A DNA stretch of 64,000 bases from an uncultured Hyphomicrobiales bacterium (GTDB lineage Bacteria; Pseudomonadota; Alphaproteobacteria; Rhizobiales; Devosiaceae), in contig CAIKKY010000019.1 in assembly GCA_903828145.1 (NCBI GenBank), positions 1 through 64,000 on the forward strand. The letters run 5' to 3'. The translations under genes were made by a program, and so were the position numbers. The notes below the pieces were generated by a model. That model made no database searches, was not told the DNA's origin, and saw only the letters and a list, made by a program, of their open reading frames with translations. Each line of letters begins with the position of its first letter. The first letter of the stretch is position 1. Positions 1 to 64,000 of this stretch are shown piece by piece.

Positions 1-1
1 C

Positions 2-4051
<4,050 letters not shown>

Positions 4052-4077
4052 GCCGACATCTCATCCTGGTGTGGAAG

Positions 4078-4103
4078 AGGGCCCTGCGGGGCCCTTTTCT
4101 TTT
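4078..4103 (+). terminator. Rho-independent terminator of rpoC
   Basis: A 7-bp stem AGGGCCC / GGGCCCT with loop TGCG is followed by TTTTCTTT. It lies 27 bases after the rpoC stop and ends the rpoBC transcript before the convergent reverse-strand gene at 4156. Confidence 0.85.
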
Positions 4104-4155
4104 GGGGAGCGGGCAGGGGACTGCTCCTCCGTCCTCGGCACAGGTGCGCTGTGGC

Positions 4156-4740
4156 TCAGGGCGTGGCGCCAATGCCTGCGGCAAAGACGGCAAGGGTGCG
4201 GGACCAGAGCTGCAAGCCCTCGCGCAGCGCCTCGGGGGTTGTTGGCCCCTTGAGCTGCCAATCCATCTCGACGACGGCGTCGAGGTCCCGATCAAGGTAG
4301 GCGCGGCCGAAGCGGTGATTCCTGTTCCACTCGTTCAGGACATCGAGCGGGGGCTTCACCCCCCCGAATCCCGCGTAGAAGTTCAGCTCAACGCAGTCTG
4401 ATTCCGCCGGGGAACAGGGCAAAAAGAACAGCTCGTAGGTCACACCATCGAGTGATCCGGTCATATGGGGGGCACCGCCATCGTCGGCGGCGAGCGTGGC
4501 CGATCCCAGTTCATTGGCGAGTGCCGTAATGGCGGCAACATCGGTTGAGTCGATCATCTGGGCGTGTGGCGCGGCATGGCCCGCTGTCTCTTCGGCGCGA
4601 AGAGGCCCGGAAACGCTGGCGATCAGCACGAGGCTCAGGGGCAGGGCGGTCAACTTGGCCAGAACGGATACCTCGCTGGGGGCCCGAATCCGGTCGTCAG
4701 GACGTGCCGGAGGGCTGGTGACGATCGGGGCATATGGCAA
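4156..4740 (-). CDS. YbjN-domain protein, probably exported
   Basis: A protein of up to 194 residues. The C-terminal half carries the pattern of the YbjN family (annotated as putative sensory transduction regulator): a hydrophobic strand ending in CVELNFYAGF, then PLDVLNEWNRNHRFGRAYLD and an acidic-hydrophobic strand ending in EMDW. A hydrophobic stretch near residues 30-50 ending in LRA|EE looks like a signal peptide, so a periplasmic location is inferred. The start is uncertain. The frame opens with TTG at 4740, another TTG lies at 4653, and neither has a good ribosome site. The 28 residues before the hydrophobic core suggest the true start is internal. It sits alone, opposite in strand, between rpoC and rpsL. 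The biochemical role is unknown. Confidence 0.7.
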   Translation of the reverse strand: MPYAPIVTSPPARPDDRIRAPSEVSVLAKLTALPLSLVLIASVSGPLRAEETAGHAAPHAQMIDSTDVAAITALANELGSATLAADDGGAPHMTGSLDGVTYELFFLPCSPAESDCVELNFYAGFGGVKPPLDVLNEWNRNHRFGRAYLDRDLDAVVEMDWQLKGPTTPEALREGLQLWSRTLAVFAAGIGATP

Positions 4741-4828
4741 AAATCAATGCCTGTTAGGCCGTAGATCGGGCATGACCTCCAGACGCCGTAACGTCAAGGC
4801 TGCCGGGCGCTTCGCCCACAAAGAAAGC

Positions 4829-4857
4829 TTGACGCAAAGACTCATCACCCCTATAGA
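4829..4857 (+). promoter_or_regulatory. Promoter of the str operon (rpsL)
   Basis: TTGACG at 4829-4834 and TATAGA at 4852-4857 are separated by exactly 17 bases. With the preceding C residues the boxes read CTTGAC and CTATAGA, close to the alphaproteobacterial housekeeping consensus. Transcription should begin near 4864, leaving an untranslated leader of about 235 bases before rpsL. Confidence 0.8.
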
Positions 4858-4886
4858 GCCCCTACCTTAGCGGTCGGTCGTGAGCG

Positions 4887-5031
4887 CCAACCGGGTATCT
4901 GCCACCCTGCGCGGGCACCCAAGACGCTCAAACACACTGCCAAAGGCATGAGACGACGACAAATCTTTGTGCGCATGAACGTCAGGAGACTGACGGTCCG
5001 CTGCAATGAGAGGTGCCGCTATCCCGGTTGG
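4887..5031 (+). promoter_or_regulatory. Possible structured leader of the rpsL mRNA
   Basis: Bases 4887-4895 (CCAACCGGG) are perfectly complementary to 5023-5031 (CCCGGTTGG). They would close a long-range 9-bp stem within the transcribed leader. Inside it, 4980-4985 and 4990-4995 form a 6-bp hairpin with a GAGA (GNRA-type) tetraloop. Ribosomal-protein operons are often controlled through such leaders, but no known family was recognised here and both pairings could be chance. Confidence 0.35.
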
Positions 5032-5100
5032 GGTGGAACTGGCGCCCCTTTGGTTTGTTATTGTCTTTCGCAACGAATTCGGACGATGGAAAGAGCGTGA
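4948..5100 (+). CDS. Possible 50-codon leader peptide abutting rpsL
   Basis: An open frame starts at ATG 4948, encodes about 50 residues and ends with TGA at 5098-5100, immediately before the rpsL ATG at 5101. It is in the same frame as rpsL. The product would be very arginine-rich (it begins MRRRQIFVRMNVRR). The only ribosome-site-like sequence (AAAGG) is too close to the ATG to be convincing, and an alternative ATG lies at 4975. It may be a coupling leader peptide or a chance frame. Confidence 0.22.
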   Translation: MRRRQIFVRMNVRRLTVRCNERCRYPGWGGTGAPLVCYCLSQRIRTMERA

Positions 5101-5472
5101 ATGCCCACCATTAATCAGTTGATCCGCAAGCCCCGGGTTTCAAAGCCCAAGCGGAACAAAGTCCCGGCGATGGAAGCCAATCCGCAGAAGCGCGGCGTGT
5201 GCTCTCGCGTCTATACGACGACCCCCAAGAAGCCGAATTCGGCCTTGCGCAAGGTGGCTAAGGTTCGCCTCACCACCTCGCGTGAAGTGATTTCGTACAT
5301 TCCTGGCGAAGGTCACAACCTGCAGGAGCACTCGGTTGTGCTGATCCGTGGCGGTCGTGTTCGCGATCTGCCCGGTGTGCGCTACCACGTCCTGCGCGGC
5401 GTTCTCGACACCCAGTCGGTGAAGGATCGCCGTCAGCGCCGGTCGAAGTACGGCGCGAAGCGGCCGAAGTAA
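5101..5472 (+). CDS. rpsL: 30S ribosomal protein S12
   Basis: A 123-residue protein of the decoding centre, full length for the family. Lys43 (TPKKPNSA) and the GEGHNLQEH loop are the unmutated, streptomycin-sensitive type. Asp89 in [11 protein letters not shown] is the residue that RimO methylthiolates in other bacteria, and a rimO gene is present at 31540-32883. rpsL is the first gene of the str operon, served by the promoter at 4829-4857. GGAAAGAG upstream of the ATG is the ribosome site. rpsG follows after 12 bases. Confidence 0.98.
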
Positions 5473-5484
5473 GGAGCACATCAC

Positions 5485-5955
5485 ATGTCCCGTCGTCACA
5501 GCGCCGAGAAGCGTGAAGTCAACCCGGATCCGAAGTTTGGTGACCTCGTGGTCTCCAAGTTCATGAATTCGCTCATGCAGGACGGCAAGAAGTCCGTCGC
5601 CGAGTCCATCGTTTACGGTGCATTCGATATCGTGCAGACGAAGCTGAAGCAGGATCCGGTGTCAGTGTTCCACACTGCGCTCGATAATATCCGTCCCGCC
5701 GTGGAAGTCCGCTCTCGCCGTGTTGGTGGCGCGACCTACCAGGTGCCGGTTGAAGTTCGTACCGACCGTCAGCAGGCTCTGGCCATTCGCTGGCTGATCG
5801 AATCCGCCCGCAAGCGCGGTGAGCACACCATGCGTGAACGCCTCTCCGGCGAGCTCATGGATGCCGTGAACGGCCGCGGTCAGGCCGTCAAGAAACGCGA
5901 AGACACGCATCGTATGGCTGATGCCAACCGTGCCTTCTCGCACTACCGCTGGTAA
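5485..5955 (+). CDS. rpsG: 30S ribosomal protein S7
   Basis: A 156-residue primary binder of the 3' major domain of 16S rRNA that organises the 30S head. It has the usual bacterial length, begins [12 protein letters not shown] and ends HYRW as in many proteobacteria. AAGGAG at 5471-5476 is the ribosome site. It is second in the str operon, 12 bases after rpsL and 18 bases before fusA. In E. coli S7 represses translation of this operon; no homologous site was recognised here. Confidence 0.98.
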
Positions 5956-5973
5956 CGGAAGGGTATCGATTAA

Positions 5974-8064
5974 ATGGCACGCGAATATCCTATTCAAGAG
6001 TACCGCAATTTCGGCATCATGGCGCACATTGATGCTGGCAAGACCACGACGACCGAACGCGTGCTCTATTACACCGGCAAGAGCCACAAGATCGGTGAAG
6101 TGCATGATGGCGCCGCCACCATGGACTGGATGGAGCAGGAACAGGAACGTGGGATCACCATCACGTCCGCCGCGACCACCACGTTCTGGAAGGGCCGCAA
6201 CGGCAATCTGCACCGCTTCAACATCATTGATACCCCCGGCCACGTGGACTTCACCATTGAAGTCGAGCGTTCGCTGCGTGTGCTCGATGGCGCTATCGCG
6301 CTGCTCGACGGCAACCAGGGTGTTGAGCCGCAGACGGAAACCGTCTGGCGCCAGGCCGACAAGTATAACGTGCCGCGTCTCATCTTCGTCAACAAGATGG
6401 ACAAGATCGGTGCCGATTTCTACTTCTGCATCGACACGCTGAAGAAGCGTCTCGGCATCAAGATCGCCGTCTGCCAGCTCCCCATCGGTGCTGAAAGCGA
6501 CTTCAAGGGCGTGATCGATCTGCTCGAGATGAAGGCGCTTGTCTGGCGCAATGAAGAACTTGGCGCCCAGTGGGATGTGGTCGAAATTCCGGCCGATCTC
6601 AAGGACAAGGCCGAGGAATATCGTGCCGCGCTGATCGACACCGTTGTTGAAGTCGATGACGCCGCGACCGAAGCCTACCTGAACGGCGAAATGCCGACTG
6701 TGGAAACGCTCCGTCGTCTGATCCGCAAGGGCACGATTGAATCGACCTTCTTCCCGGTGTTCTGTGGCTCGGCCTTCAAGAACAAGGGCGTTCAGCCGCT
6801 CCTCGACGCGGTGATCGACTTCCTGCCGTCGCCGATCGACATTCCCGCCATCAAGGGTGTGGATGCCAAGACCGGCAACGAAATCGAACGTCATGCCGAT
6901 GACAGCGAGCCGCTTTCGATGCTCGCATTCAAGATCGCGAACGACCCGCACATGGGTACGCTCACGTTCTGCCGCATCTACTCGGGTCATCTCGAAGCCG
7001 GTTCGGCACTCGAGAATACCGTGAAGGAAAAGCGCGAACGCGTCGGCCGTATGTTCCAGATGCACGCCAATTCGCGTGAGCAGATCAACGAGGCTTATGC
7101 CGGCGACATCGTGGCCATTGTGGGTCTTAAGGACACCACGACTGGCGACACGCTGTGCGAAGCCAACTCGAAGGTCATTCTCGAGCGTATGGAATTCCCC
7201 GAGCCGGTTATCGACATCGCTGTCGAGCCGAAGTCGAAGGCAGACCAGGAAAAGATGGGCCTCGCCCTGCAGCGCCTTGCTGCCGAGGATCCGAGCTTCC
7301 GCGTCAAGACCGACGAAGAATCGGGCCAGACCATCATCTCGGGCATGGGCGAACTGCATCTCGACATCATTGTCGATCGCATGCGCCGCGAGTTCAAGGT
7401 GGAAGCCAATATCGGTGCGCCCCAGGTGGCCTACCGTGAAGCGATCACCCGCATGGTCGAGCATGACTATACGCACAAGAAGCAGTCCGGCGGTTCGGGC
7501 CAGTTCGCCCGCATCAAGTTCCGGATCGAGCCCAACGAAGCGGGCAAGGGCTTTGAGTTCGCGTCCGAAGTTGTTGGCGGTAACGTGCCGCGTGAATACG
7601 TGCCGGGCGTTGCGAAGGGTGTTGAATCGGTCATGGGCTCCGGCCCGCTGATCGGCTTCCCGATCGTCGACGTGCGCTTCGTGCTCACCGATGGTGCCTA
7701 CCACGACGTGGACTCGTCGGTTCTCGCCTTCGAAATCGCTGGCCGCGCGGGTTTCCGTGAAGCCATCGAGAAGGCGTCCCCGAAGATCCTCGAACCGATT
7801 ATGCGTGTCGAAGTCGTTACCCCCGAAGATTACGTGGGCGACGTCATCGGCGACCTGAACTCCCGCCGCGGCCAGATCCGCGGTACGGAAGGGCGTGGTA
7901 TCGCACAGGTCGTGGACGCAATGGTGCCGCTGGCCAACATGTTTGGCTACGTCAACTCCCTGCGTTCGATGAGCCAGGGACGCGCCCAGTACACCATGAC
8001 CTTCGACCACTACGAGCAGGTGCCGCAGGCGGTCGCCACCGAGGTTCAGGCGAAATACGCCTAA
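5974..8064 (+). CDS. fusA: Elongation factor G
   Basis: A 696-residue GTPase that drives ribosomal translocation and, with ribosome recycling factor, subunit splitting. GTP-binding motifs are G1 AHIDAGKT (17-24), G3 DTPGH (86-90) and G4 NKMD (140-143). The rest follows the usual domain II-V layout, including the conserved GGSGQFA segment of domain IV. GGAAGGG precedes the ATG. It is third in the str operon; tuf follows after 56 bases. A long frame on the opposite strand is a codon-bias shadow. Confidence 0.98.
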
Positions 8065-8120
8065 ATTCTCGAACACCAACCAAAGCCAGCTTCAATAAGA
8101 GCTGAATACGGAGACTAGTG

Positions 8121-9311
8121 ATGGCTAAGGAAAAGTTTGCCCGCACGAAGCCGCATTGCAATATCGGCACCATCGGTCACGTTGACCATGGCAAGACCTC
8201 GCTGACGGCAGCGATCACCAAGGTGCTCGCCGAGACCGGCGGCGCGACCTTCAAGGCCTATGATCAGATTGACGCTGCCCCCGAAGAAAAGGCACGCGGC
8301 ATCACCATCAATACGGCGCACGTCGAGTACGAGACGGTCAATCGTCACTACGCTCACGTTGATTGCCCGGGCCACGCTGACTATGTGAAGAACATGATCA
8401 CCGGCGCCGCGCAGATGGACGGCGCGATCCTCGTGGTGTCGGCCGCTGACGGCCCGATGCCCCAGACCCGCGAGCACATTCTGCTCGCCCGTCAGGTGGG
8501 TGTGCCGGCTCTCGTCGTGTTCCTCAACAAGTGCGACATGGTTGATGATCCGGAACTGCTCGAACTCGTCGAGCTGGAAGTCCGCGAATTGCTGTCGACT
8601 TATGAATTCCCCGGCGATGACATTCCGATCATCAAGGGCTCGGCGACCGAAGCGCTCAATGACGGCGACAAGAAGCTCGGCCATGACGCCATTCTCGAGC
8701 TGATGCGCAATGTTGATGAGTATATTCCGCAGCCGGAACGTCCGATTGACCAGCCGTTCCTGATGCCGATCGAAGACGTGTTCTCGATCTCGGGCCGTGG
8801 CACTGTGGTGACCGGCCGTGTGGAGCGTGGCATCGTCAAGGTGGGCGAGGAAGTCGAAATCGTCGGGATCAAGCCGACGCAGAAGACGACCGTGACCGGC
8901 GTTGAAATGTTCCGCAAGCTGCTCGATCAGGGCCAGGCTGGCGACAACATCGGCGCGCTGATCCGTGGTATCGACCGCACCCAGGTGGAGCGCGGCCAGG
9001 TGCTTGCGAAGCCCGGTTCGGTGAACCCGCATACGGATTTCGTGGCTGAAGCCTACATCCTGACCAAGGAAGAAGGCGGTCGTCATACCCCGTTCTTCGG
9101 CAACTACCGTCCCCAGTTCTACTTCCGTACGACTGACGTGACCGGTGTTGTGACTCTGCCGGAAGGCACCGAAATGGTGATGCCGGGCGACAACGTGAAC
9201 ATCAATGTTCAGCTGATCGTGCCGATCGCCATGGAAGAAAAGCTCCGCTTCGCTATCCGTGAAGGTGGCCGCACTGTCGGCGCCGGCGTGGTTGCGAAGA
9301 TCCTGAAGTAA
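8121..9311 (+). CDS. tuf: Elongation factor Tu
   Basis: A 396-residue GTPase that delivers aminoacyl-tRNA to the ribosome. Motifs are GHVDHGKT (19-26), DCPGH (81-85) and NKCD (136-139). The ATG at 8121 is preferred over the adjacent GTG at 8118 because all EF-Tu proteins begin MAKEKF and CGGAGA is well spaced upstream. It is the last gene of the str operon. Many proteobacteria have a second tuf near secE-nusG, which is outside this window. Confidence 0.97.
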
Positions 9312-9328
9312 GACCTGGGCATCCAGGG

Positions 9329-9359
9329 CGCGGCGCGCCCGACGAAACAGCGCGCCGCG
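9329..9359 (+). promoter_or_regulatory. Perfect 10-bp hairpin between tuf and rpsJ
   Basis: CGCGGCGCGC (9329-9338) and GCGCGCCGCG (9350-9359) pair perfectly around an 11-base loop, 17 bases after the tuf stop. No U-run follows directly (TTCCCAATTTT comes next). It is therefore more likely a processing or attenuation element at the str/S10 boundary than a full terminator. Confidence 0.55.
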
Positions 9360-9385
9360 TTCCCAATTTTCGTATGGAAAGCAAG

Positions 9386-9694
9386 ATGAACGGTCAAAAT
9401 ATCCGTATCCGGCTCAAGGCGTTCGATCACCGCGTGCTCGATACCTCGACGCGTGAGATCGTCAACACGGCCAAGCGTACGGGTGCGCAGGTTCGCGGGC
9501 CGATTCCGCTGCCGACGCGAATTGAGAAATTCACCGTCAACCGGTCGCCGCACATCGACAAGAAGAGCCGCGAGCAGTTCGAGATCCGGACGCACAAGCG
9601 TCTCCTCGACATCGTGGATCCGACGCCGCAGACCGTGGACGCGCTGATGAAGCTTGACCTCGCCGCCGGCGTAGACGTCGAAATCAAGCTGTAA
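9386..9694 (+). CDS. rpsJ: 30S ribosomal protein S10 (NusE)
   Basis: A 102-residue head protein of the 30S subunit that also acts as NusE in antitermination. The start at ATG 9386 ([13 protein letters not shown]) gives the normal length. The upstream in-frame ATG at 9374 is rejected because GGAAAG, the ribosome site for 9386, lies between the two. It is the first gene of the S10 operon. rplC follows after 81 bases with no evident promoter. Confidence 0.97.
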
Positions 9695-9775
9695 AAGAGT
9701 ATTTCGCGCCGACCAAACAAAGGGTCCTCTCGTCTGATGATCCGGTCGCGTGCCAAAGAGAAAAGGTAACAACCG

Positions 9776-10465
9776 ATGCGTTCTGGTTTGATCGCACAGA
9801 AGCTGGGCATGACCCGTCTGTTCATGGACGACGGCACACACGTCCCCGTGACCGTGCTCAGCCTTCAGAATTGCCAGGTCGTGGGCCAGCGTACTGAAGC
9901 CAAGGACGGTTATACCGCCCTGCAGCTTGGTGCCGGCACTGTTAAGGCCAAGAACATCACCAAGGCGGAACGCGGCCAGTTTGCCGTCGCCAAGGTTGAA
10001 CCCAAGCGGACTGTCACCGAGTTTCGCGTTGACGCGACGAACCTCATCGACGTGGGCGCCACGCTGAAGGCCGACCATTTCGTTGAAGGCCAGTTGGTCG
10101 ATGTGACCGGCACCAGCATCGGTAAGGGTTTTGCCGGCGGCATGAAGCGCTGGAATTTCGGCGGCCTCCGCGCCACCCACGGCGTGTCCGTGTCGCACCG
10201 TTCGCACGGTTCGACCGGTCAGCGCCAGGATCCGGGCAAGGTGTTCAAGGGCAAGAAGATGGCCGGCCACATGGGCGACCGTCGTGTCACCACCCAGAAC
10301 CTTCGGGTTGTTCGGACCGACGTCGAACGCGGTCTGATCATGGTCGAAGGTGCGGTTCCGGGCGCCAAGGGCGGCTGGATCACGATCAAGGACGCGGTGA
10401 AGAAGCCGGCGCCGAAGGGCGCTCTTCTGCCGGGTTCGTTCACGGCCGCGGCCGGGGAGGCTTGA
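9776..10465 (+). CDS. rplC: 50S ribosomal protein L3
   Basis: A 229-residue early-assembly protein near the peptidyl transferase centre. It contains the [21 protein letters not shown] loop, whose glutamine is methylated by PrmB in E. coli. The alanine-rich C-terminal tail is a little longer than in E. coli. AAAAGG lies upstream of the ATG. Its stop lies 2 bases before the rplD start, so the two are probably translationally coupled. Confidence 0.98.
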
Positions 10466-10467
10466 TA

Positions 10468-11088
10468 ATGGAACTCCAGGTCACGACACTCGACGGCAAG
10501 GCCGATGGTTCGGTCACCCTCAATGACACCATCTTTGGTCTTGAGGTCCGTCATGACATTCTGCACCGCATGGTGCGGTACCAGCAGCTCAAGGCAATGG
10601 CCGGCACCCACAAGGTGAAGCACCGTTCCGAGATCGCTTACACCAGCAAGAAGTCGGTGAAGCAGAAGGGCTCGGGCGGCGCTCGTCACGGCAATAAGGC
10701 TGCCCCGCAGTTCCGCGGCGGTGGTCGGGCTTTCGGCCCCGAAGTGCGCAGCCATGCGATTGATCTTCCCAAGAAGGTCCGCGCTCTGGCGCTGAAGCAC
10801 GCGCTGTCAGCCAAGGCCAAGGCCGGCGAGCTGATCGTGGTGCCGACGGTGGCGACCAAGGAAGCCAAGACGGCGGCGCTGCGCGAAACTTTCGGCAAGC
10901 TTGCCTGGTCGAGCGCGCTGATCATCGATGGCGCTGTGGTCGATACGAATTTCGCTTTGGCGGCCCGCAACATCCCGCATATCGACGTGCTTCCTGTGCA
11001 GGGGATCAATGTCGCTGACATTCTCCGCCGCAACAAGCTCGTGCTGACCAAAGCGGCTCTTGAAGCGCTGGAGGCGCGGTTCGCATGA
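10468..11088 (+). CDS. rplD: 50S ribosomal protein L4
   Basis: A 206-residue protein lining the exit tunnel and, in E. coli, the autogenous repressor of the S10 operon. The ATG at 10468 ([10 protein letters not shown]) is chosen over the TTG at 10462 because it is well spaced from GGGGAGG. The arginine- and glycine-rich tunnel loop ([22 protein letters not shown]) is intact. It overlaps rplW by 4 bases (ATGA). Confidence 0.97.
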
Positions 11089-11378
11089 GCAAGTACAGCA
11101 ATTACGATGTGATCCGGAATCCGGTTGTCACCGAAAAGTCGACCATGGCGTCCGAGCACGGGCAGGTGGTCTTCGATGTTGCGATTGATGCCACCAAGGC
11201 TGATATCAAGGCAGCGGTCGAGGCTCTGTTCTCGGTCAAGGTGAAGGCTGTCAACACGCTGGTCCGCAAGGGCAAGGTGAAGCGCTTCCGCCAGGAACTC
11301 GGCACCCGCAAGGATGTCAAGAAGGCCATTGTTACCCTTGTCGACGGTCAGTCGATCGACATTTCGACCGGCGTGTGA
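11085..11378 (+). CDS. rplW: 50S ribosomal protein L23
   Basis: A 97-residue protein at the tunnel exit that docks trigger factor and SRP. The conserved segment [10 protein letters not shown] and a basic central loop are present. The start overlaps the rplD stop (ATGA), with GGAGG inside the end of rplD. rplB starts 14 bases downstream. Confidence 0.97.
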
Positions 11379-11392
11379 GGGGAGAGTAGAAA

Positions 11393-12232
11393 ATGGGTTT
11401 GAAAACTTACAATCCGACCTCTCCGGGCCGCCGCCAGCTGATTACGACCGATCGGTCGGAACTCTGGAAGGGCAAGCCGGTCAAGACGCTCACCGTGGGC
11501 CTGACGGGCACTGGTGGCCGTAACAATGCAGGCCGTATCACGGCCTACCATCGGGGCGGCGGGCACAAGCGCACCTATCGTATGGTGGACTTCCGCCGCA
11601 ATCGCTTCGACGTTGAAGCGGTGGTGGAACGTCTTGAATACGATCCGAACCGCACGGCCTGGATCGCGCTGATCAAGTACGCCGACGGCGAATTGAGCTA
11701 CATCATTGCCCCGCAGCGCGTTGCCGCTGGCGACAAGGTGGTCTCGTCGATGAATACCGTCGACGTGAAGCCGGGCAACACGATGCCGCTCGAGCGCATG
11801 CCGGTGGGCACCATCGTGCACAACGTTGAGATGAAGCCCAAGAAGGGCGGTCAGATTGCCCGTTCGGCTGGTGCTTACGCTCAGTATGTCGGTCGCGATG
11901 CCGGTTGGGCGATCCTTCGCCTCAATTCGGGTGAACAGCGCCGCGTGCATGGCACGTGTCTTGCCACTGTTGGCGCCGTGTCCAACCAGGACCACGCCAA
12001 TATCTCGATCGGTAAGGCCGGTCGTAACCGTTGGCTCGGCCGCAAGCCGGTCAACCGTGGTGTGACCATGAACCCGGTCGATCACCCGCATGGTGGTGGC
12101 GAAGGCCGTACGTCGGGTGGCCGTCATCCGGTGACCCCGTGGGGCAAGCCGACCAAGGGCAAGAAGACTCGCAGCAACAAGTCGACGGACAAGTTCATCG
12201 TCCGCTCGCGTCACGTGAAGAAGGGCCGCTAA
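11393..12232 (+). CDS. rplB: 50S ribosomal protein L2
   Basis: A 279-residue protein needed for subunit association and peptidyl transferase integrity. The C-terminal [21 protein letters not shown] segment contains the histidine that is essential in E. coli L2. GAGGGGAG precedes the ATG. It is followed after 3 bases by rpsS. Confidence 0.98.
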
Positions 12233-12235
12233 GCC

Positions 12236-12514
12236 ATGTCGCGTTCAGTCTGGAAAGGTCCGTTCGTTGACGGCTACCTGCTCAAGAAGGCAGATGCGTC
12301 ACGCTCGAGCGGCCGCAGTGAAGTGATCAAGATCTGGAGCCGTCGTTCCACGATCCTGCCGCAGTTCGTTGGTCTGACCTTCGGCGTGCATAACGGGCAC
12401 AAGCACGTGCCGGTAATCGTGCAGGAAGAGATGATCGGCCACAAGTTTGGCGAGTTCGCCCCGACCCGGACCTATTACGGGCATGCGGCCGACAAGAAGG
12501 CCAAGAGGAAGTAA
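12236..12514 (+). CDS. rpsS: 30S ribosomal protein S19
   Basis: A 92-residue head protein that forms a complex with S13 near the A-site tRNA. It begins [16 protein letters not shown] and has the [21 protein letters not shown] tail typical of the family. Its ribosome site (AAGGG) is weak, and translation probably depends on coupling to rplB 3 bases upstream. Confidence 0.98.
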
Positions 12515-12515
12515 G

Positions 12516-12896
12516 ATGAGCAAGCCGAAGACACAACGGTCGCTCAAGGACAACGAAGCCAAGGCGGTTCTCCGCATGCTTCGCACCTCGGGCCAGAAGC
12601 TCAACCTGGTGGCGGCGCTGATCCGCGGCAAGAAGGTCGACAAGGCACTCGCCGAACTCGAATTCAGCCGCAAGCGTATTGCCGGGTCGGTCAAGAAGAC
12701 GCTGGAAAGCGCCATCGCGAACGCCGAAAACAATCACGGTCTCGATCCGGACAGCCTGGTCGTTGCCGAGTGCTATGTCGGTGACTCGCTGGTGATGAAG
12801 CGTTTCATGGCCCGTGGCCGTGGCCACGCCGCCCGGATGGAACGTCCGTTCTCGAACCTCACCATTGTGGTTCGCCAAGTTGAGGAGACCGCATAA
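12516..12896 (+). CDS. rplV: 50S ribosomal protein L22
   Basis: A 126-residue protein whose beta-hairpin lines the exit tunnel. The ATG at 12516 ([10 protein letters not shown]) lies 1 base after the rpsS stop with AGAGGAAG upstream. The frame is open further upstream into rpsS, but that would give an unusually long protein. The hairpin motif [20 protein letters not shown] is intact. It shares one base with rpsC (TAATG). Confidence 0.97.
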
Positions 12897-13630
12897 TGGG
12901 TCAGAAGATCAACCCGATCGGGCTCCGCCTCGGGATCAACCGGACCTGGGATTCCCGCTGGTACGCGAACAAGAGTGAATATGGCAGGCTGCTTCAGGAA
13001 GACCTGAAGATCCGCGAGACCCTGCTTGAAGATCTCAAGCAGGCCGCCGTGTCGAAGATCGTTATTGAGCGTCCGCACCGCAAGTGCCGCGTGTCGATCC
13101 ACACTGCCCGTCCGGGCATCGTGATCGGCAAGAAGGGCGCCGATATTGAGAAAATTCGTGACAAGGTGAAGAAGTTCACCGATAGCGAAGTGCACATCAA
13201 CATCGTCGAAGTGCGCAAGCCCGAGACTGATGCGACCCTCGTGGCCCAGGGCATTGCCCAGCAGCTCGAACGCCGCGTGGCGTTCCGCCGGGCGATGAAG
13301 CGGGCGGTGCAGACGGCAATCCGCATGGGTGCCGGCGGCATCCGCGTGAATGTGGGCGGTCGTCTCGGCGGCGCCGATATCGCGCGGACCGAATGGTACC
13401 GCGAAGGCCGTGTGCCGCTGCATACGCTGCGCGCCGACATCGATTACGGCACTGCTGAGGCCGCGACCACCTACGGTGTGATCGGCATCAAGGTGTGGAT
13501 CTTCAAGGGTGAAGTGCTCGAGCACGATCCCATGGCGCATGAGCGCCGCGCTACCGAAGGCGGTGACGGGGGCCAGCAGGGCCAGCGTCGCGAGCGTGGT
13601 GAGCGCGAGCGTCCCGCGTCGACGAACTGA
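12896..13630 (+). CDS. rpsC: 30S ribosomal protein S3
   Basis: A 244-residue protein at the mRNA entry channel. It has the N-terminal [13 protein letters not shown], a KH domain containing the GxxG loop in [12 protein letters not shown], and the C-terminal S3 domain. After about residue 215 the tail is rich in G, Q, R and E, a low-complexity extension common in alphaproteobacteria. GAGGAGA precedes the start inside rplV. Confidence 0.98.
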
Positions 13631-13643
13631 GAAGGCATAGATC

Positions 13644-14057
13644 ATGCTGCAACCAAAGCGTACAAAGTTCCGCAAGGCGCATAAGGGCCGCATCCATGGC
13701 AATGCCAAGGGCGGTACCGAGCTGGCATTCGGCCAGTACGGGCTCAAGTCGCAGGAACCCGAGCGTGTAACCGCTCGTCAGATCGAAGCGGCCCGCCGCG
13801 CGATCACCCGCGAAATGAAGCGCGCCGGCCGTGTCTGGATCCGTGTGTTCCCCGACCTGCCGGTTTCGAAGAAGCCGACCGAAGTTCGAATGGGTAAGGG
13901 CAAGGGCTCGGTTGAGTTCTGGGCCGCTCGTGTGAAGCCGGGCCGTATCCTGTTCGAAATCGACGGCGTCCCCGAGGACGTTGCCAAGGAAGCCCTGCGT
14001 CTCGGCGCCATGAAGCTTCCGATCATCACGCGGGTCGTTACCCGCATTGCGGATTGA
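13644..14057 (+). CDS. rplP: 50S ribosomal protein L16
   Basis: A 137-residue late-assembly protein that positions A-site tRNA. It begins [16 protein letters not shown], and the conserved [26 protein letters not shown] region contains the arginine hydroxylated by YcfD in E. coli. It follows rpsC by 13 bases and precedes rpmC by 5 bases. Confidence 0.98.
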
Positions 14058-14062
14058 GAGCC

Positions 14063-14290
14063 ATGGCCAAGAAGAATGTTGAGGCAAAGGGCGCCGACCA
14101 CACTGCCGGTTTGCGCGGTCAGACGCCGGATGAGCTGAAGGACGCGCTCCTTTCGCTCAAGAAGGAACAGTTCAACCTGCGTTTCCAGCGTGCTACCCAG
14201 CAGCTCGAAAAGACAGGCCGTGTCCGCGAGGTCCGTCGCGAAATCGCGCGGGTCAAGACCATCCTGGGCGAAAAGGCCCAGGCCAAGTAA
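14063..14290 (+). CDS. rpmC: 50S ribosomal protein L29
   Basis: A 75-residue helical-hairpin protein near the tunnel exit. The ATG at 14063 ([10 protein letters not shown]) is preferred over the TTG at 14054 inside rplP. The signature [22 protein letters not shown] is clear. The N-terminus is about ten residues longer than in E. coli. rpsQ starts 10 bases after the stop. Confidence 0.95.
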
Positions 14291-14300
14291 GGAGAGAACG

Positions 14301-14534
14301 ATGCCCAAGCGCGTGTTGCAGGGGACCGTGGTCTCCGACGCCAATGATAAGACCGTGGTGGTGCGGGTTGACCGCGCCTTCACCCACCCGGTGATGAAGA
14401 AGACCGTCCGTCGGTCCAAGAAGTACCACGCCCACGATGAGGCCAATGTGGCCAAGATCGGGGATGTGGTGCGGATTGAGGAATCGGCGCCGATCTCGAA
14501 GAACAAACGCTGGGTCCTGGTCCCCAACGCTTAA
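14301..14534 (+). CDS. rpsQ: 30S ribosomal protein S17
   Basis: A 77-residue OB-fold primary binder of 16S rRNA. The ATG at 14301 is preceded by AAGGAGAG. The frame opens further upstream inside rpmC, but only this start gives the canonical [13 protein letters not shown]. Motifs KTVVVRVDR and KKYHAHDE are present. A 58-base gap without evident signals separates it from rplN. Confidence 0.97.
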
Positions 14535-14592
14535 CCATGTATTAGGGCTCGCCGCGTAGGCAGACCCCGAACTTTGAAAAAGGCATCAAGCC

Positions 14593-14961
14593 ATGATCCA
14601 GATGCAGTCCAATCTCGATGTCGCCGACAACTCTGGCGCGCGTCGTGTCATGTGCATCAAGGTGCTGGGCGGTTCGCACCGCAAATACGCCTCGGTGGGT
14701 GACATCATCGTGGTGTCAGTCAAGGACGCCATTCCGCGCGGCCGTGTTAAAAAGGGCCAGGTGATGAAGGCCGTCGTCGTGCGTACCGCTTCGCCGGTGC
14801 GCCGGACCGATGGCAGCATCATCCGCTTTGACCGCAATGCGGCGGTGCTCATCAATAGTCAGCAGGAGCCGATTGGCACCCGCATTTTTGGGCCTGTGCC
14901 GCGCGAGCTGCGCTCCAAGAATCACATGAAGATCATTTCGCTCGCGCCGGAGGTGCTGTGA
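14593..14961 (+). CDS. rplN: 50S ribosomal protein L14
   Basis: A 122-residue beta-barrel protein at the subunit interface that forms bridges with 16S rRNA. It begins [17 protein letters not shown] and contains [19 protein letters not shown]. It opens the gene order equivalent to the E. coli spc operon. No promoter is visible in front of it, so it probably continues the S10 transcript. Its stop overlaps the rplX start (TGATG). Confidence 0.98.
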
Positions 14962-15275
14962 TGGCGGCAAAGATCAAGAAGGGCGACCGCGTCGTCGTTC
15001 TCACCGGCAAGGACAAGGGCAAGAGCGGGCAGGTGCTGTCCGTCATTCCCGAAGAGACCCGCGCAGTTGTGCAGGGCCTCAACCTTGTGCGCCGGCATAC
15101 CAAGCAGTCGGCCAGCCAGGATGCGGGGATCTATACCCGTGAGGCTCCGATCCATTTGTCGAACCTCGCGGTGGCTGATGCCAATGGCAAGCCGAGCCGC
15201 GTCGGGTTCAAGATCAATGCAGACGGGACCAAGGTCCGCGTCGCCAAGACGACCGGAGATGTGATCGATGGCTGA
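14961..15275 (+). CDS. rplX: 50S ribosomal protein L24
   Basis: A 104-residue assembly initiator with a KOW motif ([20 protein letters not shown]). The ATG at 14961 overlaps the rplN stop and has GGAGGTG upstream; the GTG at 14958 is less likely. The last 8 bases overlap rplE. Confidence 0.97.
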
Positions 15276-15822
15276 GACTTACATCCCGCGTCTTCGGACG
15301 CAGTACGAAGAGACGATCAAGCCGAACCTGATCAAGGAATTTGGCTACAAGAACGTCATGCAGGCGCCGAAGCTCGATAAGATCGTGCTGAACATGGGCG
15401 TCGGCGAGGCCGTGAACGACACCAAGAAGGTGAAGACCGCGGCGGCTGACCTTGAAAAGATCGCTGGCCAGAAGCCCGTCATTACGCATGCCCGCAAGTC
15501 GATCGCCGGCTTCAAGGTGCGTGAAGAGATGCCGCTCGGTGTGAAGGTGACCCTTCGCCAGGTGCGCATGTACGAATTCCTCGATCGGCTCGTGAATATC
15601 GCGCTGCCGCGTGTTCGCGATTTCCGGGGCCTGAACCCGAATTCGTTCGACGGCCGTGGCAACTATGCCATGGGCATCAAGGAACACATCATTTTCCCCG
15701 AGATCAACTTCGATCAGATCGATCAGGTCTGGGGTATGGATATCATCGTGTGTACCACGGCGAATACTGACGACGAGGCGCGCGCGCTGCTGCGTGCTTT
15801 CAATTTCCCCTTCCGGCAGTAA
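15268..15822 (+). CDS. rplE: 50S ribosomal protein L5
   Basis: A 184-residue central-protuberance protein that binds 5S rRNA. Conserved blocks are [41 protein letters not shown] and the [24 protein letters not shown] segment. It overlaps rplX by 8 bases, with CGGAGA inside rplX as the ribosome site. Confidence 0.98.
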
Positions 15823-15843
15823 CGGAAGAGAGAAGGACGAGAC

Positions 15844-16149
15844 ATGGCCAAGACCAGCTCTATCGAAAAGAATAATCGCCGCAAGAAGCTCTCGGCGCAG
15901 CACGCTCCGAAGCGCGCCAAGCTCAAGGCGATCATCATGAACCAGGCGCTGCCGCTTGAAGAGCGCTTTGCCGCTCAGCTCAAGCTGACTGCACTGCCGC
16001 GCAACAGCGCCGAGACCCGTGTGCACAACCGCTGCGAGCTCACCGGCCGCCCGCGCGCTTATTATCGCAAGCTCAAGCTGAGCCGTATTGCGCTGCGTGA
16101 GCTGGGCAATTTCGGGCTCATCCCGGGCCTTGTGAAGTCGAGCTGGTAA
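15844..16149 (+). CDS. rpsN: 30S ribosomal protein S14 (zinc-independent form)
   Basis: A 101-residue head protein. It is the long form without the CxxC...CxxC zinc motif: the usual cysteine positions read [13 protein letters not shown] with only one cysteine. It is therefore not expected to depend on zinc supply. GAAGGACGA precedes the ATG. It follows rplE by 21 bases and precedes rpsH by 12. Confidence 0.97.
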
Positions 16150-16161
16150 GGAGACGCGAGA

Positions 16162-16560
16162 ATGTCTATCAGCGATCCCATCGGCGACATGCTGACCCGT
16201 ATCCGCAACGCACAGCTTCGGCGTCGTGACGTTGTGTCCACTCCGGCCTCGACCCTGCGTGGTCGTGTGCTTGACGTGCTGCAGTCGGAAGGCTTCATCC
16301 GGGGCTATTCCGAAAGCACGCTGGATAACGGCGTTCCGCAGTTCGAGATTGAACTGAAGTATTCCGACAGCCAGCCGGTGATCCGGACGATCGAACGTGT
16401 TTCGCGTCCTGGCCGCCGTGTCTATGCGTCGGTAAAGAACATCCCGTCGGTTGCGAATGGTCTTGGTGTGTCGATCCTGTCGACTCCCAAGGGCGTGATG
16501 GCGGACCATGAAGCCAAGGCACAGAACTTGGGTGGCGAGGTACTCTGCCGCGTGTTCTAA
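16162..16560 (+). CDS. rpsH: 30S ribosomal protein S8
   Basis: A 132-residue primary binder of the central domain of 16S rRNA and, in E. coli, the spc-operon repressor. It begins [18 protein letters not shown] and ends GGEVLCRVF as in the family. AAGGAG precedes the ATG. A small GGGC/GCCC hairpin lies directly after its stop (16561-16571). An E. coli-like S8 target near rplE was not recognised. Confidence 0.97.
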
Positions 16561-16616
16561 GGGCTTTGCCCCTGAGCACGTCGGTGTGACGATGACTCCG
16601 AAGGAAGTTAAGTAGA

Positions 16617-17150
16617 ATGTCCCGTACAGGCAAAAAGCCGATCGCTCCGGTCAGTGGCGTTAACGTCACGATCAGCGATCGCATGGTCTCCGTGAAGGGG
16701 CCGAAGGGCGAGCTGGGGCTCACCCTCATGGATGTGGTGAATGCCACCCAGACCGATGCCGGCATCGTCATCGAGCCCGCGAACGACACCAAGGAGGCTC
16801 GCGCCGCCTGGGGGACGACCCGTGCGCTGATCAACAATATGGTCATCGGCGTGAAGGATGGCTTCGAGAAGAAGCTGCAGATCCAGGGCGTGGGTTACCG
16901 CGCTGCCATGCAGGGCAAGGATCTCAAGCTGTCGCTCGGCTTTTCGCACGAAGTGATTTTCCAGACGCCTGAGGGCATCACCATTGCTGCGCCGACGCAG
17001 ACCGAAGTGGTGATCACCGGCGTTGACAAGCAGGCCGTTGGCCAGGTTGCGGCGAATATCCGCGGCTATCGTCCGCCGGAGCCCTATAAGGGCAAGGGTG
17101 TGCGGTATGTGGGTGAGTACATTGCCCGCAAAGAAGGCAAGAAGAAGTAA
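16617..17150 (+). CDS. rplF: 50S ribosomal protein L6
   Basis: A 177-residue, two-domain protein near the sarcin-ricin loop. It begins [15 protein letters not shown], has the [20 protein letters not shown] segment, and ends with [34 protein letters not shown] precedes the ATG. The 56-base gap after rpsH is among the longer ones in this cluster. Confidence 0.98.
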
Positions 17151-17162
17151 GGAGCGCACGAG

Positions 17163-17525
17163 ATGCACATCAGCCTCAAAGGTGCGGAACGCCGCAAGGC
17201 GCGCGTGCGCAAGTCGCTCAAGGCCAATGCCAATGGCCGGCCGCGTCTCAGCGTGTTCCGCTCGGACAAGAATATTTACGCCCAGATCATCGACGATGCG
17301 ACGGGCCGCACGCTGGCGGCCGCATCCTCGATCGACAAGGATGTGAAGGCGAAGCTCAAGAGTGGCTCGACTGCGGAAGCAGCGGCTGTCGTGGGCAAAC
17401 TGATCGCCGAACGCGGGATCGCCGCGAAGGTGAAGGACGTCGTGTTCGATCGCGGCGCCTATCTCTACCATGGCCGTGTCAAGGCCCTGGGGGACGCGGC
17501 GCGCGAAGGCGGCCTCAATTTCTGA
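17163..17525 (+). CDS. rplR: 50S ribosomal protein L18
   Basis: A 120-residue 5S rRNA-binding protein of the central protuberance. Conserved [20 protein letters not shown] and the C-terminal [26 protein letters not shown] are present. AAGGAG precedes the ATG. It lies 12 bases after rplF and 22 bases before rpsE. Confidence 0.98.
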
Positions 17526-17547
17526 TCGGGCGACAAAGGAACACAAG

Positions 17548-18075
17548 ATGAAAGACGTTCAGGAACGCGATAGCGAGTTTGTCGACCGGCTGGTGCATAT
17601 CAACCGCGTTGCCAAAGTGGTGAAGGGTGGCCGTCGTTTCGGCTTTGCCGCTCTCGTCGTGGTCGGCGACCAGAAGGGCCGCGTCGGCTTCGGTCATGGT
17701 AAGGCGCGTGAAGTGCCCGAAGCCATCCGCAAGGCGACCGAGCAGGCCAAGCGCCAGATGATCCGGGTGCCGCTGCGTGAAGCGCGGACGCTGCATCACG
17801 ATGTGATCGGTCACCACGGTGCTGGTCGCGTGATCCTCCGCGCCGCCGTCCCGGGTACCGGCATCATTGCCGGCGGTCCGATGCGTGCGGTGTTCGAGAC
17901 CCTCGGGATCAACGACATCGTGGCCAAGTCGCAGGGCTCGGCCAATCCGTACAACATGGTGCGGGCCACGTTCGATGCGCTGAAGCGCGTGGACAGCCCC
18001 CGTTCCGTCGCCGCCCGTCGCGGCCTCAAGGTTTCCGACCTTCAGGCCCGCCGTGGCGAGACCGCCGAAGCCTGA
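17548..18075 (+). CDS. rpsE: 30S ribosomal protein S5
   Basis: A 175-residue protein of the decoding-fidelity (ram) region. The start at ATG 17548 ([11 protein letters not shown]) has AAAGGA upstream. The open frame extending into rplR is not used. The double-stranded RNA-binding segment [19 protein letters not shown] and the [16 protein letters not shown] signature are intact. The spectinomycin-relevant loop shows no obvious change. Confidence 0.97.
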
Positions 18076-18095
18076 TCGGGCGAGGGGAGCTTAAT

Positions 18096-18284
18096 ATGGC
18101 CGACAAGACCGTCACTATCGAGCAGATCGCTAGCCCTTCCCGCCGTCCGGCGGACCAGCGGGCAACGCTGATTGGGCTCGGTCTCAACAAGATGCGCAAG
18201 CAGTCGACCCTCAAGGATACGCCGGAAGTGCGGGGCATGATCAACAAGCTCCCGCATCTCGTGCGTGTCGTTGCAGAGAAGTAA
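18096..18284 (+). CDS. rpmD: 50S ribosomal protein L30
   Basis: A 62-residue protein with the family signature [18 protein letters not shown]. It lies in its standard place between rpsE and rplO, with a strong GAGGGGAG ribosome site. Archaeal and eukaryotic counterparts are longer; this is the short bacterial form. Confidence 0.97.
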
Positions 18285-18299
18285 GGTTAGGGCAGCAAC

Positions 18300-18776
18300 A
18301 TGACCCGTTTGAACGAACTGCGCGATAATCCCGGCGCGAACAAGAAGCGCGTCCGCGTTGGCCGTGGTATCGGCTCGGGCGTCGGCAAGACCGGCGGCCG
18401 TGGCGGCAAAGGCCAGACGGCACGCTCGGGCGTGGCCATCAACGGCTTCGAAGGCGGTCAGATGCCGCTCCACATGCGTATGCCGAAGCGTGGCTTCAAT
18501 GCGCTCGATCCCAAGAAGTTCAATGAACTTCGTCTGGATCGGCTGCAGGCCTATATCGACAGCGGCAAGCTCGACGCTAAGGCGGTTGTCGATGCCGATG
18601 CGCTTGTGAAGGCCGGTGTGATCCGTCGCAAGCTCGATGGCGTGCGGCTGATCGGCGGCGCCGGTTTCACCGCCAAGAAAGTCACTTTCAAGGTGGATTA
18701 TGCCACCAAGGGTGCCACGGCAGCTATTGAAGCGGCGGGCGGCAAGCTCGATCTTCCGCAGGCGGCAGACGCCTAA
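18300..18776 (+). CDS. rplO: 50S ribosomal protein L15
   Basis: A 158-residue late-assembly protein. The glycine- and arginine-rich N-terminal region ([21 protein letters not shown]) threads into 23S rRNA. The [18 protein letters not shown] motif is clear. It is followed after 35 bases by secY. Confidence 0.98.
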
Positions 18777-18811
18777 GGGCGTCTACCTTTATTCAGCCTT
18801 AGGGAGCCATT

Positions 18812-20149
18812 ATGGCGTCTGCAGCCGAACAACTGGCTAGAAACCTTAATTTTGGGACGTTCGCCAAGGCGAAAGCCCTGCAACAGCGCATCTGGTTCAC
18901 TCTGGGTGCGCTGCTTGTCTATCGGCTGGGGACTTATATTCCCGTGCCGGGCATTGATCCCGAAGTGTTCCGCAAGAGCTTTGAGCAGGGTGCTGCCCAG
19001 GGCATTTTCGGCATGTTCGATCTGTTCGCCGGCGGTGCAGTGCAGCGTATGGCGATTTTCGCGCTGAACCTGATTCCCTATATTACCGCCTCCATCGTTG
19101 TGCAGGTGATCTCGACGGCCTCGCCGCGCCTTGAGGCGCTGCGTAAGGAAGGCGAGAGCGGGCGCAGGAAGCTCAATCAATATACCCGCTACCTCGCCGT
19201 CGCATTCTGCGTGGTGCAGGCTTATGGCATTGCTATGGGTCTTGAGGGAAGCCAGGGTGTGGTGTTGAATCCGGGCTGGTTCTTCCGCGTTTCGACCGTG
19301 ATAACGCTGGTCGGCGGCACCATGTTCATGATCTGGCTGGGTGAGCAGATCACCTCGCGTGGTGTGGGCAATGGTATTTCGCTCATCATCTTCTCGGGCA
19401 TTGTGGCCAACCTGCCGAGCACAATTGTGCAGACGCTGGAACTCAGCCGCACCGGGGCCCTGGCCACCGGGTGGCTCGTGGGCATCATCGCCATCGCCAT
19501 TGTGGTGATCGCCATCATCGTGTTCTTCGAACGCGCCCAGCGCCGGCTGCTGATCCAGTATCCAAAGCGCCAGGTCGGGAACAAGATGTTCCAGGGCGAC
19601 ACGTCGCATCTGCCGCTGAAGCTGAATACCGCGGGCGTCATCCCGGTGATTTTTGGCTCGTCGCTGCTGCTGCTGCCGGCCACCATTGCGTCGTTTGCCG
19701 CGCAGGGCGATGCCCCGCAGTGGCTGCAGGTGATGGCGGCGCTCCTGGGTCGCGGTCAGCCGCTTTATCTGGTGCTGTTTGCGGTCTTCATCATCTTCTT
19801 TGCGTTCTTCTACACCTCGATCGTGTTCAACCCGACCGAGACGGCTGACAACCTGAAGCGGTCGGGCGGCTTCATTCCGGGTATCCGCCCGGGCGAACGT
19901 ACCGCGCAGCACATTGATTATGTGCTGACGCGCATCACGGTGGTTGGGGCTCTGTACCTCACGTTTGTGGCGCTCATTCCTGAGCTGATCCACAGCCAGC
20001 TCAATGTCAGCCAATTCATCGGCGGCACGTCGCTGCTCATTCTGGTGACGGTGACGCTGGATACGGTGACGCAGATCCAGAGCCATCTGGTGGCGCAGCA
20101 GTACGAAGGACTTGTGAAGCGGTCGAGGCTGGGGGCACGGCGCAAATGA
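18812..20149 (+). CDS. secY: Preprotein translocase subunit SecY
   Basis: A 445-residue inner-membrane channel of the Sec translocon, with about ten hydrophobic segments. Signatures are the N-terminal RIWFTLGALLVYRLGTYIPVPG, the plug-like GGAVQRMAIFALNLIPYITASI region, and the cytoplasmic loop FNPTETADNLKRSGGFIPGIRPGERT. AGGGAG precedes the ATG. It overlaps adk by 4 bases. infA, map and rpmJ, which follow secY in some other bacteria, are absent here. Confidence 0.98.
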   Translation: MASAAEQLARNLNFGTFAKAKALQQRIWFTLGALLVYRLGTYIPVPGIDPEVFRKSFEQGAAQGIFGMFDLFAGGAVQRMAIFALNLIPYITASIVVQVISTASPRLEALRKEGESGRRKLNQYTRYLAVAFCVVQAYGIAMGLEGSQGVVLNPGWFFRVSTVITLVGGTMFMIWLGEQITSRGVGNGISLIIFSGIVANLPSTIVQTLELSRTGALATGWLVGIIAIAIVVIAIIVFFERAQRRLLIQYPKRQVGNKMFQGDTSHLPLKLNTAGVIPVIFGSSLLLLPATIASFAAQGDAPQWLQVMAALLGRGQPLYLVLFAVFIIFFAFFYTSIVFNPTETADNLKRSGGFIPGIRPGERTAQHIDYVLTRITVVGALYLTFVALIPELIHSQLNVSQFIGGTSLLILVTVTLDTVTQIQSHLVAQQYEGLVKRSRLGARRK

Positions 20150-20715
20150 GGCTGATCCTTCTGGGGCCGCCGGGAGCGGGTAAGGGTACGCAGGCGAAGA
20201 TTCTGATCGACGCTTTCGGTATTCCGCAGCTCTCGACGGGTGATATTCTCCGCTCGGCGATTGCGGCCAAGACCCCGATGGGGCTCGCGGCCAAAGAGAT
20301 CATGGACCGTGGCGACCTTGTTTCCGACGAGATCGTCAATGGGATTGTGTCCGAGCGGCTGGACCAGGACGATTGCCGGGCCGGTTTTGTGCTCGATGGC
20401 TTTCCGCGCACCATTCCGCAGGCGGAAGCCCTCGATACGATGCTGAAGACCAAGGGTATGGCGCTTGATGCCGTGCTTGAGCTGACGGCCGACCCGGATG
20501 TGCTCGTGGGGCGGATCGCCAAGCGGGCCAAAGAATCCGGTGCCGTGCGCGCCGATGATAATGAAGACGTGCTGCGCAATCGGCTGGCGGTGTACCGCGA
20601 GCAGACCGCGCCGCTGGTCAGCTACTATCGGGGCAAGGGCATGCTCAAGAGCGTCGATGGCACGCAGCCGGTTGATGTGGTGAGTGCCGCGATCCGGTCG
20701 GTTCTCGGCCGCTAG
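20146..20715 (+). CDS. adk: Adenylate kinase (short-LID form)
   Basis: A 189-residue enzyme converting AMP + ATP to 2 ADP. The P-loop is GPPGAGKGTQ (7-16). STGDILRSA and DGFPRTIPQAE are the AMP-binding motifs. The LID is the short type without the extended domain, common in alphaproteobacteria. The start overlaps the secY stop (ATGA), so it is coupled to the end of the spc block. Confidence 0.97.
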   Translation: MRLILLGPPGAGKGTQAKILIDAFGIPQLSTGDILRSAIAAKTPMGLAAKEIMDRGDLVSDEIVNGIVSERLDQDDCRAGFVLDGFPRTIPQAEALDTMLKTKGMALDAVLELTADPDVLVGRIAKRAKESGAVRADDNEDVLRNRLAVYREQTAPLVSYYRGKGMLKSVDGTQPVDVVSAAIRSVLGR

Positions 20716-20748
20716 AGGACGAGGGGCCGCCTGGCCCGAGTGATATGC

Positions 20749-20768
20749 GGGCAGGGGAGACCCTGCCT
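20749..20768 (+). promoter_or_regulatory. GC hairpin after adk
   Basis: GGCAGGG (20750-20756) and CCCTGCC (20761-20767) pair around a GAGA tetraloop, with a possible G-U pair outside. There is no U-run. It lies between the end of the spc block and the rpsM promoter and may slow or mark the end of the upstream transcript. Confidence 0.4.
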
Positions 20769-20797
20769 CGAAAAGACATGAGGGTCCGATTGGCCGG

Positions 20798-20826
20798 TTG
20801 ACACCGGACACCCGGAGCCTTAGAAC
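20798..20826 (+). promoter_or_regulatory. Promoter of rpsM-rpsK-rpoA-rplQ
   Basis: A perfect TTGACA (20798-20803) is followed by 17 bases and TAGAAC (20821-20826, 4 of 6 to consensus). The gap between adk and rpsM is 234 bases, unusually long for this cluster. A separate alpha-operon promoter with a leader of roughly 115 bases fits that gap. Confidence 0.7.
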
Positions 20827-20912
20827 CGCGCCAGTCTCATGGATAAACGGGCTGGATTCGGTTCCTCAATTGAGTGAGGGGGCGGAGTCCGGTCCCTTGT
20901 TGTTATCAAACG

Positions 20913-20931
20913 GGTCGGGGGTTCCCCGACC
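20913..20931 (+). promoter_or_regulatory. Hairpin just upstream of the rpsM ribosome site
   Basis: GGTCGGGG (20913-20920) and CCCCGACC (20924-20931) form an 8-bp stem with a 3-base loop, ending a few bases before AAAGGAG of rpsM. It could limit access to the ribosome site. The E. coli alpha operon is regulated by S4 near this place, but rpsD is not in this cluster and no pseudoknot was recognised. Confidence 0.45.
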
Positions 20932-20949
20932 GACCAAAGGAGAGCGGAC

Positions 20950-21318
20950 GTGGCTCGTATTGCTGGCGTCAATATCCCAACCAACAAGCGCGTGGTCATC
21001 GCGCTTCAGTACATCCATGGGATCGGCGACAAGTTCGCCAAGGATATCTGCTCGAAGGTGGGTATTCCGGTCGAGCGCCGTGTCAATGAATTGACCGACG
21101 CTGAAGTCATTCAGATCCGTGAAACCATCGATCGCGATTATGTTGTCGAGGGTGATCTTCGCCGCAGTGTGGCGATGAACATCAAGCGCCTGATGGATCT
21201 CGGTAATTACCGGGGCCTGCGCCACCGCAAGGGCCTGCCGGTCCGTGGTCAGCGGACCCACACCAATGCGCGGACCCGCAAGGGCCCGGCTAAGCCGATC
21301 GCCGGCAAGAAGAAGTAA
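20950..21318 (+). CDS. rpsM: 30S ribosomal protein S13 (GTG start)
   Basis: A 122-residue head protein contacting the P-site tRNA and the 50S subunit. The start is GTG at 20950, giving [15 protein letters not shown], with AAAGGAG upstream. No in-frame ATG gives a full protein. The C-terminus [28 protein letters not shown] is typical. It is first in the alpha operon. A hairpin overlaps its stop codon. Confidence 0.97.
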
Positions 21319-21337
21319 GGCGCATTCGCTGCGCCTT
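21317..21337 (+). promoter_or_regulatory. Hairpin overlapping the rpsM stop
   Basis: AAGGCGCA (21317-21324) and TGCGCCTT (21330-21337) pair perfectly around TTCGC. It begins within the rpsM TAA and has no following U-run. It is a likely mRNA stabiliser or pause element within the alpha operon. Confidence 0.4.
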
Positions 21338-21389
21338 GGATGTAGCCGCTGGTATTACGGCGGCGTCGATATCGGATTGAGGAAACAAA

Positions 21390-21782
21390 TTGGCTAAAGC
21401 TGAAGTCGCGCGCGTTCGTCGTAAAGAACGCAAGAATATCACCAACGGTGTCGCGCATGTGAATGCGTCGTTCAACAACACCATGGTGACCATCACCGAC
21501 GTGCAGGGCAACACGATTTCGTGGTCCAGCTCGGGTGTCATGGGTTTCAAGGGCTCGCGCAAGTCCACTCCCTACGCTGCCCAGGTCGCTGCTGAAGACG
21601 CTGCCCGCAAGGCCCAGGAACATGGCATGAAGACCCTTGAGGTCGAAGTCCGTGGTCCCGGTTCGGGGCGTGAATCGGCGCTGCGCGCGCTGCAGGCTGC
21701 CGGTTTCAACGTCACCAGCATCCGCGACGTTACCGCGATCCCGCATAATGGCTGCCGGCCGCGCAAGCGTCGCCGCGTCTAA
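21390..21782 (+). CDS. rpsK: 30S ribosomal protein S11 (TTG start)
   Basis: A 130-residue platform protein at the mRNA exit. The only start that gives the family N-terminus ([19 protein letters not shown]) is TTG at 21390, preceded by GAGGAAA. The conserved [16 protein letters not shown] and the C-terminal [14 protein letters not shown] are present. rpsD, which follows rpsK in E. coli, is absent; rpoA comes next. Confidence 0.96.
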
Positions 21783-21800
21783 CGCCATCACGGTCGATCG

Positions 21801-21822
21801 CCCGGGGCGGGTTCGCCCCGGG
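21801..21822 (+). promoter_or_regulatory. Strong hairpin after rpsK
   Basis: CCCGGGGCG (21801-21809) and CGCCCCGGG (21814-21822) form a 9-bp stem with loop GGTT. It is followed by GACTAGGTTTCATT with no clean U-run. With the hairpin at 21845 it fills the 97-base rpsK-rpoA gap. Confidence 0.5.
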
Positions 21823-21844
21823 ACTAGGTTTCATTAGCGGATCA

Positions 21845-21864
21845 GGCGGTTTCGACCGCCCTTT
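21845..21864 (+). terminator. Terminator-like hairpin before rpoA
   Basis: GGCGGT (21845-21850) and ACCGCC (21855-21860) enclose a TTCG tetraloop and are followed by CTTTT. It resembles a weak intrinsic terminator or attenuator that could reduce read-through from rpsK into rpoA. It ends 15 bases before the rpoA start. Confidence 0.5.
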
Positions 21865-21879
21865 TGAAAGGACTGAACC

Positions 21880-22899
21880 GTGACCATCCAGCGGAACTGG
21901 CAGGAACTTATCAAGCCGACCAAACTGGACATTGTTTCGGACAGCGACAATGCCCGTGTGGCCTCGGTCGTCGCCGAGCCGCTAGAGCGCGGCTATGGCT
22001 TGACGCTCGGGAACTCGCTGCGGCGTGTGCTTCTGTCGTCGCTTCAGGGTGCGGCCGTTACCGCGATCCAGATCGATGGCATTCTGCACGAATTTTCGTC
22101 GCTGCCGGGTGTGCGCGAGGACATTACCGACCTCGTGCTCAATGTTAAGGAAATTGCGCTGAAGATGCAGGGCGAAGGCCCGAAGCGTCTGACGCTGACC
22201 AAGCAGGGCCCGGGCGCCGTGGTCGCTGGCGACATCAAGGTGTCGGGCGATATCGAAGTGTTGAACCCTGACCTGGTGATCTGCCATCTCGATGATGGCG
22301 CCGAGATCAACATGGAGTTCACGGTCAATACCGGCAAGGGCTATGTCCCGGCCGACAAGAACCGTCCTGACGATGCCCCGATTGGCTATATCCCGGTTGA
22401 TGCGCTGTTCTCCCCGGTGCGCCGCGTCTCCTACAAGGTGGATGCCACCCGTGCGGGCGAAAGCCTCGACAAGGACAAGCTGACGCTCACCATCGAGACC
22501 AATGGCGCGATCTCGCCGGATGACGCGGTGGCCTATGCCGCCCGCATCCTGCAGGACCAGTTGTCGGTGTTTGTGAACTTCGAAGAGCCCACCAAGGAGA
22601 AGGCCCAGGACAGCGTTCCTGAACTCGCCTTCAACCCGGCGCTGCTCAAGAAGGTCGACGAACTCGAGCTTTCGGTGCGTTCGGCCAATTGCCTCAAGAA
22701 CGATAACATCGTTTACATTGGCGACCTGATCCAGAAGACCGAAGCTGAAATGCTGCGGACACCGAATTTTGGTCGCAAGTCGCTCAACGAGATCAAGGAA
22801 GTTCTGGCACAGATGGGTCTGCATCTGGGCATGGACGTGCCGAACTGGCCGCCTGAGAACATTGACGATCTGGCCAAGCGCTACGAAGATCATTATTGA
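21880..22899 (+). CDS. rpoA: DNA-directed RNA polymerase subunit alpha (GTG start)
   Basis: A 339-residue assembly scaffold of RNA polymerase. The N-terminal domain ([28 protein letters not shown]) forms the dimer platform. The C-terminal domain (about 260-320, with [44 protein letters not shown]) binds UP elements and activators. The start is GTG at 21880 with AAAGGA upstream. It follows two hairpins, so its level may be set apart from that of the ribosomal proteins. Confidence 0.98.
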
Positions 22900-22952
22900 T
22901 CAGCGCCAACAATTGCCCGTCGTGAGACGCGCGGGCCTTAGGGAGTTTAAAA

Positions 22953-23381
22953 ATGCGCCACGGTAATACCAACCGTAAGCTCAACCGGACCTCGGCCCAT
23001 CGCAAGGCCATGTTTGCCAATATGTCGGCGGCCCTGATCAAGCACGAGCAGATCGTGACGACGCTGCCGAAGGCGAAGGAACTGCGTCCGATCGTCGAAA
23101 AGCTGATCACGCTGGGCAAGCGCGGCGACCTGCATGCCCGCCGCCAGGCGATTGCGCAGATGCGCGATGAGGTGCAGGTCCAGAAGCTGTTTGCCGTCAT
23201 CGGCGAACGCTACAAGGGTCGTAATGGCGGCTATACCCGCATCATGAAGGCCGGTTTCCGCTTTGGCGACAATGCGCCGATGGCGGTGATCGAGCTGGTT
23301 GACCGCGACGTCAATGCCAAGGGCCTCGATTCGGGCCCGGTTGAAGTGCGCGTTGAAGAAGACGAAGCCGCCGCGGCATAA
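22953..23381 (+). CDS. rplQ: 50S ribosomal protein L17
   Basis: A 142-residue protein, last of the alpha operon. It begins [24 protein letters not shown] and has the [20 protein letters not shown] block. The C-terminal extension ([17 protein letters not shown]) is acidic, as in related alphaproteobacteria. AGGGAG precedes the ATG, and a strong terminator follows 29 bases after the stop. Confidence 0.98.
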
Positions 23382-23410
23382 GCTTCGGCCCTTAGGGTGC
23401 TAAGTATTCA

Positions 23411-23436
23411 AAGGCGGCCTTCGGGCCGCCTTTTTC
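23411..23436 (+). terminator. Rho-independent terminator of the alpha operon
   Basis: GGCGGCC (23413-23419), loop TTCG, and GGCCGCC (23424-23430) are followed by TTTTTC. The stem is extended by AA/TT pairs. It closes the ribosomal-protein superoperon. Confidence 0.92.
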
Positions 23437-23487
23437 GTTGACCCGGTGCCCCCTCGTCCCGTCCCCTGAGGGGAGGAGAACAGGGTC

Positions 23488-24546
23488 ATGCGCGAAGAAG
23501 GCTTCATACTCGTTACCGGGGCGACCGGCTTTGTCGGCAAGGGGCTGGTGCTTGAACTGCTGCGGCGCGGCTACGCCGTGCGCGGCACGGTGCGCGATCT
23601 GGCCCGGGCCGCTGAAATCACGAGCACGCTGGTCCGTGAACTGGGGCCCGAGGCGCTTGAGCGCCTGAGCCTCGTTGAGGCTGATCTGCTCGACGACCGC
23701 GGCTGGAGTGAGGCGTTCGACGAGGTGGGCCGGGTGGCCCATGTGGCAGCGGCCATTCGGGGTGATGAGCCGCGCGATCAATCGCTAGTGGTGCGGCCCG
23801 CCGTCGAGGGCACCGAACGGGTGCTGCGCTTTGCCGAGGCGGCCGGGGTCAAGCGCGTGGTGTTGACCTCGTCGATTGCCACGGTGGGCTATGGGCTGGG
23901 CCAGACGACGGGTCGCCGGGTCTATACCGAGGCGGATTTCACCAATCTCTCGGGCATGCGCTACACTTGGGCCTATTGCGTGGGCAAGACGCGGGCCGAG
24001 CAGCTCGCCTGGGACTTTGCGCGGGCGCATGGGCTTGAGCTGACGACAATTCACCCGGGCGCCATCATTGGCCCGGCCCTTGATGCGCAGGGGTCGATTT
24101 CACTCGATCTGGTGATCGGGCTGATGAACGGGCGCACCCCGGCCGTGCCCAGCAATGGCTTTTCACTGGTCGATGTCCGCGATGTGGTGGCGCTCCATGT
24201 GGCTGCGCTCGAGCATCCCGCCGAGACGGCGGGGCAACGCTATATTGCCGCGTCGGATTATGTGCCGTTCCCGGAAGTGGCGCGCATCCTGGCTGAGGCC
24301 TATCCCGATTGGGCCATTACACGGCGTGACGTGCCCGACTGGATCATCCGGCTTTTGGCGCTGTTCGGCGGGCCAAGCCGTCAGATCATCAATGACATAG
24401 GCAATGAAAAAGTGTTTTCGGGCGAGAAGGCGGCGGCCCTGTTGGGCAGGCCGCTCATCAGCGGGCGCGAGGCCGTACTGGCAACCGCCCGAAGCGCCGT
24501 GGCGCTTGGGCTTGTTCAGAGGCGGCCGAAAAAGGCCGGGCGTTAG
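23488..24546 (+). CDS. NAD(P)-dependent epimerase/reductase (extended SDR family)
   Basis: A 352-residue protein of the extended short-chain dehydrogenase fold, most like dihydroflavonol-4-reductase/aldehyde-reductase-type enzymes. The NAD(P) motif is GATGFVG (11-17) and the catalytic pair is Y163-x3-K167 (YCVGK), with a serine in VLTSSIAT upstream. The later IHPGAIIGPAL segment is typical of this group. The substrate cannot be deduced. GGGAGGAG precedes the ATG. It ends 4 bases from the convergent decarboxylase gene with no terminator between. Confidence 0.85.
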   Translation: MREEGFILVTGATGFVGKGLVLELLRRGYAVRGTVRDLARAAEITSTLVRELGPEALERLSLVEADLLDDRGWSEAFDEVGRVAHVAAAIRGDEPRDQSLVVRPAVEGTERVLRFAEAAGVKRVVLTSSIATVGYGLGQTTGRRVYTEADFTNLSGMRYTWAYCVGKTRAEQLAWDFARAHGLELTTIHPGAIIGPALDAQGSISLDLVIGLMNGRTPAVPSNGFSLVDVRDVVALHVAALEHPAETAGQRYIAASDYVPFPEVARILAEAYPDWAITRRDVPDWIIRLLALFGGPSRQIINDIGNEKVFSGEKAAALLGRPLISGREAVLATARSAVALGLVQRRPKKAGR

Positions 24547-24550
24547 GCCG

Positions 24551-25729
24551 TTACTCGGCCGGCTGCATCTCTTTGCCGGTATAGACTTCCTCGACCCAAT
24601 ACTGGTCGCGGCGGTCAAAGCCGTTGAAGGGGGTGAGCGAGGCCTGGGTATAGGCACCCATCAGGCCGAATTCGACCCAATCATCCTCATCGATATCGGC
24701 GGGGAGCGTGAACACCTGTGGCAGCACGTCATAGCTGTCACAGGTGGGGCCCCAGACGGTGAATTCGGAGAATTCGCCATCATTGTCATGCAGGCGCGGG
24801 CCGCGCCACACGCGCACCGGCGGGGTGAAGTGCATGAACTTCACTTCCATCAGCGCGCCGTAAGCGCCATCATTGAGATAGACTGACTGGCCGCCGCGCT
24901 GATGCTTGACGCGCAGGAGCAGCGAGGTGGAGGAGGTCACAAGGGCGCGGCCGGGCTCAATAATGAGTTCGGGGCGGTGCGAGCCGAAATTATCCTTCAC
25001 CGCCGCATCGATGGCCTCGAAATAGTGGCTCATCGGGGGCGCTTCGCTCGTGGGGTAGGGCGCCGGATAGCCGCCGCCGATGTTCAGGCGCTTCAGCGTA
25101 ATGCCGCTTTCGGTGGCAATGCGGGCGGCCGCCGCGATATGGCGGTCATAGGCATAGGCGTCTTCGCACTGGCTGCCCACGTGGAAACAGAGGCTCGGGG
25201 TGTAGCCCATCTGGTCAACCAGCGAGACAAGCTCTGCTGCGCCCTGTTCCATAACGCCGAACTTGATACCGAAATCATAGGATTTCAGCGCCTTGCCGGC
25301 CTTGAAACGGGTGGTGACTTCAATGTCGCGCGAGGGCGAGACCACAGCGGCCAGCTGATCGAGCTGGGCCGGGTGATCGATGGTGAAGGACCGGACGCCG
25401 AACTCCTCATAGGCGCGCTCGATTTCGCGCTTGGTCTTGATGGGGTTATTGTAATGCATAGCGGCGCCGGGGGCATAGGCGCGCACCAGCTCCATTTCGG
25501 TGTTCGAGGCTACGTCGAAGGCTTTGAGGCCTTCCTCGTGCAACTGCTTGATGACATGCGGCGACGGATTGCACTTGACCGCATAGGTCAACAGCCCGTC
25601 AAACCCCTTCCTGAAGACCTTGGTTGCCCGGTGCAGCTCTTTGGCGCAATACAGAAAGCTCGGAAAATCCGGGGCTTCTGCCGCGATCAGCGCAGAGGTG
25701 TTGGCATGGACGGTGGTCGGCTCAGTCAT
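24551..25729 (-). CDS. Type III PLP-dependent ornithine/lysine decarboxylase
   Basis: A 392-residue enzyme of the alanine-racemase-fold (eukaryotic ODC-like) family, predicted to make putrescine and possibly cadaverine. PLP lysine is K52 in TYAVKCNP. HVGS, the glycine loop NIGGGYP and EPGRA bind PLP phosphate. The catalytic cysteine is C330 in VWGPTCDSYD. The start at ATG 25729 (MTEPTTVHAN) is chosen because a promoter (25781-25809) covers the upstream in-frame start. Whether lysine is also a substrate cannot be read with confidence. Confidence 0.88.
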   Translation of the reverse strand: MTEPTTVHANTSALIAAEAPDFPSFLYCAKELHRATKVFRKGFDGLLTYAVKCNPSPHVIKQLHEEGLKAFDVASNTEMELVRAYAPGAAMHYNNPIKTKREIERAYEEFGVRSFTIDHPAQLDQLAAVVSPSRDIEVTTRFKAGKALKSYDFGIKFGVMEQGAAELVSLVDQMGYTPSLCFHVGSQCEDAYAYDRHIAAAARIATESGITLKRLNIGGGYPAPYPTSEAPPMSHYFEAIDAAVKDNFGSHRPELIIEPGRALVTSSTSLLLRVKHQRGGQSVYLNDGAYGALMEVKFMHFTPPVRVWRGPRLHDNDGEFSEFTVWGPTCDSYDVLPQVFTLPADIDEDDWVEFGLMGAYTQASLTPFNGFDRRDQYWVEEVYTGKEMQPAE

Positions 25730-25780
25730 AGCGGCTAACCTTTCTTGCGGTCCGGCGAAGTCCGGGTCAATCGAGGGCTG

Positions 25781-25809
25781 CATATAGGGTCATCAGGCGG
25801 CTGGGGCAA
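25781..25809 (-). promoter_or_regulatory. Promoter of the decarboxylase gene
   Basis: On the minus strand TTGCCC (25809-25804) and TATATG (25786-25781) are spaced by 17 bases. This predicts transcription from about 25774, 45 bases before the ATG at 25729. Confidence 0.55.
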
Positions 25810-25908
25810 CGTCATATTTCCCGGGTTACAGAACTGTAATCCCGTTACCCAAAAGCTGCCCAAATTGCAGCGTGTTCTCAACGGGTTGCGAAGCGATGGG
25901 AGCAGGGC

Positions 25909-27384
25909 ATGTCCAAGCGTTTTCTGGTGATTGTCGGCGGGGTTGCCATCGTGGCCTTGGGCGTCGGCTTTGCCGCGCTCAATCCGGGCGGGCTTATGGG
26001 CGCCCTGCGGGCTGCACCGGTGAGCTTAGCCGTGGCTGGCGAAGCGGCGGCGGCCCGCGCCGTGCCCGAAAGCCGGGTCGCGGTCCAGCTCAGTTTTGCG
26101 CCGGTGGTCAAGGCGGTGACGCCCTCGGTGGTCAATGTCTATGCGACCACCATTGCGGACGCGTCCAGTTCGCCCTTTGCGTCCGATCCGTTTTTTCAGC
26201 AGTTTTTCCGGCGCTCGCCGTTCTTCAATGATCGGCCGCAACGGTCGCAATCTCTGGGCTCGGGCGTGATCATTGATGCCGCTGGGGTGATCCTCACCAA
26301 TCACCATGTCATTGCCGGCGCGACCGATATCCGCGTGTCGACACCGGATGGGCAGGAATATCCGGTCGATCTGGCGCTTGATGACCCGAAAACCGATCTC
26401 GCGGTGCTCAAGGTGAAGGACGCGAAGGGTGTGCGGTTTCCGGCGCTCGAGTTTGCTGATTCGGATCGGCTCGAGGTGGGTGATCTTGTCCTCGCCATCG
26501 GCAACCCGTTCGGGGTCGGGCAGACCGTCACTTCAGGCATTGTGTCGGCGCTCGCGCGCACCGGCGTGGAAAGCTCCGCCTATGAGTTTTTCATCCAGAC
26601 CGATGCAGCGATTAATCCGGGCAATTCGGGCGGGGCGCTTGTCGATCTCGACGGGCGGCTGGTGGGCATCAATACCGCGATTGTGTCGCGCTCGGGCGGG
26701 TCCGTCGGCATCGGCTTTGCCATTCCGGCCAATATGGCCCGGCTGGTCGCTGAAACGGCCATTGCCGGTACAGCGCTCGAGCGGCCCTGGTTCGGGGCGC
26801 GGTTGCAACCGCTGACCCCGGACCTGGCGGACAGCCTTGGCCTTGGCCGACCGCGCGGCGCGCTCATCACCGAGGTGGCCCCGGGAGGACCGGCGGCTCA
26901 GGCCGGGTTCAGGGCCGGTGATGTTCTCCTTGGGGTTGACGGCTTTGCGGTCGATCAGCCGAGTGCATTTGACTTCCGCCTTGCCACCAAGGCCGTGGGG
27001 ACGCAGGCGACAATCAGTGTGTTCCGCGCGGGCGCGACCACGGATCGGGTGATGACGCTCAGCGCGCCGCCCGCCGGTGCGCCTGCCGTGACAATCAGCG
27101 GGGAAACGCGGTTTGCCGGGACAAAGGCCGAAACGGTGACGCCGGTTGTGGCGCAGGAGCTGGGTCTGCCTTATGCCAGCCGGGGTGTGGTTGTGCGCGC
27201 GGTTGAGCCGGGGTCACCGGCCGATGAGCTGGGGCTCCGGGTGGGCGACATCATCCTCAAACTCAATGGCACAGCTGTTGAGGATGCTGAAGCCTTCGCG
27301 CGGATTGCCAAAGACCGGCCCGATAGCTGGATCATTGACATCGAGCGGGGCGGCCGCATCATCGAGGCGAAGGTGTGGGGCTGA
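25909..27384 (+). CDS. DegP/HtrA-family periplasmic serine protease
   Basis: A 491-residue trypsin-like protease with two PDZ domains, predicted to act in envelope protein quality control. The N-terminal hydrophobic segment (5-24) is a signal peptide or anchor. The catalytic triad is H133 (TNHHVI), D163 (PKTDLAVL) and S240 (NPGNSGGAL). PDZ1 covers about 290-380 and PDZ2 about 400-485. The ATG at 25909 has GGGAGCAGGG upstream. It shares one base with rarA (TGATG) and begins a run of co-directed genes to 31558. Confidence 0.93.
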   Translation: MSKRFLVIVGGVAIVALGVGFAALNPGGLMGALRAAPVSLAVAGEAAAARAVPESRVAVQLSFAPVVKAVTPSVVNVYATTIADASSSPFASDPFFQQFFRRSPFFNDRPQRSQSLGSGVIIDAAGVILTNHHVIAGATDIRVSTPDGQEYPVDLALDDPKTDLAVLKVKDAKGVRFPALEFADSDRLEVGDLVLAIGNPFGVGQTVTSGIVSALARTGVESSAYEFFIQTDAAINPGNSGGALVDLDGRLVGINTAIVSRSGGSVGIGFAIPANMARLVAETAIAGTALERPWFGARLQPLTPDLADSLGLGRPRGALITEVAPGGPAAQAGFRAGDVLLGVDGFAVDQPSAFDFRLATKAVGTQATISVFRAGATTDRVMTLSAPPAGAPAVTISGETRFAGTKAETVTPVVAQELGLPYASRGVVVRAVEPGSPADELGLRVGDIILKLNGTAVEDAEAFARIAKDRPDSWIIDIERGGRIIEAKVWG

Positions 27385-28703
27385 TGAGCGATCTGTTTTT
27401 GTCCGATGAGGCTGCGGCAACCGACGATGCCAACCGACCGCTCGCTGACCGGCTGCGGCCGGACACGCTTGATGCGGTGATTGGCCAGCAGCATCTTCTG
27501 GGGCCGGACGGCACGCTGCGCCGGATGATCGCGGGTGGGCGGCTGGGCTCGCTGATTCTCTGGGGGCCGCCGGGGACGGGCAAAACGACAGTGGCGCGGC
27601 TTCTGGCGGACGCGACGGGCTATCAATTCCAGCAGATCTCGGCGGTATTCTCCGGCGTGGCCGATCTCAAAAAGGTGTTCGATCAGGCGCGGATGGCCCG
27701 CCGGGCCGGCCAGCGCACTTTGCTGTTTGTCGATGAAATTCACCGCTTCAACCGCGCCCAGCAGGATGGCTTCCTGCCGGTGATGGAAGACGGCACGCTG
27801 GTGCTGGTGGGCGCGACGACGGAAAATCCGAGTTTCGAGCTGAATGCCGCGCTGTTATCGCGCGCCCAGGTCTTGCGGTTCCAGTCGCTGGGGCCCGACG
27901 ACCTCGACCATCTCGTCGCCCGGGCTGAGGCTCTGCTGGCGCGGCCGCTGCCCCTGACAGACGGGGCGCGGACGCAATTGCTGGGCCTTGCTGATGGCGA
28001 CGGCCGGGCGACGCTGGGGCTGGTTGAGGAAGTCTATGCGGCGGCGCGGCCCGATGAACTGTTCGATGAGGCGGCGCTCCTTGGTATCGTGCAGCGCCGC
28101 GCGCCGATTTATGACAAAAAGCAGGATGGCCATTACAACCTGATTTCGGCGCTGCATAAGACCATTCGCGGTTCGGACCCGGATGCGGCGCTCTATTATT
28201 TCGCGCGGATGATCGAGGCGGGGGAAGATCCGCTGTTTCTCGCGCGGCGGCTCATTCGCATGGCGAGCGAAGACATTGGGCTGGCCGATCCGCAGGCGCT
28301 GCCGCTCGCCATTGCGGCGCGCGACGCCTTCCAGATGCTCGGCTCGCCCGAGGGCGAACTGGCGCTCGCGCAGGTGGTGGTCTATCTCGCAGCTGCGCCC
28401 AAATCGAATGCGGTCTATACGGCCTTTGCCGAAGCCCGGGCGCTTGCGAGATCCAGCGGCTCGCCGATGCCGCCGATGGCGATCCTCAATGCGCCGACCA
28501 AGATGATGAAGTCGGAGGGCTTTGGCGAGGGCTATGTCTACGATCACGATACGCCCGAGGGCTTTTCGGGGCAGGAGTACTTCCCCGACGCGATCGGACG
28601 GCAGAGCTTTTATCGACCCGTGGAACGCGGCTTTGAACGCGAGATCCACAAGCGGCTAGAGTATTTTTCGAGGCTGCGGGCGAAGAAGCGCGACGAGGGC
28701 TGA
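27384..28703 (+). CDS. rarA: Replication-associated recombination protein A (MgsA/RarA)
   Basis: A 439-residue AAA+ ATPase related to the clamp-loader family that acts at stalled replication forks. Walker A is GPPGTGKT (61-68) and Walker B is LLFVDE (113-118), followed by IHRFNRAQQDGFLPVMEDG, the family signature. The C-terminal RarA tetramerisation region ends in LEYFSRLRAKK. The ATG at 27384 overlaps the protease stop; an in-frame upstream codon at 27375 is less likely. Confidence 0.95.
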   Translation: MSDLFLSDEAAATDDANRPLADRLRPDTLDAVIGQQHLLGPDGTLRRMIAGGRLGSLILWGPPGTGKTTVARLLADATGYQFQQISAVFSGVADLKKVFDQARMARRAGQRTLLFVDEIHRFNRAQQDGFLPVMEDGTLVLVGATTENPSFELNAALLSRAQVLRFQSLGPDDLDHLVARAEALLARPLPLTDGARTQLLGLADGDGRATLGLVEEVYAAARPDELFDEAALLGIVQRRAPIYDKKQDGHYNLISALHKTIRGSDPDAALYYFARMIEAGEDPLFLARRLIRMASEDIGLADPQALPLAIAARDAFQMLGSPEGELALAQVVVYLAAAPKSNAVYTAFAEARALARSSGSPMPPMAILNAPTKMMKSEGFGEGYVYDHDTPEGFSGQEYFPDAIGRQSFYRPVERGFEREIHKRLEYFSRLRAKKRDEG

Positions 28704-28744
28704 GGGGCTGGTCAAGCCGACCCGTGCGACATAGAAGTGAGCAA

Positions 28745-29122
28745 ATGACGGCTTATCTGCTAGTGGGTGCGGGCGGCGCCTTGGGCGCCATGGCGCGGTT
28801 CGGGTTGGGCGGGCTCATTGGCACGCCCGCCGGTGCGTTTCCTGTTGCGACCTTTGCCATCAATATCATCGGTTCGGTGCTGATGGGCCTTCTCGTGGGC
28901 ACGCTGGCGCGGCTGACGCCCGAGTGGGGAGCAACAGCGCGGCTGTTTCTGGCTGTGGGCGTGCTCGGGGGATTCACGACGTTTTCGAGCTTTTCGCTGG
29001 AGGCGGTCAGCCTCATTGAAAAAGGGGAAATCGCGCTCGCTGTCGCCTATAGTGTCGGTACAGTAATTTTGTCGCTCAGCGGATTTGGCGCGGGGCTTTT
29101 TGCCATAAGGGCGCTTTCATGA
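28745..29122 (+). CDS. crcB: Fluoride efflux channel CrcB/Fluc
   Basis: A 125-residue membrane protein with four hydrophobic helices that forms dual-topology dimers exporting fluoride. Signatures are GAMARFGLGG, the NIIGSVLMGLLVG segment, and GVLGGFTTFSSFSLE, which lines the pore. The ATG at 28745 (MTAYLLVGAGG) gives the normal length. No fluoride riboswitch is seen in the 41-base gap upstream. It overlaps the next gene by 4 bases. Confidence 0.95.
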   Translation: MTAYLLVGAGGALGAMARFGLGGLIGTPAGAFPVATFAINIIGSVLMGLLVGTLARLTPEWGATARLFLAVGVLGGFTTFSSFSLEAVSLIEKGEIALAVAYSVGTVILSLSGFGAGLFAIRALS

Positions 29123-30102
29123 GTGGTGTGAGACAGCAGGCCGTTGCCCGCGATGAAGACGGGATGCGGCTTGACCGGTGGTTCAAAACGCACTTCCCCC
29201 AGGTGACCTTCGGGCACCTGCAAAAGCTGCTGCGCTCGGGCCAGATTCGCGTCGATAGCGGCCGGGCCGAGACCAATACGCGGCTCGTAACCGGGCAATT
29301 GGTGCGCATTCCGCCGATTTCAGCGGCGCCGGAAAAGGCCGAAGGCGAGACCAACCAGAAAGAGGCGGCCTATCTGCGCAGCCTCATTCTGTATGAAGAC
29401 GATGATATTTTCGTCTTCAACAAACCGCATGGGCTCGCCTCGCAGGGCGGCAGCGGCACCAAGCGCCATATGGACGGCCTGCTCAAAAACCTGCCGAACA
29501 AAAAGGGCGAAGCGCCCAAGCTGGTGCACCGGCTCGACCGCGATACCTCGGGCTGCCTGATTGTGGCAAAGACCAAGGCGGCGGCGACGCATTTTGGCGC
29601 GGTGTTTTCCACCCGCCAGGCGCGCAAGATCTATTGGGCCGTGTTGTGGGGCGTGCCCACGCCGCGCCAGGGCAGCATATCGTGCTTCCTCACCAAGCAG
29701 GCCACAACCGATGGCGAGCAGATGGTGGTGGTCAAGCAGGGTGTGCAGGGCGCACAGCACTCGATGACCTATTATTCCACCACCGATGCGGCGGCGACGC
29801 GGTTTTCCTGGGTTACGCTGAAGCCGGTCACCGGGCGCACGCACCAGCTGCGCGTGCATATGGCCGAGCTGGGTCATCCGATCCTCGGGGACCCGCGCTA
29901 TTTCAATATCGCAAACTGGGCGCCGCCTGAGGATATTCCCTGGCAATTGCATCTGCATGCGCGGCGGATCACCATTCCCATGCCCAAGGGTGGCACGCTG
30001 GATATTTCGGCCCCTTTGCCGCCGCATATGCAGACGACGTTTGATCTGCTCGGTTTCGATGCCGACCGATTTGACGTGCAGGATGTGGACCCCGAACGAT
30101 GA
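29119..30102 (+). CDS. RluA-family rRNA pseudouridine synthase (RluC-like)
   Basis: A 327-residue enzyme. An S4 RNA-binding domain (about 18-70, DGMRLDRWFKTHFP...) precedes the catalytic domain with HRLDRDTSGCLIV, whose second aspartate is the nucleophile. RTHQLRVHMAELGHPILGD is the second family motif. RluC is the likeliest assignment, from the S4 domain and length, but RluD-like specificity cannot be excluded. It overlaps crcB and the HAD gene by 4 bases each. Confidence 0.88.
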   Translation: MSGVRQQAVARDEDGMRLDRWFKTHFPQVTFGHLQKLLRSGQIRVDSGRAETNTRLVTGQLVRIPPISAAPEKAEGETNQKEAAYLRSLILYEDDDIFVFNKPHGLASQGGSGTKRHMDGLLKNLPNKKGEAPKLVHRLDRDTSGCLIVAKTKAAATHFGAVFSTRQARKIYWAVLWGVPTPRQGSISCFLTKQATTDGEQMVVVKQGVQGAQHSMTYYSTTDAAATRFSWVTLKPVTGRTHQLRVHMAELGHPILGDPRYFNIANWAPPEDIPWQLHLHARRITIPMPKGGTLDISAPLPPHMQTTFDLLGFDADRFDVQDVDPER

Positions 30103-30764
30103 TCCTTGTGATGTTCGACATGGATGGCACGCTGATCGACACAGGCGCGCTGATTGCCGAGCACATGGCGACGGCCTTTGCCGAACTCGGGCTCAATCCG
30201 CCTGAGCCGTGGCAGGTGCGTGACATCATCGGGCTGGCGCTGCCCGTCGCCATCGCGACGCTCGCCCGAACCGATGACGTGGCGATGATTGAGGGCCTCG
30301 TGGGCGCCTATAAGGCCCATTACACCGCCTCGCTGGCTCACGACCTTGACCGCGAACCACTCTATCCCGGTGCCCGCGCCGCGCTCGACCGGTTGCAGGC
30401 GCGCGACGATGTGGTTTTGGGCATCGCAACGGGGAAGGGCCTGTCGGGCGTTACCCGCATTCTGGGCAAGCACGACATAGAGGGTCACTTCGTGACGCTG
30501 CAGACGCCTGACCATAATCCCTCAAAGCCCCACCCCGGCATGCTGCTCAGCGCCATGGCCGAAACCGGCATTGCGCCCGAGGATACCGTCATGATCGGGG
30601 ATACGCGCTTTGATATGGAACTGGCGCGTGCGGCCAAGGCCCATGCCATCGGCGTCGTCTGGGGCTATCACGCGCCCGACGACCTGCTGAAGGCCGGGGC
30701 CGAAGTGCTGATCTCGTCCTATGATGACCTCGACGCTGCTCTTGAGAAGGTTCTTGCCCGCTGA
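30099..30764 (+). CDS. HAD-superfamily phosphatase
   Basis: A 221-residue HAD hydrolase resembling phosphoglycolate phosphatase. Motif I FDMDGTLIDT contains the nucleophile Asp. Motif II is IATGKG, motif III uses K in SKPHPGML, and motif IV is MIGDTRFDME. It has a helical cap between motifs I and II. The substrate is unknown. It lies between the pseudouridine synthase and ATP12 with overlaps on both sides, so the three are translated together. Confidence 0.88.
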   Translation: MILVMFDMDGTLIDTGALIAEHMATAFAELGLNPPEPWQVRDIIGLALPVAIATLARTDDVAMIEGLVGAYKAHYTASLAHDLDREPLYPGARAALDRLQARDDVVLGIATGKGLSGVTRILGKHDIEGHFVTLQTPDHNPSKPHPGMLLSAMAETGIAPEDTVMIGDTRFDMELARAAKAHAIGVVWGYHAPDDLLKAGAEVLISSYDDLDAALEKVLAR

Positions 30765-31558
30765 TGCGTGAGTTTCTTGACGATGCCAATGCCCACCGCG
30801 ATGACGGCTATGGGCGGGCCCAGCACCATGTGAAGCTCGATCTGCCCAAGCGGTTCTATGCCGAGGTGGGCGTGGGCACGGCGCCGGGTGGCTTTGCGGT
30901 GACCCTTGATGGGCGCACGCCGAAAACACCGGGGCATAAGCCGGTGATCGTGCCCCATGCCGACCTCGCCGCCCTGATGGCGGCCGAATGGGCGGCGCAG
31001 ACCACCCATGTCAATCCCGAGACCATGCCGGTGACCCGGCTCATCAATTCCGCAGTCGAAGCGGGCGACCAGCGCGTTGCGGCACTCGCCGCTGAGATTC
31101 TCAAATTCGCCGGCAATGACCTGCTGCTCTACCGCGCCGACGCCCCGCGCGAACTCGTCGCCGCCCAGGAGGCGGTGTGGGACGAGGCGTTGGTGCGGCT
31201 GGCGCGGACCTACGACATCCGCTTTCAGCCGACCATCGGCATTGTGCACCAGAGCCAGCCCGAGGCGACGCTGATGCGGCTGGGGACCGTGCTCGCCGAT
31301 GTCACGTTATTTGAAGCGGTGGCGCTGACCTCGCTCACCGGCATCACCGGATCAGGCCTTTTGAGCATCGGCTACCGGGCTGGTCTGTTTACGCCCGACG
31401 AGATGTGGACGGCAGCGCATGTCGATGAAGACTTCAACTTCCGGCTCTGGGGCGAGGTTGAAGAAGCCACCGAACGGCGGCTCAAGCGGCGCCGCGATTA
31501 CGACGCCGCTGTCGCGGTGTTGCGCGTTCTCGGGGTTGGTCAGGCCGGAACGGCGTAA
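30764..31558 (+). CDS. ATP12-family F1-ATPase assembly chaperone
   Basis: A 264-residue homologue of mitochondrial Atp12, which helps assemble the alpha subunit of F1. Recognised by [41 protein letters not shown] and the [28 protein letters not shown] region. Bacterial members are largely alphaproteobacterial. It shares one base with the HAD gene. Its last 19 bases overlap the convergent rimO gene. Confidence 0.88.
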
Positions 31559-32883
31559 AGGTCGTATTCGTCGGAATCGACCACCGTCACCCGCACCATA
31601 TCGCCCGGCTTGATGCCGTCGGCATCGTCGATCACGACATTGCCGTCGATTTCGGGCGCATCCCACTGGCTGCGCGCAATGGCGCGGTTGTCCTCGGGCT
31701 CCACATCATCAACCAGAACGTCGATGGTGCGGCCCACCTTTTTGGCGAGAACGCGGGTGGAGATGGCCTGCGCGCGCTCCATCAGCCGCCCATAGCGCTC
31801 CGCCTTGACCTCGGCCGGAACGGCACCCTCAAGCGTGTTGGCGGGCGCGCCGGTGACCGGCTCATATTCAAAGCAGCCAATGCGATCGATCTCGGCCTCA
31901 TCGAGCCAATCGAGCAGGAGCTGGAAGTCCGCCTCGGTCTCGCCGGGGAAGCCGACGATGAAATTGCTGCGGATGGCGAGATCGGGCGCAATCTGGCGCC
32001 AGGCCTTGATGCGCTCGAGCGTCTTGTCATGGTTGGCCGGACGCTTCATCGCCTTCAGCACATTGGGGGCGGCGTGCTGGAACGGAATATCCAGGTAGGG
32101 CAGCACCTTGCCCTCGGCCATCAGCGGGATCACCGCATCGACATGGGGGTAGGGGTACACATAGTGCAGCCGCGTCCACACGCCGAGCTTGCCCATTTCC
32201 TCGGCGAGCGTGGCGAAGCGGGCTTCGACATCGCGCCCATGGAACTTGGAGGCCGCGTAGCGGATATCGAGGCCATAGGCGCTCGTATCCTGCGAAATCA
32301 CCATGATTTCCTTGACGCCCTGCTTCACCAGCCGCTCAGCTTCGTACAGCACGCTGGCGATGGGCCGCGAGGCGAGATCGCCGCGAATCTGCGGGATGAT
32401 GCAGAAGCTGCAGCGGTTGTTGCAGCCCTCGGAAATCTTGAGATAGGCGTAATGCTTGGGCGTCAGCTTCAGCCCGGCATCGGGGACGAGGTCGACAAAG
32501 CGATTGGGCACGGGCGGCAGATGCGCATGCACCGCCTCCACCACCGCCTCATATTGATGCGGGCCAGTGATGGCGAGCACCGACGGGTGGGTGTCGCGGA
32601 TCAGCTTTTCTTCGACACCAAGACAGCCGGTGACGATGACGCGGCCGTTTTCACCCAGCGCCTCGCCAATGGCTTCAAGGCTTTCGGCCTTGGCGCTATC
32701 GAGAAAGCCGCAGGTGTTGACGATTACGATGTCTGAGCCCTGATAGTCGCGCGAGAAGCTGTAGCCTTCGGCGCGCAGGGTGGTGAGGATGCGCTCGGAA
32801 TCAACCAGCGCCTTGGGGCAGCCGAGGCTCACGAGCCCGATTTTCGGGGCGGCGCCGGGCGTCTTTGATGAAGTGATGCTCAT
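31540..32883 (-). CDS. rimO: Ribosomal protein S12 methylthiotransferase RimO
   Basis: A 447-residue radical-SAM enzyme that adds a methylthio group to Asp89 of S12. The N-terminal UPF0004 domain has Cys22, Cys58 and Cys87, which ligand the auxiliary Fe-S cluster. The radical-SAM cluster uses C154-x3-C158-x2-C161 (GCNNRCSFC). A TRAM domain ends the protein. The ATG at 32883 is chosen; the TTG at 32904 would add seven residues. Its target, rpsL, is also in this window. Confidence 0.95.
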
Positions 32884-32977
32884 GGGGTGAGCGTCATACG
32901 CCAATCGGCCTAAAATGCAATGAAAACGCGGGCAGGGCTGCTCCGCACCGGATGCGGGGCAGGGCCCGATGCCTTAA

Positions 32978-32998
32978 GGCCGGGTACGCGACCCGGCC
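32978..32998 (-). terminator. Possible terminator hairpin after the DUF4282 gene
   Basis: GGCCGGGT (32978-32985) and ACCCGGCC (32991-32998) pair around ACGCG, 14 bases beyond the stop at 33012. On the minus strand TTAAGG follows, so the T-run is weak. Confidence 0.35.
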
Positions 32999-33011
32999 CC
33001 TTCATCCGCCG

Positions 33012-33476
33012 TCAGGCGCGCGTCTTCGGGCTGCGCTTTGCGGTGCGACGCACCGGCTTATTGCCTGCCGTCTCGGGTTCGCCATCGTCGAAATCCGCGT
33101 CGTCATCGCCAAGGCTCGCGTCTTCGGCGATATCATGCAGCGCGTCTTTCACGTCGTCGATGATCGAGGTCGACATCATGGAGAGGCTGACGGTCTTCAC
33201 CGCGGTCTCATTGGCTTTGAAAAAGATCAGCAGCACTTCGCAGGCAATGCGCAGCACAATGAGCATCAGCGTGCCATAGGCAGCGATTTCGAGGAGGCCC
33301 CAGAGCCCATCGCCGAAATTGCGGCCAAAGCTCAAAAACAGGTGGCCCACGGCCCAGAGCAGGATCGACAGGAGCCCGCCGGCATAGACAATGGGCACCA
33401 GTTTCGGGGACAGGATCGTATCCAGCCGAAACAAAGTGGGTGAAAGGAAAATCTTCTTGAGATCGTCGATCGTCAT
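33012..33476 (-). CDS. DUF4282-type small membrane protein
   Basis: A 154-residue protein with two transmembrane helices (about 25-48 and 62-88). The FKANETAVKT segment follows the second helix, as in DUF4282 proteins. The C-terminal 50 residues are acidic then basic and look disordered (DDDADFDDGEPET...RRTAKRSPKTRA). Function is unknown. AAGGGGCTGG lies upstream of the ATG. It sits between rimO and lipB on the same strand but with gaps of about 100 bases on each side. Confidence 0.7.
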   Translation of the reverse strand: MTIDDLKKIFLSPTLFRLDTILSPKLVPIVYAGGLLSILLWAVGHLFLSFGRNFGDGLWGLLEIAAYGTLMLIVLRIACEVLLIFFKANETAVKTVSLSMMSTSIIDDVKDALHDIAEDASLGDDDADFDDGEPETAGNKPVRRTAKRSPKTRA

Positions 33477-33572
33477 GGTCCAGCCCCTTGGCGTCCGAGG
33501 AATCGTTTCACCGAAGACATGCGTCGAGATGCCCGCTTTTACAAGAGCTTATGCCCCCGCTGGGCGCATGGC

Positions 33573-34283
33573 TCACCTGCTGGGGCCGAAAACGGCGTCA
33601 AATTCGCCCCGCAGCGCGGCATCGACCTCGGCCAGCATCACGAGCTGCCCCAGATCTTCGAGGCTGGTGACCCCCTGATCGGTAATGCCGCAGGGGACAA
33701 TGCCCGAAAAATGCGTGAGGTCCGGGCTCACATTGATCGACAGCCCGTGAAAGCTGACCCAGCGCCGCACCCGGACGCCGACGGCGGCAATCTTATCCTC
33801 GCGGAGCGGCGCCTTTTCCGGGCGGCGGACCCAGACGCCGACGCGGCCCGAACGCAGTTCGCCGGTAATGGTGAAGCGCGCAAGCGTGGCGATGATCCAC
33901 TGTTCAAGCCCTGTCACAAAGCGGTGCAGGTCGCGCCCGCGCTGGTTGAGATCGAGCATCACATAGACAACCCGCTGGCCGGGGCCATGATAGGTGTATT
34001 GCCCGCCGCGCCCGGCTGAAAACACCGGGAATCGGGTTTTGTCGAGCAGGTCTTCGGGCTTGGCCGAGGTGCCCGCGGTGTACAGCGGCGGGTGTTCGAG
34101 GAGCCAGATGAGTTCGGGGGCGGTGCCTTCGGCAATCGCCGCAACGCGGGCGTCCATCTCGGCGACGGCCAGCGCATAGGGCACGGGGCTATCGCTGATG
34201 CGCCACTCGACCGGTTGCGCATCGGCGCGGACGAGCGGGGCAAAATCAGGGTTTACCCTTAACGATTGATTAAGCGCGCTCAT
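33573..34283 (-). CDS. lipB: Octanoyl-[ACP]:protein N-octanoyltransferase LipB
   Basis: A 236-residue enzyme moving octanoate from acyl carrier protein to lipoyl domains, the first step of lipoate assembly completed by LipA (62568-63518). Catalytic Cys198 is in [15 protein letters not shown] and Lys164 in [18 protein letters not shown]. The [11 protein letters not shown] motif is present. The ATG at 34283 has GGAG 5 bases upstream; an ATG at 34316 would add 11 residues. It is divergent from the FliN-like gene. Confidence 0.93.
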
Positions 34284-34342
34284 GGAGGCTCCGGGAAGAG
34301 AACGGGGTGATTCCATGCGCCCCGCCAGCGTGGATTGGTCTG

Positions 34343-34576
34343 ATGGATAACCTAAACACCATTGATGTCGAGATCACGGTTGAACTGGGGGCTGCCACCA
34401 TGCCCATTCACCACCTGCTGCGGCTCGGCCGTGGCGCGGTGATTGAACTCGATGCCACCGAACATGACACGATGCGGGTCTATGCCAACAGCACACTGAT
34501 TGCGCGGGCCGAGATCCGCATTGACGATGGGCGGGTCAATGTCGAGATCACCGAAAAGCTGCGCCGAGCGGCCTGA
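34343..34576 (+). CDS. Stand-alone FliN/SpoA-domain protein
   Basis: A 77-residue protein consisting almost only of a SpoA (FliN/FliM C-terminal) domain: [29 protein letters not shown], then [24 protein letters not shown]. In flagellar motors this domain forms the switch ring. No other flagellar gene is nearby, and the N-terminal part of a typical FliN is missing. It may be a diverged paralogue or a motor component encoded away from the flagellar cluster. Confidence 0.75.
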
Positions 34577-34622
34577 ACGGCGCGCTGCGGGGAGCGGGGC
34601 GGGCCGGGGCAAAAATAAGCGC

Positions 34623-34651
34623 TTGCGCCCCTGCAAAAGCGTTGCTACACG
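34623..34651 (+). promoter_or_regulatory. Possible promoter of tRNA-Leu
   Basis: CTTGCGC with TTGCGC at 34623-34628, then 17 bases and TACACG at 34646-34651. It places the start of transcription about 35 bases before the mature tRNA. The -10 box is a poor match. Confidence 0.4.
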
Positions 34652-34692
34652 CTGCCTCGCTTAGCCGGAGACGGCGGCTTCTACCTCGGCGT

Positions 34693-34777
34693 GCGGTCGT
34701 GGCGGAATTGGTAGACGCGCAGCGTTGAGGTCGCTGTGCCGCAAGGCGTGGAAGTTCGAGTCTTCTCGACCGCACCA
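34693..34777 (+). tRNA. tRNA-Leu (anticodon GAG)
   Basis: An 85-base class II tRNA. The acceptor stem is GCGGTCG / CGACCGC and the 3' end ACCA is encoded. The D-loop is TGGCGGAATTGGTAGACGC. The anticodon stem CAGCG / CGCTG encloses TTGAGGT, giving anticodon GAG for CUC and CUU codons. A long variable arm (TGCCGCAAGGCG) and the TTCGAGTC T-loop confirm leucine type. It lies next to the AT-rich DUF262 gene. Confidence 0.96.
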
Positions 34778-34800
34778 GGGTCTTTCAGGACCAGATCAAA

Positions 34801-34828
34801 AAAAGGCAGCCCCGCGGCTGCCTTTTTG
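34801..34828 (+). terminator. Bidirectional terminator between tRNA-Leu and the DUF262 gene
   Basis: GGCAGCC (34805-34811), loop CCGC, and GGCTGCC (34816-34822) are flanked by AAAA and TTTTT. On the minus strand the stem is followed by seven T residues. It therefore can stop both the tRNA transcript and the convergent DUF262 transcript. Confidence 0.88.
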
Positions 34829-34841
34829 CTTTTTGGCGGTG

Positions 34842-36410
34842 TCACATGCACAGTGAGGTTGCAAACTCTGCCAGCTTTGCTGCACGCTCCACGACAAATT
34901 TTGAATAACTATCTGTGAAAATTGTGTCCGGGATAAAAGCGGTTTCAAACATTTCTCTATAATTGGGTGCCAGATCGGACTTGTATAACGAAGGAGCCCT
35001 TCCACCTAATCTTCTGTTATCTGTTCGAGACAGGAAGCAAATATTAGCTAGGATGTTGTCGTGATGATCGGCCTGCTGGCTTTTCTTCAAGAAGTCTTTC
35101 GGCATTATGTGGTGAAATTCTGAGCGGTTGGCGGCTTTCAATGTTTTCGCAAGGTCTACCTTACTGCCAGAAACGAAACTTACTGGATTCTTCTGCGCTA
35201 ACATTAGAATGAATGTTTTTGAATTTACATTTCCTAGTCCAAATTTATTGTGAGTAAAAAAATCTTTCTCGATGTTTAATGGAAACTCCCCAAGTGAAGA
35301 TTCAGTATCTTCACGCAAATTATTCATCTGCAATATGTCGGTTTTCAAGTTTCGTAGAACGCCTGAGCTATACCGCTTAGAGAATGCTGAACGCCAAAAC
35401 CAGCGGGTAATTCTCTTCTTTTGGCTATCAGTGTAGGAAACTTCAGAGTTTCCGGAGGCCGCGAAGAAAACCGCTAAAGGAACGAGTAGTGTAGAGAACG
35501 GCAGGTTGTTCAGACTCTCTGCTTTAAGATTTTTTCGTAGGAAATCTACAGCACCTCGTACCCCGTTCGTTACTCTGTCGAATTGCTGCCTAACCTGAGT
35601 CCCGTTGAGCTGCATCAAAGCGTTGGGAGACGCATCGCCCGACAAGACTGCCGAACAGCATCTTAGCAAAAGATCGGTATCCCCTCCCACGTCTTCAAAT
35701 CCAAATGGCGAAAGTTCCTCCGCAAGTTCCTCGAACTGATCCTGCAATTGAAAGTCCTCGCTCCAAGTCCATGCGGAAAGTAGCTGGAGTGTATTTAAGT
35801 CCACACCTTGCCTATTAACTCGCTCGAAAATAATTGCAACAGTAGCCTTATCTTCGGTTTTGGAGATTTGAAATGGGATTCGAGCTTCTTTGAAGCGTTC
35901 CTGCATTTCATCTAATTTATTTATAACATCCTTCCGCCGTCCCTCGGTTGTAGATCGATAGGCAGCACTGTCAAATAGTGTGTTTAAAGGAAAATGCCGG
36001 TCGGCCACAACTTCGTCTGATTTCAGAGCTACAAACCGAGTATCTTGCGGGGTAAAATTGGCTTCTAAGTCATAATAAACTTCTAACCAATCGCTATCAG
36101 ATTTTTTCTTCATTCCTTGTTGGAAAACGCCAAATATAGAGGTAACTCGTTGCTGTCCATCTAATACATAGTCTACGGGATAGTCTTCTTTTGGCGATGG
36201 TAAAACAAACGGACCTATTTCTTTGTCGAATTTCAGTTGCTCTCTAGTGCGCCAAAACATTAATGAGCCAAATGGATAGCCTTTATAAATGCTGTCCATT
36301 AAATACGCGACTCTCTCCGGCTCCCAAACGAATCCACGCTGAAACGCTGGAATTCGAATTTGGCCTCGCCCCACCATGTCGATGAGTTCCCTAATGCTTA
36401 AAGTTTCCAA
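34842..36410 (-). CDS. DUF262/HNH protein of the GmrSD type (putative defence nuclease)
   Basis: About 522 residues. The N-terminal DUF262 (GmrS-like) domain shows IPAFQRGFVWEPERVAYLMDSI, the DGQQR motif (VLDGQQRVTSI) and FERVNRQGVDLNTLQLL. The C-terminal part has the HNH/DUF1524-like pattern EFHHIMPKDFL, then NILANICFLSRTDNRRLGG. GmrSD-type enzymes are known as type IV restriction systems cutting glucosylated cytosine DNA; this target is not predictable here. TTG at 36410 with GGAGG 5 bases upstream is preferred to GTG at 36422. The gene is AT-rich compared with its neighbours and lies beside a tRNA gene, so horizontal transfer is likely. Confidence 0.85.
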   Translation of the reverse strand: METLSIRELIDMVGRGQIRIPAFQRGFVWEPERVAYLMDSIYKGYPFGSLMFWRTREQLKFDKEIGPFVLPSPKEDYPVDYVLDGQQRVTSIFGVFQQGMKKKSDSDWLEVYYDLEANFTPQDTRFVALKSDEVVADRHFPLNTLFDSAAYRSTTEGRRKDVINKLDEMQERFKEARIPFQISKTEDKATVAIIFERVNRQGVDLNTLQLLSAWTWSEDFQLQDQFEELAEELSPFGFEDVGGDTDLLLRCCSAVLSGDASPNALMQLNGTQVRQQFDRVTNGVRGAVDFLRKNLKAESLNNLPFSTLLVPLAVFFAASGNSEVSYTDSQKKRITRWFWRSAFSKRYSSGVLRNLKTDILQMNNLREDTESSLGEFPLNIEKDFFTHNKFGLGNVNSKTFILMLAQKNPVSFVSGSKVDLAKTLKAANRSEFHHIMPKDFLKKSQQADHHDNILANICFLSRTDNRRLGGRAPSLYKSDLAPNYREMFETAFIPDTIFTDSYSKFVVERAAKLAEFATSLCM

Positions 36411-36474
36411 TCTGGCCTCCACAGCTCAAGTAACTTCACACTATTGCCTAAATTCTTTCAAGGGTTGAAGTATT

Positions 36475-37671
36475 TTAGGTTATAGCATCGTGTAACTTTA
36501 CCCCCCGCCACCCATACCACCCCAGTACCAGCGCGCTCGCCCCTAGCCAGGGCAGCAGCAGCAGGTTCATTGCCTGCCAGCCGATACTGGCGTGCAGCAT
36601 CGATGCGCCGAGCGAGGCGCTGAGGCCCACGAGATAGACAATGAAATCATTGGTCGCCTGCGCGCGGGCCTTTTCGGCCGGTCGATAGGCGCGGGTCAAC
36701 AGTGTGGTGCCGCCCACATAAAGGAAGTTCCACCCGAGACCGAGCAGCACCAGGGCGGCGGCAAAGCTTGGGAAGGTGAAGCCCGTGAGGGTGAGGAGCA
36801 CATGGCCGGTGAGCAGGATCAGGCCCGTCGCCATGATCGGCAGTACGCCAAAACGGGCGATCAGCGTGCCGGTGAAGAACGACGGCAGGAACATGCCGAG
36901 CACGTGGAGCTGGATCACCGTCGCCGTGGCCGTCAGCCCGTGCTGGTGGTGCGCCATGGCGATGGGCGTGGCGGTCATGGCGAGGATCATGACTCCATAG
37001 GCGGTGAGTGCGGAAAACAGCGCCACGCGATAGATCGGCTGGCCGATCATGACAAGAAGCGGACGGGGCGGCTCAGCGGCAGCGCTTCTCAATTCGGGCG
37101 GTACAACGAGCCCCCGCAGCACCACCATGGCCGCGAGGCCGAGGAGGCCCGCGACCATGAAGGCGGTAATAAAGCCCTGCCCACCCGTCAGTGCGCCCAC
37201 CTGCGCCACCAGCGGGCCGGCAAAGGCGGCGACAACACCACCAGCAATGACCAGCGAAATGGCGCGCGGGCGAAAGGCGTCGCTTGCAACTTCGGCGGCG
37301 GCGAAGCGGTAATATTGCGCAAAGCCCTGATAGGTGCCGATCAGCCCGGTGCCGAGCACGAGGAGCGCCAGTGAGCCCAATGCGAGGCCGAGGGCGGCCA
37401 CCAGCGCGCCGAGCGTGCCCAGCCCGGCCCCCAGCACAAAACCGGCGGAGCGGCCGCGCTTGGCCATGTAGGCCGAGGCGGGGATCATGGTGGCGGCTGC
37501 GCCAAAAAAGAAGGCGGCGATGGGCGCTGTGGCCCATTCCGGCGACGGCGCCAGCGCCGCTCCCGCGAGCCCGCCCACGGTAATGACCAAAACCGACACG
37601 GTTTGAAACAGCGCCTGCGCGCCCGCAAGCCGGGCAACCTGGGCATACATGGAGCGGGAATCAGCGGTCAT
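36475..37671 (-). CDS. Major facilitator superfamily transporter
   Basis: A 398-residue inner-membrane protein with about twelve hydrophobic helices. It begins MTADSRSMYAQVARLAGAQA from ATG 37671. An MFS-like short basic loop (MAKRGRSAG) follows helix 2, and the second half is marked by FTGTLIARFGVLPIM. The substrate is unknown. The last codons (about KLHDAIT) lie in the AT-rich DNA joined to the DUF262 gene, so the C-terminus may have been altered by the insertion. A palindrome lies 43 bases upstream. Confidence 0.85.
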   Translation of the reverse strand: MTADSRSMYAQVARLAGAQALFQTVSVLVITVGGLAGAALAPSPEWATAPIAAFFFGAAATMIPASAYMAKRGRSAGFVLGAGLGTLGALVAALGLALGSLALLVLGTGLIGTYQGFAQYYRFAAAEVASDAFRPRAISLVIAGGVVAAFAGPLVAQVGALTGGQGFITAFMVAGLLGLAAMVVLRGLVVPPELRSAAAEPPRPLLVMIGQPIYRVALFSALTAYGVMILAMTATPIAMAHHQHGLTATATVIQLHVLGMFLPSFFTGTLIARFGVLPIMATGLILLTGHVLLTLTGFTFPSFAAALVLLGLGWNFLYVGGTTLLTRAYRPAEKARAQATNDFIVYLVGLSASLGASMLHASIGWQAMNLLLLPWLGASALVLGWYGWRGVKLHDAIT

Positions 37672-37702
37672 GAGGGTCTCGGGGCTGGAGGTTTGCTGTA
37701 TT

Positions 37703-37736
37703 GGCACTGGCATTGGTTTGCAGGCAAACCAGTGCC
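37703..37736 (-). promoter_or_regulatory. Nested palindrome upstream of the MFS gene
   Basis: TGGTTTGC (37714-37721), AG, GCAAACCA (37724-37731) is a perfect 8+2+8 inverted repeat. An outer pair, GGCACTGG (37703-37710) and CCAGTGCC (37729-37736), is also complementary. It lies 43 bases before the start of the transporter gene, where a TetR-, MarR- or LysR-type regulator would bind. No regulator gene is adjacent. Confidence 0.5.
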
Positions 37737-37788
37737 CGTCAATCCGCTGCGTCAGAGCGCCGGGCCACCGTCACAGGCCTCATCCCGC

Positions 37789-37950
37789 TCAGCGGACGAT
37801 GGCGGAGGGCGGGGCTTCCCGGTGCGGGAGGTGGAGGAGATAGGCGCATTCCGGCACTTTGCCCGCTAGCCCCGTGCAGGGGATAGAACTGCTGCGGAAC
37901 GGTGCTGCAAGGCTGGTGCCCGTTATGAGAAGCACTACCAAAATCAGCAT
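37789..37950 (-). CDS. Possible small secreted peptide
   Basis: This is the only candidate gene in the 357-base stretch between the MFS and CobW-like genes. ATG 37950 opens 53 codons. The product begins with a hydrophobic stretch like a signal peptide (MLILVVLLITGTSLAAPF) and has two later cysteines. The frame extends upstream to 38013. No good ribosome site or homologue is recognised, so it may be a chance frame. Confidence 0.25.
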   Translation of the reverse strand: MLILVVLLITGTSLAAPFRSSSIPCTGLAGKVPECAYLLHLPHREAPPSAIVR

Positions 37951-38028
37951 GTTACGCAGGGGCAGTCTCCCAAATCTGGCGGCAGAACCACACTTAGGTC
38001 TAATGGTTTTCACGTAAACCGGTGATTG

Positions 38029-38391
38029 TCAACGCGCGGCTACAAAGCTCCGGGCAACGGTCAAGTCGCGCATGCCGTTGAGGGGGCGCTGCCCCGGGGT
38101 GATGAGAGCCCGGAGGTCGTCTGCGTCGTCGCGGGCGCGGGCATCGATGATGACGCGCGAAAAGGCAGGCACATCGCCCTGCCGAAGCGACTGCATCAGG
38201 TCGAACAGCCGGGCGCGGATGTCGCCCGTGGCGGCGCAGGCGATGCAGGCGGCGCCGTCATGCGCGTGCAGCGCAGGCTCGAGCGTGATCCGCGCATCGG
38301 TGGGCAGGAGCGCGGGCAGGGGCTCGCCCTGACCGATCACCAGCACGGGCACGGGCGGGCTCAGCGGTGTGTAGGGCGAAAGCGCGGGCAT
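38029..38391 (-). CDS. Short CobW-like protein lacking the GTP-binding P-loop
   Basis: A 120-residue protein. Its centre, ACIACAATGDIRARLFDLMQ followed by FSRVIIDARARDDADDLRAL, resembles the CxCC-containing switch region and the 'FDRVVIETTGLADP' strand of CobW/COG0523 GTPases. The N-terminal P-loop and the C-terminal CobW domain are absent, and the CxCC motif is reduced. It lies 102 bases downstream of cobalamin-dependent metH on the same strand, so co-expression is likely. Role unknown. A cofactor-linked accessory role or a decaying gene are both possible. GGAGA precedes the ATG. Confidence 0.6.
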   Translation of the reverse strand: MPALSPYTPLSPPVPVLVIGQGEPLPALLPTDARITLEPALHAHDGAACIACAATGDIRARLFDLMQSLRQGDVPAFSRVIIDARARDDADDLRALITPGQRPLNGMRDLTVARSFVAAR

Positions 38392-38493
38392 CAGCGGTCT
38401 CCGGCAGCCAGGATCGCGGCCAACAGGGCCGAGCGCAAGGGACGCGGTGACGAGCGGACCGGCCGGTGCATACGCCCGCCGCTCTGTTGCCGC

Positions 38494-41400
38494 TTATCCC
38501 TTGGGCACATAATTCAGCACCGGGCCGAGCCAGCGCTCGACCTCGCGCGTGTCCATGCCCTTGCGGGCGGCGTAGTCTTCCACCTGATCGCGCTCGACTT
38601 TGGCCACGCCGAAATAATAGCTGTCGGGATGGCTGAGATAGAGCCCCGACACTGAGGCGCCGGGCCACATGGCGTAGCTTTCGGTCAGCTTCACGCCAAT
38701 GCGCTGCGTGGCATTCAACAGCCGGAACAGCGTGGTCTTTTCGGTGTGGTCGGGCTGCGCCGGATAGCCGGGAGCCGGGCGGATGCCGAGATAGGGCTCC
38801 TGAATGAGCTGATCGGGGGCAAAGCCCTCGTCAGGCGCATAGGCCCAGAATTCCTTACGCACCCGCTCGTGCATCAGTTCGGCGAACGCCTCGGCAAAGC
38901 GGTCGGCCAGCGCCTTGATGAGAATGGCCGAATAATCATCGCCCTTTTTCTCGAAGGCGGCGGCAATGCCGTCTTCTTCAAGCCCGGTGGTCACGACAAA
39001 GCCGCCAATGTAATCGGGCGTGCCCTCGGGCAGCACAAAATCAGCAAGCGCGAGGTTGGGCTTGTCGCCGGTTTTGCTCAACTGCTGGCGCAGTGTGTAG
39101 AAGGTCGCAAGGTCCACGGTGCGGCTGTCATCGGTGAAGACCCGGATGTCGTCGCCCACCTGATTGGCCGGCCAGAAACCGATGATCGCCTTGGGGCGGA
39201 ACCAGTTTTTCTGGATGATGACGGCCAGTTGCCGCTGCGCGTCGTCCCACAGCGCCCGGGCGGCAGCGCCCTGCGTTTTGTCGTCCAGAATGGCCGGGTA
39301 GCGGCCCTTCAGTTCCCAGGCCTGAAAGAACGGCGTCCAGTCAATATAACGCGCTATTTCAGCGAGATCATAGTTTTCGAACACGCGGGTCCCGAGAAAG
39401 CTCGGCTTTTTGGGGCGATAGGCCGGATCGGCTGGGCGGAACCGGTTGGCGCGCGCCGCGGCGAGGCTGATGCGCTCCTTGTCGGCTTCGCCCTTGAGAT
39501 GCTTGGCTTTGAGCGCCTCATAATCGGTGCGGATCTGGGCGGTGTAGTCGGGGCGCTGCTCGTTGGACAGGAGCGCCGAGACCACGCCCACAGCGCGGCT
39601 GGCATCGTGCACATGCACCACCGCGCCGGAATAGGCCGGGGCGATTTTCACGGCCGTGTGCATGCGGCTCGTGGTGGCGCCGCCGATCAGCAGAGGCACG
39701 GTGAAGCCATCGCGCTCCATTTCGTTCGCCACATGCACCATCTCATCGAGCGAGGGGGTGATGAGGCCCGAAAGGCCGATCACGTCGACATTTTCCGCCT
39801 TGGCTACTTCAAGAATTCTGGCGGTGGGCACCATGACGCCGAGATCGATGATCTCGTAATTATTGCAGCTGAGCACCACGCCGACGATGTTCTTGCCGAT
39901 ATCGTGCACGTCGCCCTTCACCGTCGCCATCAGAATCCGGCCGGCGGTCGAGCGGCCAGTGCCGCCGTTCGCGGCTTTTTCGGCCTCCATATAGGGCAGC
40001 AGCAGCGCCACGGCCTGCTTCATGACGCGGGCGGATTTCACCACCTGGGGCAGGAACATCTTGCCTGCGCCGAACAGGTCGCCCACCACGCTCATGCCGC
40101 TCATCAGCGGGCCTTCGATCACGTCCAGCGGGCGCGGCAGCTTGAGCCGGGCTTCCTCGGTATCGGCATCAATGAATTCAGCAATGCCATTGACGAGGGC
40201 GTGGGTGATGCGGGCTTCAACGGGTTCTGACCGCCAGGCGAGATCGCGCGCCTTCTGTTCGCCACCGGCCTGGCCGCGATAGCGTTCGGCAATCTCGAGC
40301 AGACGCTCGGTGGCGTGGGTGAGGCGGTTGAGGATCACATCTTCGGCCGCCGCGCGGAGGTCGGCGTCGATTGAATCATACACCGCGAGCTGCCCGGCAT
40401 TCACAATGCCCATGTCCATACCGGCCTTGATGGCGTGGTAGAGGAACACCGCGTGCATGGCCTCGCGCACCGGCTCATTGCCGCGGAACGAGAAGGACAG
40501 GTTGGAAACACCGCCCGAAATATGCACATGGGGCAGGGTGGTGCGGATGGTGCGGATCGCCTCGAGGAAAGCCACGCCATAGGGAGCGTGTTCCTCGATG
40601 CCGGTCGCTACCGCGAAGATATTGGGGTCGAAAATGATGTCTTCGGGCGGGAAACCGGCCTCTTGGGTCAAGAGGGCGTAGGCCCGTGTACAGATCGCCA
40701 CCTTGCGCTCGTAGGTGTCGGCCTGGCCCTGCTCATCAAAGGCCATGACGACGACAGCGGCGCCGTAATCGCGCACTTTTTTCGCGGCTTCGAGGAATTT
40801 CGCCTCGCCCTCTTTCATCGAGATCGAGTTGACGAGGGCCTTGCCCTGCACGCATTTCAACCCGGCCTCAATGACCTCGAATTTCGAGGAATCGATCATC
40901 AGCGGCACGCGCGCAATATCGGGTTCGGCGGCCAGCAGGTTGAGGAAGTCGCGCATGGCCTTTTCGCTGTCGATCAGGCCTTCGTCCATGTTGATGTCGA
41001 TGATCTGCGCGCCGTTCTGCACCTGATCGCGCGCCACTTCGAGGGCGGCCGCGTAATCCCCGGCGGTGATGAGCTTGCGAAAGCGCGCCGAGCCCGTGAC
41101 ATTGGTGCGCTCACCAATGTTCACGAAGGGGATTTCGCTGGTGAGGGTGAACGGCTCAAGGCCCGAGAGCCGGAGGCGCACCGGAACCTCGGGGATCTGG
41201 CGGGGCGCGTATTTCGACACGGCTTCGCGGATGGCGCGGATGTGATCGGGCGTCGAGCCGCAGCAGCCACCCACGATATTGAGCAGCCCCTCGCGGGCGA
41301 AGCCTTCGAGCTGGCGCGCCATATCCTCGGGGGTTTCGTCATAGCCGCCAAATTCATTGGGCAGGCCCGCATTGGGATAGGCGCAGATCAGCGTATCGGC

Positions 41401-42234
41401 GACATCGCTCAACTCGGCGATATGGGCGCGCATGGCATTGGCGCCGAGCGCACAGTTGAGCCCGATGGTCAGCGGGTTGGCGTGGCGTACCGAGTACCAG
41501 AAGGCGGTGGGCGTCTGGCCCGACAGCGTGCGCCCGGATAAGTCGGTGATCGTGCCCGAAATCATGATGGGCAGGGCATTGCCACGCGCTTCAAACACCC
41601 GGCGGGCGGCAAAAATACCGGCCTTGGTGTTGAGCGTGTCGGTAATGGTTTCAAACAGCAGCAGGTCGGCCCCGCCGTCCATCAGCCCGTTGATGGCCGT
41701 GGTATAGGCGCGCACAATATCATCGAAGGTGACGGCCCGGTGGCCGGGGCTCGTGACATCGGTCGACATGGAGGCGGTCTTGTTGAGCGGGCCCAGCGCG
41801 CCGGCCACAAAGCGGCGTCTGCCATCCTTGCTTTCAGCGGCCGCTGCCGCCGCGCGCGCGAGCTGGGCGCCGGTGAAGTTCAGCTCATAGGCCAGCGCTT
41901 CCATCCCGTAATCGGCCATGACGATATCGGTGGCGGAGAAGGTGTTGGTTTCGCAGATATCGGCCCCGGCCTCGAAATACTCGAGGTGAATGGCGGCAAT
42001 GGCGTCGGGCCGGGTGATGTTGAGCAGGTCGTTATTGCCGCGCAGGTCCTTGTGCCAGGTCGCAAAGCGGTCGCCGCGGTAGTCCTCTTCGGTCAGCTTC
42101 AGCCGCTGGATCATCGTGCCCATGGCGCCATCGAGGATGAGGATGCGCTCGCGCGCTGCGGCGCTGAGGGCGGCCCGCACGTCGCTGCCCTGGGGCAGGC
42201 TCGCCGGGTCAATCACAATCGGGGCAGTGGTCAT
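38494..42234 (-). CDS. metH: Cobalamin-dependent methionine synthase
   Basis: A 1246-residue, four-module enzyme that methylates homocysteine using methyltetrahydrofolate. The homocysteine module (about 25-350) has its zinc cysteines in GLNC and GGCCGST. The pterin module is about 360-640 ([13 protein letters not shown]). The B12 module has GDVHDIGKN with cobalt-ligand His776. The C-terminal module is the SAM-dependent reactivation domain. The start is ATG 42234. A palindromic operator-like site lies 48 bases upstream. Confidence 0.97.
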
Positions 42235-42281
42235 AGTCGGAAATCCTCAGGGACCGCGCTGCGGCCCCGCTCGAACAGGGG

Positions 42282-42301
42282 ATATAAAGAAGTCTTTATA
42301 T
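42282..42301 (-). promoter_or_regulatory. 20-bp palindrome in front of metH
   Basis: ATATAAAGA (42282-42290), AG, TCTTTATAT (42293-42301) is a perfect 9+2+9 inverted repeat. It lies 48 bases upstream of metH and 67 bases upstream of the divergent hydrolase gene. Its form recalls operators of ArsR-family regulators of methionine genes (SahR type); this is from memory and unverified. Confidence 0.65.
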
Positions 42302-42367
42302 GATCCGATGAGGGCTCACAAGCGCCGAGGGCTTGTGTCGGGCAGGGCGGACGGGCACATTTATGCG

Positions 42368-43063
42368 ATGAGCGCACCCCTCCTGTTTATTCCCGGCCTC
42401 ACCTGTACGGCCGAAATTCTGGTTCCGCATCTTGTGGCGCTGTGGGCTGAGGCCCCGGTGATGGTGGCTTCGCCCCGGCGCGGGCGCAGCATGGCCGAGA
42501 TTGCGCGCCACATTCTCGCTGATGCGCCGCCACGCTTTGCGCTCGCGGGGTTTTCCATGGGCGGGTACCTGAGTTTTGAGATCCTGCGGCAGGCGCCCGA
42601 GCGCGTCGAGCGGCTGGCGCTCATTGATACGCAGGCGCGGGCGGACACGGCGGAGGCGACTGAACGGCGGCGGGCTGGCATGGCGTTGGCCCAGGCCGGC
42701 AAGTTCGGCCTCGCCATCGCCAGTTCGTTCCCCAATGCGGTGCACCCTGACCATCAGAACGATGAGTCGCTGCGCGCCTTGCACACGCGGATGGCGCTCG
42801 CCATCGGGCCCGACACCTATCGCGATCAGCAGGAGGCGATCATCGGCCGATCGGACTCGCGCGACCTGCTGCCCACCATTGGCGTGCCCACCACCGTCCT
42901 TGTCGGGGAGGGCGATCTGCTGACCCCACCGGCCCTGTCGCGGGAAATGGCCGATGCCATTCCGCACGCCCGGCTCCAGATCATTGCCGGGGCCGGTCAC
43001 ATGGCGCTCGCCGAGACCCCGATGCCGGTGCAGGCGGCGCTCGTGGACTGGCTTCGGGCCTGA
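42368..43063 (+). CDS. Alpha/beta hydrolase
   Basis: A 231-residue serine hydrolase. The nucleophile elbow is GFSMGG (S63), acid D183 in VGEGDLLTPP, and H211 in GAGHMALAE. PGLTCTAEI near the N-terminus is the oxyanion-hole region. The start at ATG 42368 gives a compact enzyme; the frame is open upstream through the metH promoter and is not expected to be translated there. The substrate is unknown. It is divergent from metH across the palindrome at 42282-42301. Confidence 0.85.
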   Translation: MSAPLLFIPGLTCTAEILVPHLVALWAEAPVMVASPRRGRSMAEIARHILADAPPRFALAGFSMGGYLSFEILRQAPERVERLALIDTQARADTAEATERRRAGMALAQAGKFGLAIASSFPNAVHPDHQNDESLRALHTRMALAIGPDTYRDQQEAIIGRSDSRDLLPTIGVPTTVLVGEGDLLTPPALSREMADAIPHARLQIIAGAGHMALAETPMPVQAALVDWLRA

Positions 43064-43103
43064 GTGGCGCGCTATGTCGACCGATTGGAAAACGTCACGA
43101 AAC

Positions 43104-43132
43104 TTGGACTCACCCCGGGCAATCTGTATTAA
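43104..43132 (+). promoter_or_regulatory. Promoter of the carboxypeptidase gene
   Basis: TTGGAC (43104-43109), 17 bases, TATTAA (43127-43132). Transcription from about 43139 fits the GTG start at 43173 and excludes the ATG at 43074, which would lie upstream of the promoter. Confidence 0.55.
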
Positions 43133-43172
43133 TCAGACCGAAGGGGCGCATCGGCCCCAACCGGGGTTGAGA

Positions 43173-44330
43173 GTGATCGGTCTAGCGCGCGGCATCGTCG
43201 TTTTCCTGGCTCTGGCCCTGAGCTTTTCTGTTTCCCTCGCGGGGGCGCAGGAGTTCGACACCAAGGCGAGGTTCGCCATCCTGATGGACTATGAGTCGGG
43301 CAGCATCCTGTTCGACAAGGCAGGCAGTGATCCGCTGGAGCCCGCCAGCATGGCCAAGCTGATGACGGCGGCAGTGGTGTTTGACCAGTTGCAGCAGAAT
43401 AAGCTGAAGTTCTCGGACGAGTTTTTCATTTCCGAACACGCCTGGCGCACTGGCGGGGCGCAGTCGGGCGGTTCGACCATGTTTGCCGATCTGAACTCAA
43501 AGGTTCCGGTGCTGGACCTCGTCCGGTCGCTGCTCATCCAATCGGGCAATGATGCGGCCATTGCGCTCGCCGAGGGGATTGCGGGCACCGAGCCCGGATT
43601 TGCCGGGATGATGAACCAGCTCGGTGCCGAAATCGGGCTCGAGCACACGCATTTCGTCAATGCCACGGGTCTGCCGGACCCGGATCAATATTCGACGGCG
43701 CGTGACCTTGCGGTGATCGCGCGGTTCATCATCGCGCAGTTCCCGGAATATTACCCCATCTTTTCAGAGCCCGAATTCACCTGGAACAAAATCCGCCAGA
43801 TGAACCGCAATTCGCTGGTGGAAATGGGCATTGGTGTCGACGGGCTGAAGACTGGCCATACCGAGGCGGCGGGCTATGGCACGGTGGTCTCCTCGGCCGC
43901 CGGGGGGCGGCGGCTCATTGCTGTGCTGCATGGCCTCACCTCCATGGCCGAGCGCGCCGACGAGGCGCGGAAGCTGATTACCTGGGGCTCGCGCGGGTTC
44001 GAGCTGATTCCGGCCTTTGATGAGGGCGAGCCGGTGGCGCGGGTCGCCGTCTATGGGGGCGTGTTGCCCGATGTGCCGCTCGTGGGGCAGGGCAAAATCG
44101 ATATTTTCATCCCCAAGGGGGCCAAAGACTGCCCCGAGGCGAGCGTTCGCTACCAGGCGCCGATTCTGCCGCCGGTGCAAAAGGGCGAGCAATTGGGGGT
44201 TCTGACCATTACCTGCGCGGGTAAGGTGATCCAGACCAACCCGCTTTTTGCCGGTGAGGACGTGGCCGATGGCGATATTGTGCGCAAGGCCGCCGATGCG
44301 CTGAAGGAACTCGCCCTGGGCTGGCTTTGA
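43173..44330 (+). CDS. D-alanyl-D-alanine carboxypeptidase (PBP5/6 family)
   Basis: A 385-residue periplasmic enzyme that trims the terminal D-Ala from peptidoglycan stem peptides. A signal peptide occupies about residues 1-25 (cleavage near AGAQE). The active site is S59-x-x-K62 (SMAK), S124-G-N126 and K226-T-G228. A C-terminal beta-rich PBP5_C domain follows from about 285. The GTG start at 43173 is chosen from the promoter position and the signal peptide. It is followed after 5 bases by tmk. Confidence 0.93.
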   Translation: MIGLARGIVVFLALALSFSVSLAGAQEFDTKARFAILMDYESGSILFDKAGSDPLEPASMAKLMTAAVVFDQLQQNKLKFSDEFFISEHAWRTGGAQSGGSTMFADLNSKVPVLDLVRSLLIQSGNDAAIALAEGIAGTEPGFAGMMNQLGAEIGLEHTHFVNATGLPDPDQYSTARDLAVIARFIIAQFPEYYPIFSEPEFTWNKIRQMNRNSLVEMGIGVDGLKTGHTEAAGYGTVVSSAAGGRRLIAVLHGLTSMAERADEARKLITWGSRGFELIPAFDEGEPVARVAVYGGVLPDVPLVGQGKIDIFIPKGAKDCPEASVRYQAPILPPVQKGEQLGVLTITCAGKVIQTNPLFAGEDVADGDIVRKAADALKELALGWL

Positions 44331-44335
44331 GCCCG

Positions 44336-44995
44336 ATGAGTGCGCGGTTCATTACCTTTGAAGGCGGGGAAGGGGTGGGAAAATCCACCCAGGTCAAGCG
44401 GCTGGCGCAGCGGCTTGAAACCAGAGGCGTGCGCACGGTGCGGACCCGCGAGCCGGGGGGCACCGAGCGGGCCGAAGCAGTGCGCCATTTCATTCTCTCC
44501 GGCAGGGGCAAGCCCTGGGGCGCCGCCGCCGAAGCCGTGCTGTTTGCTGCCGCGCGCGCCGACCATATGCGGGCCCTGATCGCGCCGAGCCTGAGTGCCG
44601 GGTCATGGGTGCTGTCGGACCGGTTCCACGATTCGACCCGGGCCTATCAGGGCCTGACGAGCGGCAGTGATCCGCGCCTCATCGGCGCGCTGGAGGTGCT
44701 GGCGCTCGATGGCCGCGAGCCGGATATTACCTTTATTCTCGATATGGACCCGGCTGTCGCTTTTGAGCGGGTGGCGTCCCGGGCGGTGGAACAGGCCCTG
44801 GTGGCCACTGGCGATCGCTTTGAACAGGAAGATCTCGCCTGGCACCGCCGTCTTCGGGCGGGCTTCATGGCGATTGCCGAAGCCAATCCGCGCCGCTGTG
44901 TCGTTTTGCCCGCCGGGCAGGGGGCGGACGCCCTCGAACAGGAAATCTGGGATGTGCTGTGCCTGCGGTTTGCTGAATTGCGGGATGGCGCATAA
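44336..44995 (+). CDS. tmk: Thymidylate kinase
   Basis: A 219-residue enzyme converting dTMP to dTDP. The P-loop is GGEGVGKST (10-18), the DR(F/Y)H motif is SDRFHDSTRAYQG, and the LID segment contains arginines (RAVEQA...RFEQED). The start is ATG 44336; an in-frame TTG at 44327 overlaps the previous stop. It shares one base with holB (TAATG). The tmk-holB-metG-tatD order is widely conserved in alphaproteobacteria. Confidence 0.96.
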   Translation: MSARFITFEGGEGVGKSTQVKRLAQRLETRGVRTVRTREPGGTERAEAVRHFILSGRGKPWGAAAEAVLFAAARADHMRALIAPSLSAGSWVLSDRFHDSTRAYQGLTSGSDPRLIGALEVLALDGREPDITFILDMDPAVAFERVASRAVEQALVATGDRFEQEDLAWHRRLRAGFMAIAEANPRRCVVLPAGQGADALEQEIWDVLCLRFAELRDGA

Positions 44996-46032
44996 TGGCC
45001 GACGATGACGCGCCGCTGCGCGAACCCGATGTCCTGTCCGGCGTGCCCTATCCTGAACAGACGGGCCGCCTCGTTGGACATGCTGATGCCCTGCAGGGCC
45101 TCATCGCGCAATATGACGCCAAGCGGCCGCCGTCCGGCGTCCTCATCCACGGACCACGGGGCATTGGCAAAGCAACCCTGGCTTTTGCTGTCGCCCGCCA
45201 TGTGCTGGAAAAAACCGGGGACGAATCGGCCGAGCGGGTCGCGGCGCAGATTGCGGCCGGCTCACACCCCAATGTCAGGGTGCTGCGGCGGACGATCGAC
45301 GAGAAGACCAAAAAGTTCCACACCGTGATCCGGGTCAAAGAGGTGCGTGATACTACCGCCAAAGCGCATCAGACGCGGGGACGGGCGGGGCACCGCTTCG
45401 TGATTGTCGATTCCATCGACAATGCCAACACGGAATCCGACAACGCCCTGCTTAAAGTGCTGGAAGAGCCGCCGAACGATATGACGTTCATTCTGGTGTC
45501 GCACCGGCCCTCGGCGCTGCCGCCCACGGTGCTGAGCCGCACACAAAAACTGGCCCTGCGGCCTCTGTCCAATGCTGAAGTGGCCGAGATTTTGGCCCAC
45601 AGCGGGGCAGGCGGCCTATCGCTACAGCAGGCCGTGGCCCTGGCGCAGGGGCGGCCGCGACGCGGGTTCGAGGCGCTGGCGGTCGCGGGGGTAAAGACCA
45701 TGACGGTGCTCCTCGACTGGCTTAAGGCCCCGGCGCTGCAGCCGCTCAAGGCCCACCTTGATCTTGCCGATGCATTGGGCGCGGCCCGCGATAGCGCCGA
45801 GACGAAGTTTGCGCGCGATCTGATTGTTGATTGGATTGCCGCAGAGGCGCGCGCTGCCGCGCTCGCGGGTGAGGGCGCGCGGCTTGCCTCGGCCAATCGC
45901 TTGTGGGACAAGGCAAGAACGCTGTTTGCCGAGGTCGATGTCTACAATCTCGACATGCGGCAGACCCTGACCGCGCTGTTTGACGCGATCCGCAACCACC
46001 TGATCGAGAGCCCGGCTGCCGCCTCCCCATGA
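44995..46032 (+). CDS. holB: DNA polymerase III subunit delta'
   Basis: A 345-residue AAA+ clamp-loader subunit. The P-loop-like sequence is GPRGIGKATLA. The family motif DSIDNANTESDNALLKVLEEPP contains the degenerate Walker B. The usual SRC sensor reads SRTQ. Four cysteines expected for a zinc module are not seen, as in many alphaproteobacterial delta' proteins. It overlaps tmk by 1 base and metG by 4 bases. Confidence 0.93.
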   Translation: MADDDAPLREPDVLSGVPYPEQTGRLVGHADALQGLIAQYDAKRPPSGVLIHGPRGIGKATLAFAVARHVLEKTGDESAERVAAQIAAGSHPNVRVLRRTIDEKTKKFHTVIRVKEVRDTTAKAHQTRGRAGHRFVIVDSIDNANTESDNALLKVLEEPPNDMTFILVSHRPSALPPTVLSRTQKLALRPLSNAEVAEILAHSGAGGLSLQQAVALAQGRPRRGFEALAVAGVKTMTVLLDWLKAPALQPLKAHLDLADALGAARDSAETKFARDLIVDWIAAEARAAALAGEGARLASANRLWDKARTLFAEVDVYNLDMRQTLTALFDAIRNHLIESPAAASP

Positions 46033-47576
46033 GCACTTCCTTTTACGTTACCACTGCCATTGCCTACCCCAACGGCGAGCCGCATATCGGGCATGCCTAT
46101 GAGATGATTGCGACCGACGCGATTGCGCGCTGGGCGCGGCTCGAAGGGCGGCCCACTTTCTTTCTGACCGGCACTGATGAGCACGGCATCAAGATGGTGC
46201 AGACGGCGGCGGCGCAGGGCCTGCCGGTACGCGAGCTGGCCGACCGCAATTCGGCGCGGTTCCGCGAACTGGCCGGGCTGTTGGGCCTGTCGAACGATGA
46301 TTTCATCCGCACCACCGAACAGCGCCATTATGACTCGGTGCAGGAAATCTGGCGCCGGATGCTGAAAAGCGGCGACATTTATGAGGGCGCCTACGAGGGC
46401 TGGTACTCGGTGCGCGACGAGGCCTATTTCGACGAAGCCGAGTTGACCGAGGGTGAGGGCGGCAAAAAGTTTGCCCCGTCCGGCGCAGAAGTCACCTGGG
46501 TGCGCGAGCCGAGCTTTTTCTTCCGGCTGTCCGCCTATGCCGACCGGTTGCTTGCCCATTACGAGGCGCACCCTGAGTTCATTGCGCCCGATGAGCGGCG
46601 GAACGAGATCGTGTCCTTCGTCAAAGGCGGGCTGCGCGACCTGTCGATTTCGCGCACGACGTTCGATTGGGGCATTCCGGTGCCCGATGCACCCGGCCAC
46701 GTGATGTATGTGTGGGTCGATGCGCTGACCAATTACATAACTGCCACCGGTTTTCCGGATGAAGACGCGGCGCGCTACAAGGCCTTCTGGCCGGCGAACC
46801 TGCATGTGATCGGCAAGGATATCATCCGGTTCCACACGGTCTATTGGCCGGCGTTTTTGATGAGCGCCAACCTGCCGCTGCCGAGACGCGTCTTCGCACA
46901 TGGCTTCCTGACCTCCGAGGGCAAGAAGATGTCGAAGTCGCTCGGCAATGTGGTCGATCCGCTTACCGAACTCGATAGCTATGGCACGGACCCGGTGCGC
47001 TGGTATTGCCTGCGTGAAATCAGCTTCGGGCAGGATGGCGACTGGGGACGGGAAAAGTTCATCAACCGCAACAATGCCGACCTTGCGAATAATTTCGGCA
47101 ATCTGGCGCAGCGCTCGCTCGCCATGATCCAGAAGAATTTTGCGGGTGTGCTGCCTGTGGCCACCCCGACCGAGGCCGACAAGGCCATTATTGGTGTTGC
47201 GGTCAAGGCAATTGCCGCCATGAATACGGCCATGCAGACCCAGCTCATCCACGAGGCCACTGCCGAACTCGTGGGCCTTCTCAATGCGGCAAACCTCTAT
47301 TTTGCCGATCAGGCGCCCTGGGGCCTGAAAGAGGATCTGCCGCGCATGGGCACGATCCTCCACACCACAGCCGATGTGGTGCGCCGCGCGGCGATTGCGG
47401 CGCAGCCCTTTGTGCCCACGGCGGCGGCCAAGATGCTCGATCTCCTCGCTGTGCCCCCCACCGAACGGGCACTCAGCGATGCTTTGCGGCCGCAGGGGCT
47501 GGTGGCGGGCACGGTTTTACCGCAGCCGGAACCGGTGTTCAGGAAATTTGACCTCAAGGCTTCGGCGGCGCCCTGA
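46029..47576 (+). CDS. metG: Methionyl-tRNA synthetase
   Basis: A 515-residue class I aminoacyl-tRNA synthetase. The HIGH motif is HIGH itself (19-22) and KMSKS lies near residue 300 (GKKMSKSLGN). It is the shorter type without the C-terminal tRNA-binding (EMAP-like) domain. The usual zinc-knuckle cysteines are not evident in the connective insert (EGWYSVRDEAYFDEAEL). It shares one base with tatD (TGATG). Confidence 0.96.
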   Translation: MSTSFYVTTAIAYPNGEPHIGHAYEMIATDAIARWARLEGRPTFFLTGTDEHGIKMVQTAAAQGLPVRELADRNSARFRELAGLLGLSNDDFIRTTEQRHYDSVQEIWRRMLKSGDIYEGAYEGWYSVRDEAYFDEAELTEGEGGKKFAPSGAEVTWVREPSFFFRLSAYADRLLAHYEAHPEFIAPDERRNEIVSFVKGGLRDLSISRTTFDWGIPVPDAPGHVMYVWVDALTNYITATGFPDEDAARYKAFWPANLHVIGKDIIRFHTVYWPAFLMSANLPLPRRVFAHGFLTSEGKKMSKSLGNVVDPLTELDSYGTDPVRWYCLREISFGQDGDWGREKFINRNNADLANNFGNLAQRSLAMIQKNFAGVLPVATPTEADKAIIGVAVKAIAAMNTAMQTQLIHEATAELVGLLNAANLYFADQAPWGLKEDLPRMGTILHTTADVVRRAAIAAQPFVPTAAAKMLDLLAVPPTERALSDALRPQGLVAGTVLPQPEPVFRKFDLKASAAP

Positions 47577-48352
47577 TGCTGATCGACTCCCATTGCCATC
47601 TCGATTTCCCCGAACTGCAGGCCGATGAGGCCGGGGTGATCGCGCGCGCCCATGCGGCGGGCGTTGGGCGCATGGTGACCATCTGCACCTTTGTTGACCG
47701 GTTCGATACGATCAGCGCAATTGCCGAGCGCCATGACAGCGTGTGGTGCACGTTGGGCACGCATCCGCATAATGCGGATCAGGAACTCCACATCACAACG
47801 GCCGATCTCGTGCGGCTGGCGCGCCACCCCAAATGCATCGGGATCGGCGAGGCCGGGCTCGATTATTTCTATGACAATGCCCCCAAAGAGGCACAGGCGA
47901 CCGGGCTGAGACGCCACATTGCTGCGGCCCGCGAAACCGGGCTGCCGCTTGTGATCCATGCCCGCGCCGCCGATGATGCCATGGCGGCCATCCTCAGGGA
48001 CGAGCATGGGGCAGGGGCCTTCCCGTTCCTCCTCCACTGCTATACCGGCGGCATTGACCTGGCGCGGACAGCCCTTGAATTGGGCGGCTCTCTCTCGTTT
48101 TCCGGCATCATCACCTTCAAAAATGCCGAAGCCATCCGCGAGGTTGCGGCCATGGTGCCGGCCGACCGCTACCTTGTTGAAACGGATTCGCCCTATCTCG
48201 CGCCTATTCCGCACCGGGGGGAATCGAACGAGCCATCCTATGTGGCCCATACCGCGGCGAAGCTCGCCGAGGTGCGCGGCATTTCGGCCGACCAGCTGGC
48301 ACAGGAAACGACGGACAATTTCTATCGGCTGTTTTCAAAGGCACGCCGATGA
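47576..48352 (+). CDS. tatD: TatD-family metal-dependent hydrolase
   Basis: A 258-residue TIM-barrel hydrolase with 3'-5' DNase activity reported in relatives. Metal ligands are DSHCHLDF (H5 and H7), E in GIGEAGLDY, H in LVIHARAA, H in LLHCYTG and D in LVETDSPYLAP. It overlaps metG by 1 base and the MBL gene by 4 bases. Confidence 0.94.
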   Translation: MLIDSHCHLDFPELQADEAGVIARAHAAGVGRMVTICTFVDRFDTISAIAERHDSVWCTLGTHPHNADQELHITTADLVRLARHPKCIGIGEAGLDYFYDNAPKEAQATGLRRHIAAARETGLPLVIHARAADDAMAAILRDEHGAGAFPFLLHCYTGGIDLARTALELGGSLSFSGIITFKNAEAIREVAAMVPADRYLVETDSPYLAPIPHRGESNEPSYVAHTAAKLAEVRGISADQLAQETTDNFYRLFSKARR

Positions 48353-49188
48353 GCCGGGCCGAGCGGATCATTGCCACCATCATGGGCTGCGGATCATCGG
48401 GCGGCGTGCCCCGGATCGGCGGCAACTGGGGGGTGTGCGATCCTTATAATCCGCGCAACCGGCGGCGCCGCTGCTCGCTGCTGCTTGAGGGCTTCAGCGA
48501 AGGCGCGAGCGCGCCGACGCGCGTCATCATCGATACGGGCTGCGATCTGCGCGAGCAATTGCTCGATGCCAGTGTCGACCGCGTTGATGCGGTTCTGTTC
48601 ACCCATGAGCACGCCGACCACACCCATGGCATTGACGACCTCAGGGTGTTGGCGCTCAACACGCATAAGCGCGTTGAGGTGTATTTCAGCGCCGAGGCCG
48701 CCGCGCGGATCGTGCCGAGCTTTGCCTATTGCTTCACGGCGCCCGCCGGATCGGGCTACCCGCCAATCCTCAACCAGAACCTCATCGAGGCCGACCAGCC
48801 TCTGGTGGTCAATGGACCCGGCGGTGAAATTGAAATTCTGCCGTTTTTACAAGACCATGGCGATATTACTTCACTTGGTTTCCGCATAGGCGGATTTGCC
48901 TATAGCTGTGATCTCAGTGGCATTCCCAGCCAATCCATCAGCGCGATCAGCGGGCTTGATGTGTGGGTGCTGGATGCGCTGCGCCCAGCGCCGCATCCGA
49001 GCCATCTGAGCCTGTCGGAAGCGTTGGCGCTCATTGCGCAGCATCAGCCGACCGAGGCCGTGCTGACGAACCTGCATATCGACCTTGATTATGCCGATAC
49101 CGACCGGACAACGCCTGCGCATGTGCGGCCGGCGTTTGACGGACTGAAGATTGACGTGAGCGCTGGCACGGTGTTGAGCCCGCGCTGA
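48349..49188 (+). CDS. MBL-fold metallohydrolase (PhnP-like)
   Basis: A 279-residue metallo-beta-lactamase-fold protein. The metal motif is THEHADHTHG (about 85-94), with later ligands in FLQDHGD, SCDLSG and TNLHIDLDY. The N-terminal MGCGSSGGVPRIGG and CRRRCSLLL-like region match the PhnP/phosphodiesterase branch. Conserved location after tatD suggests a nucleic-acid or cyclic-phosphate substrate, but this is inference. It is the last gene of the tmk operon. Confidence 0.88.
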   Translation: MSRAERIIATIMGCGSSGGVPRIGGNWGVCDPYNPRNRRRRCSLLLEGFSEGASAPTRVIIDTGCDLREQLLDASVDRVDAVLFTHEHADHTHGIDDLRVLALNTHKRVEVYFSAEAAARIVPSFAYCFTAPAGSGYPPILNQNLIEADQPLVVNGPGGEIEILPFLQDHGDITSLGFRIGGFAYSCDLSGIPSQSISAISGLDVWVLDALRPAPHPSHLSLSEALALIAQHQPTEAVLTNLHIDLDYADTDRTTPAHVRPAFDGLKIDVSAGTVLSPR

Positions 49189-49283
49189 AGCGCGTGCGCT
49201 CCGGTTGAGCAGCCGGAGATAATGACGGCACCGCGATGCTCAGCGCGACCATAGCCGCAATTCTGATCCCAGGCTTTGCGCCT

Positions 49284-49312
49284 TTGATCACCAAAAAAGT
49301 TCCATAATATAT
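49284..49312 (+). promoter_or_regulatory. Weak promoter candidate before the hydratase-like gene
   Basis: TTGATC (49284-49289) and ATATAT (49307-49312) with 17 bases between, in an AT-rich patch 25 bases before the GTG start. An overlapping TAATAT at 49305 is an alternative -10 box. Confidence 0.35.
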
Positions 49313-49337
49313 CTTATGCGAACGACGGAGATGTGCA

Positions 49338-50075
49338 GTGACCGATGAAGCCGAGTTGATTGCCCTCCTCGCCGCTGCGGCGCGACATGGGCGCGCGGAT
49401 GTTGATGCGACGCTGTTTGCCGATCTGGATCGCGCGGCGGCCTATCGGGTGCAGATCGGCGTCATGGCCGCGCTCAATGAGCGTGTGGGCATGCTCAAGA
49501 CCGCCGTGGCAGCTGATGGCACGGGCGTTGCCGCACCGATTTATGAATCGCGTATTGGCCGGTCACAGGCATTCAGTGTGCCGGCGGCGCAGGTTCTGGG
49601 GATCGAACTTGAAGTGGCGCTGGTTCTTGGGCGCGACCTGAGCGTCGCCGCGGCCACTTCGGACCCGGCGTCCGTGACGGATGCGATGAGCCATCACGTC
49701 CTCGGGCTTGAGCTGTGCAGCACGCGGTTCAGGGATCGCAAGGCCGCGCGCAACCACGCTGGGCTGGCTGATGGCATGTCGGCCTTTGGCTATGTGATTG
49801 ACCCGGCGCCGCGCGAGCTGGGCGCACAGATCGACGGGTTCGATGTTGAAATCACGCATAATGGCACTGTGATCCACGCCGCACCGGCCCAGCATAGTTT
49901 TGGCACGGTGTTGGCGTCGTTCGATGCCTATGCGCGGGCGCAGCACCCCGATCTGACCCTTGCAGCCGGGCTGACGGTCACCACCGGGTCGCTGTGCGGT
50001 CTCGTGCCCCTGCCCGGTCCCGGTCTTGTTGTTGCGCGGCTCGGCACGCACAGCGTCACCTGTCTATTTACCTGA
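49338..50075 (+). CDS. 2-keto-4-pentenoate hydratase-like protein
   Basis: A 245-residue protein of the fumarylacetoacetase-fold hydratase/decarboxylase family. GIELEVALVLGRDL contains the E-x-E metal ligands, and HHVLGLELCSTRF and DGMSAFGYVID match later blocks. In aromatic meta-cleavage pathways such enzymes hydrate 2-hydroxypentadienoate, but no pathway genes are nearby, so the substrate is uncertain. The GTG start at 49338 has CGGAG upstream. mazG starts 8 bases later. Confidence 0.8.
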   Translation: MTDEAELIALLAAAARHGRADVDATLFADLDRAAAYRVQIGVMAALNERVGMLKTAVAADGTGVAAPIYESRIGRSQAFSVPAAQVLGIELEVALVLGRDLSVAAATSDPASVTDAMSHHVLGLELCSTRFRDRKAARNHAGLADGMSAFGYVIDPAPRELGAQIDGFDVEITHNGTVIHAAPAQHSFGTVLASFDAYARAQHPDLTLAAGLTVTTGSLCGLVPLPGPGLVVARLGTHSVTCLFT

Positions 50076-50083
50076 GGCACTCC

Positions 50084-50896
50084 ATGGTTCCGTCGCGCGA
50101 TATTGCCGGTCTGCTCACCATCATGGCGCGGTTGCGCGATCCTGATGGCGGTTGCCCGTGGGATCTGGATCAGGATTTTGCGTCGATCCGTCACTACACA
50201 ATCGAGGAGGCCTATGAGGTTGCCGATGCCATCGAGCGCGGCGACTATGCGGACCTGTGCGAAGAACTGGGCGATCTGCTCCTGCAATCGGTCTTCCACG
50301 CCCAGATGGCGTCGGAGCGCGGCCTGTTCGATTTTGGCGATGTGGTTGAGGCCATTACCAAGAAGCTGATCCGGCGGCACCCGCATGTGTTTGGCGATAC
50401 AGATGCCGCAAGCGCCGCCGCGGTAAAGACCACCTGGGATGCCATCAAGGCCGAAGAGCGGCTCGGCAAGGCCGAGGCCAAAGGGCATGACTCCAGCATT
50501 CTGGACGATGTGCCGATTGGCCTGCCTGCCCTGATGCGGGCTGAAAAGCTGTCGAAGCGCGCGGCGTCGGTGGGGTTTGACTGGCCGGAGTGGCGGGAAA
50601 CGCTGGCCAAGGTCAGCGAGGAACTGACTGAAGTCGAGGCGGCGGCCAGTGCCGGTGATCCAGCGGATATCCGCGCGGAACTGGGTGATCTGCTGTTTGC
50701 CGTTGCCAATTTGTCGCGCAAGCTGGGGGTTGAGCCCGAAGCGGCGCTGCGGGACGGCAACCAGAAGTTTGCGCGCCGCTTTGCCCATGTCGAGGCCCGC
50801 GCCAAGGCCGATGACGTGCCGCTCGCCGATGCGGGGCTCGCGCGTCTTGACGGCTATTGGAACGAAATCCGGGCGACGGACAAGCTCAAGCCTTAA
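50084..50896 (+). CDS. mazG: Nucleoside triphosphate pyrophosphohydrolase MazG
   Basis: A 270-residue tandem MazG enzyme that hydrolyses NTPs to NMPs and PPi and may clear abnormal nucleotides. The N-terminal domain has LRDPDGGCPWDLDQ and the metal motif EEAYE...CEELGDLLLQ. The second domain has EELTEVEAA...AELGDLLFAVANL. The ATG at 50084 is chosen. Its end overlaps the convergent hflX gene by 4 bases. Confidence 0.95.
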   Translation: MVPSRDIAGLLTIMARLRDPDGGCPWDLDQDFASIRHYTIEEAYEVADAIERGDYADLCEELGDLLLQSVFHAQMASERGLFDFGDVVEAITKKLIRRHPHVFGDTDAASAAAVKTTWDAIKAEERLGKAEAKGHDSSILDDVPIGLPALMRAEKLSKRAASVGFDWPEWRETLAKVSEELTEVEAAASAGDPADIRAELGDLLFAVANLSRKLGVEPEAALRDGNQKFARRFAHVEARAKADDVPLADAGLARLDGYWNEIRATDKLKP

Positions 50897-52278
50897 GGCT
50901 CGATGATCCGATCCGCGAAGCGGTCGGCAAAGCCTGCGGCATGACGCGGGCCGACACGGACGGTCAGGATCTGGCCTTCTTCATCGGCCTCGTCCTTGCC
51001 CACCACTTCGGCGTGGCCATAGAGCCAGGCCAGATCGGCACCTGCAACGTGCGGAACCTTGACGCGATAGCTGCGCGACTGGCCGCCCAGGACCTTTTCA
51101 ATGGCCCCGAGCAGCGCATCAAGCCCCTCGCCGCTTTGCGCCGATACGGCCGCGCTGGCCGTTACGCGGCCCATGGACGCGATGGTCTGAAGCGCCGGAT
51201 AGGTGCCGTCCTCGGCTTTGTCGAGCAGGTCGATCTTGTTCCAGACCTCGATGACCGGGGTGGTCTCGGTCGAAACGCCCAGTTCGTCGAGCACTTTCAG
51301 CACATCGGCGGCCTGGGCGGCGTGATCGGGATTGGCGACGTCGCGCACATGCAGGATCACATGCGCTTCGAGCACTTCTTCAAGCGTGGCGCGAAAAGCG
51401 GCGATCAGATCGTGCGGCAGGTCGGAAACAAAGCCCACCGTATCCGACAGCATGACCTCGCGCCCATGCGGCAGCGCAATTTTGCGCACGGTGGTATCGA
51501 GCGTGGCAAACAGCAGATCCTTGGCAAACACCCCTGCCCCGGTCAGGCGGTTGAACAGGGTTGATTTGCCGGCATTGGTATAGCCCACAAGCGCCACGAC
51601 CTGGAACGGCACGGCGTCGCGGCGGCCCTTTTGCTGGCCGCGCGTGAGCCGCACCTTCTCGATGCGCTCTTCGAGCATCTTGATGCGGTCCTGCAACTGG
51701 CGGCGATCGCTTTCGAGCTGGGTTTCGCCCGGGCCGCCCATAAAGCCGAAGCCGCCTGAGCCGCGCTGGCGCTCAAGGTGGGTCCAGCTGCGCACGAGAC
51801 GGCTCTTCTGGTAATTGAGATGGGCGAGCTCGACCTGCAGCACGCCTTCGCGCGTTGCGGCACGCTCGCCGAAAATTTCAAGGATCAGGCCGGTGCGATC
51901 GAGCACCTTGGCGCCGGTTTCCTTTTCGAGATTGCGCTGCTGGATGGGGTGCAGCGCGGTATCGACAAGCAGCACATCAATGTGGTCAGCGGCCACCCGG
52001 GCCTTCAGCTCGGCGACATGACCGCCGCCGAGATAGGTGGCCGGCTTGATCTCGCGGACCTTGTAAATATCTTCGAACACGATGTCGAAATCGACGGCTT
52101 CGGCGAGCCCGTGGAACTCCCCGGCCCGCGCCTCGATGGAATGGCTGGTTTTGTCCCCGCGCACATCCGGCACGACCAGGCCGACGCGCGGCCGCTCGAT
52201 CACATGGCTGACATGCCGATCCCGACCGCGCAGGTCCGCTTCGGTGTCGTCGGCGCCATCGTCATAGGAACCCGACAT
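50893..52278 (-). CDS. hflX: Ribosome-associated GTPase HflX
   Basis: A 461-residue GTPase that splits stalled ribosomes in E. coli. The N-terminal HflX domain (about 30-190) ends in the GSGGFGFMGGPGETQLE signature. The G1 motif is GYTNAGKST (232-240), G3 DTVGF and G4 NKID. It overlaps hfq by 1 base (TGATG), so hfq-hflX are coupled as in many proteobacteria. Confidence 0.95.
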   Translation of the reverse strand: MSGSYDDGADDTEADLRGRDRHVSHVIERPRVGLVVPDVRGDKTSHSIEARAGEFHGLAEAVDFDIVFEDIYKVREIKPATYLGGGHVAELKARVAADHIDVLLVDTALHPIQQRNLEKETGAKVLDRTGLILEIFGERAATREGVLQVELAHLNYQKSRLVRSWTHLERQRGSGGFGFMGGPGETQLESDRRQLQDRIKMLEERIEKVRLTRGQQKGRRDAVPFQVVALVGYTNAGKSTLFNRLTGAGVFAKDLLFATLDTTVRKIALPHGREVMLSDTVGFVSDLPHDLIAAFRATLEEVLEAHVILHVRDVANPDHAAQAADVLKVLDELGVSTETTPVIEVWNKIDLLDKAEDGTYPALQTIASMGRVTASAAVSAQSGEGLDALLGAIEKVLGGQSRSYRVKVPHVAGADLAWLYGHAEVVGKDEADEEGQILTVRVGPRHAAGFADRFADRIIEP

Positions 52279-52529
52279 CAGGCCTCGGTTTCCGGGGTCT
52301 GTTCGGGTTCGAACAACTGGATGGGAGCGCCGGGCATGATGGTGGAGATGGCGTGCTTGTACACCAGCTGCGACTGGGCATCGCGGCGCAGCAGCAGGCA
52401 GAAATTGTCAAACCAGGTGATGACGCCCTGCAGCTTGACGCCATTCACCAGAAAAATGGTGACGGGCACTTTCTGCTTCCGCGCGTGATTGAGGAAAGCG
52501 TCCTGCAGGTTTTGAGCTTTTTCGGGCAT
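52278..52529 (-). CDS. hfq: RNA chaperone Hfq
   Basis: An 83-residue Sm-like hexameric protein that pairs small RNAs with mRNAs. The Sm1 core is [27 protein letters not shown] and Sm2 is VYKHAIST with the essential KH. The C-terminal tail is short, as usual in alphaproteobacteria. It lies downstream of ntrX after a 138-base gap; no convincing promoter was found in that gap. Confidence 0.97.
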
Positions 52530-52667
52530 TGGGAAGGCCTCTTGTTGGCGATTGCCGGTCGTTTGGTCCGGCTCAACCGGGGGCTCGGGGGATCATTGTC
52601 CCCTCCCCGGCCAACCGCCGCCAGCCGCTCCACTATGGCAGAAATCTGCGGTGCTGTGTACCCCGGA

Positions 52668-54047
52668 TCACAGCCCGAGGCTTTTGATCTTGCGGTGCAG
52701 CGCCGAGCGCTCCATGCCTACGAATTCCGCCGTTTTGGAGATATTGCCGCCAAAACGTTCGATCTGGGCCAGCAGATACTGGCGCTCGAACACCTCGCGG
52801 GCGTCGCGCAGCGGCAGGCTCATCAGATGGGCCGATGAGTCGGAATCGCTCACGGTGGGCAAAACTTCGCCAATGTCGGGCGGCAGCATCTGAGCGCTGA
52901 TCACCCCATCGGCAGGCGCCTGATCCTTGACGAGGATCAGCAGGCGCTCAATGGAATTGCGCAACTGCCTGGCATTGCCCGGCCAATCCTGGGCCTGCAG
53001 CACGGCGACGGCGTCGGTGCCGATCACCATGGGGCGCAGGTTATGCAGACGGCTCACCTGTTCGATGAAAATTTCCACCAGTGGCGGAATGTCTTCGCGC
53101 CGTTCGCGCAGCGGGGTCAACTGCATCGGCACGATCGACAGCCGATGGTAGAGATCGGAGCGGAACTGCCCGCTTTCGATCAACGCGTTCACGTTCTGGC
53201 TCGAAGACGAGACAATGCGCACATCGATGGGCACGGCAACGCTGCCGCCCACCCGGTTGAATTTGCTTTCCACCAGCGTGCGCAGCAGCGCCTGCTGGGC
53301 AGCGGGGGGAAGGCTCGCGACCTCCGCCAGGTACAGCGTGCCGCCATGGGCCCGTTCGAGCGCGCCTACTTCGGTGCGGAGCCCGCCGATCTTGTCGCGG
53401 TTCTCGCGGCCAAACAGCACGACCTGGACTTCGTCGGGCGAATAGAGTGAGCAGTTGATTTCAACAAAGGGCGAGTCAGCCCGGGGGCTTTTCTGGTGGA
53501 GCAGGCGGGCGCAGAGCCCCTTGCCCGTGCCCGAGGCCCCGGCAATCAGCACGCGTGAATTGGTCGGCGCCGATTTGTCGATGAGGCTGCGGATCTGCTG
53601 CAGCGCCGGCGAATTGCCCACGAGGTCATCGCCCGATGAGGAGCGTTCGCGCAGGTCTGCCACTTCGGTCTTGAGGCGGGCGGATTCCATGGCGCGCTGG
53701 GTGATGAGCAGCAGCCGATCCACCTTGAAGGGCTTTTCGATATAGTCATAGGCGCCGCGCCTGATGGCGCTGACGGCGGTTTCGACATTGCCGTGGCCCG
53801 AGATCATCACCACCGGCATATCGGGGTGCTGGGACTGGAATTCATCGAGCAATTGCAGCCCATCGAGGCGGCTGCCCTGCATCCAGATATCGAGGAACAC
53901 GAGGCTGGGGCGGCGGCGCGCGATTTCATTGAGCCCGGAATCGGCGTCATGCGCCTGCCGGGTTTCGTAGCCTTCGTCTTCGAGAATGCCCGCAATCAGA
54001 TCGCGGATATCGTCTTCATCATCAATGATCAGAATATCGAACGCCAT
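52668..54047 (-). CDS. ntrX: Nitrogen regulation response regulator NtrX
   Basis: A 459-residue, NtrC-like regulator partnered with NtrY. The receiver has D53 (FLDIW). The AAA+ domain has Walker A GASGTGKG (170-177) but no GAFTGA loop, and the Walker B region reads GGTLYLAEV with Ala241 where aspartate is expected. The C-terminal Fis-type HTH (SKTAEFVGMERSALHRKIKSLGL) is intact. It is therefore predicted to bind DNA without acting as a classical sigma-54 activator. It overlaps ntrY by 1 base (TAATG). Confidence 0.93.
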   Translation of the reverse strand: MAFDILIIDDEDDIRDLIAGILEDEGYETRQAHDADSGLNEIARRRPSLVFLDIWMQGSRLDGLQLLDEFQSQHPDMPVVMISGHGNVETAVSAIRRGAYDYIEKPFKVDRLLLITQRAMESARLKTEVADLRERSSSGDDLVGNSPALQQIRSLIDKSAPTNSRVLIAGASGTGKGLCARLLHQKSPRADSPFVEINCSLYSPDEVQVVLFGRENRDKIGGLRTEVGALERAHGGTLYLAEVASLPPAAQQALLRTLVESKFNRVGGSVAVPIDVRIVSSSSQNVNALIESGQFRSDLYHRLSIVPMQLTPLRERREDIPPLVEIFIEQVSRLHNLRPMVIGTDAVAVLQAQDWPGNARQLRNSIERLLILVKDQAPADGVISAQMLPPDIGEVLPTVSDSDSSAHLMSLPLRDAREVFERQYLLAQIERFGGNISKTAEFVGMERSALHRKIKSLGL

Positions 54048-56623
54048 TACGGAGTCTCCGCCGCTTTAAGCGGCTTCTTGGTCTTTGACACGGGGTCGGC
54101 GGCGTCGGCCGCCTCTGTTAGCGCGGGCGCGGGGGCCGGAGCAAGGCTTTCAACGTCCGCCCCCGTCGCGACCGCTGGCTGTAAAGGGGCGAGTGCGGCC
54201 CCCTCAGCGGGGACCGGTTCGGCATCTTCGAACGGCAGAGTGAAGCTGAAGCAGGCGCCCACGCGGCCATCGGCATCGGGTTCGGCGTCGATGAGATCGA
54301 CCTTGCCGCCGTGCTGCTCGATGATTTTCGCGACAATGGCAAGGCCGAGGCCGGTGCCTTTATCGCGCGTCGTCACATAGGGTTCGAGCAGGCGGTGGCG
54401 GTTTTCCTTGGGCCAGCCCTTACCATTGTCCGCGACCGAAATACGCACCAGATGCGGCTCCGGCACGGCCGACACACTGATGCGCGGCGCCTTGATGGCA
54501 GCAATGCCTGCCCCTTCAATCGCCTCGACGGCATTCTTGATCAGGTTGGTCATCACCTGGCTCAACAGCCGGGAGTCGAACTGGCCGACAATCGGCTCTT
54601 CGGGCAGATCGACGGTGATGTCCACTTCGGGCAGGCGCACGCTTTCGAGAAACACCGATTGCCGGATGGTTTCAGACAGATCGCCTTTTTCAAGCCGTGC
54701 CTCGGGCATGCGGGCAAAGGACGAGAATTCATCGACCATACGGCCGATATCGCCCACCTGCCGGATGATGGTGTTGACGCATTTGTCGAACACTTCGAAG
54801 TCATCGGCGAGCTTGGCCCCATAGCGGCGGCGAAGCCGCTCGGCGGAAAGCTGGATGGGGGTCAGCGGGTTCTTGATTTCATGGGCAATGCGGCGGGCCA
54901 CATCGGCCCAGGCGCCTGTCCGCTGCGCCGACAGCAGGTCGGTAATGTCGTCGAGGGTGACGACATAGCCCTTTGATTCCGCCACTGTGCCTTCACGCGT
55001 CACCTGCACCTGATAGGTGCGGTAGTCGGGCCCGGCACCGATTTCGAGCTGGTCGCGGGTCTGGCTGCGGCGCGAGCTTTGCGCCCGGTCGATGATCGAG
55101 CCGAGATCGGGAATGACCTCTTCCATGCGTCGGCCGACGAGAGCCACTTCATCAGTGCCCAGCATTTCGGCGGCGCGGGCATTGACGATGGTAATGACGC
55201 CGAAGGGATCGAGCCCGACGATACCAGCCGACACGCCTTCCACCACCGCCTCGGTGAACTGGCGGCGCTTTTCGTTGGTTTCGTTGGCGGCCATCAGCGC
55301 CAGCCGCTGCGATTTCAACTGCTGTGTCATGGTGTTGAAGCGGTTGGAGAGATCGCGCAGATCCCCCCGGCCCGGTTCGACCGGAACCCGCACATCGAGA
55401 TCGCCCGAGGAGACGCGGCTCGAGGCGATCATCAGGTTGCGGATCGGGTCCACGAAGCGGTTGGCGAGCGCGATGCCGATCCAGACCGCAGCGAGCAGGA
55501 GGACGAGCGCGAGGCCGACATACATGAGCGTGAAGGTGATCTGAAACACCAGACGGTTCGATTCATACTGCCGGTATTCGGTGATGTTATCGTCGGTCAG
55601 CCGGGTGAACTCGAGCACTTCGGGGTCGACTGGCCGGGCCACGAACAGGAAAGTATCGGTATAGCCGGTGAGCTTGACCACCGCGCCGACGAGGTTGGTG
55701 CGGCCCGGCGAAATCAGGGTTGGTGCGCCCTCGCCGACACCCTGGGTCAACCCATCGGGAATGCGCGGCGCCGTGCCGGGCGCATTGATCCGCGCCTTCA
55801 TCAGCGTATCGCCATCCGAGTTGATCAGCGAGGTGAAGGGCAGCGAGCGCGTGACGGCGAGCGCGGTCAGGATGCGCTCGAATTTGGTCTTGTCGGAGTC
55901 AAAGGTGCCATGGGCCTGTTCCAGCTCGTTGGCCACCCAGATGATATCATCGCGCAGCACCTGGGCATGTTCGAGCATGTAGGAGCGCGCCACGAGCCGC
56001 GAGCTTTCCACCATGGTGCGGGTGCGCTCGCTGAACCACTGGTCGAGGCCCTGATTGAGCGAAATCATGGCCACGACGGCGACGAGCAGCGCTGGAACCG
56101 CAGCAACCACGGCAAACATGGTAACCATGCGCACCTGCAGCCCTGCCCCCGCCAGCCCGCGCATCCGGGCGCGGATCAGCAGCGTCGCCTCGGTCAGCAC
56201 CAGCGCCACCACAGCGAGCACCAGAAGCCCGTTGATCACCCAGATGATGGTCCAGATTTCTGGCGTCGGCTGAATATCGGTTGCGCCGGTGAGAATGAGG
56301 AATGAGCCCGAGGACACCACCACCGACAAAAGCACGATGATGAGCCCCACGGTGCGGATGGCCTGTCGGCCCATATCGGCAAAGGAGAACTGAAAGAGCG
56401 GCCGCTTGGCCTCGCCCGTTGCACTGGGCTTGGGCGCGATGGCCGATTGCGGCGGCTCAGCGGTTTCCGGAGCCTCAGGCGACGTGCTGACTTCGGCACG
56501 GTCGGTTTCGGGCAGCGGCGCGGCAGGCTCGGCCCCAACCTCAGTTCCGGCGGCCGGCGCAGGCGTCGCGGCGGGGCTCGGATCGTCCTTCAACAGGGGT
56601 GTGGCAAGCGTGACTTCGGGCAT
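54047..56623 (-). CDS. ntrY: Sensor histidine kinase NtrY
   Basis: An 858-residue membrane kinase. A Pro/Ala-rich cytoplasmic stretch of about 75 residues precedes hydrophobic helices near 90-111, 126-148 and 165-187. A periplasmic loop, a fourth helix (361-385), HAMP, PAS, HisKA with H581 ([14 protein letters not shown]) and HATPase (NLIKNAVEAI, DNGKGW, GTGLGLAI) follow. The start at ATG 56623 (MPEVTLATPLL) is chosen over the TTG at 56644. It signals to NtrX. Confidence 0.93.
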   Translation of the reverse strand: MPEVTLATPLLKDDPSPAATPAPAAGTEVGAEPAAPLPETDRAEVSTSPEAPETAEPPQSAIAPKPSATGEAKRPLFQFSFADMGRQAIRTVGLIIVLLSVVVSSGSFLILTGATDIQPTPEIWTIIWVINGLLVLAVVALVLTEATLLIRARMRGLAGAGLQVRMVTMFAVVAAVPALLVAVVAMISLNQGLDQWFSERTRTMVESSRLVARSYMLEHAQVLRDDIIWVANELEQAHGTFDSDKTKFERILTALAVTRSLPFTSLINSDGDTLMKARINAPGTAPRIPDGLTQGVGEGAPTLISPGRTNLVGAVVKLTGYTDTFLFVARPVDPEVLEFTRLTDDNITEYRQYESNRLVFQITFTLMYVGLALVLLLAAVWIGIALANRFVDPIRNLMIASSRVSSGDLDVRVPVEPGRGDLRDLSNRFNTMTQQLKSQRLALMAANETNEKRRQFTEAVVEGVSAGIVGLDPFGVITIVNARAAEMLGTDEVALVGRRMEEVIPDLGSIIDRAQSSRRSQTRDQLEIGAGPDYRTYQVQVTREGTVAESKGYVVTLDDITDLLSAQRTGAWADVARRIAHEIKNPLTPIQLSAERLRRRYGAKLADDFEVFDKCVNTIIRQVGDIGRMVDEFSSFARMPEARLEKGDLSETIRQSVFLESVRLPEVDITVDLPEEPIVGQFDSRLLSQVMTNLIKNAVEAIEGAGIAAIKAPRISVSAVPEPHLVRISVADNGKGWPKENRHRLLEPYVTTRDKGTGLGLAIVAKIIEQHGGKVDLIDAEPDADGRVGACFSFTLPFEDAEPVPAEGAALAPLQPAVATGADVESLAPAPAPALTEAADAADPVSKTKKPLKAAETP

Positions 56624-56731
56624 CCGGCAACCATGTTGGGGCAAGGTGTAACGTTGTCGCCCATATGCCTTAAGCCTTCAAGGGTTAATGTTGCCAAAAT
56701 GTGACACTGCCCTGCCCCGGCCCTCGCCGCT

Positions 56732-58179
<1,448 letters not shown>

Positions 58180-58183
<4 letters not shown>

Positions 58184-59325
58184 GGTGCGGTCGCCTCTTT
58201 GCTTCTGCCATCGCTTTTCGGATCGGGCTTCGTGCGCGCCGCCACGGGCAGCAGCACCCGGAAGCGGGTGCGGCCCGGCCGGCTGTCCATATCGACGACC
58301 CCGCCATGGTCGCCGATGATTTTGGCCACGAGCGCGAGCCCCAGCCCCGAGCCATTCGCCTTGGTGGTGACGAAGGGATCGAACAGGTTGGGCACGAGGT
58401 CTGGCGGCACGCCGGGGCCATTATCCTCAATGATGATTTCAAGCGGCAAGGAGATGCGCTCATTGACGCCCTGCACCGAAATGCGGATGCCGGGTCGGAA
58501 GGCGGTTGAAAACCGGATTTCAGGCTTAGGCGTGCGCTCGAGTGCCTCGGCCGCGTTCTTGACGAGGTTGAGGAAGACCTGGATGAGCTGGTCGCGGTTT
58601 CCAAGGAGCGGCGGCAGCGAGGGGTCGTACTCTTCGGTGAAGGTGATGGCGCGCGCGACGCCGCTTTTAGCCAGCAGCTTCACCCGGTCGAGCACGACAT
58701 GGATATTGATCGGCTCCCGTTCCATCGGGCGATCATCGCCAAAGACCTCAACGCGGTCGATGAGATCGACGATCCGGTCCACTTCGTCGCGCACAAGGCG
58801 GGCGAGCGGCAGTTCGTCGGCAGTGACCGACTGTTCCAGCAACTGGGCGGCGCCCCGGATACCGGACAGCGGGTTTTTGATTTCATGGGCCAGCATCGAG
58901 GCGAGGCCCGTGGCCGAGCGCGCAGCGCCCCGGCTGACCAGTTGCCGATCGATCTTGTCGGCCATGGTGCGCTCCTGAAAGAGCAGCGCCACCGAGCCCT
59001 CAAACTCGGTCAGCGGCGTGGCAAAAGCGTCGACGATGCGATCAACGCTATTCTCACCAAAGCGCGAGGACCCCACCGAAATCCGGTATTCGGTCATCGG
59101 GGCGCGCCGTTCGATCACCGCCTTGACGAGCCCGACAATCGGTGAGCCAAAGGCAATGAGATCATCGATCTTCTGGCGGGTCAGCACGCTCATCGACGCG
59201 CCGAAAAACGCTTCGGCGGCGTAATTGACGAAGGTGATCTGGTGATCCTCAGTGCACACGAGCACCGGCTGCGGCAGGGCCTGCAGCACCGATAGTCCGA
59301 GAGTCGGGTGTGGCTTTTCCATCAT
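58180..59325 (-). CDS. ntrB: Nitrogen sensor kinase/phosphatase NtrB
   Basis: A 381-residue soluble histidine kinase that controls NtrC in response to PII. An N-terminal PAS domain (about 15-75) precedes HisKA with H147 ([20 protein letters not shown]) and the HATPase domain ([26 protein letters not shown]). There are no membrane helices. The start codon overlaps the dusB stop (TGATG); a second ATG follows immediately. Confidence 0.95.
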
Positions 59326-60335
59326 CAGGCCGCCTTCATCGTGCCGCGCGGGCGATCACTGAAAAATCGGGCGATGGCAGCGAGGACATCGGCCGGGGTC
59401 TCGCCTTCGAGAAGAAGCTTGCGTTCGGCCTTATCGAGACCCAATGCCGCCGCCTCGGCATACCAATCGAGGTGCTTACGCGCAGCACGCAGCCCGACCG
59501 ATACGCCATATTCGCTGAGGAGGCCCTCGTAATGCTCGGCAACGAGCGCGGCGAGGTCATGGCCTGCGGGGGCGCTGGTCGCCTCTTTGCCATTGAGCGC
59601 TGCACCAATCTGGCCAACGATCCAGGGCTGGCCCTGCGCGCCGCGACCGATCATCACCGCGGCAGCACCCGATTGGGCGAGAGCGCTGCGTGCGGCTTCA
59701 AGGCTGGTGATATCGCCATTGACCACGACCGGCACTGGCACAGCGTCGACCACAGCGCGGACGAGCGCCCAACGCGCCTCGCCCTTATAGAACTGCTGGC
59801 GGGTGCGGGCATGGACGGTAATCATCTGCGCCCCGGCACTCACGGCGCGCCGGGCAATATCGGCGGCGTTGAGACTGTCGTCATCCCAACCGAGCCGCAT
59901 TTTCACGGTGACGGGGAGCGGCGTTGCCGCCACCGTCGCCTCGATGAGGCGCAGGGCCTCGTCCGGGACGCGCATCAGCGCCGAACCGGCATAGCCGTTG
60001 GTCACCCGCTTGGAGGGGCACCCCATGTTGATGTCGATGAGGTCGGCCCCTGCGTCGCAGGCGAGCCGGGCCCCAGCCGCCATCCAGCGCGCTTCACACC
60101 CGGCCAGCTGCACCACATGGGGCAGCGTGCCCGAGCGCCGGAGCTTCCGCCGCATTTCATCCTGGCCGTTGACCAGCGCGCCGGAGGCGATCATCTCGGA
60201 CACGACAAGACCGGCGCCAAACCGGGCCGCCAGGGCGCGCGTCGGCGCATCGGTAATCCCGGCCATGGGGGCCAGCACCGCCCGGTTGGCGAGCGCATGA
60301 CCGGCGATGCTCAAAGGAGCGGCAAAATCCGGCAC
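59325..60335 (-). CDS. dusB: tRNA-dihydrouridine synthase (DusB/NifR3)
   Basis: A 336-residue FMN enzyme reducing uridines in tRNA. The catalytic Cys106 is in DINMGCPSKR. FMN-binding segments are APMAGITDAP, VKMRLGWDD and VNGDI. The GTG start at 60335 has GAGGGG upstream. It is the historic nifR3 gene at the head of ntrBC and probably shares their promoter. Confidence 0.95.
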   Translation of the reverse strand: MPDFAAPLSIAGHALANRAVLAPMAGITDAPTRALAARFGAGLVVSEMIASGALVNGQDEMRRKLRRSGTLPHVVQLAGCEARWMAAGARLACDAGADLIDINMGCPSKRVTNGYAGSALMRVPDEALRLIEATVAATPLPVTVKMRLGWDDDSLNAADIARRAVSAGAQMITVHARTRQQFYKGEARWALVRAVVDAVPVPVVVNGDITSLEAARSALAQSGAAAVMIGRGAQGQPWIVGQIGAALNGKEATSAPAGHDLAALVAEHYEGLLSEYGVSVGLRAARKHLDWYAEAAALGLDKAERKLLLEGETPADVLAAIARFFSDRPRGTMKAA

Positions 60336-60356
60336 GCACTGCCCCTCAATTGCTCA

Positions 60357-60385
60357 ATTTTCAAAACTGCCTGCACAATAGTCAA
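60357..60385 (-). promoter_or_regulatory. Promoter candidate for dusB-ntrBC
   Basis: On the minus strand TTGACT (60385-60380) and GAAAAT (60362-60357) are 17 bases apart. This gives a start about 10-15 bases before the dusB ribosome site. The -10 box is a modest match. Confidence 0.35.
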
Positions 60386-60477
60386 ATCTGCCTTTCGTGC
60401 AATGGTCCAGTTGGCGGTTCGGGTGGCGCTCTTGCCGCGTTCGGGCTTTGGCTCTACCAGAGCGGCAAGGAGACGGC

Positions 60478-61653
60478 ATGACAGAGATTGCGGTCATTAT
60501 CGTTGCGGCAGGACGCGGCGAGCGCGCGGCGGTTTCGGGGCTGATGGACCCGAAGCAATACCGGCTTGTCGCCGGAAAGCCGGTGCTCACGCGCAGCATC
60601 GAGGCGTTTCTCAAAAAGGGCATGGTGGTGCTGCCGGTGATCCATAAGGACCACGTGGCGCGCTACACGGCCCTTGGTCTCTCCCACCCGGCCCTGCTTC
60701 CCCCGGTGATTGGATCAGACACCCGCCAGGGCTCGGTGCGGGCGGGGCTCAGGGCGCTCAGGACCCGGGCCCCGGCGCTCGTGTTGATCCATGATGCAGC
60801 GCGGCCGCTTGTCAGTGCCGAGGTGATTGACCAGGTGGTGCGCGCGCTGCAGGTGCACCCGGCTGCCCTGCCCGTACTCGCCGTCACCGATACGATCAAA
60901 CGCTCGGCCAATGGGCACAGCGTGAGCGGCACCGAGGACCGCAAGACGCTGTTTGCCGCCCAGACGCCGCAGGGCTTTGTTTTTGCCGCCATTGCCGAAG
61001 CGCATGAGCGCGCGGCGGGGCTCGCCGATGAGTTCACCGATGATGCGGCCATTGCCGAATGGGCGGGGCTCGAGGTTGCCATGACCGAGGGCGATATCCG
61101 TAACCTCAAGATTACGCATCCAGATGATTTTGCCCGCGCCGAGCGGCTTCTTACGGGAGATGGCACGATGGAAACCCGCGTCGGGAGCGGCTTTGACGTG
61201 CATCCGTTCGAGGATGGCACCGCTGTGTGGCTCGGCGGGGTCGAAATTCCCCATAGCCACAAGCTCAAAGGGCATTCCGATGCCGATGTGGCGCTCCATG
61301 CGCTCACCGATGCGCTCTATGGCGCCTTGGGTGAAGGCGATATCGGGCACCATTTCCCCCCCAGTGATCCGCAATGGAAGGGCGCGCGCTCAACGATTTT
61401 CCTGAAGGACGCCGCCGATGGCGTGGCGCGGCGCGGCGGACGGATCGTCAATCTCGATGTGACCATCGTGTGCGAGTTGCCGCGCGTGAACCCGCATGTG
61501 CCGGCCATGAAGGCGGTGATCGCCAGCGTGTGCGGCATCAGCCCCGACCGCATTGCCATCAAGGCGACGACCAGCGAAGAGCTGGGCTTTACCGGCCGCC
61601 GCGAAGGTATAGTCGCCATGGCAAGCGCCAGCATTGAACTGCCGAGGACATGA
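60478..61653 (+). CDS. ispDF: Bifunctional IspD-IspF enzyme of isoprenoid synthesis
   Basis: A 391-residue fusion catalysing two non-consecutive steps of the MEP pathway. IspD (about 1-230, IIVAAGRGERA, HDAARPLVS, FAAQTPQGF) makes CDP-methylerythritol. IspF (about 235-391, RVGSGFDVHPFEDG, LKGHSDADVALHALTDALYGA, KATTSEELGFTGRREGI) makes the cyclodiphosphate. CAAGGAGA precedes ATG 60478. The fusion is typical of alphaproteobacteria. Confidence 0.96.
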   Translation: MTEIAVIIVAAGRGERAAVSGLMDPKQYRLVAGKPVLTRSIEAFLKKGMVVLPVIHKDHVARYTALGLSHPALLPPVIGSDTRQGSVRAGLRALRTRAPALVLIHDAARPLVSAEVIDQVVRALQVHPAALPVLAVTDTIKRSANGHSVSGTEDRKTLFAAQTPQGFVFAAIAEAHERAAGLADEFTDDAAIAEWAGLEVAMTEGDIRNLKITHPDDFARAERLLTGDGTMETRVGSGFDVHPFEDGTAVWLGGVEIPHSHKLKGHSDADVALHALTDALYGALGEGDIGHHFPPSDPQWKGARSTIFLKDAADGVARRGGRIVNLDVTIVCELPRVNPHVPAMKAVIASVCGISPDRIAIKATTSEELGFTGRREGIVAMASASIELPRT

Positions 61654-62147
61654 TGCAGATCGACCCTGACGTCTACGCGCTGGCCGAAGAGATCATCGCC
61701 GCCGCGCGCACCCAGAAGCTGACCCTTGCCACGGTGGAAAGCTGCACTGGCGGCCTGGTGGCTGGGGCGCTGACGGCTGTGCCGGGGTCATCGGATGTGT
61801 TTTACGGCGGCTATGTCACCTATGCCAATGAAGCCAAGCTCGGCATGGTGGGCGTGCCCTATGGCGTCCTGCGGGAGTTTGGCGCGGTCTCAAAAGAGGT
61901 GGCCGCGGCGCTCGCTGAAGGCGGTCTTGCGGCGACGGGCACGCATTTATGTCTTGCGGTGACCGGTATTGCCGGGCCCGGCGGCGGCTCGGCCGACAAG
62001 CCCGTGGGACTTGTCCATTTCGCGGTGGCCGGGGACGCGGGCACGCGGGCGCTCAAAAAGAATTTTGCTGGCCTCGACCGGGCCGGTGTTCGGCAGCAGA
62101 GCGTCGTCGAGGCGCTGAAACTCCTCCGCAAAGCGGTTGGTGACTAG
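61653..62147 (+). CDS. CinA C-terminal domain protein (nicotinamide-nucleotide amidase)
   Basis: A 164-residue, single-domain CinA-C/PncC protein that deamidates nicotinamide mononucleotide in homologues. The catalytic serine lies in ATVESCTGGLVAGALTAVPGSS, and AVTGIAGPGGGSADKPVGLVHFA is the second signature. ATG 61653 is better spaced from GAGGA than the ATG at 61650. It overlaps the ispDF stop and ends with a 4-base overlap with the convergent COQ10-like gene. Confidence 0.9.
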   Translation: MQIDPDVYALAEEIIAAARTQKLTLATVESCTGGLVAGALTAVPGSSDVFYGGYVTYANEAKLGMVGVPYGVLREFGAVSKEVAAALAEGGLAATGTHLCLAVTGIAGPGGGSADKPVGLVHFAVAGDAGTRALKKNFAGLDRAGVRQQSVVEALKLLRKAVGD

Positions 62148-62575
62148 CCGAAGCGCCGGTCGGCCTCGATGGCAAAGGCCTCAATGATTTCAGTCTGCTT
62201 CAGCTCGAAGGCCGGTTCGGCCACGGCTGCGATCAGGCGATTGCTGATTTTGAAGTCAACATCGAAGCGAACGCGTGTGCCTGAGCCCTCGGGGCTGAAG
62301 CTCCACTTGCTGAAGAGATAGGCAAAGGGACCATCCTTCGCGTCCGCCGCAATGGTCATGTCGGTCGCGTTGGCGGTCACCCGGCTGGTGTAGGACTGGG
62401 TCACCGGACCAAAGCGGATGGTCATTTTGGCGAGCCGCGACCCATCAGGCTGCGTCCGCACCTCCATGGCATGGCAGTTGGGCAAAAAGCGCGGATAGGA
62501 GTCGAGATCGTTGACGAGATCGAACATGCGCTGCGGCAGATGCGGCATATGCCGCTCAACAAAAAAATCAGGCAT
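62144..62575 (-). CDS. COQ10/RatA-family lipid-binding protein (START-like)
   Basis: A 143-residue polyketide-cyclase/START-fold protein resembling mitochondrial Coq10, which binds ubiquinone. [18 protein letters not shown] and the [16 protein letters not shown] region are typical. Names such as RatA (toxin) are used for the same family, but its neighbours here (lipA, lpdA) and lineage favour a respiratory role. The start at ATG 62575 overlaps the end of lipA by 8 bases. Confidence 0.85.
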
Positions 62576-63518
62576 GGCCACGCTTAACACGACGGGCTGC
62601 GCGCAGCCGCTCAAAATCCTCGCCGGCATGGTGCGACGAGCGCGTCAGCGGGCTGGCTGAAACGAGCAGGAAACCCTTGGTGGTGGCAATGGTCGCGTAG
62701 GACTTGAACTCCTCGGGCGGCACATAGCGCATCACCGGATGGTGCTTTTTGCTCGGGGCGAGATATTGCCCGATGGTGAGGAAATCGACTTCAGCCGAGC
62801 GCAGGTCGTCCATCAGTTGCAGCACTTCGTTCCGCTCCTCCCCCAGGCCCACCATGATGCCGGACTTGGTGAAGATATCGGGATCGAGTTCCTTCACCCG
62901 CTGCAACAGCCGGATGGAGTGGAAGTAGCGCGCGCCGGGCCGGACCTTCAGATATTTCGACGGCACGGTTTCGAGATTGTGGTTGAACACATCGGGCTTG
63001 GCCGCCACCACGACTTCCAGCGCGCCATCCTTGCGGAGAAAGTCGGGGGTCAGGATCTCGATCGTGGTCTTGGGTGTCGCGGCGCGGATGGCGCGGATCA
63101 CTCTGGCAAAATGCTCGGCCCCGCCATCAGTGAGGTCGTCGCGATCAACCGAGGTGATGACGACGTGATTGAGCCCGAGGGTTGCGACCGCGCGGGCCAC
63201 GTTGTCGGGTTCGTTGGGATCGAGCGGGGTTGGAATGCCGGTCGCCACATTGCAGAACGCGCAGGCGCGCGTGCAGATTTCGCCCATGATCATCATGGTG
63301 GCGTGCTTTTTCGACCAGCACTCCCCGATATTGGGGCAGCCGGCCTCTTCGCAGACCGTCACGACCTTGTTGGCCCGCACGATCTCTTCAGTCTCGCGAT
63401 AGACCGGCGATCCCGGGGCTTTGACGCGAATCCAGTCGGGCTTTTTCAGCAGCACGTTATCGGGCCGATGAGCCTTTTCGGGGTGGCGCGGTCGCGCGTC
63501 GTCAATCAGGGTTACCAT
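62568..63518 (-). CDS. lipA: Lipoyl synthase
   Basis: A 316-residue radical-SAM enzyme inserting two sulfurs into octanoyl groups. The auxiliary cluster uses C56, C61 and C67 ([12 protein letters not shown]), and the radical-SAM cluster C82-x3-C86-x2-C89 (CTRACAFC). A C-terminal serine ligand is expected and [10 protein letters not shown] is present. It lies downstream of lpdA, and its octanoyltransferase partner lipB is at 33573-34283. Confidence 0.97.
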
Positions 63519-63594
63519 GCTGTGCTCTTTTGCGCCCTTTGTCGCGGGCCGGGGCGGCGCGTTACAGCCCGTCCCGGTTGAAAATGCCCCCGGC

Positions 63595-64000
63595 TCAGAT
63601 GTTGAGCGCGCGGGAATAGGCGTCGAGCACGCTTTCCTTCATCGTTTCAGAAAGCGTGGGATGCGGGAAGATGGTGTGGAACAGATCTTCCTCGGTGGTT
63701 TCGAGCCCCATGGCGATCACGAACCCCTGGATGAGTTCGGTTACTTCCGGCCCCACCATATGCGCGCCCAGCAGTTCGCCGGTCTTGGCATCGAAAATGG
63801 TCTTCACGAGACCATCGGCCTCGCCCAGCGCCACGGCCTTGCCATTGCCGATAAAGGGGAAGCGCCCGACCTTGATGTCGCGTCCGGCTTCTTTGGCCTT
63901 GGCCTCGGTCAGCCCGACACTCGCCACCTGCGGCTCACAATAGGTGCAGCCCGGCACTTTCGATTTGTCGAGCCCGTGCACGCCCTTCTGGCCGACAATG
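63595..64000 (-). CDS. lpdA: Dihydrolipoyl dehydrogenase, C-terminal part (cut by window edge)
   Basis: About 134 residues of the E3 component of 2-oxoacid dehydrogenase complexes. The frame is open to the window edge, so the GTG near 63981 is internal. The dimerisation domain is clear: [52 protein letters not shown] and the active-site HPT in FPHPTLSE. Most of the gene lies to the right. lipA follows it on the same strand. Confidence 0.95.

Follow-up and report, generated by a model that had tools for sequence, protein, structure and literature searches.

The known systems closest to the protein considered here include Type IV restriction enzymes of the GmrSD family, among them BrxU of Escherichia fergusonii (PDB 7p9k and 7p9m). 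The order of preference given for BrxU is glucosylated hydroxymethylcytosine, then 5-methylcytosine (5mC), then 5-hydroxymethylcytosine (5hmC) (PMC12409352). Its residues S42, Q101, R102, D474 and H475 are described as needed for activity, the D474A substitution being inactivating; N485 is given as dispensable, and N519 as mattering mainly in vivo (PMC8565348). For GmrSD enzymes, the fused single-chain form is reported to be the usual one, and their genomic neighborhoods are said to be rich in Type I restriction-modification systems and other defense genes (PMC4619093).

The window (the whole stretch of DNA analyzed, 64,000 nucleotides from an uncultured Hyphomicrobiales bacterium) carries a gene of this kind on its minus strand. 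ORF calling lists it at 34842-36422, with 526 codons from a GTG. We consider a TTG at 36410 to be the likely start, because GGAGG precedes it and the N-termini of homologs (MExLSIR) begin at the same residue in the alignment; the single-chain DUF262-HNH coding sequence would thus span 34842..36410 (522 codons and a stop), and its product would likely comprise 522 residues. The features named in an earlier, sequence-only reading of this DNA, namely a DUF262 protein of 522 residues with DGQQR and a C-terminal HHIMPKDF, are all present in the ORF (motif HHIMPKDF...NRR). The same reading called the gene AT-rich beside its neighbors, and the measurements agree: the coding sequence has a GC content of 0.435, versus 0.626 and 0.645 in the 3 kb on either side (about 63% around it). 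When the 31 called ORFs of the window with 300 aa or more are ranked by GC deficit, its 0.199 is followed by 0.029; among the 33 with 250 aa or more, its GC3 (0.429) is the lowest, and the second lowest value is 0.593. A maximum-likelihood two-changepoint fit delimits an AT-rich segment at 34823..36500 (GC 0.431, versus 0.639 outside), which we take to be inserted DNA; it includes the AT-rich leader between the stop of an adjoining transporter gene and the DUF262 start (36411..36474, minus strand, GC 0.41). The best reading of this foreign composition is that the gene was horizontally acquired.

The sequence of the protein points to the GmrSD kind, as had been claimed at the outset, although the two profiles that were expected to match did not fare alike. 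PF03235 (GmrSD_N) matches at 3.3e-31 over residues 11-218 of the GTG-started ORF and is the sole Pfam match; PF07510 (DUF1524) gives no match up to an E-value of 1, and the NCBIfam profiles return nothing. A profile built from nine relatives finds BrxU (7p9k) at 3.7e-25. An AlphaFold model from 26 alignment rows has a mean pLDDT of 88.2 and replaced an earlier 10-row model (63.6). The alignments used for folding left out L008 (in-frame stop), L012 and L099 (frameshifted) and the genome-search and plasmid loci; alignment A4 also lacked L150, L165 and L167 for their length, and L153, L155 and L157, which were taken for near-duplicates. Among solved folds, BrxU is the best match of the model by Foldseek (3.0e-14) and by VIA-align 2 (Z 17.7; 468 of 521 residues aligned, model 1..521 on chain 4..579; rmsd 16.9), the whole-chain rmsd indicating that the domains are placed or turned differently from those of BrxU. 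HNH domains of Cas9 match model residues ~392-506 with Z up to 6.6, and ParB/Srx folds reach a Z of at most 6.6.

The motifs are widely kept. PF03235 is found in 25 of the 26 aligned relatives, the window's protein included, and PF07510 is reached by four (best 0.019). DGQQR, at residues 83-87 in the numbering of the 521-residue model, stands in 24 of the 26 rows, one of the others having DGHQR and one having no such region. HHxxP is present in 25 of 26; the window protein has HHIMP (the two histidines being H432 and H433), versus DHIYP in BrxU. The D and S of the first motif (LMDS here, where BrxU has RLFDS), DGQQR, HHxxP and two asparagines are retained in nearly all rows, with L166 departing and L014 being a partial sequence. 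Thus, the positions essential in BrxU fall in motifs that are kept here, with one clear difference, a histidine in place of D474. Histidine can replace aspartate as a metal ligand in a nuclease motif. The sequence-only reading supposed a distinct subgroup on the ground that both domains sit in one protein; that ground falls away, the fused form being usual among GmrSD enzymes (PMC4619093). A distinct subgroup is nonetheless suggested, by a nine-row clade with support of 100/99 in our tree and by HHxxP in place of DHIYP.

We propose that the gene probably encodes a horizontally acquired, GmrSD/BrxU-like Type IV restriction endonuclease, whose action would depend on NTP and on DNA modification. 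The N-terminal ParB/Srx-type DUF262 domain (LMDS, DGQQR) would bind and hydrolyze nucleotides; on a modified base in DNA it would license cutting by the C-terminal HNH domain (HH, N, N), and incoming phage DNA would be destroyed. Nucleotide dependence, cleavage and phage restriction are inferred, and a function in defense appears likely.

Two other readings of the same architecture deserve consideration. A phosphorothioate-dependent nuclease like SspE or DndI would need a host Dnd/Ssp modification system. These two proteins provide the next best solved folds (DndI, Z 9.3; SspE, Z 9.2, over its C-terminal part), and PADLOC models of SspE match weakly (1.5e-5), but BrxU fits far better, and no Dnd/Ssp model matched any of the 91 ORFs neighboring the relatives, among the best 25 of 77 PADLOC families; we regard this reading as improbable. 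The protein might instead kill or arrest the infected cell, or be a subunit of a multi-gene system, like other DUF262 proteins: the domain occurs in Menshen, Dazbog and PD-T4-2 (PMC10952713). The PADLOC models that match best are both candidates, PDC-M55C (6.2e-60; 201 bits, residues 9-450 of 526, ending inside the HNH domain) and HEC-05 (5.7e-32). The name PDC-M55C presumably denotes one part of a multi-gene candidate. The single chain here, however, carries both catalytic domains, and no recurrent partner was seen, since no Pfam family occurs in more than two of the 91 neighboring ORFs of 11 relatives (L004-L014) at an E-value of 1e-5. These ORFs are the output of a naive caller, and some are spurious; their own PADLOC matches, among the best 25 of 77 families, are UvrD-type and TatD-type housekeeping proteins and one methyltransferase, at L005. 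A conserved partner gene was rejected, and cell killing or membership in a multi-gene system is unlikely, if somewhat less so than phosphorothioate dependence.

For the preferred reading, a Type IV endonuclease, the nature of the modified base is of interest. An m5C methyltransferase (PF00145) is encoded in 6 of 14 carriers and in 189 of the 394 genomes that form the order background, about equal proportions in a small sample, counted regardless of the sequence context of the methylases. The window's own genome has none, which says little alone because about half of the order likewise has none. Avoidance of host cytosine methylation, which would be expected if carriers cut 5mC as BrxU does, was not seen among these carriers. 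As they are not depleted in m5C methyltransferases, a plain 5mC target is not supported, and hypermodified cytosine of the phage type (for example, glucosylated hydroxymethylcytosine) would be the likelier target.

The gene is rare. At an E-value of 1e-60, it was found in 6 of 397 genomes of the order and in 2 of 385 genomes of a class sample, the window's own genome being included in both. Relatives with 53-67% identity occur in Azospirillum, Gluconacetobacter, Mesorhizobium, Stenotrophomonas, Paeniroseomonas, two Bryobacterales and four further records, one of them labeled Mesoflavibacter; copies of 50-67% identity lie on plasmids of Agrobacterium, Rhizobium and Paraburkholderia. Searching viral contigs with the single protein gave nothing. 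With alignment A2, the same search gave 47 loci, of which 22 were examined (L169-L193 were left out), 16 entered the alignment and tree, and 14 entered the GC table. A near-mode search of E. coli genomes with the L154 gene found no copy, with coverage of only 7% in two genomes. In the tree, an acidobacterial and a gammaproteobacterial copy are paired (89/94, not starred) inside the nine-row clade; a second gammaproteobacterial copy belongs to this clade too, along with alphaproteobacterial and unassigned ones. The majority of relatives (30-67% identity) are lone GC-poor genes that lie in viral contigs or have core genes around them. The GC table has 34 rows (without L153, L155, L156 and L164-L168), and in all 34 the gene has a lower GC content than its flanks. 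The difference is 5 points or more in 30 rows and 10 points or more in 22; it falls below 5 points for the three plasmid copies (0.003-0.034) and L161 (0.028). At 18 of these loci, 97 neighboring ORFs were called, and one of them has a deficit of 5 points. An in-frame stop interrupts the L008 copy and frameshifts interrupt those of L012 and L099; L150 may be a fourth broken copy.

In the window, the gene lies between a tRNA and a transporter gene. The tRNA-Leu(GAG) gene (34693..34777, plus strand) is convergent with it, and a terminator-like 12-bp perfect inverted repeat with a T-run follows at 34800..34827. The gene had been said to start right after this pair; being on the minus strand, it instead faces both with its 3' end. 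Beyond the tRNA is a LipB-like lipoyl/octanoyl transferase gene (33573..34316, minus strand; PF21948, 2.6e-37), the tRNA's left neighbor in the genus. On the other side, an MFS transporter ORF (36475..37713, minus strand; PF07690, 1.6e-14) precedes metH, which encodes the B12-dependent methionine synthase (38494..42234, minus strand; PF02965, 7.7e-120). The border of the AT-rich DNA falls, by the changepoint fit, within the last codons of the MFS ORF, and the matches of its nearest congener homologs, among those listed, end at residues 383-404 of 412; these two facts raise the possibility that the insertion replaced the 3' end of the MFS gene. No other recognized defense gene was seen at the window locus.

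The genus is represented by 19 genomes including the window's own. In 16 of the 18 congeners, the LipB-like gene has tRNA-Leu(GAG) next to it, and in the remaining two a contig ends at this place; the tRNA is inverted in one of the 16, G007, as it is in the congener stretch L087. The interval from tRNA to metH was compared in 17 congener stretches, G010 having no usable one. The metH gene is present in 10 of the 17. In each of these, similarity to the window extends as far as the end of the tRNA (34777-34789), stops there and begins again at metH (38499-38522); the intervening 844 to 4810 bp are unrelated. Therefore, the tRNA-Leu/metH interval is variable, with metH as its right border. Four of the seven other stretches (L087, L088, L090 and L095) show no metH match over 11-12 kb and so have a different neighborhood, and the remaining three are too short. 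By eye, a cation ATPase-like gene and a MerR-like regulator gene are among the alternative contents, and no defense gene was recognized in the congeners' intervals. The sequence-only reading had proposed comparing this locus in related genomes for empty or alternative sites, and the congeners provide alternative ones. A close homolog of the DUF262-HNH protein occurs in none of the 18, some of whose assemblies are incomplete (82-100%), G015 giving partial matches only (27-36% identity).

These comparisons bear on a further reading, in which the insert is the remnant of an integrase-carried element at a tRNA. Besides the position next to tRNA-Leu, some relatives lend it color. At L006, the gene is preceded, at a distance of about 200 bp, by a tRNA-Met (5721-5796) and followed directly by a gene for an AlpA-type regulator (8.5e-10). 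At L005, the 4.3 kb before the gene hold a serine recombinase (6.7e-25), an MTase_II methyltransferase (6.9e-83) and a tRNA-Met; the tRNA is at the contig end, and it and the recombinase are ~2.6-4.3 kb from the gene. The viral-contig relative L163 has an integrase as its neighbor, and a Type ISP enzyme and Tn7-like genes are in the vicinity of the plasmid copy L100. The settings of L005, L006 and L100 are likely mobile elements, so that some relatives evidently ride them, and the tRNA-Met genes of L005 and L006 give some support to a tRNA link at the level of the family. Against such an origin for the window insert, the 3' end of tRNA-Leu has no copy at the far border and elsewhere in the window matches in a chance run of 11 bases at most, no integrase was seen by eye among the ORFs from the tRNA to metH, and the adjoining MFS gene is not GC-poor; nor is the L006 tRNA end repeated in the 7.7 kb beyond. 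A tRNA att site for the window insertion was rejected for want of a repeat of the tRNA end. The tRNA reading thus mostly does not apply to the window, and an integrase-carried remnant there seems to us about as improbable as the phosphorothioate nuclease. Of the earlier suggestion of a single-gene cargo at a tRNA hotspot, the single gene and the variable spot stand; integration at the tRNA does not. Arrival by recombination between conserved flanking genes, at a gap that tolerates insertions, would suffice for the acquisition of the proposed endonuclease gene, with no need of a new mobile element.

Two relatives from different branches of the tree share another place, the 3' end of uvrD/pcrA. 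In G097, 17 nt separate the pcrA stop (UvrD domains, 1e-89) from the start of the gene, which ends in an ATGA overlap with the start codon of an enoyl-CoA hydratase gene; at this site, the congener G054 has a DUF4145 gene (9.6e-13) that matches PD-T7-4 at 3.9e-73. PD-T7-4 is a single-gene defense. At the Mesorhizobium locus L013, a 1.8-kb insert at the 3' end of uvrD (1.1e-85) carries the gene: across 60 congeners, with four candidates scored per genome and among the matches listed, the left flank ends at 855-869 of the L013 query and the right begins at 2665-2682. Fifteen of these Mesorhizobium genomes were compared at the site, four chosen for abutting flanks and 11 for a gap, so that these numbers are not frequencies. 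The first four have no insert, and by eye 6-9 bp lie between the stop codons of the two genes that face each other there; the inserts of the 11 differ from that of L013 and measure 267 to 8045 bp. Two of these contain KAP NTPases (PDC-S20 matches, 2.5e-78 and 3.1e-76), and others contain an HNH protein that matches PDC-M68A (8.1e-27) and endonuclease effectors, a SocA/Panacea protein (8.4e-19), sugar genes and a bestrophin-like gene; five short ones have no ORF of 160 aa. The companions PD-T7-4, PDC-S20 (2.5e-78) and PDC-M68A were counted in favor of the Type IV reading.

Such bare insertions, after the pcrA stop in G097 and between stops nearly abutting in other Mesorhizobium, together with the HNH fold, could speak for a selfish gene that inserts itself by its own nuclease, like a free-standing homing endonuclease. 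However, unrelated genes (KAP NTPase, HNH, SocA-like) occupy the same gap in other Mesorhizobium, making the tendency to insertion a property of the site rather than of this nuclease, and by eye the insert ends have no common sequence or target duplication. We consider self-insertion very improbable, and the least likely of the readings weighed here.

Taken together with the preferred Type IV reading, these settings lead us to a tentative proposal, which as a joint statement we think rather doubtful. The HHxxP clade of GmrSD-like nucleases may spread across phyla mostly as isolated genes without companions, settling in very small gaps that separate core genes (tRNA-Leu/metH; the stop-to-stop gap by uvrD/pcrA), where they would be swapped one for one with other single-gene defenses, and the 3' end of a repair-helicase gene may be a general slot for defense cassettes. 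The odds of the bare-gene and slot reading are lowered by the likely mobile elements that hold two of the 11 chromosomal relatives (L005 and L006). Titles and the beginnings of abstracts yielded no literature on this HHxxP clade or on a uvrD/pcrA defense slot, which is no proof of absence. For the protein, the GmrSD/BrxU kind gains a clade that has good support in the tree and an altered nuclease motif. We judge the siting to be more useful than the protein: since the uvrD/pcrA place of two relatives is shared with a PD-T7-4 gene and defense candidates, this slot could be mined for single-gene defenses, without islands or mobile elements as guides.

Among known systems, BrxU is the nearest to the window protein. 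Both are single chains with DUF262 followed by HNH, their folds agree over the whole length (Z 17.7), and DGQQR and the D and S of RLFDS are kept; unlike BrxU, the window protein has 522 residues rather than 587, has HHxxP rather than DHIYP, shares 18-19% identity with it, is encoded outside a BREX locus, and shows no sign of conflict with host m5C methyltransferases. The level of identity, the rmsd of 16.9, the histidine at D474 and the failure to reach PF07510 were counted against the Type IV reading, as were the carriers' m5C methyltransferases (6/14 versus 189/394) and the lack of another recognized defense gene at the locus. SspE and DndI (solved entries of 771 and 594 residues) are alike in DUF262 and HNH architecture and in fold, but with lower fold scores, and both depend on phosphorothioate systems. 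The candidates PDC-M55C and HEC-05 are the best model matches to the window protein; none of the papers searched mentions two of PDC-M55, HEC-05 and PADLOC together. GmrSD and Eco94GmrSD share the PF03235 domain and the fused single chain with the window protein, whereas PF07510 is not reached here. Finally, the published neighborhoods of GmrSD are rich in defense genes, whereas the window copy and most of its chromosomal relatives lie among core genes.

In Mesorhizobium, the gap between uvrD and the gene that faces it (L013:5755-7570 and the loci L206-L220) is a single-gene slot. It holds a DUF262-HNH, KAP NTPase, HNH or SocA-like gene, or else it is empty, with the stops of the two flanking genes 6-9 bp apart. 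In the genome G097, a DUF262-HNH gene lies directly 3' of pcrA; in its congener G054, that place is occupied by a PD-T7-4/DUF4145 gene, which follows pcrA directly (L133:3032-3751).

Two other relatives have copies that adjoin tRNA-Met, one in a stretch with a serine recombinase and a methyltransferase (L005:68-6900) and one accompanied by an AlpA-type gene (L006:5721-7968). Both stretches are likely mobile elements that carry the DUF262-HNH gene.

Beside the tRNA-Leu(GAG) of the window, a small ORF (34307-34576), flanked on its other side by the LipB-like gene, has a FliN-type C-ring domain (PF01052, 4.8e-18); inspection by eye revealed no adjoining flagellar genes. At another relative's locus, an ORF composed of TIHHSPF units in short tandem repeat (L014:1786-2070) adjoins a murI-like gene.

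The plasmid region L099:7818-10475 (pAt15955) is a mosaic of small modules. Its DUF262-HNH copy is frameshifted and is followed immediately by an MgtC module (PF02308, 3.7e-36) that is 98% identical to C58 pAt DNA. Finally, one group of DUF262-HNH genes in viral contigs (L152-L160) has 33-37% identity and a GC content of 34-47%, and some of its members have neighbouring ORFs that, by eye, resemble P2-type phage genes.
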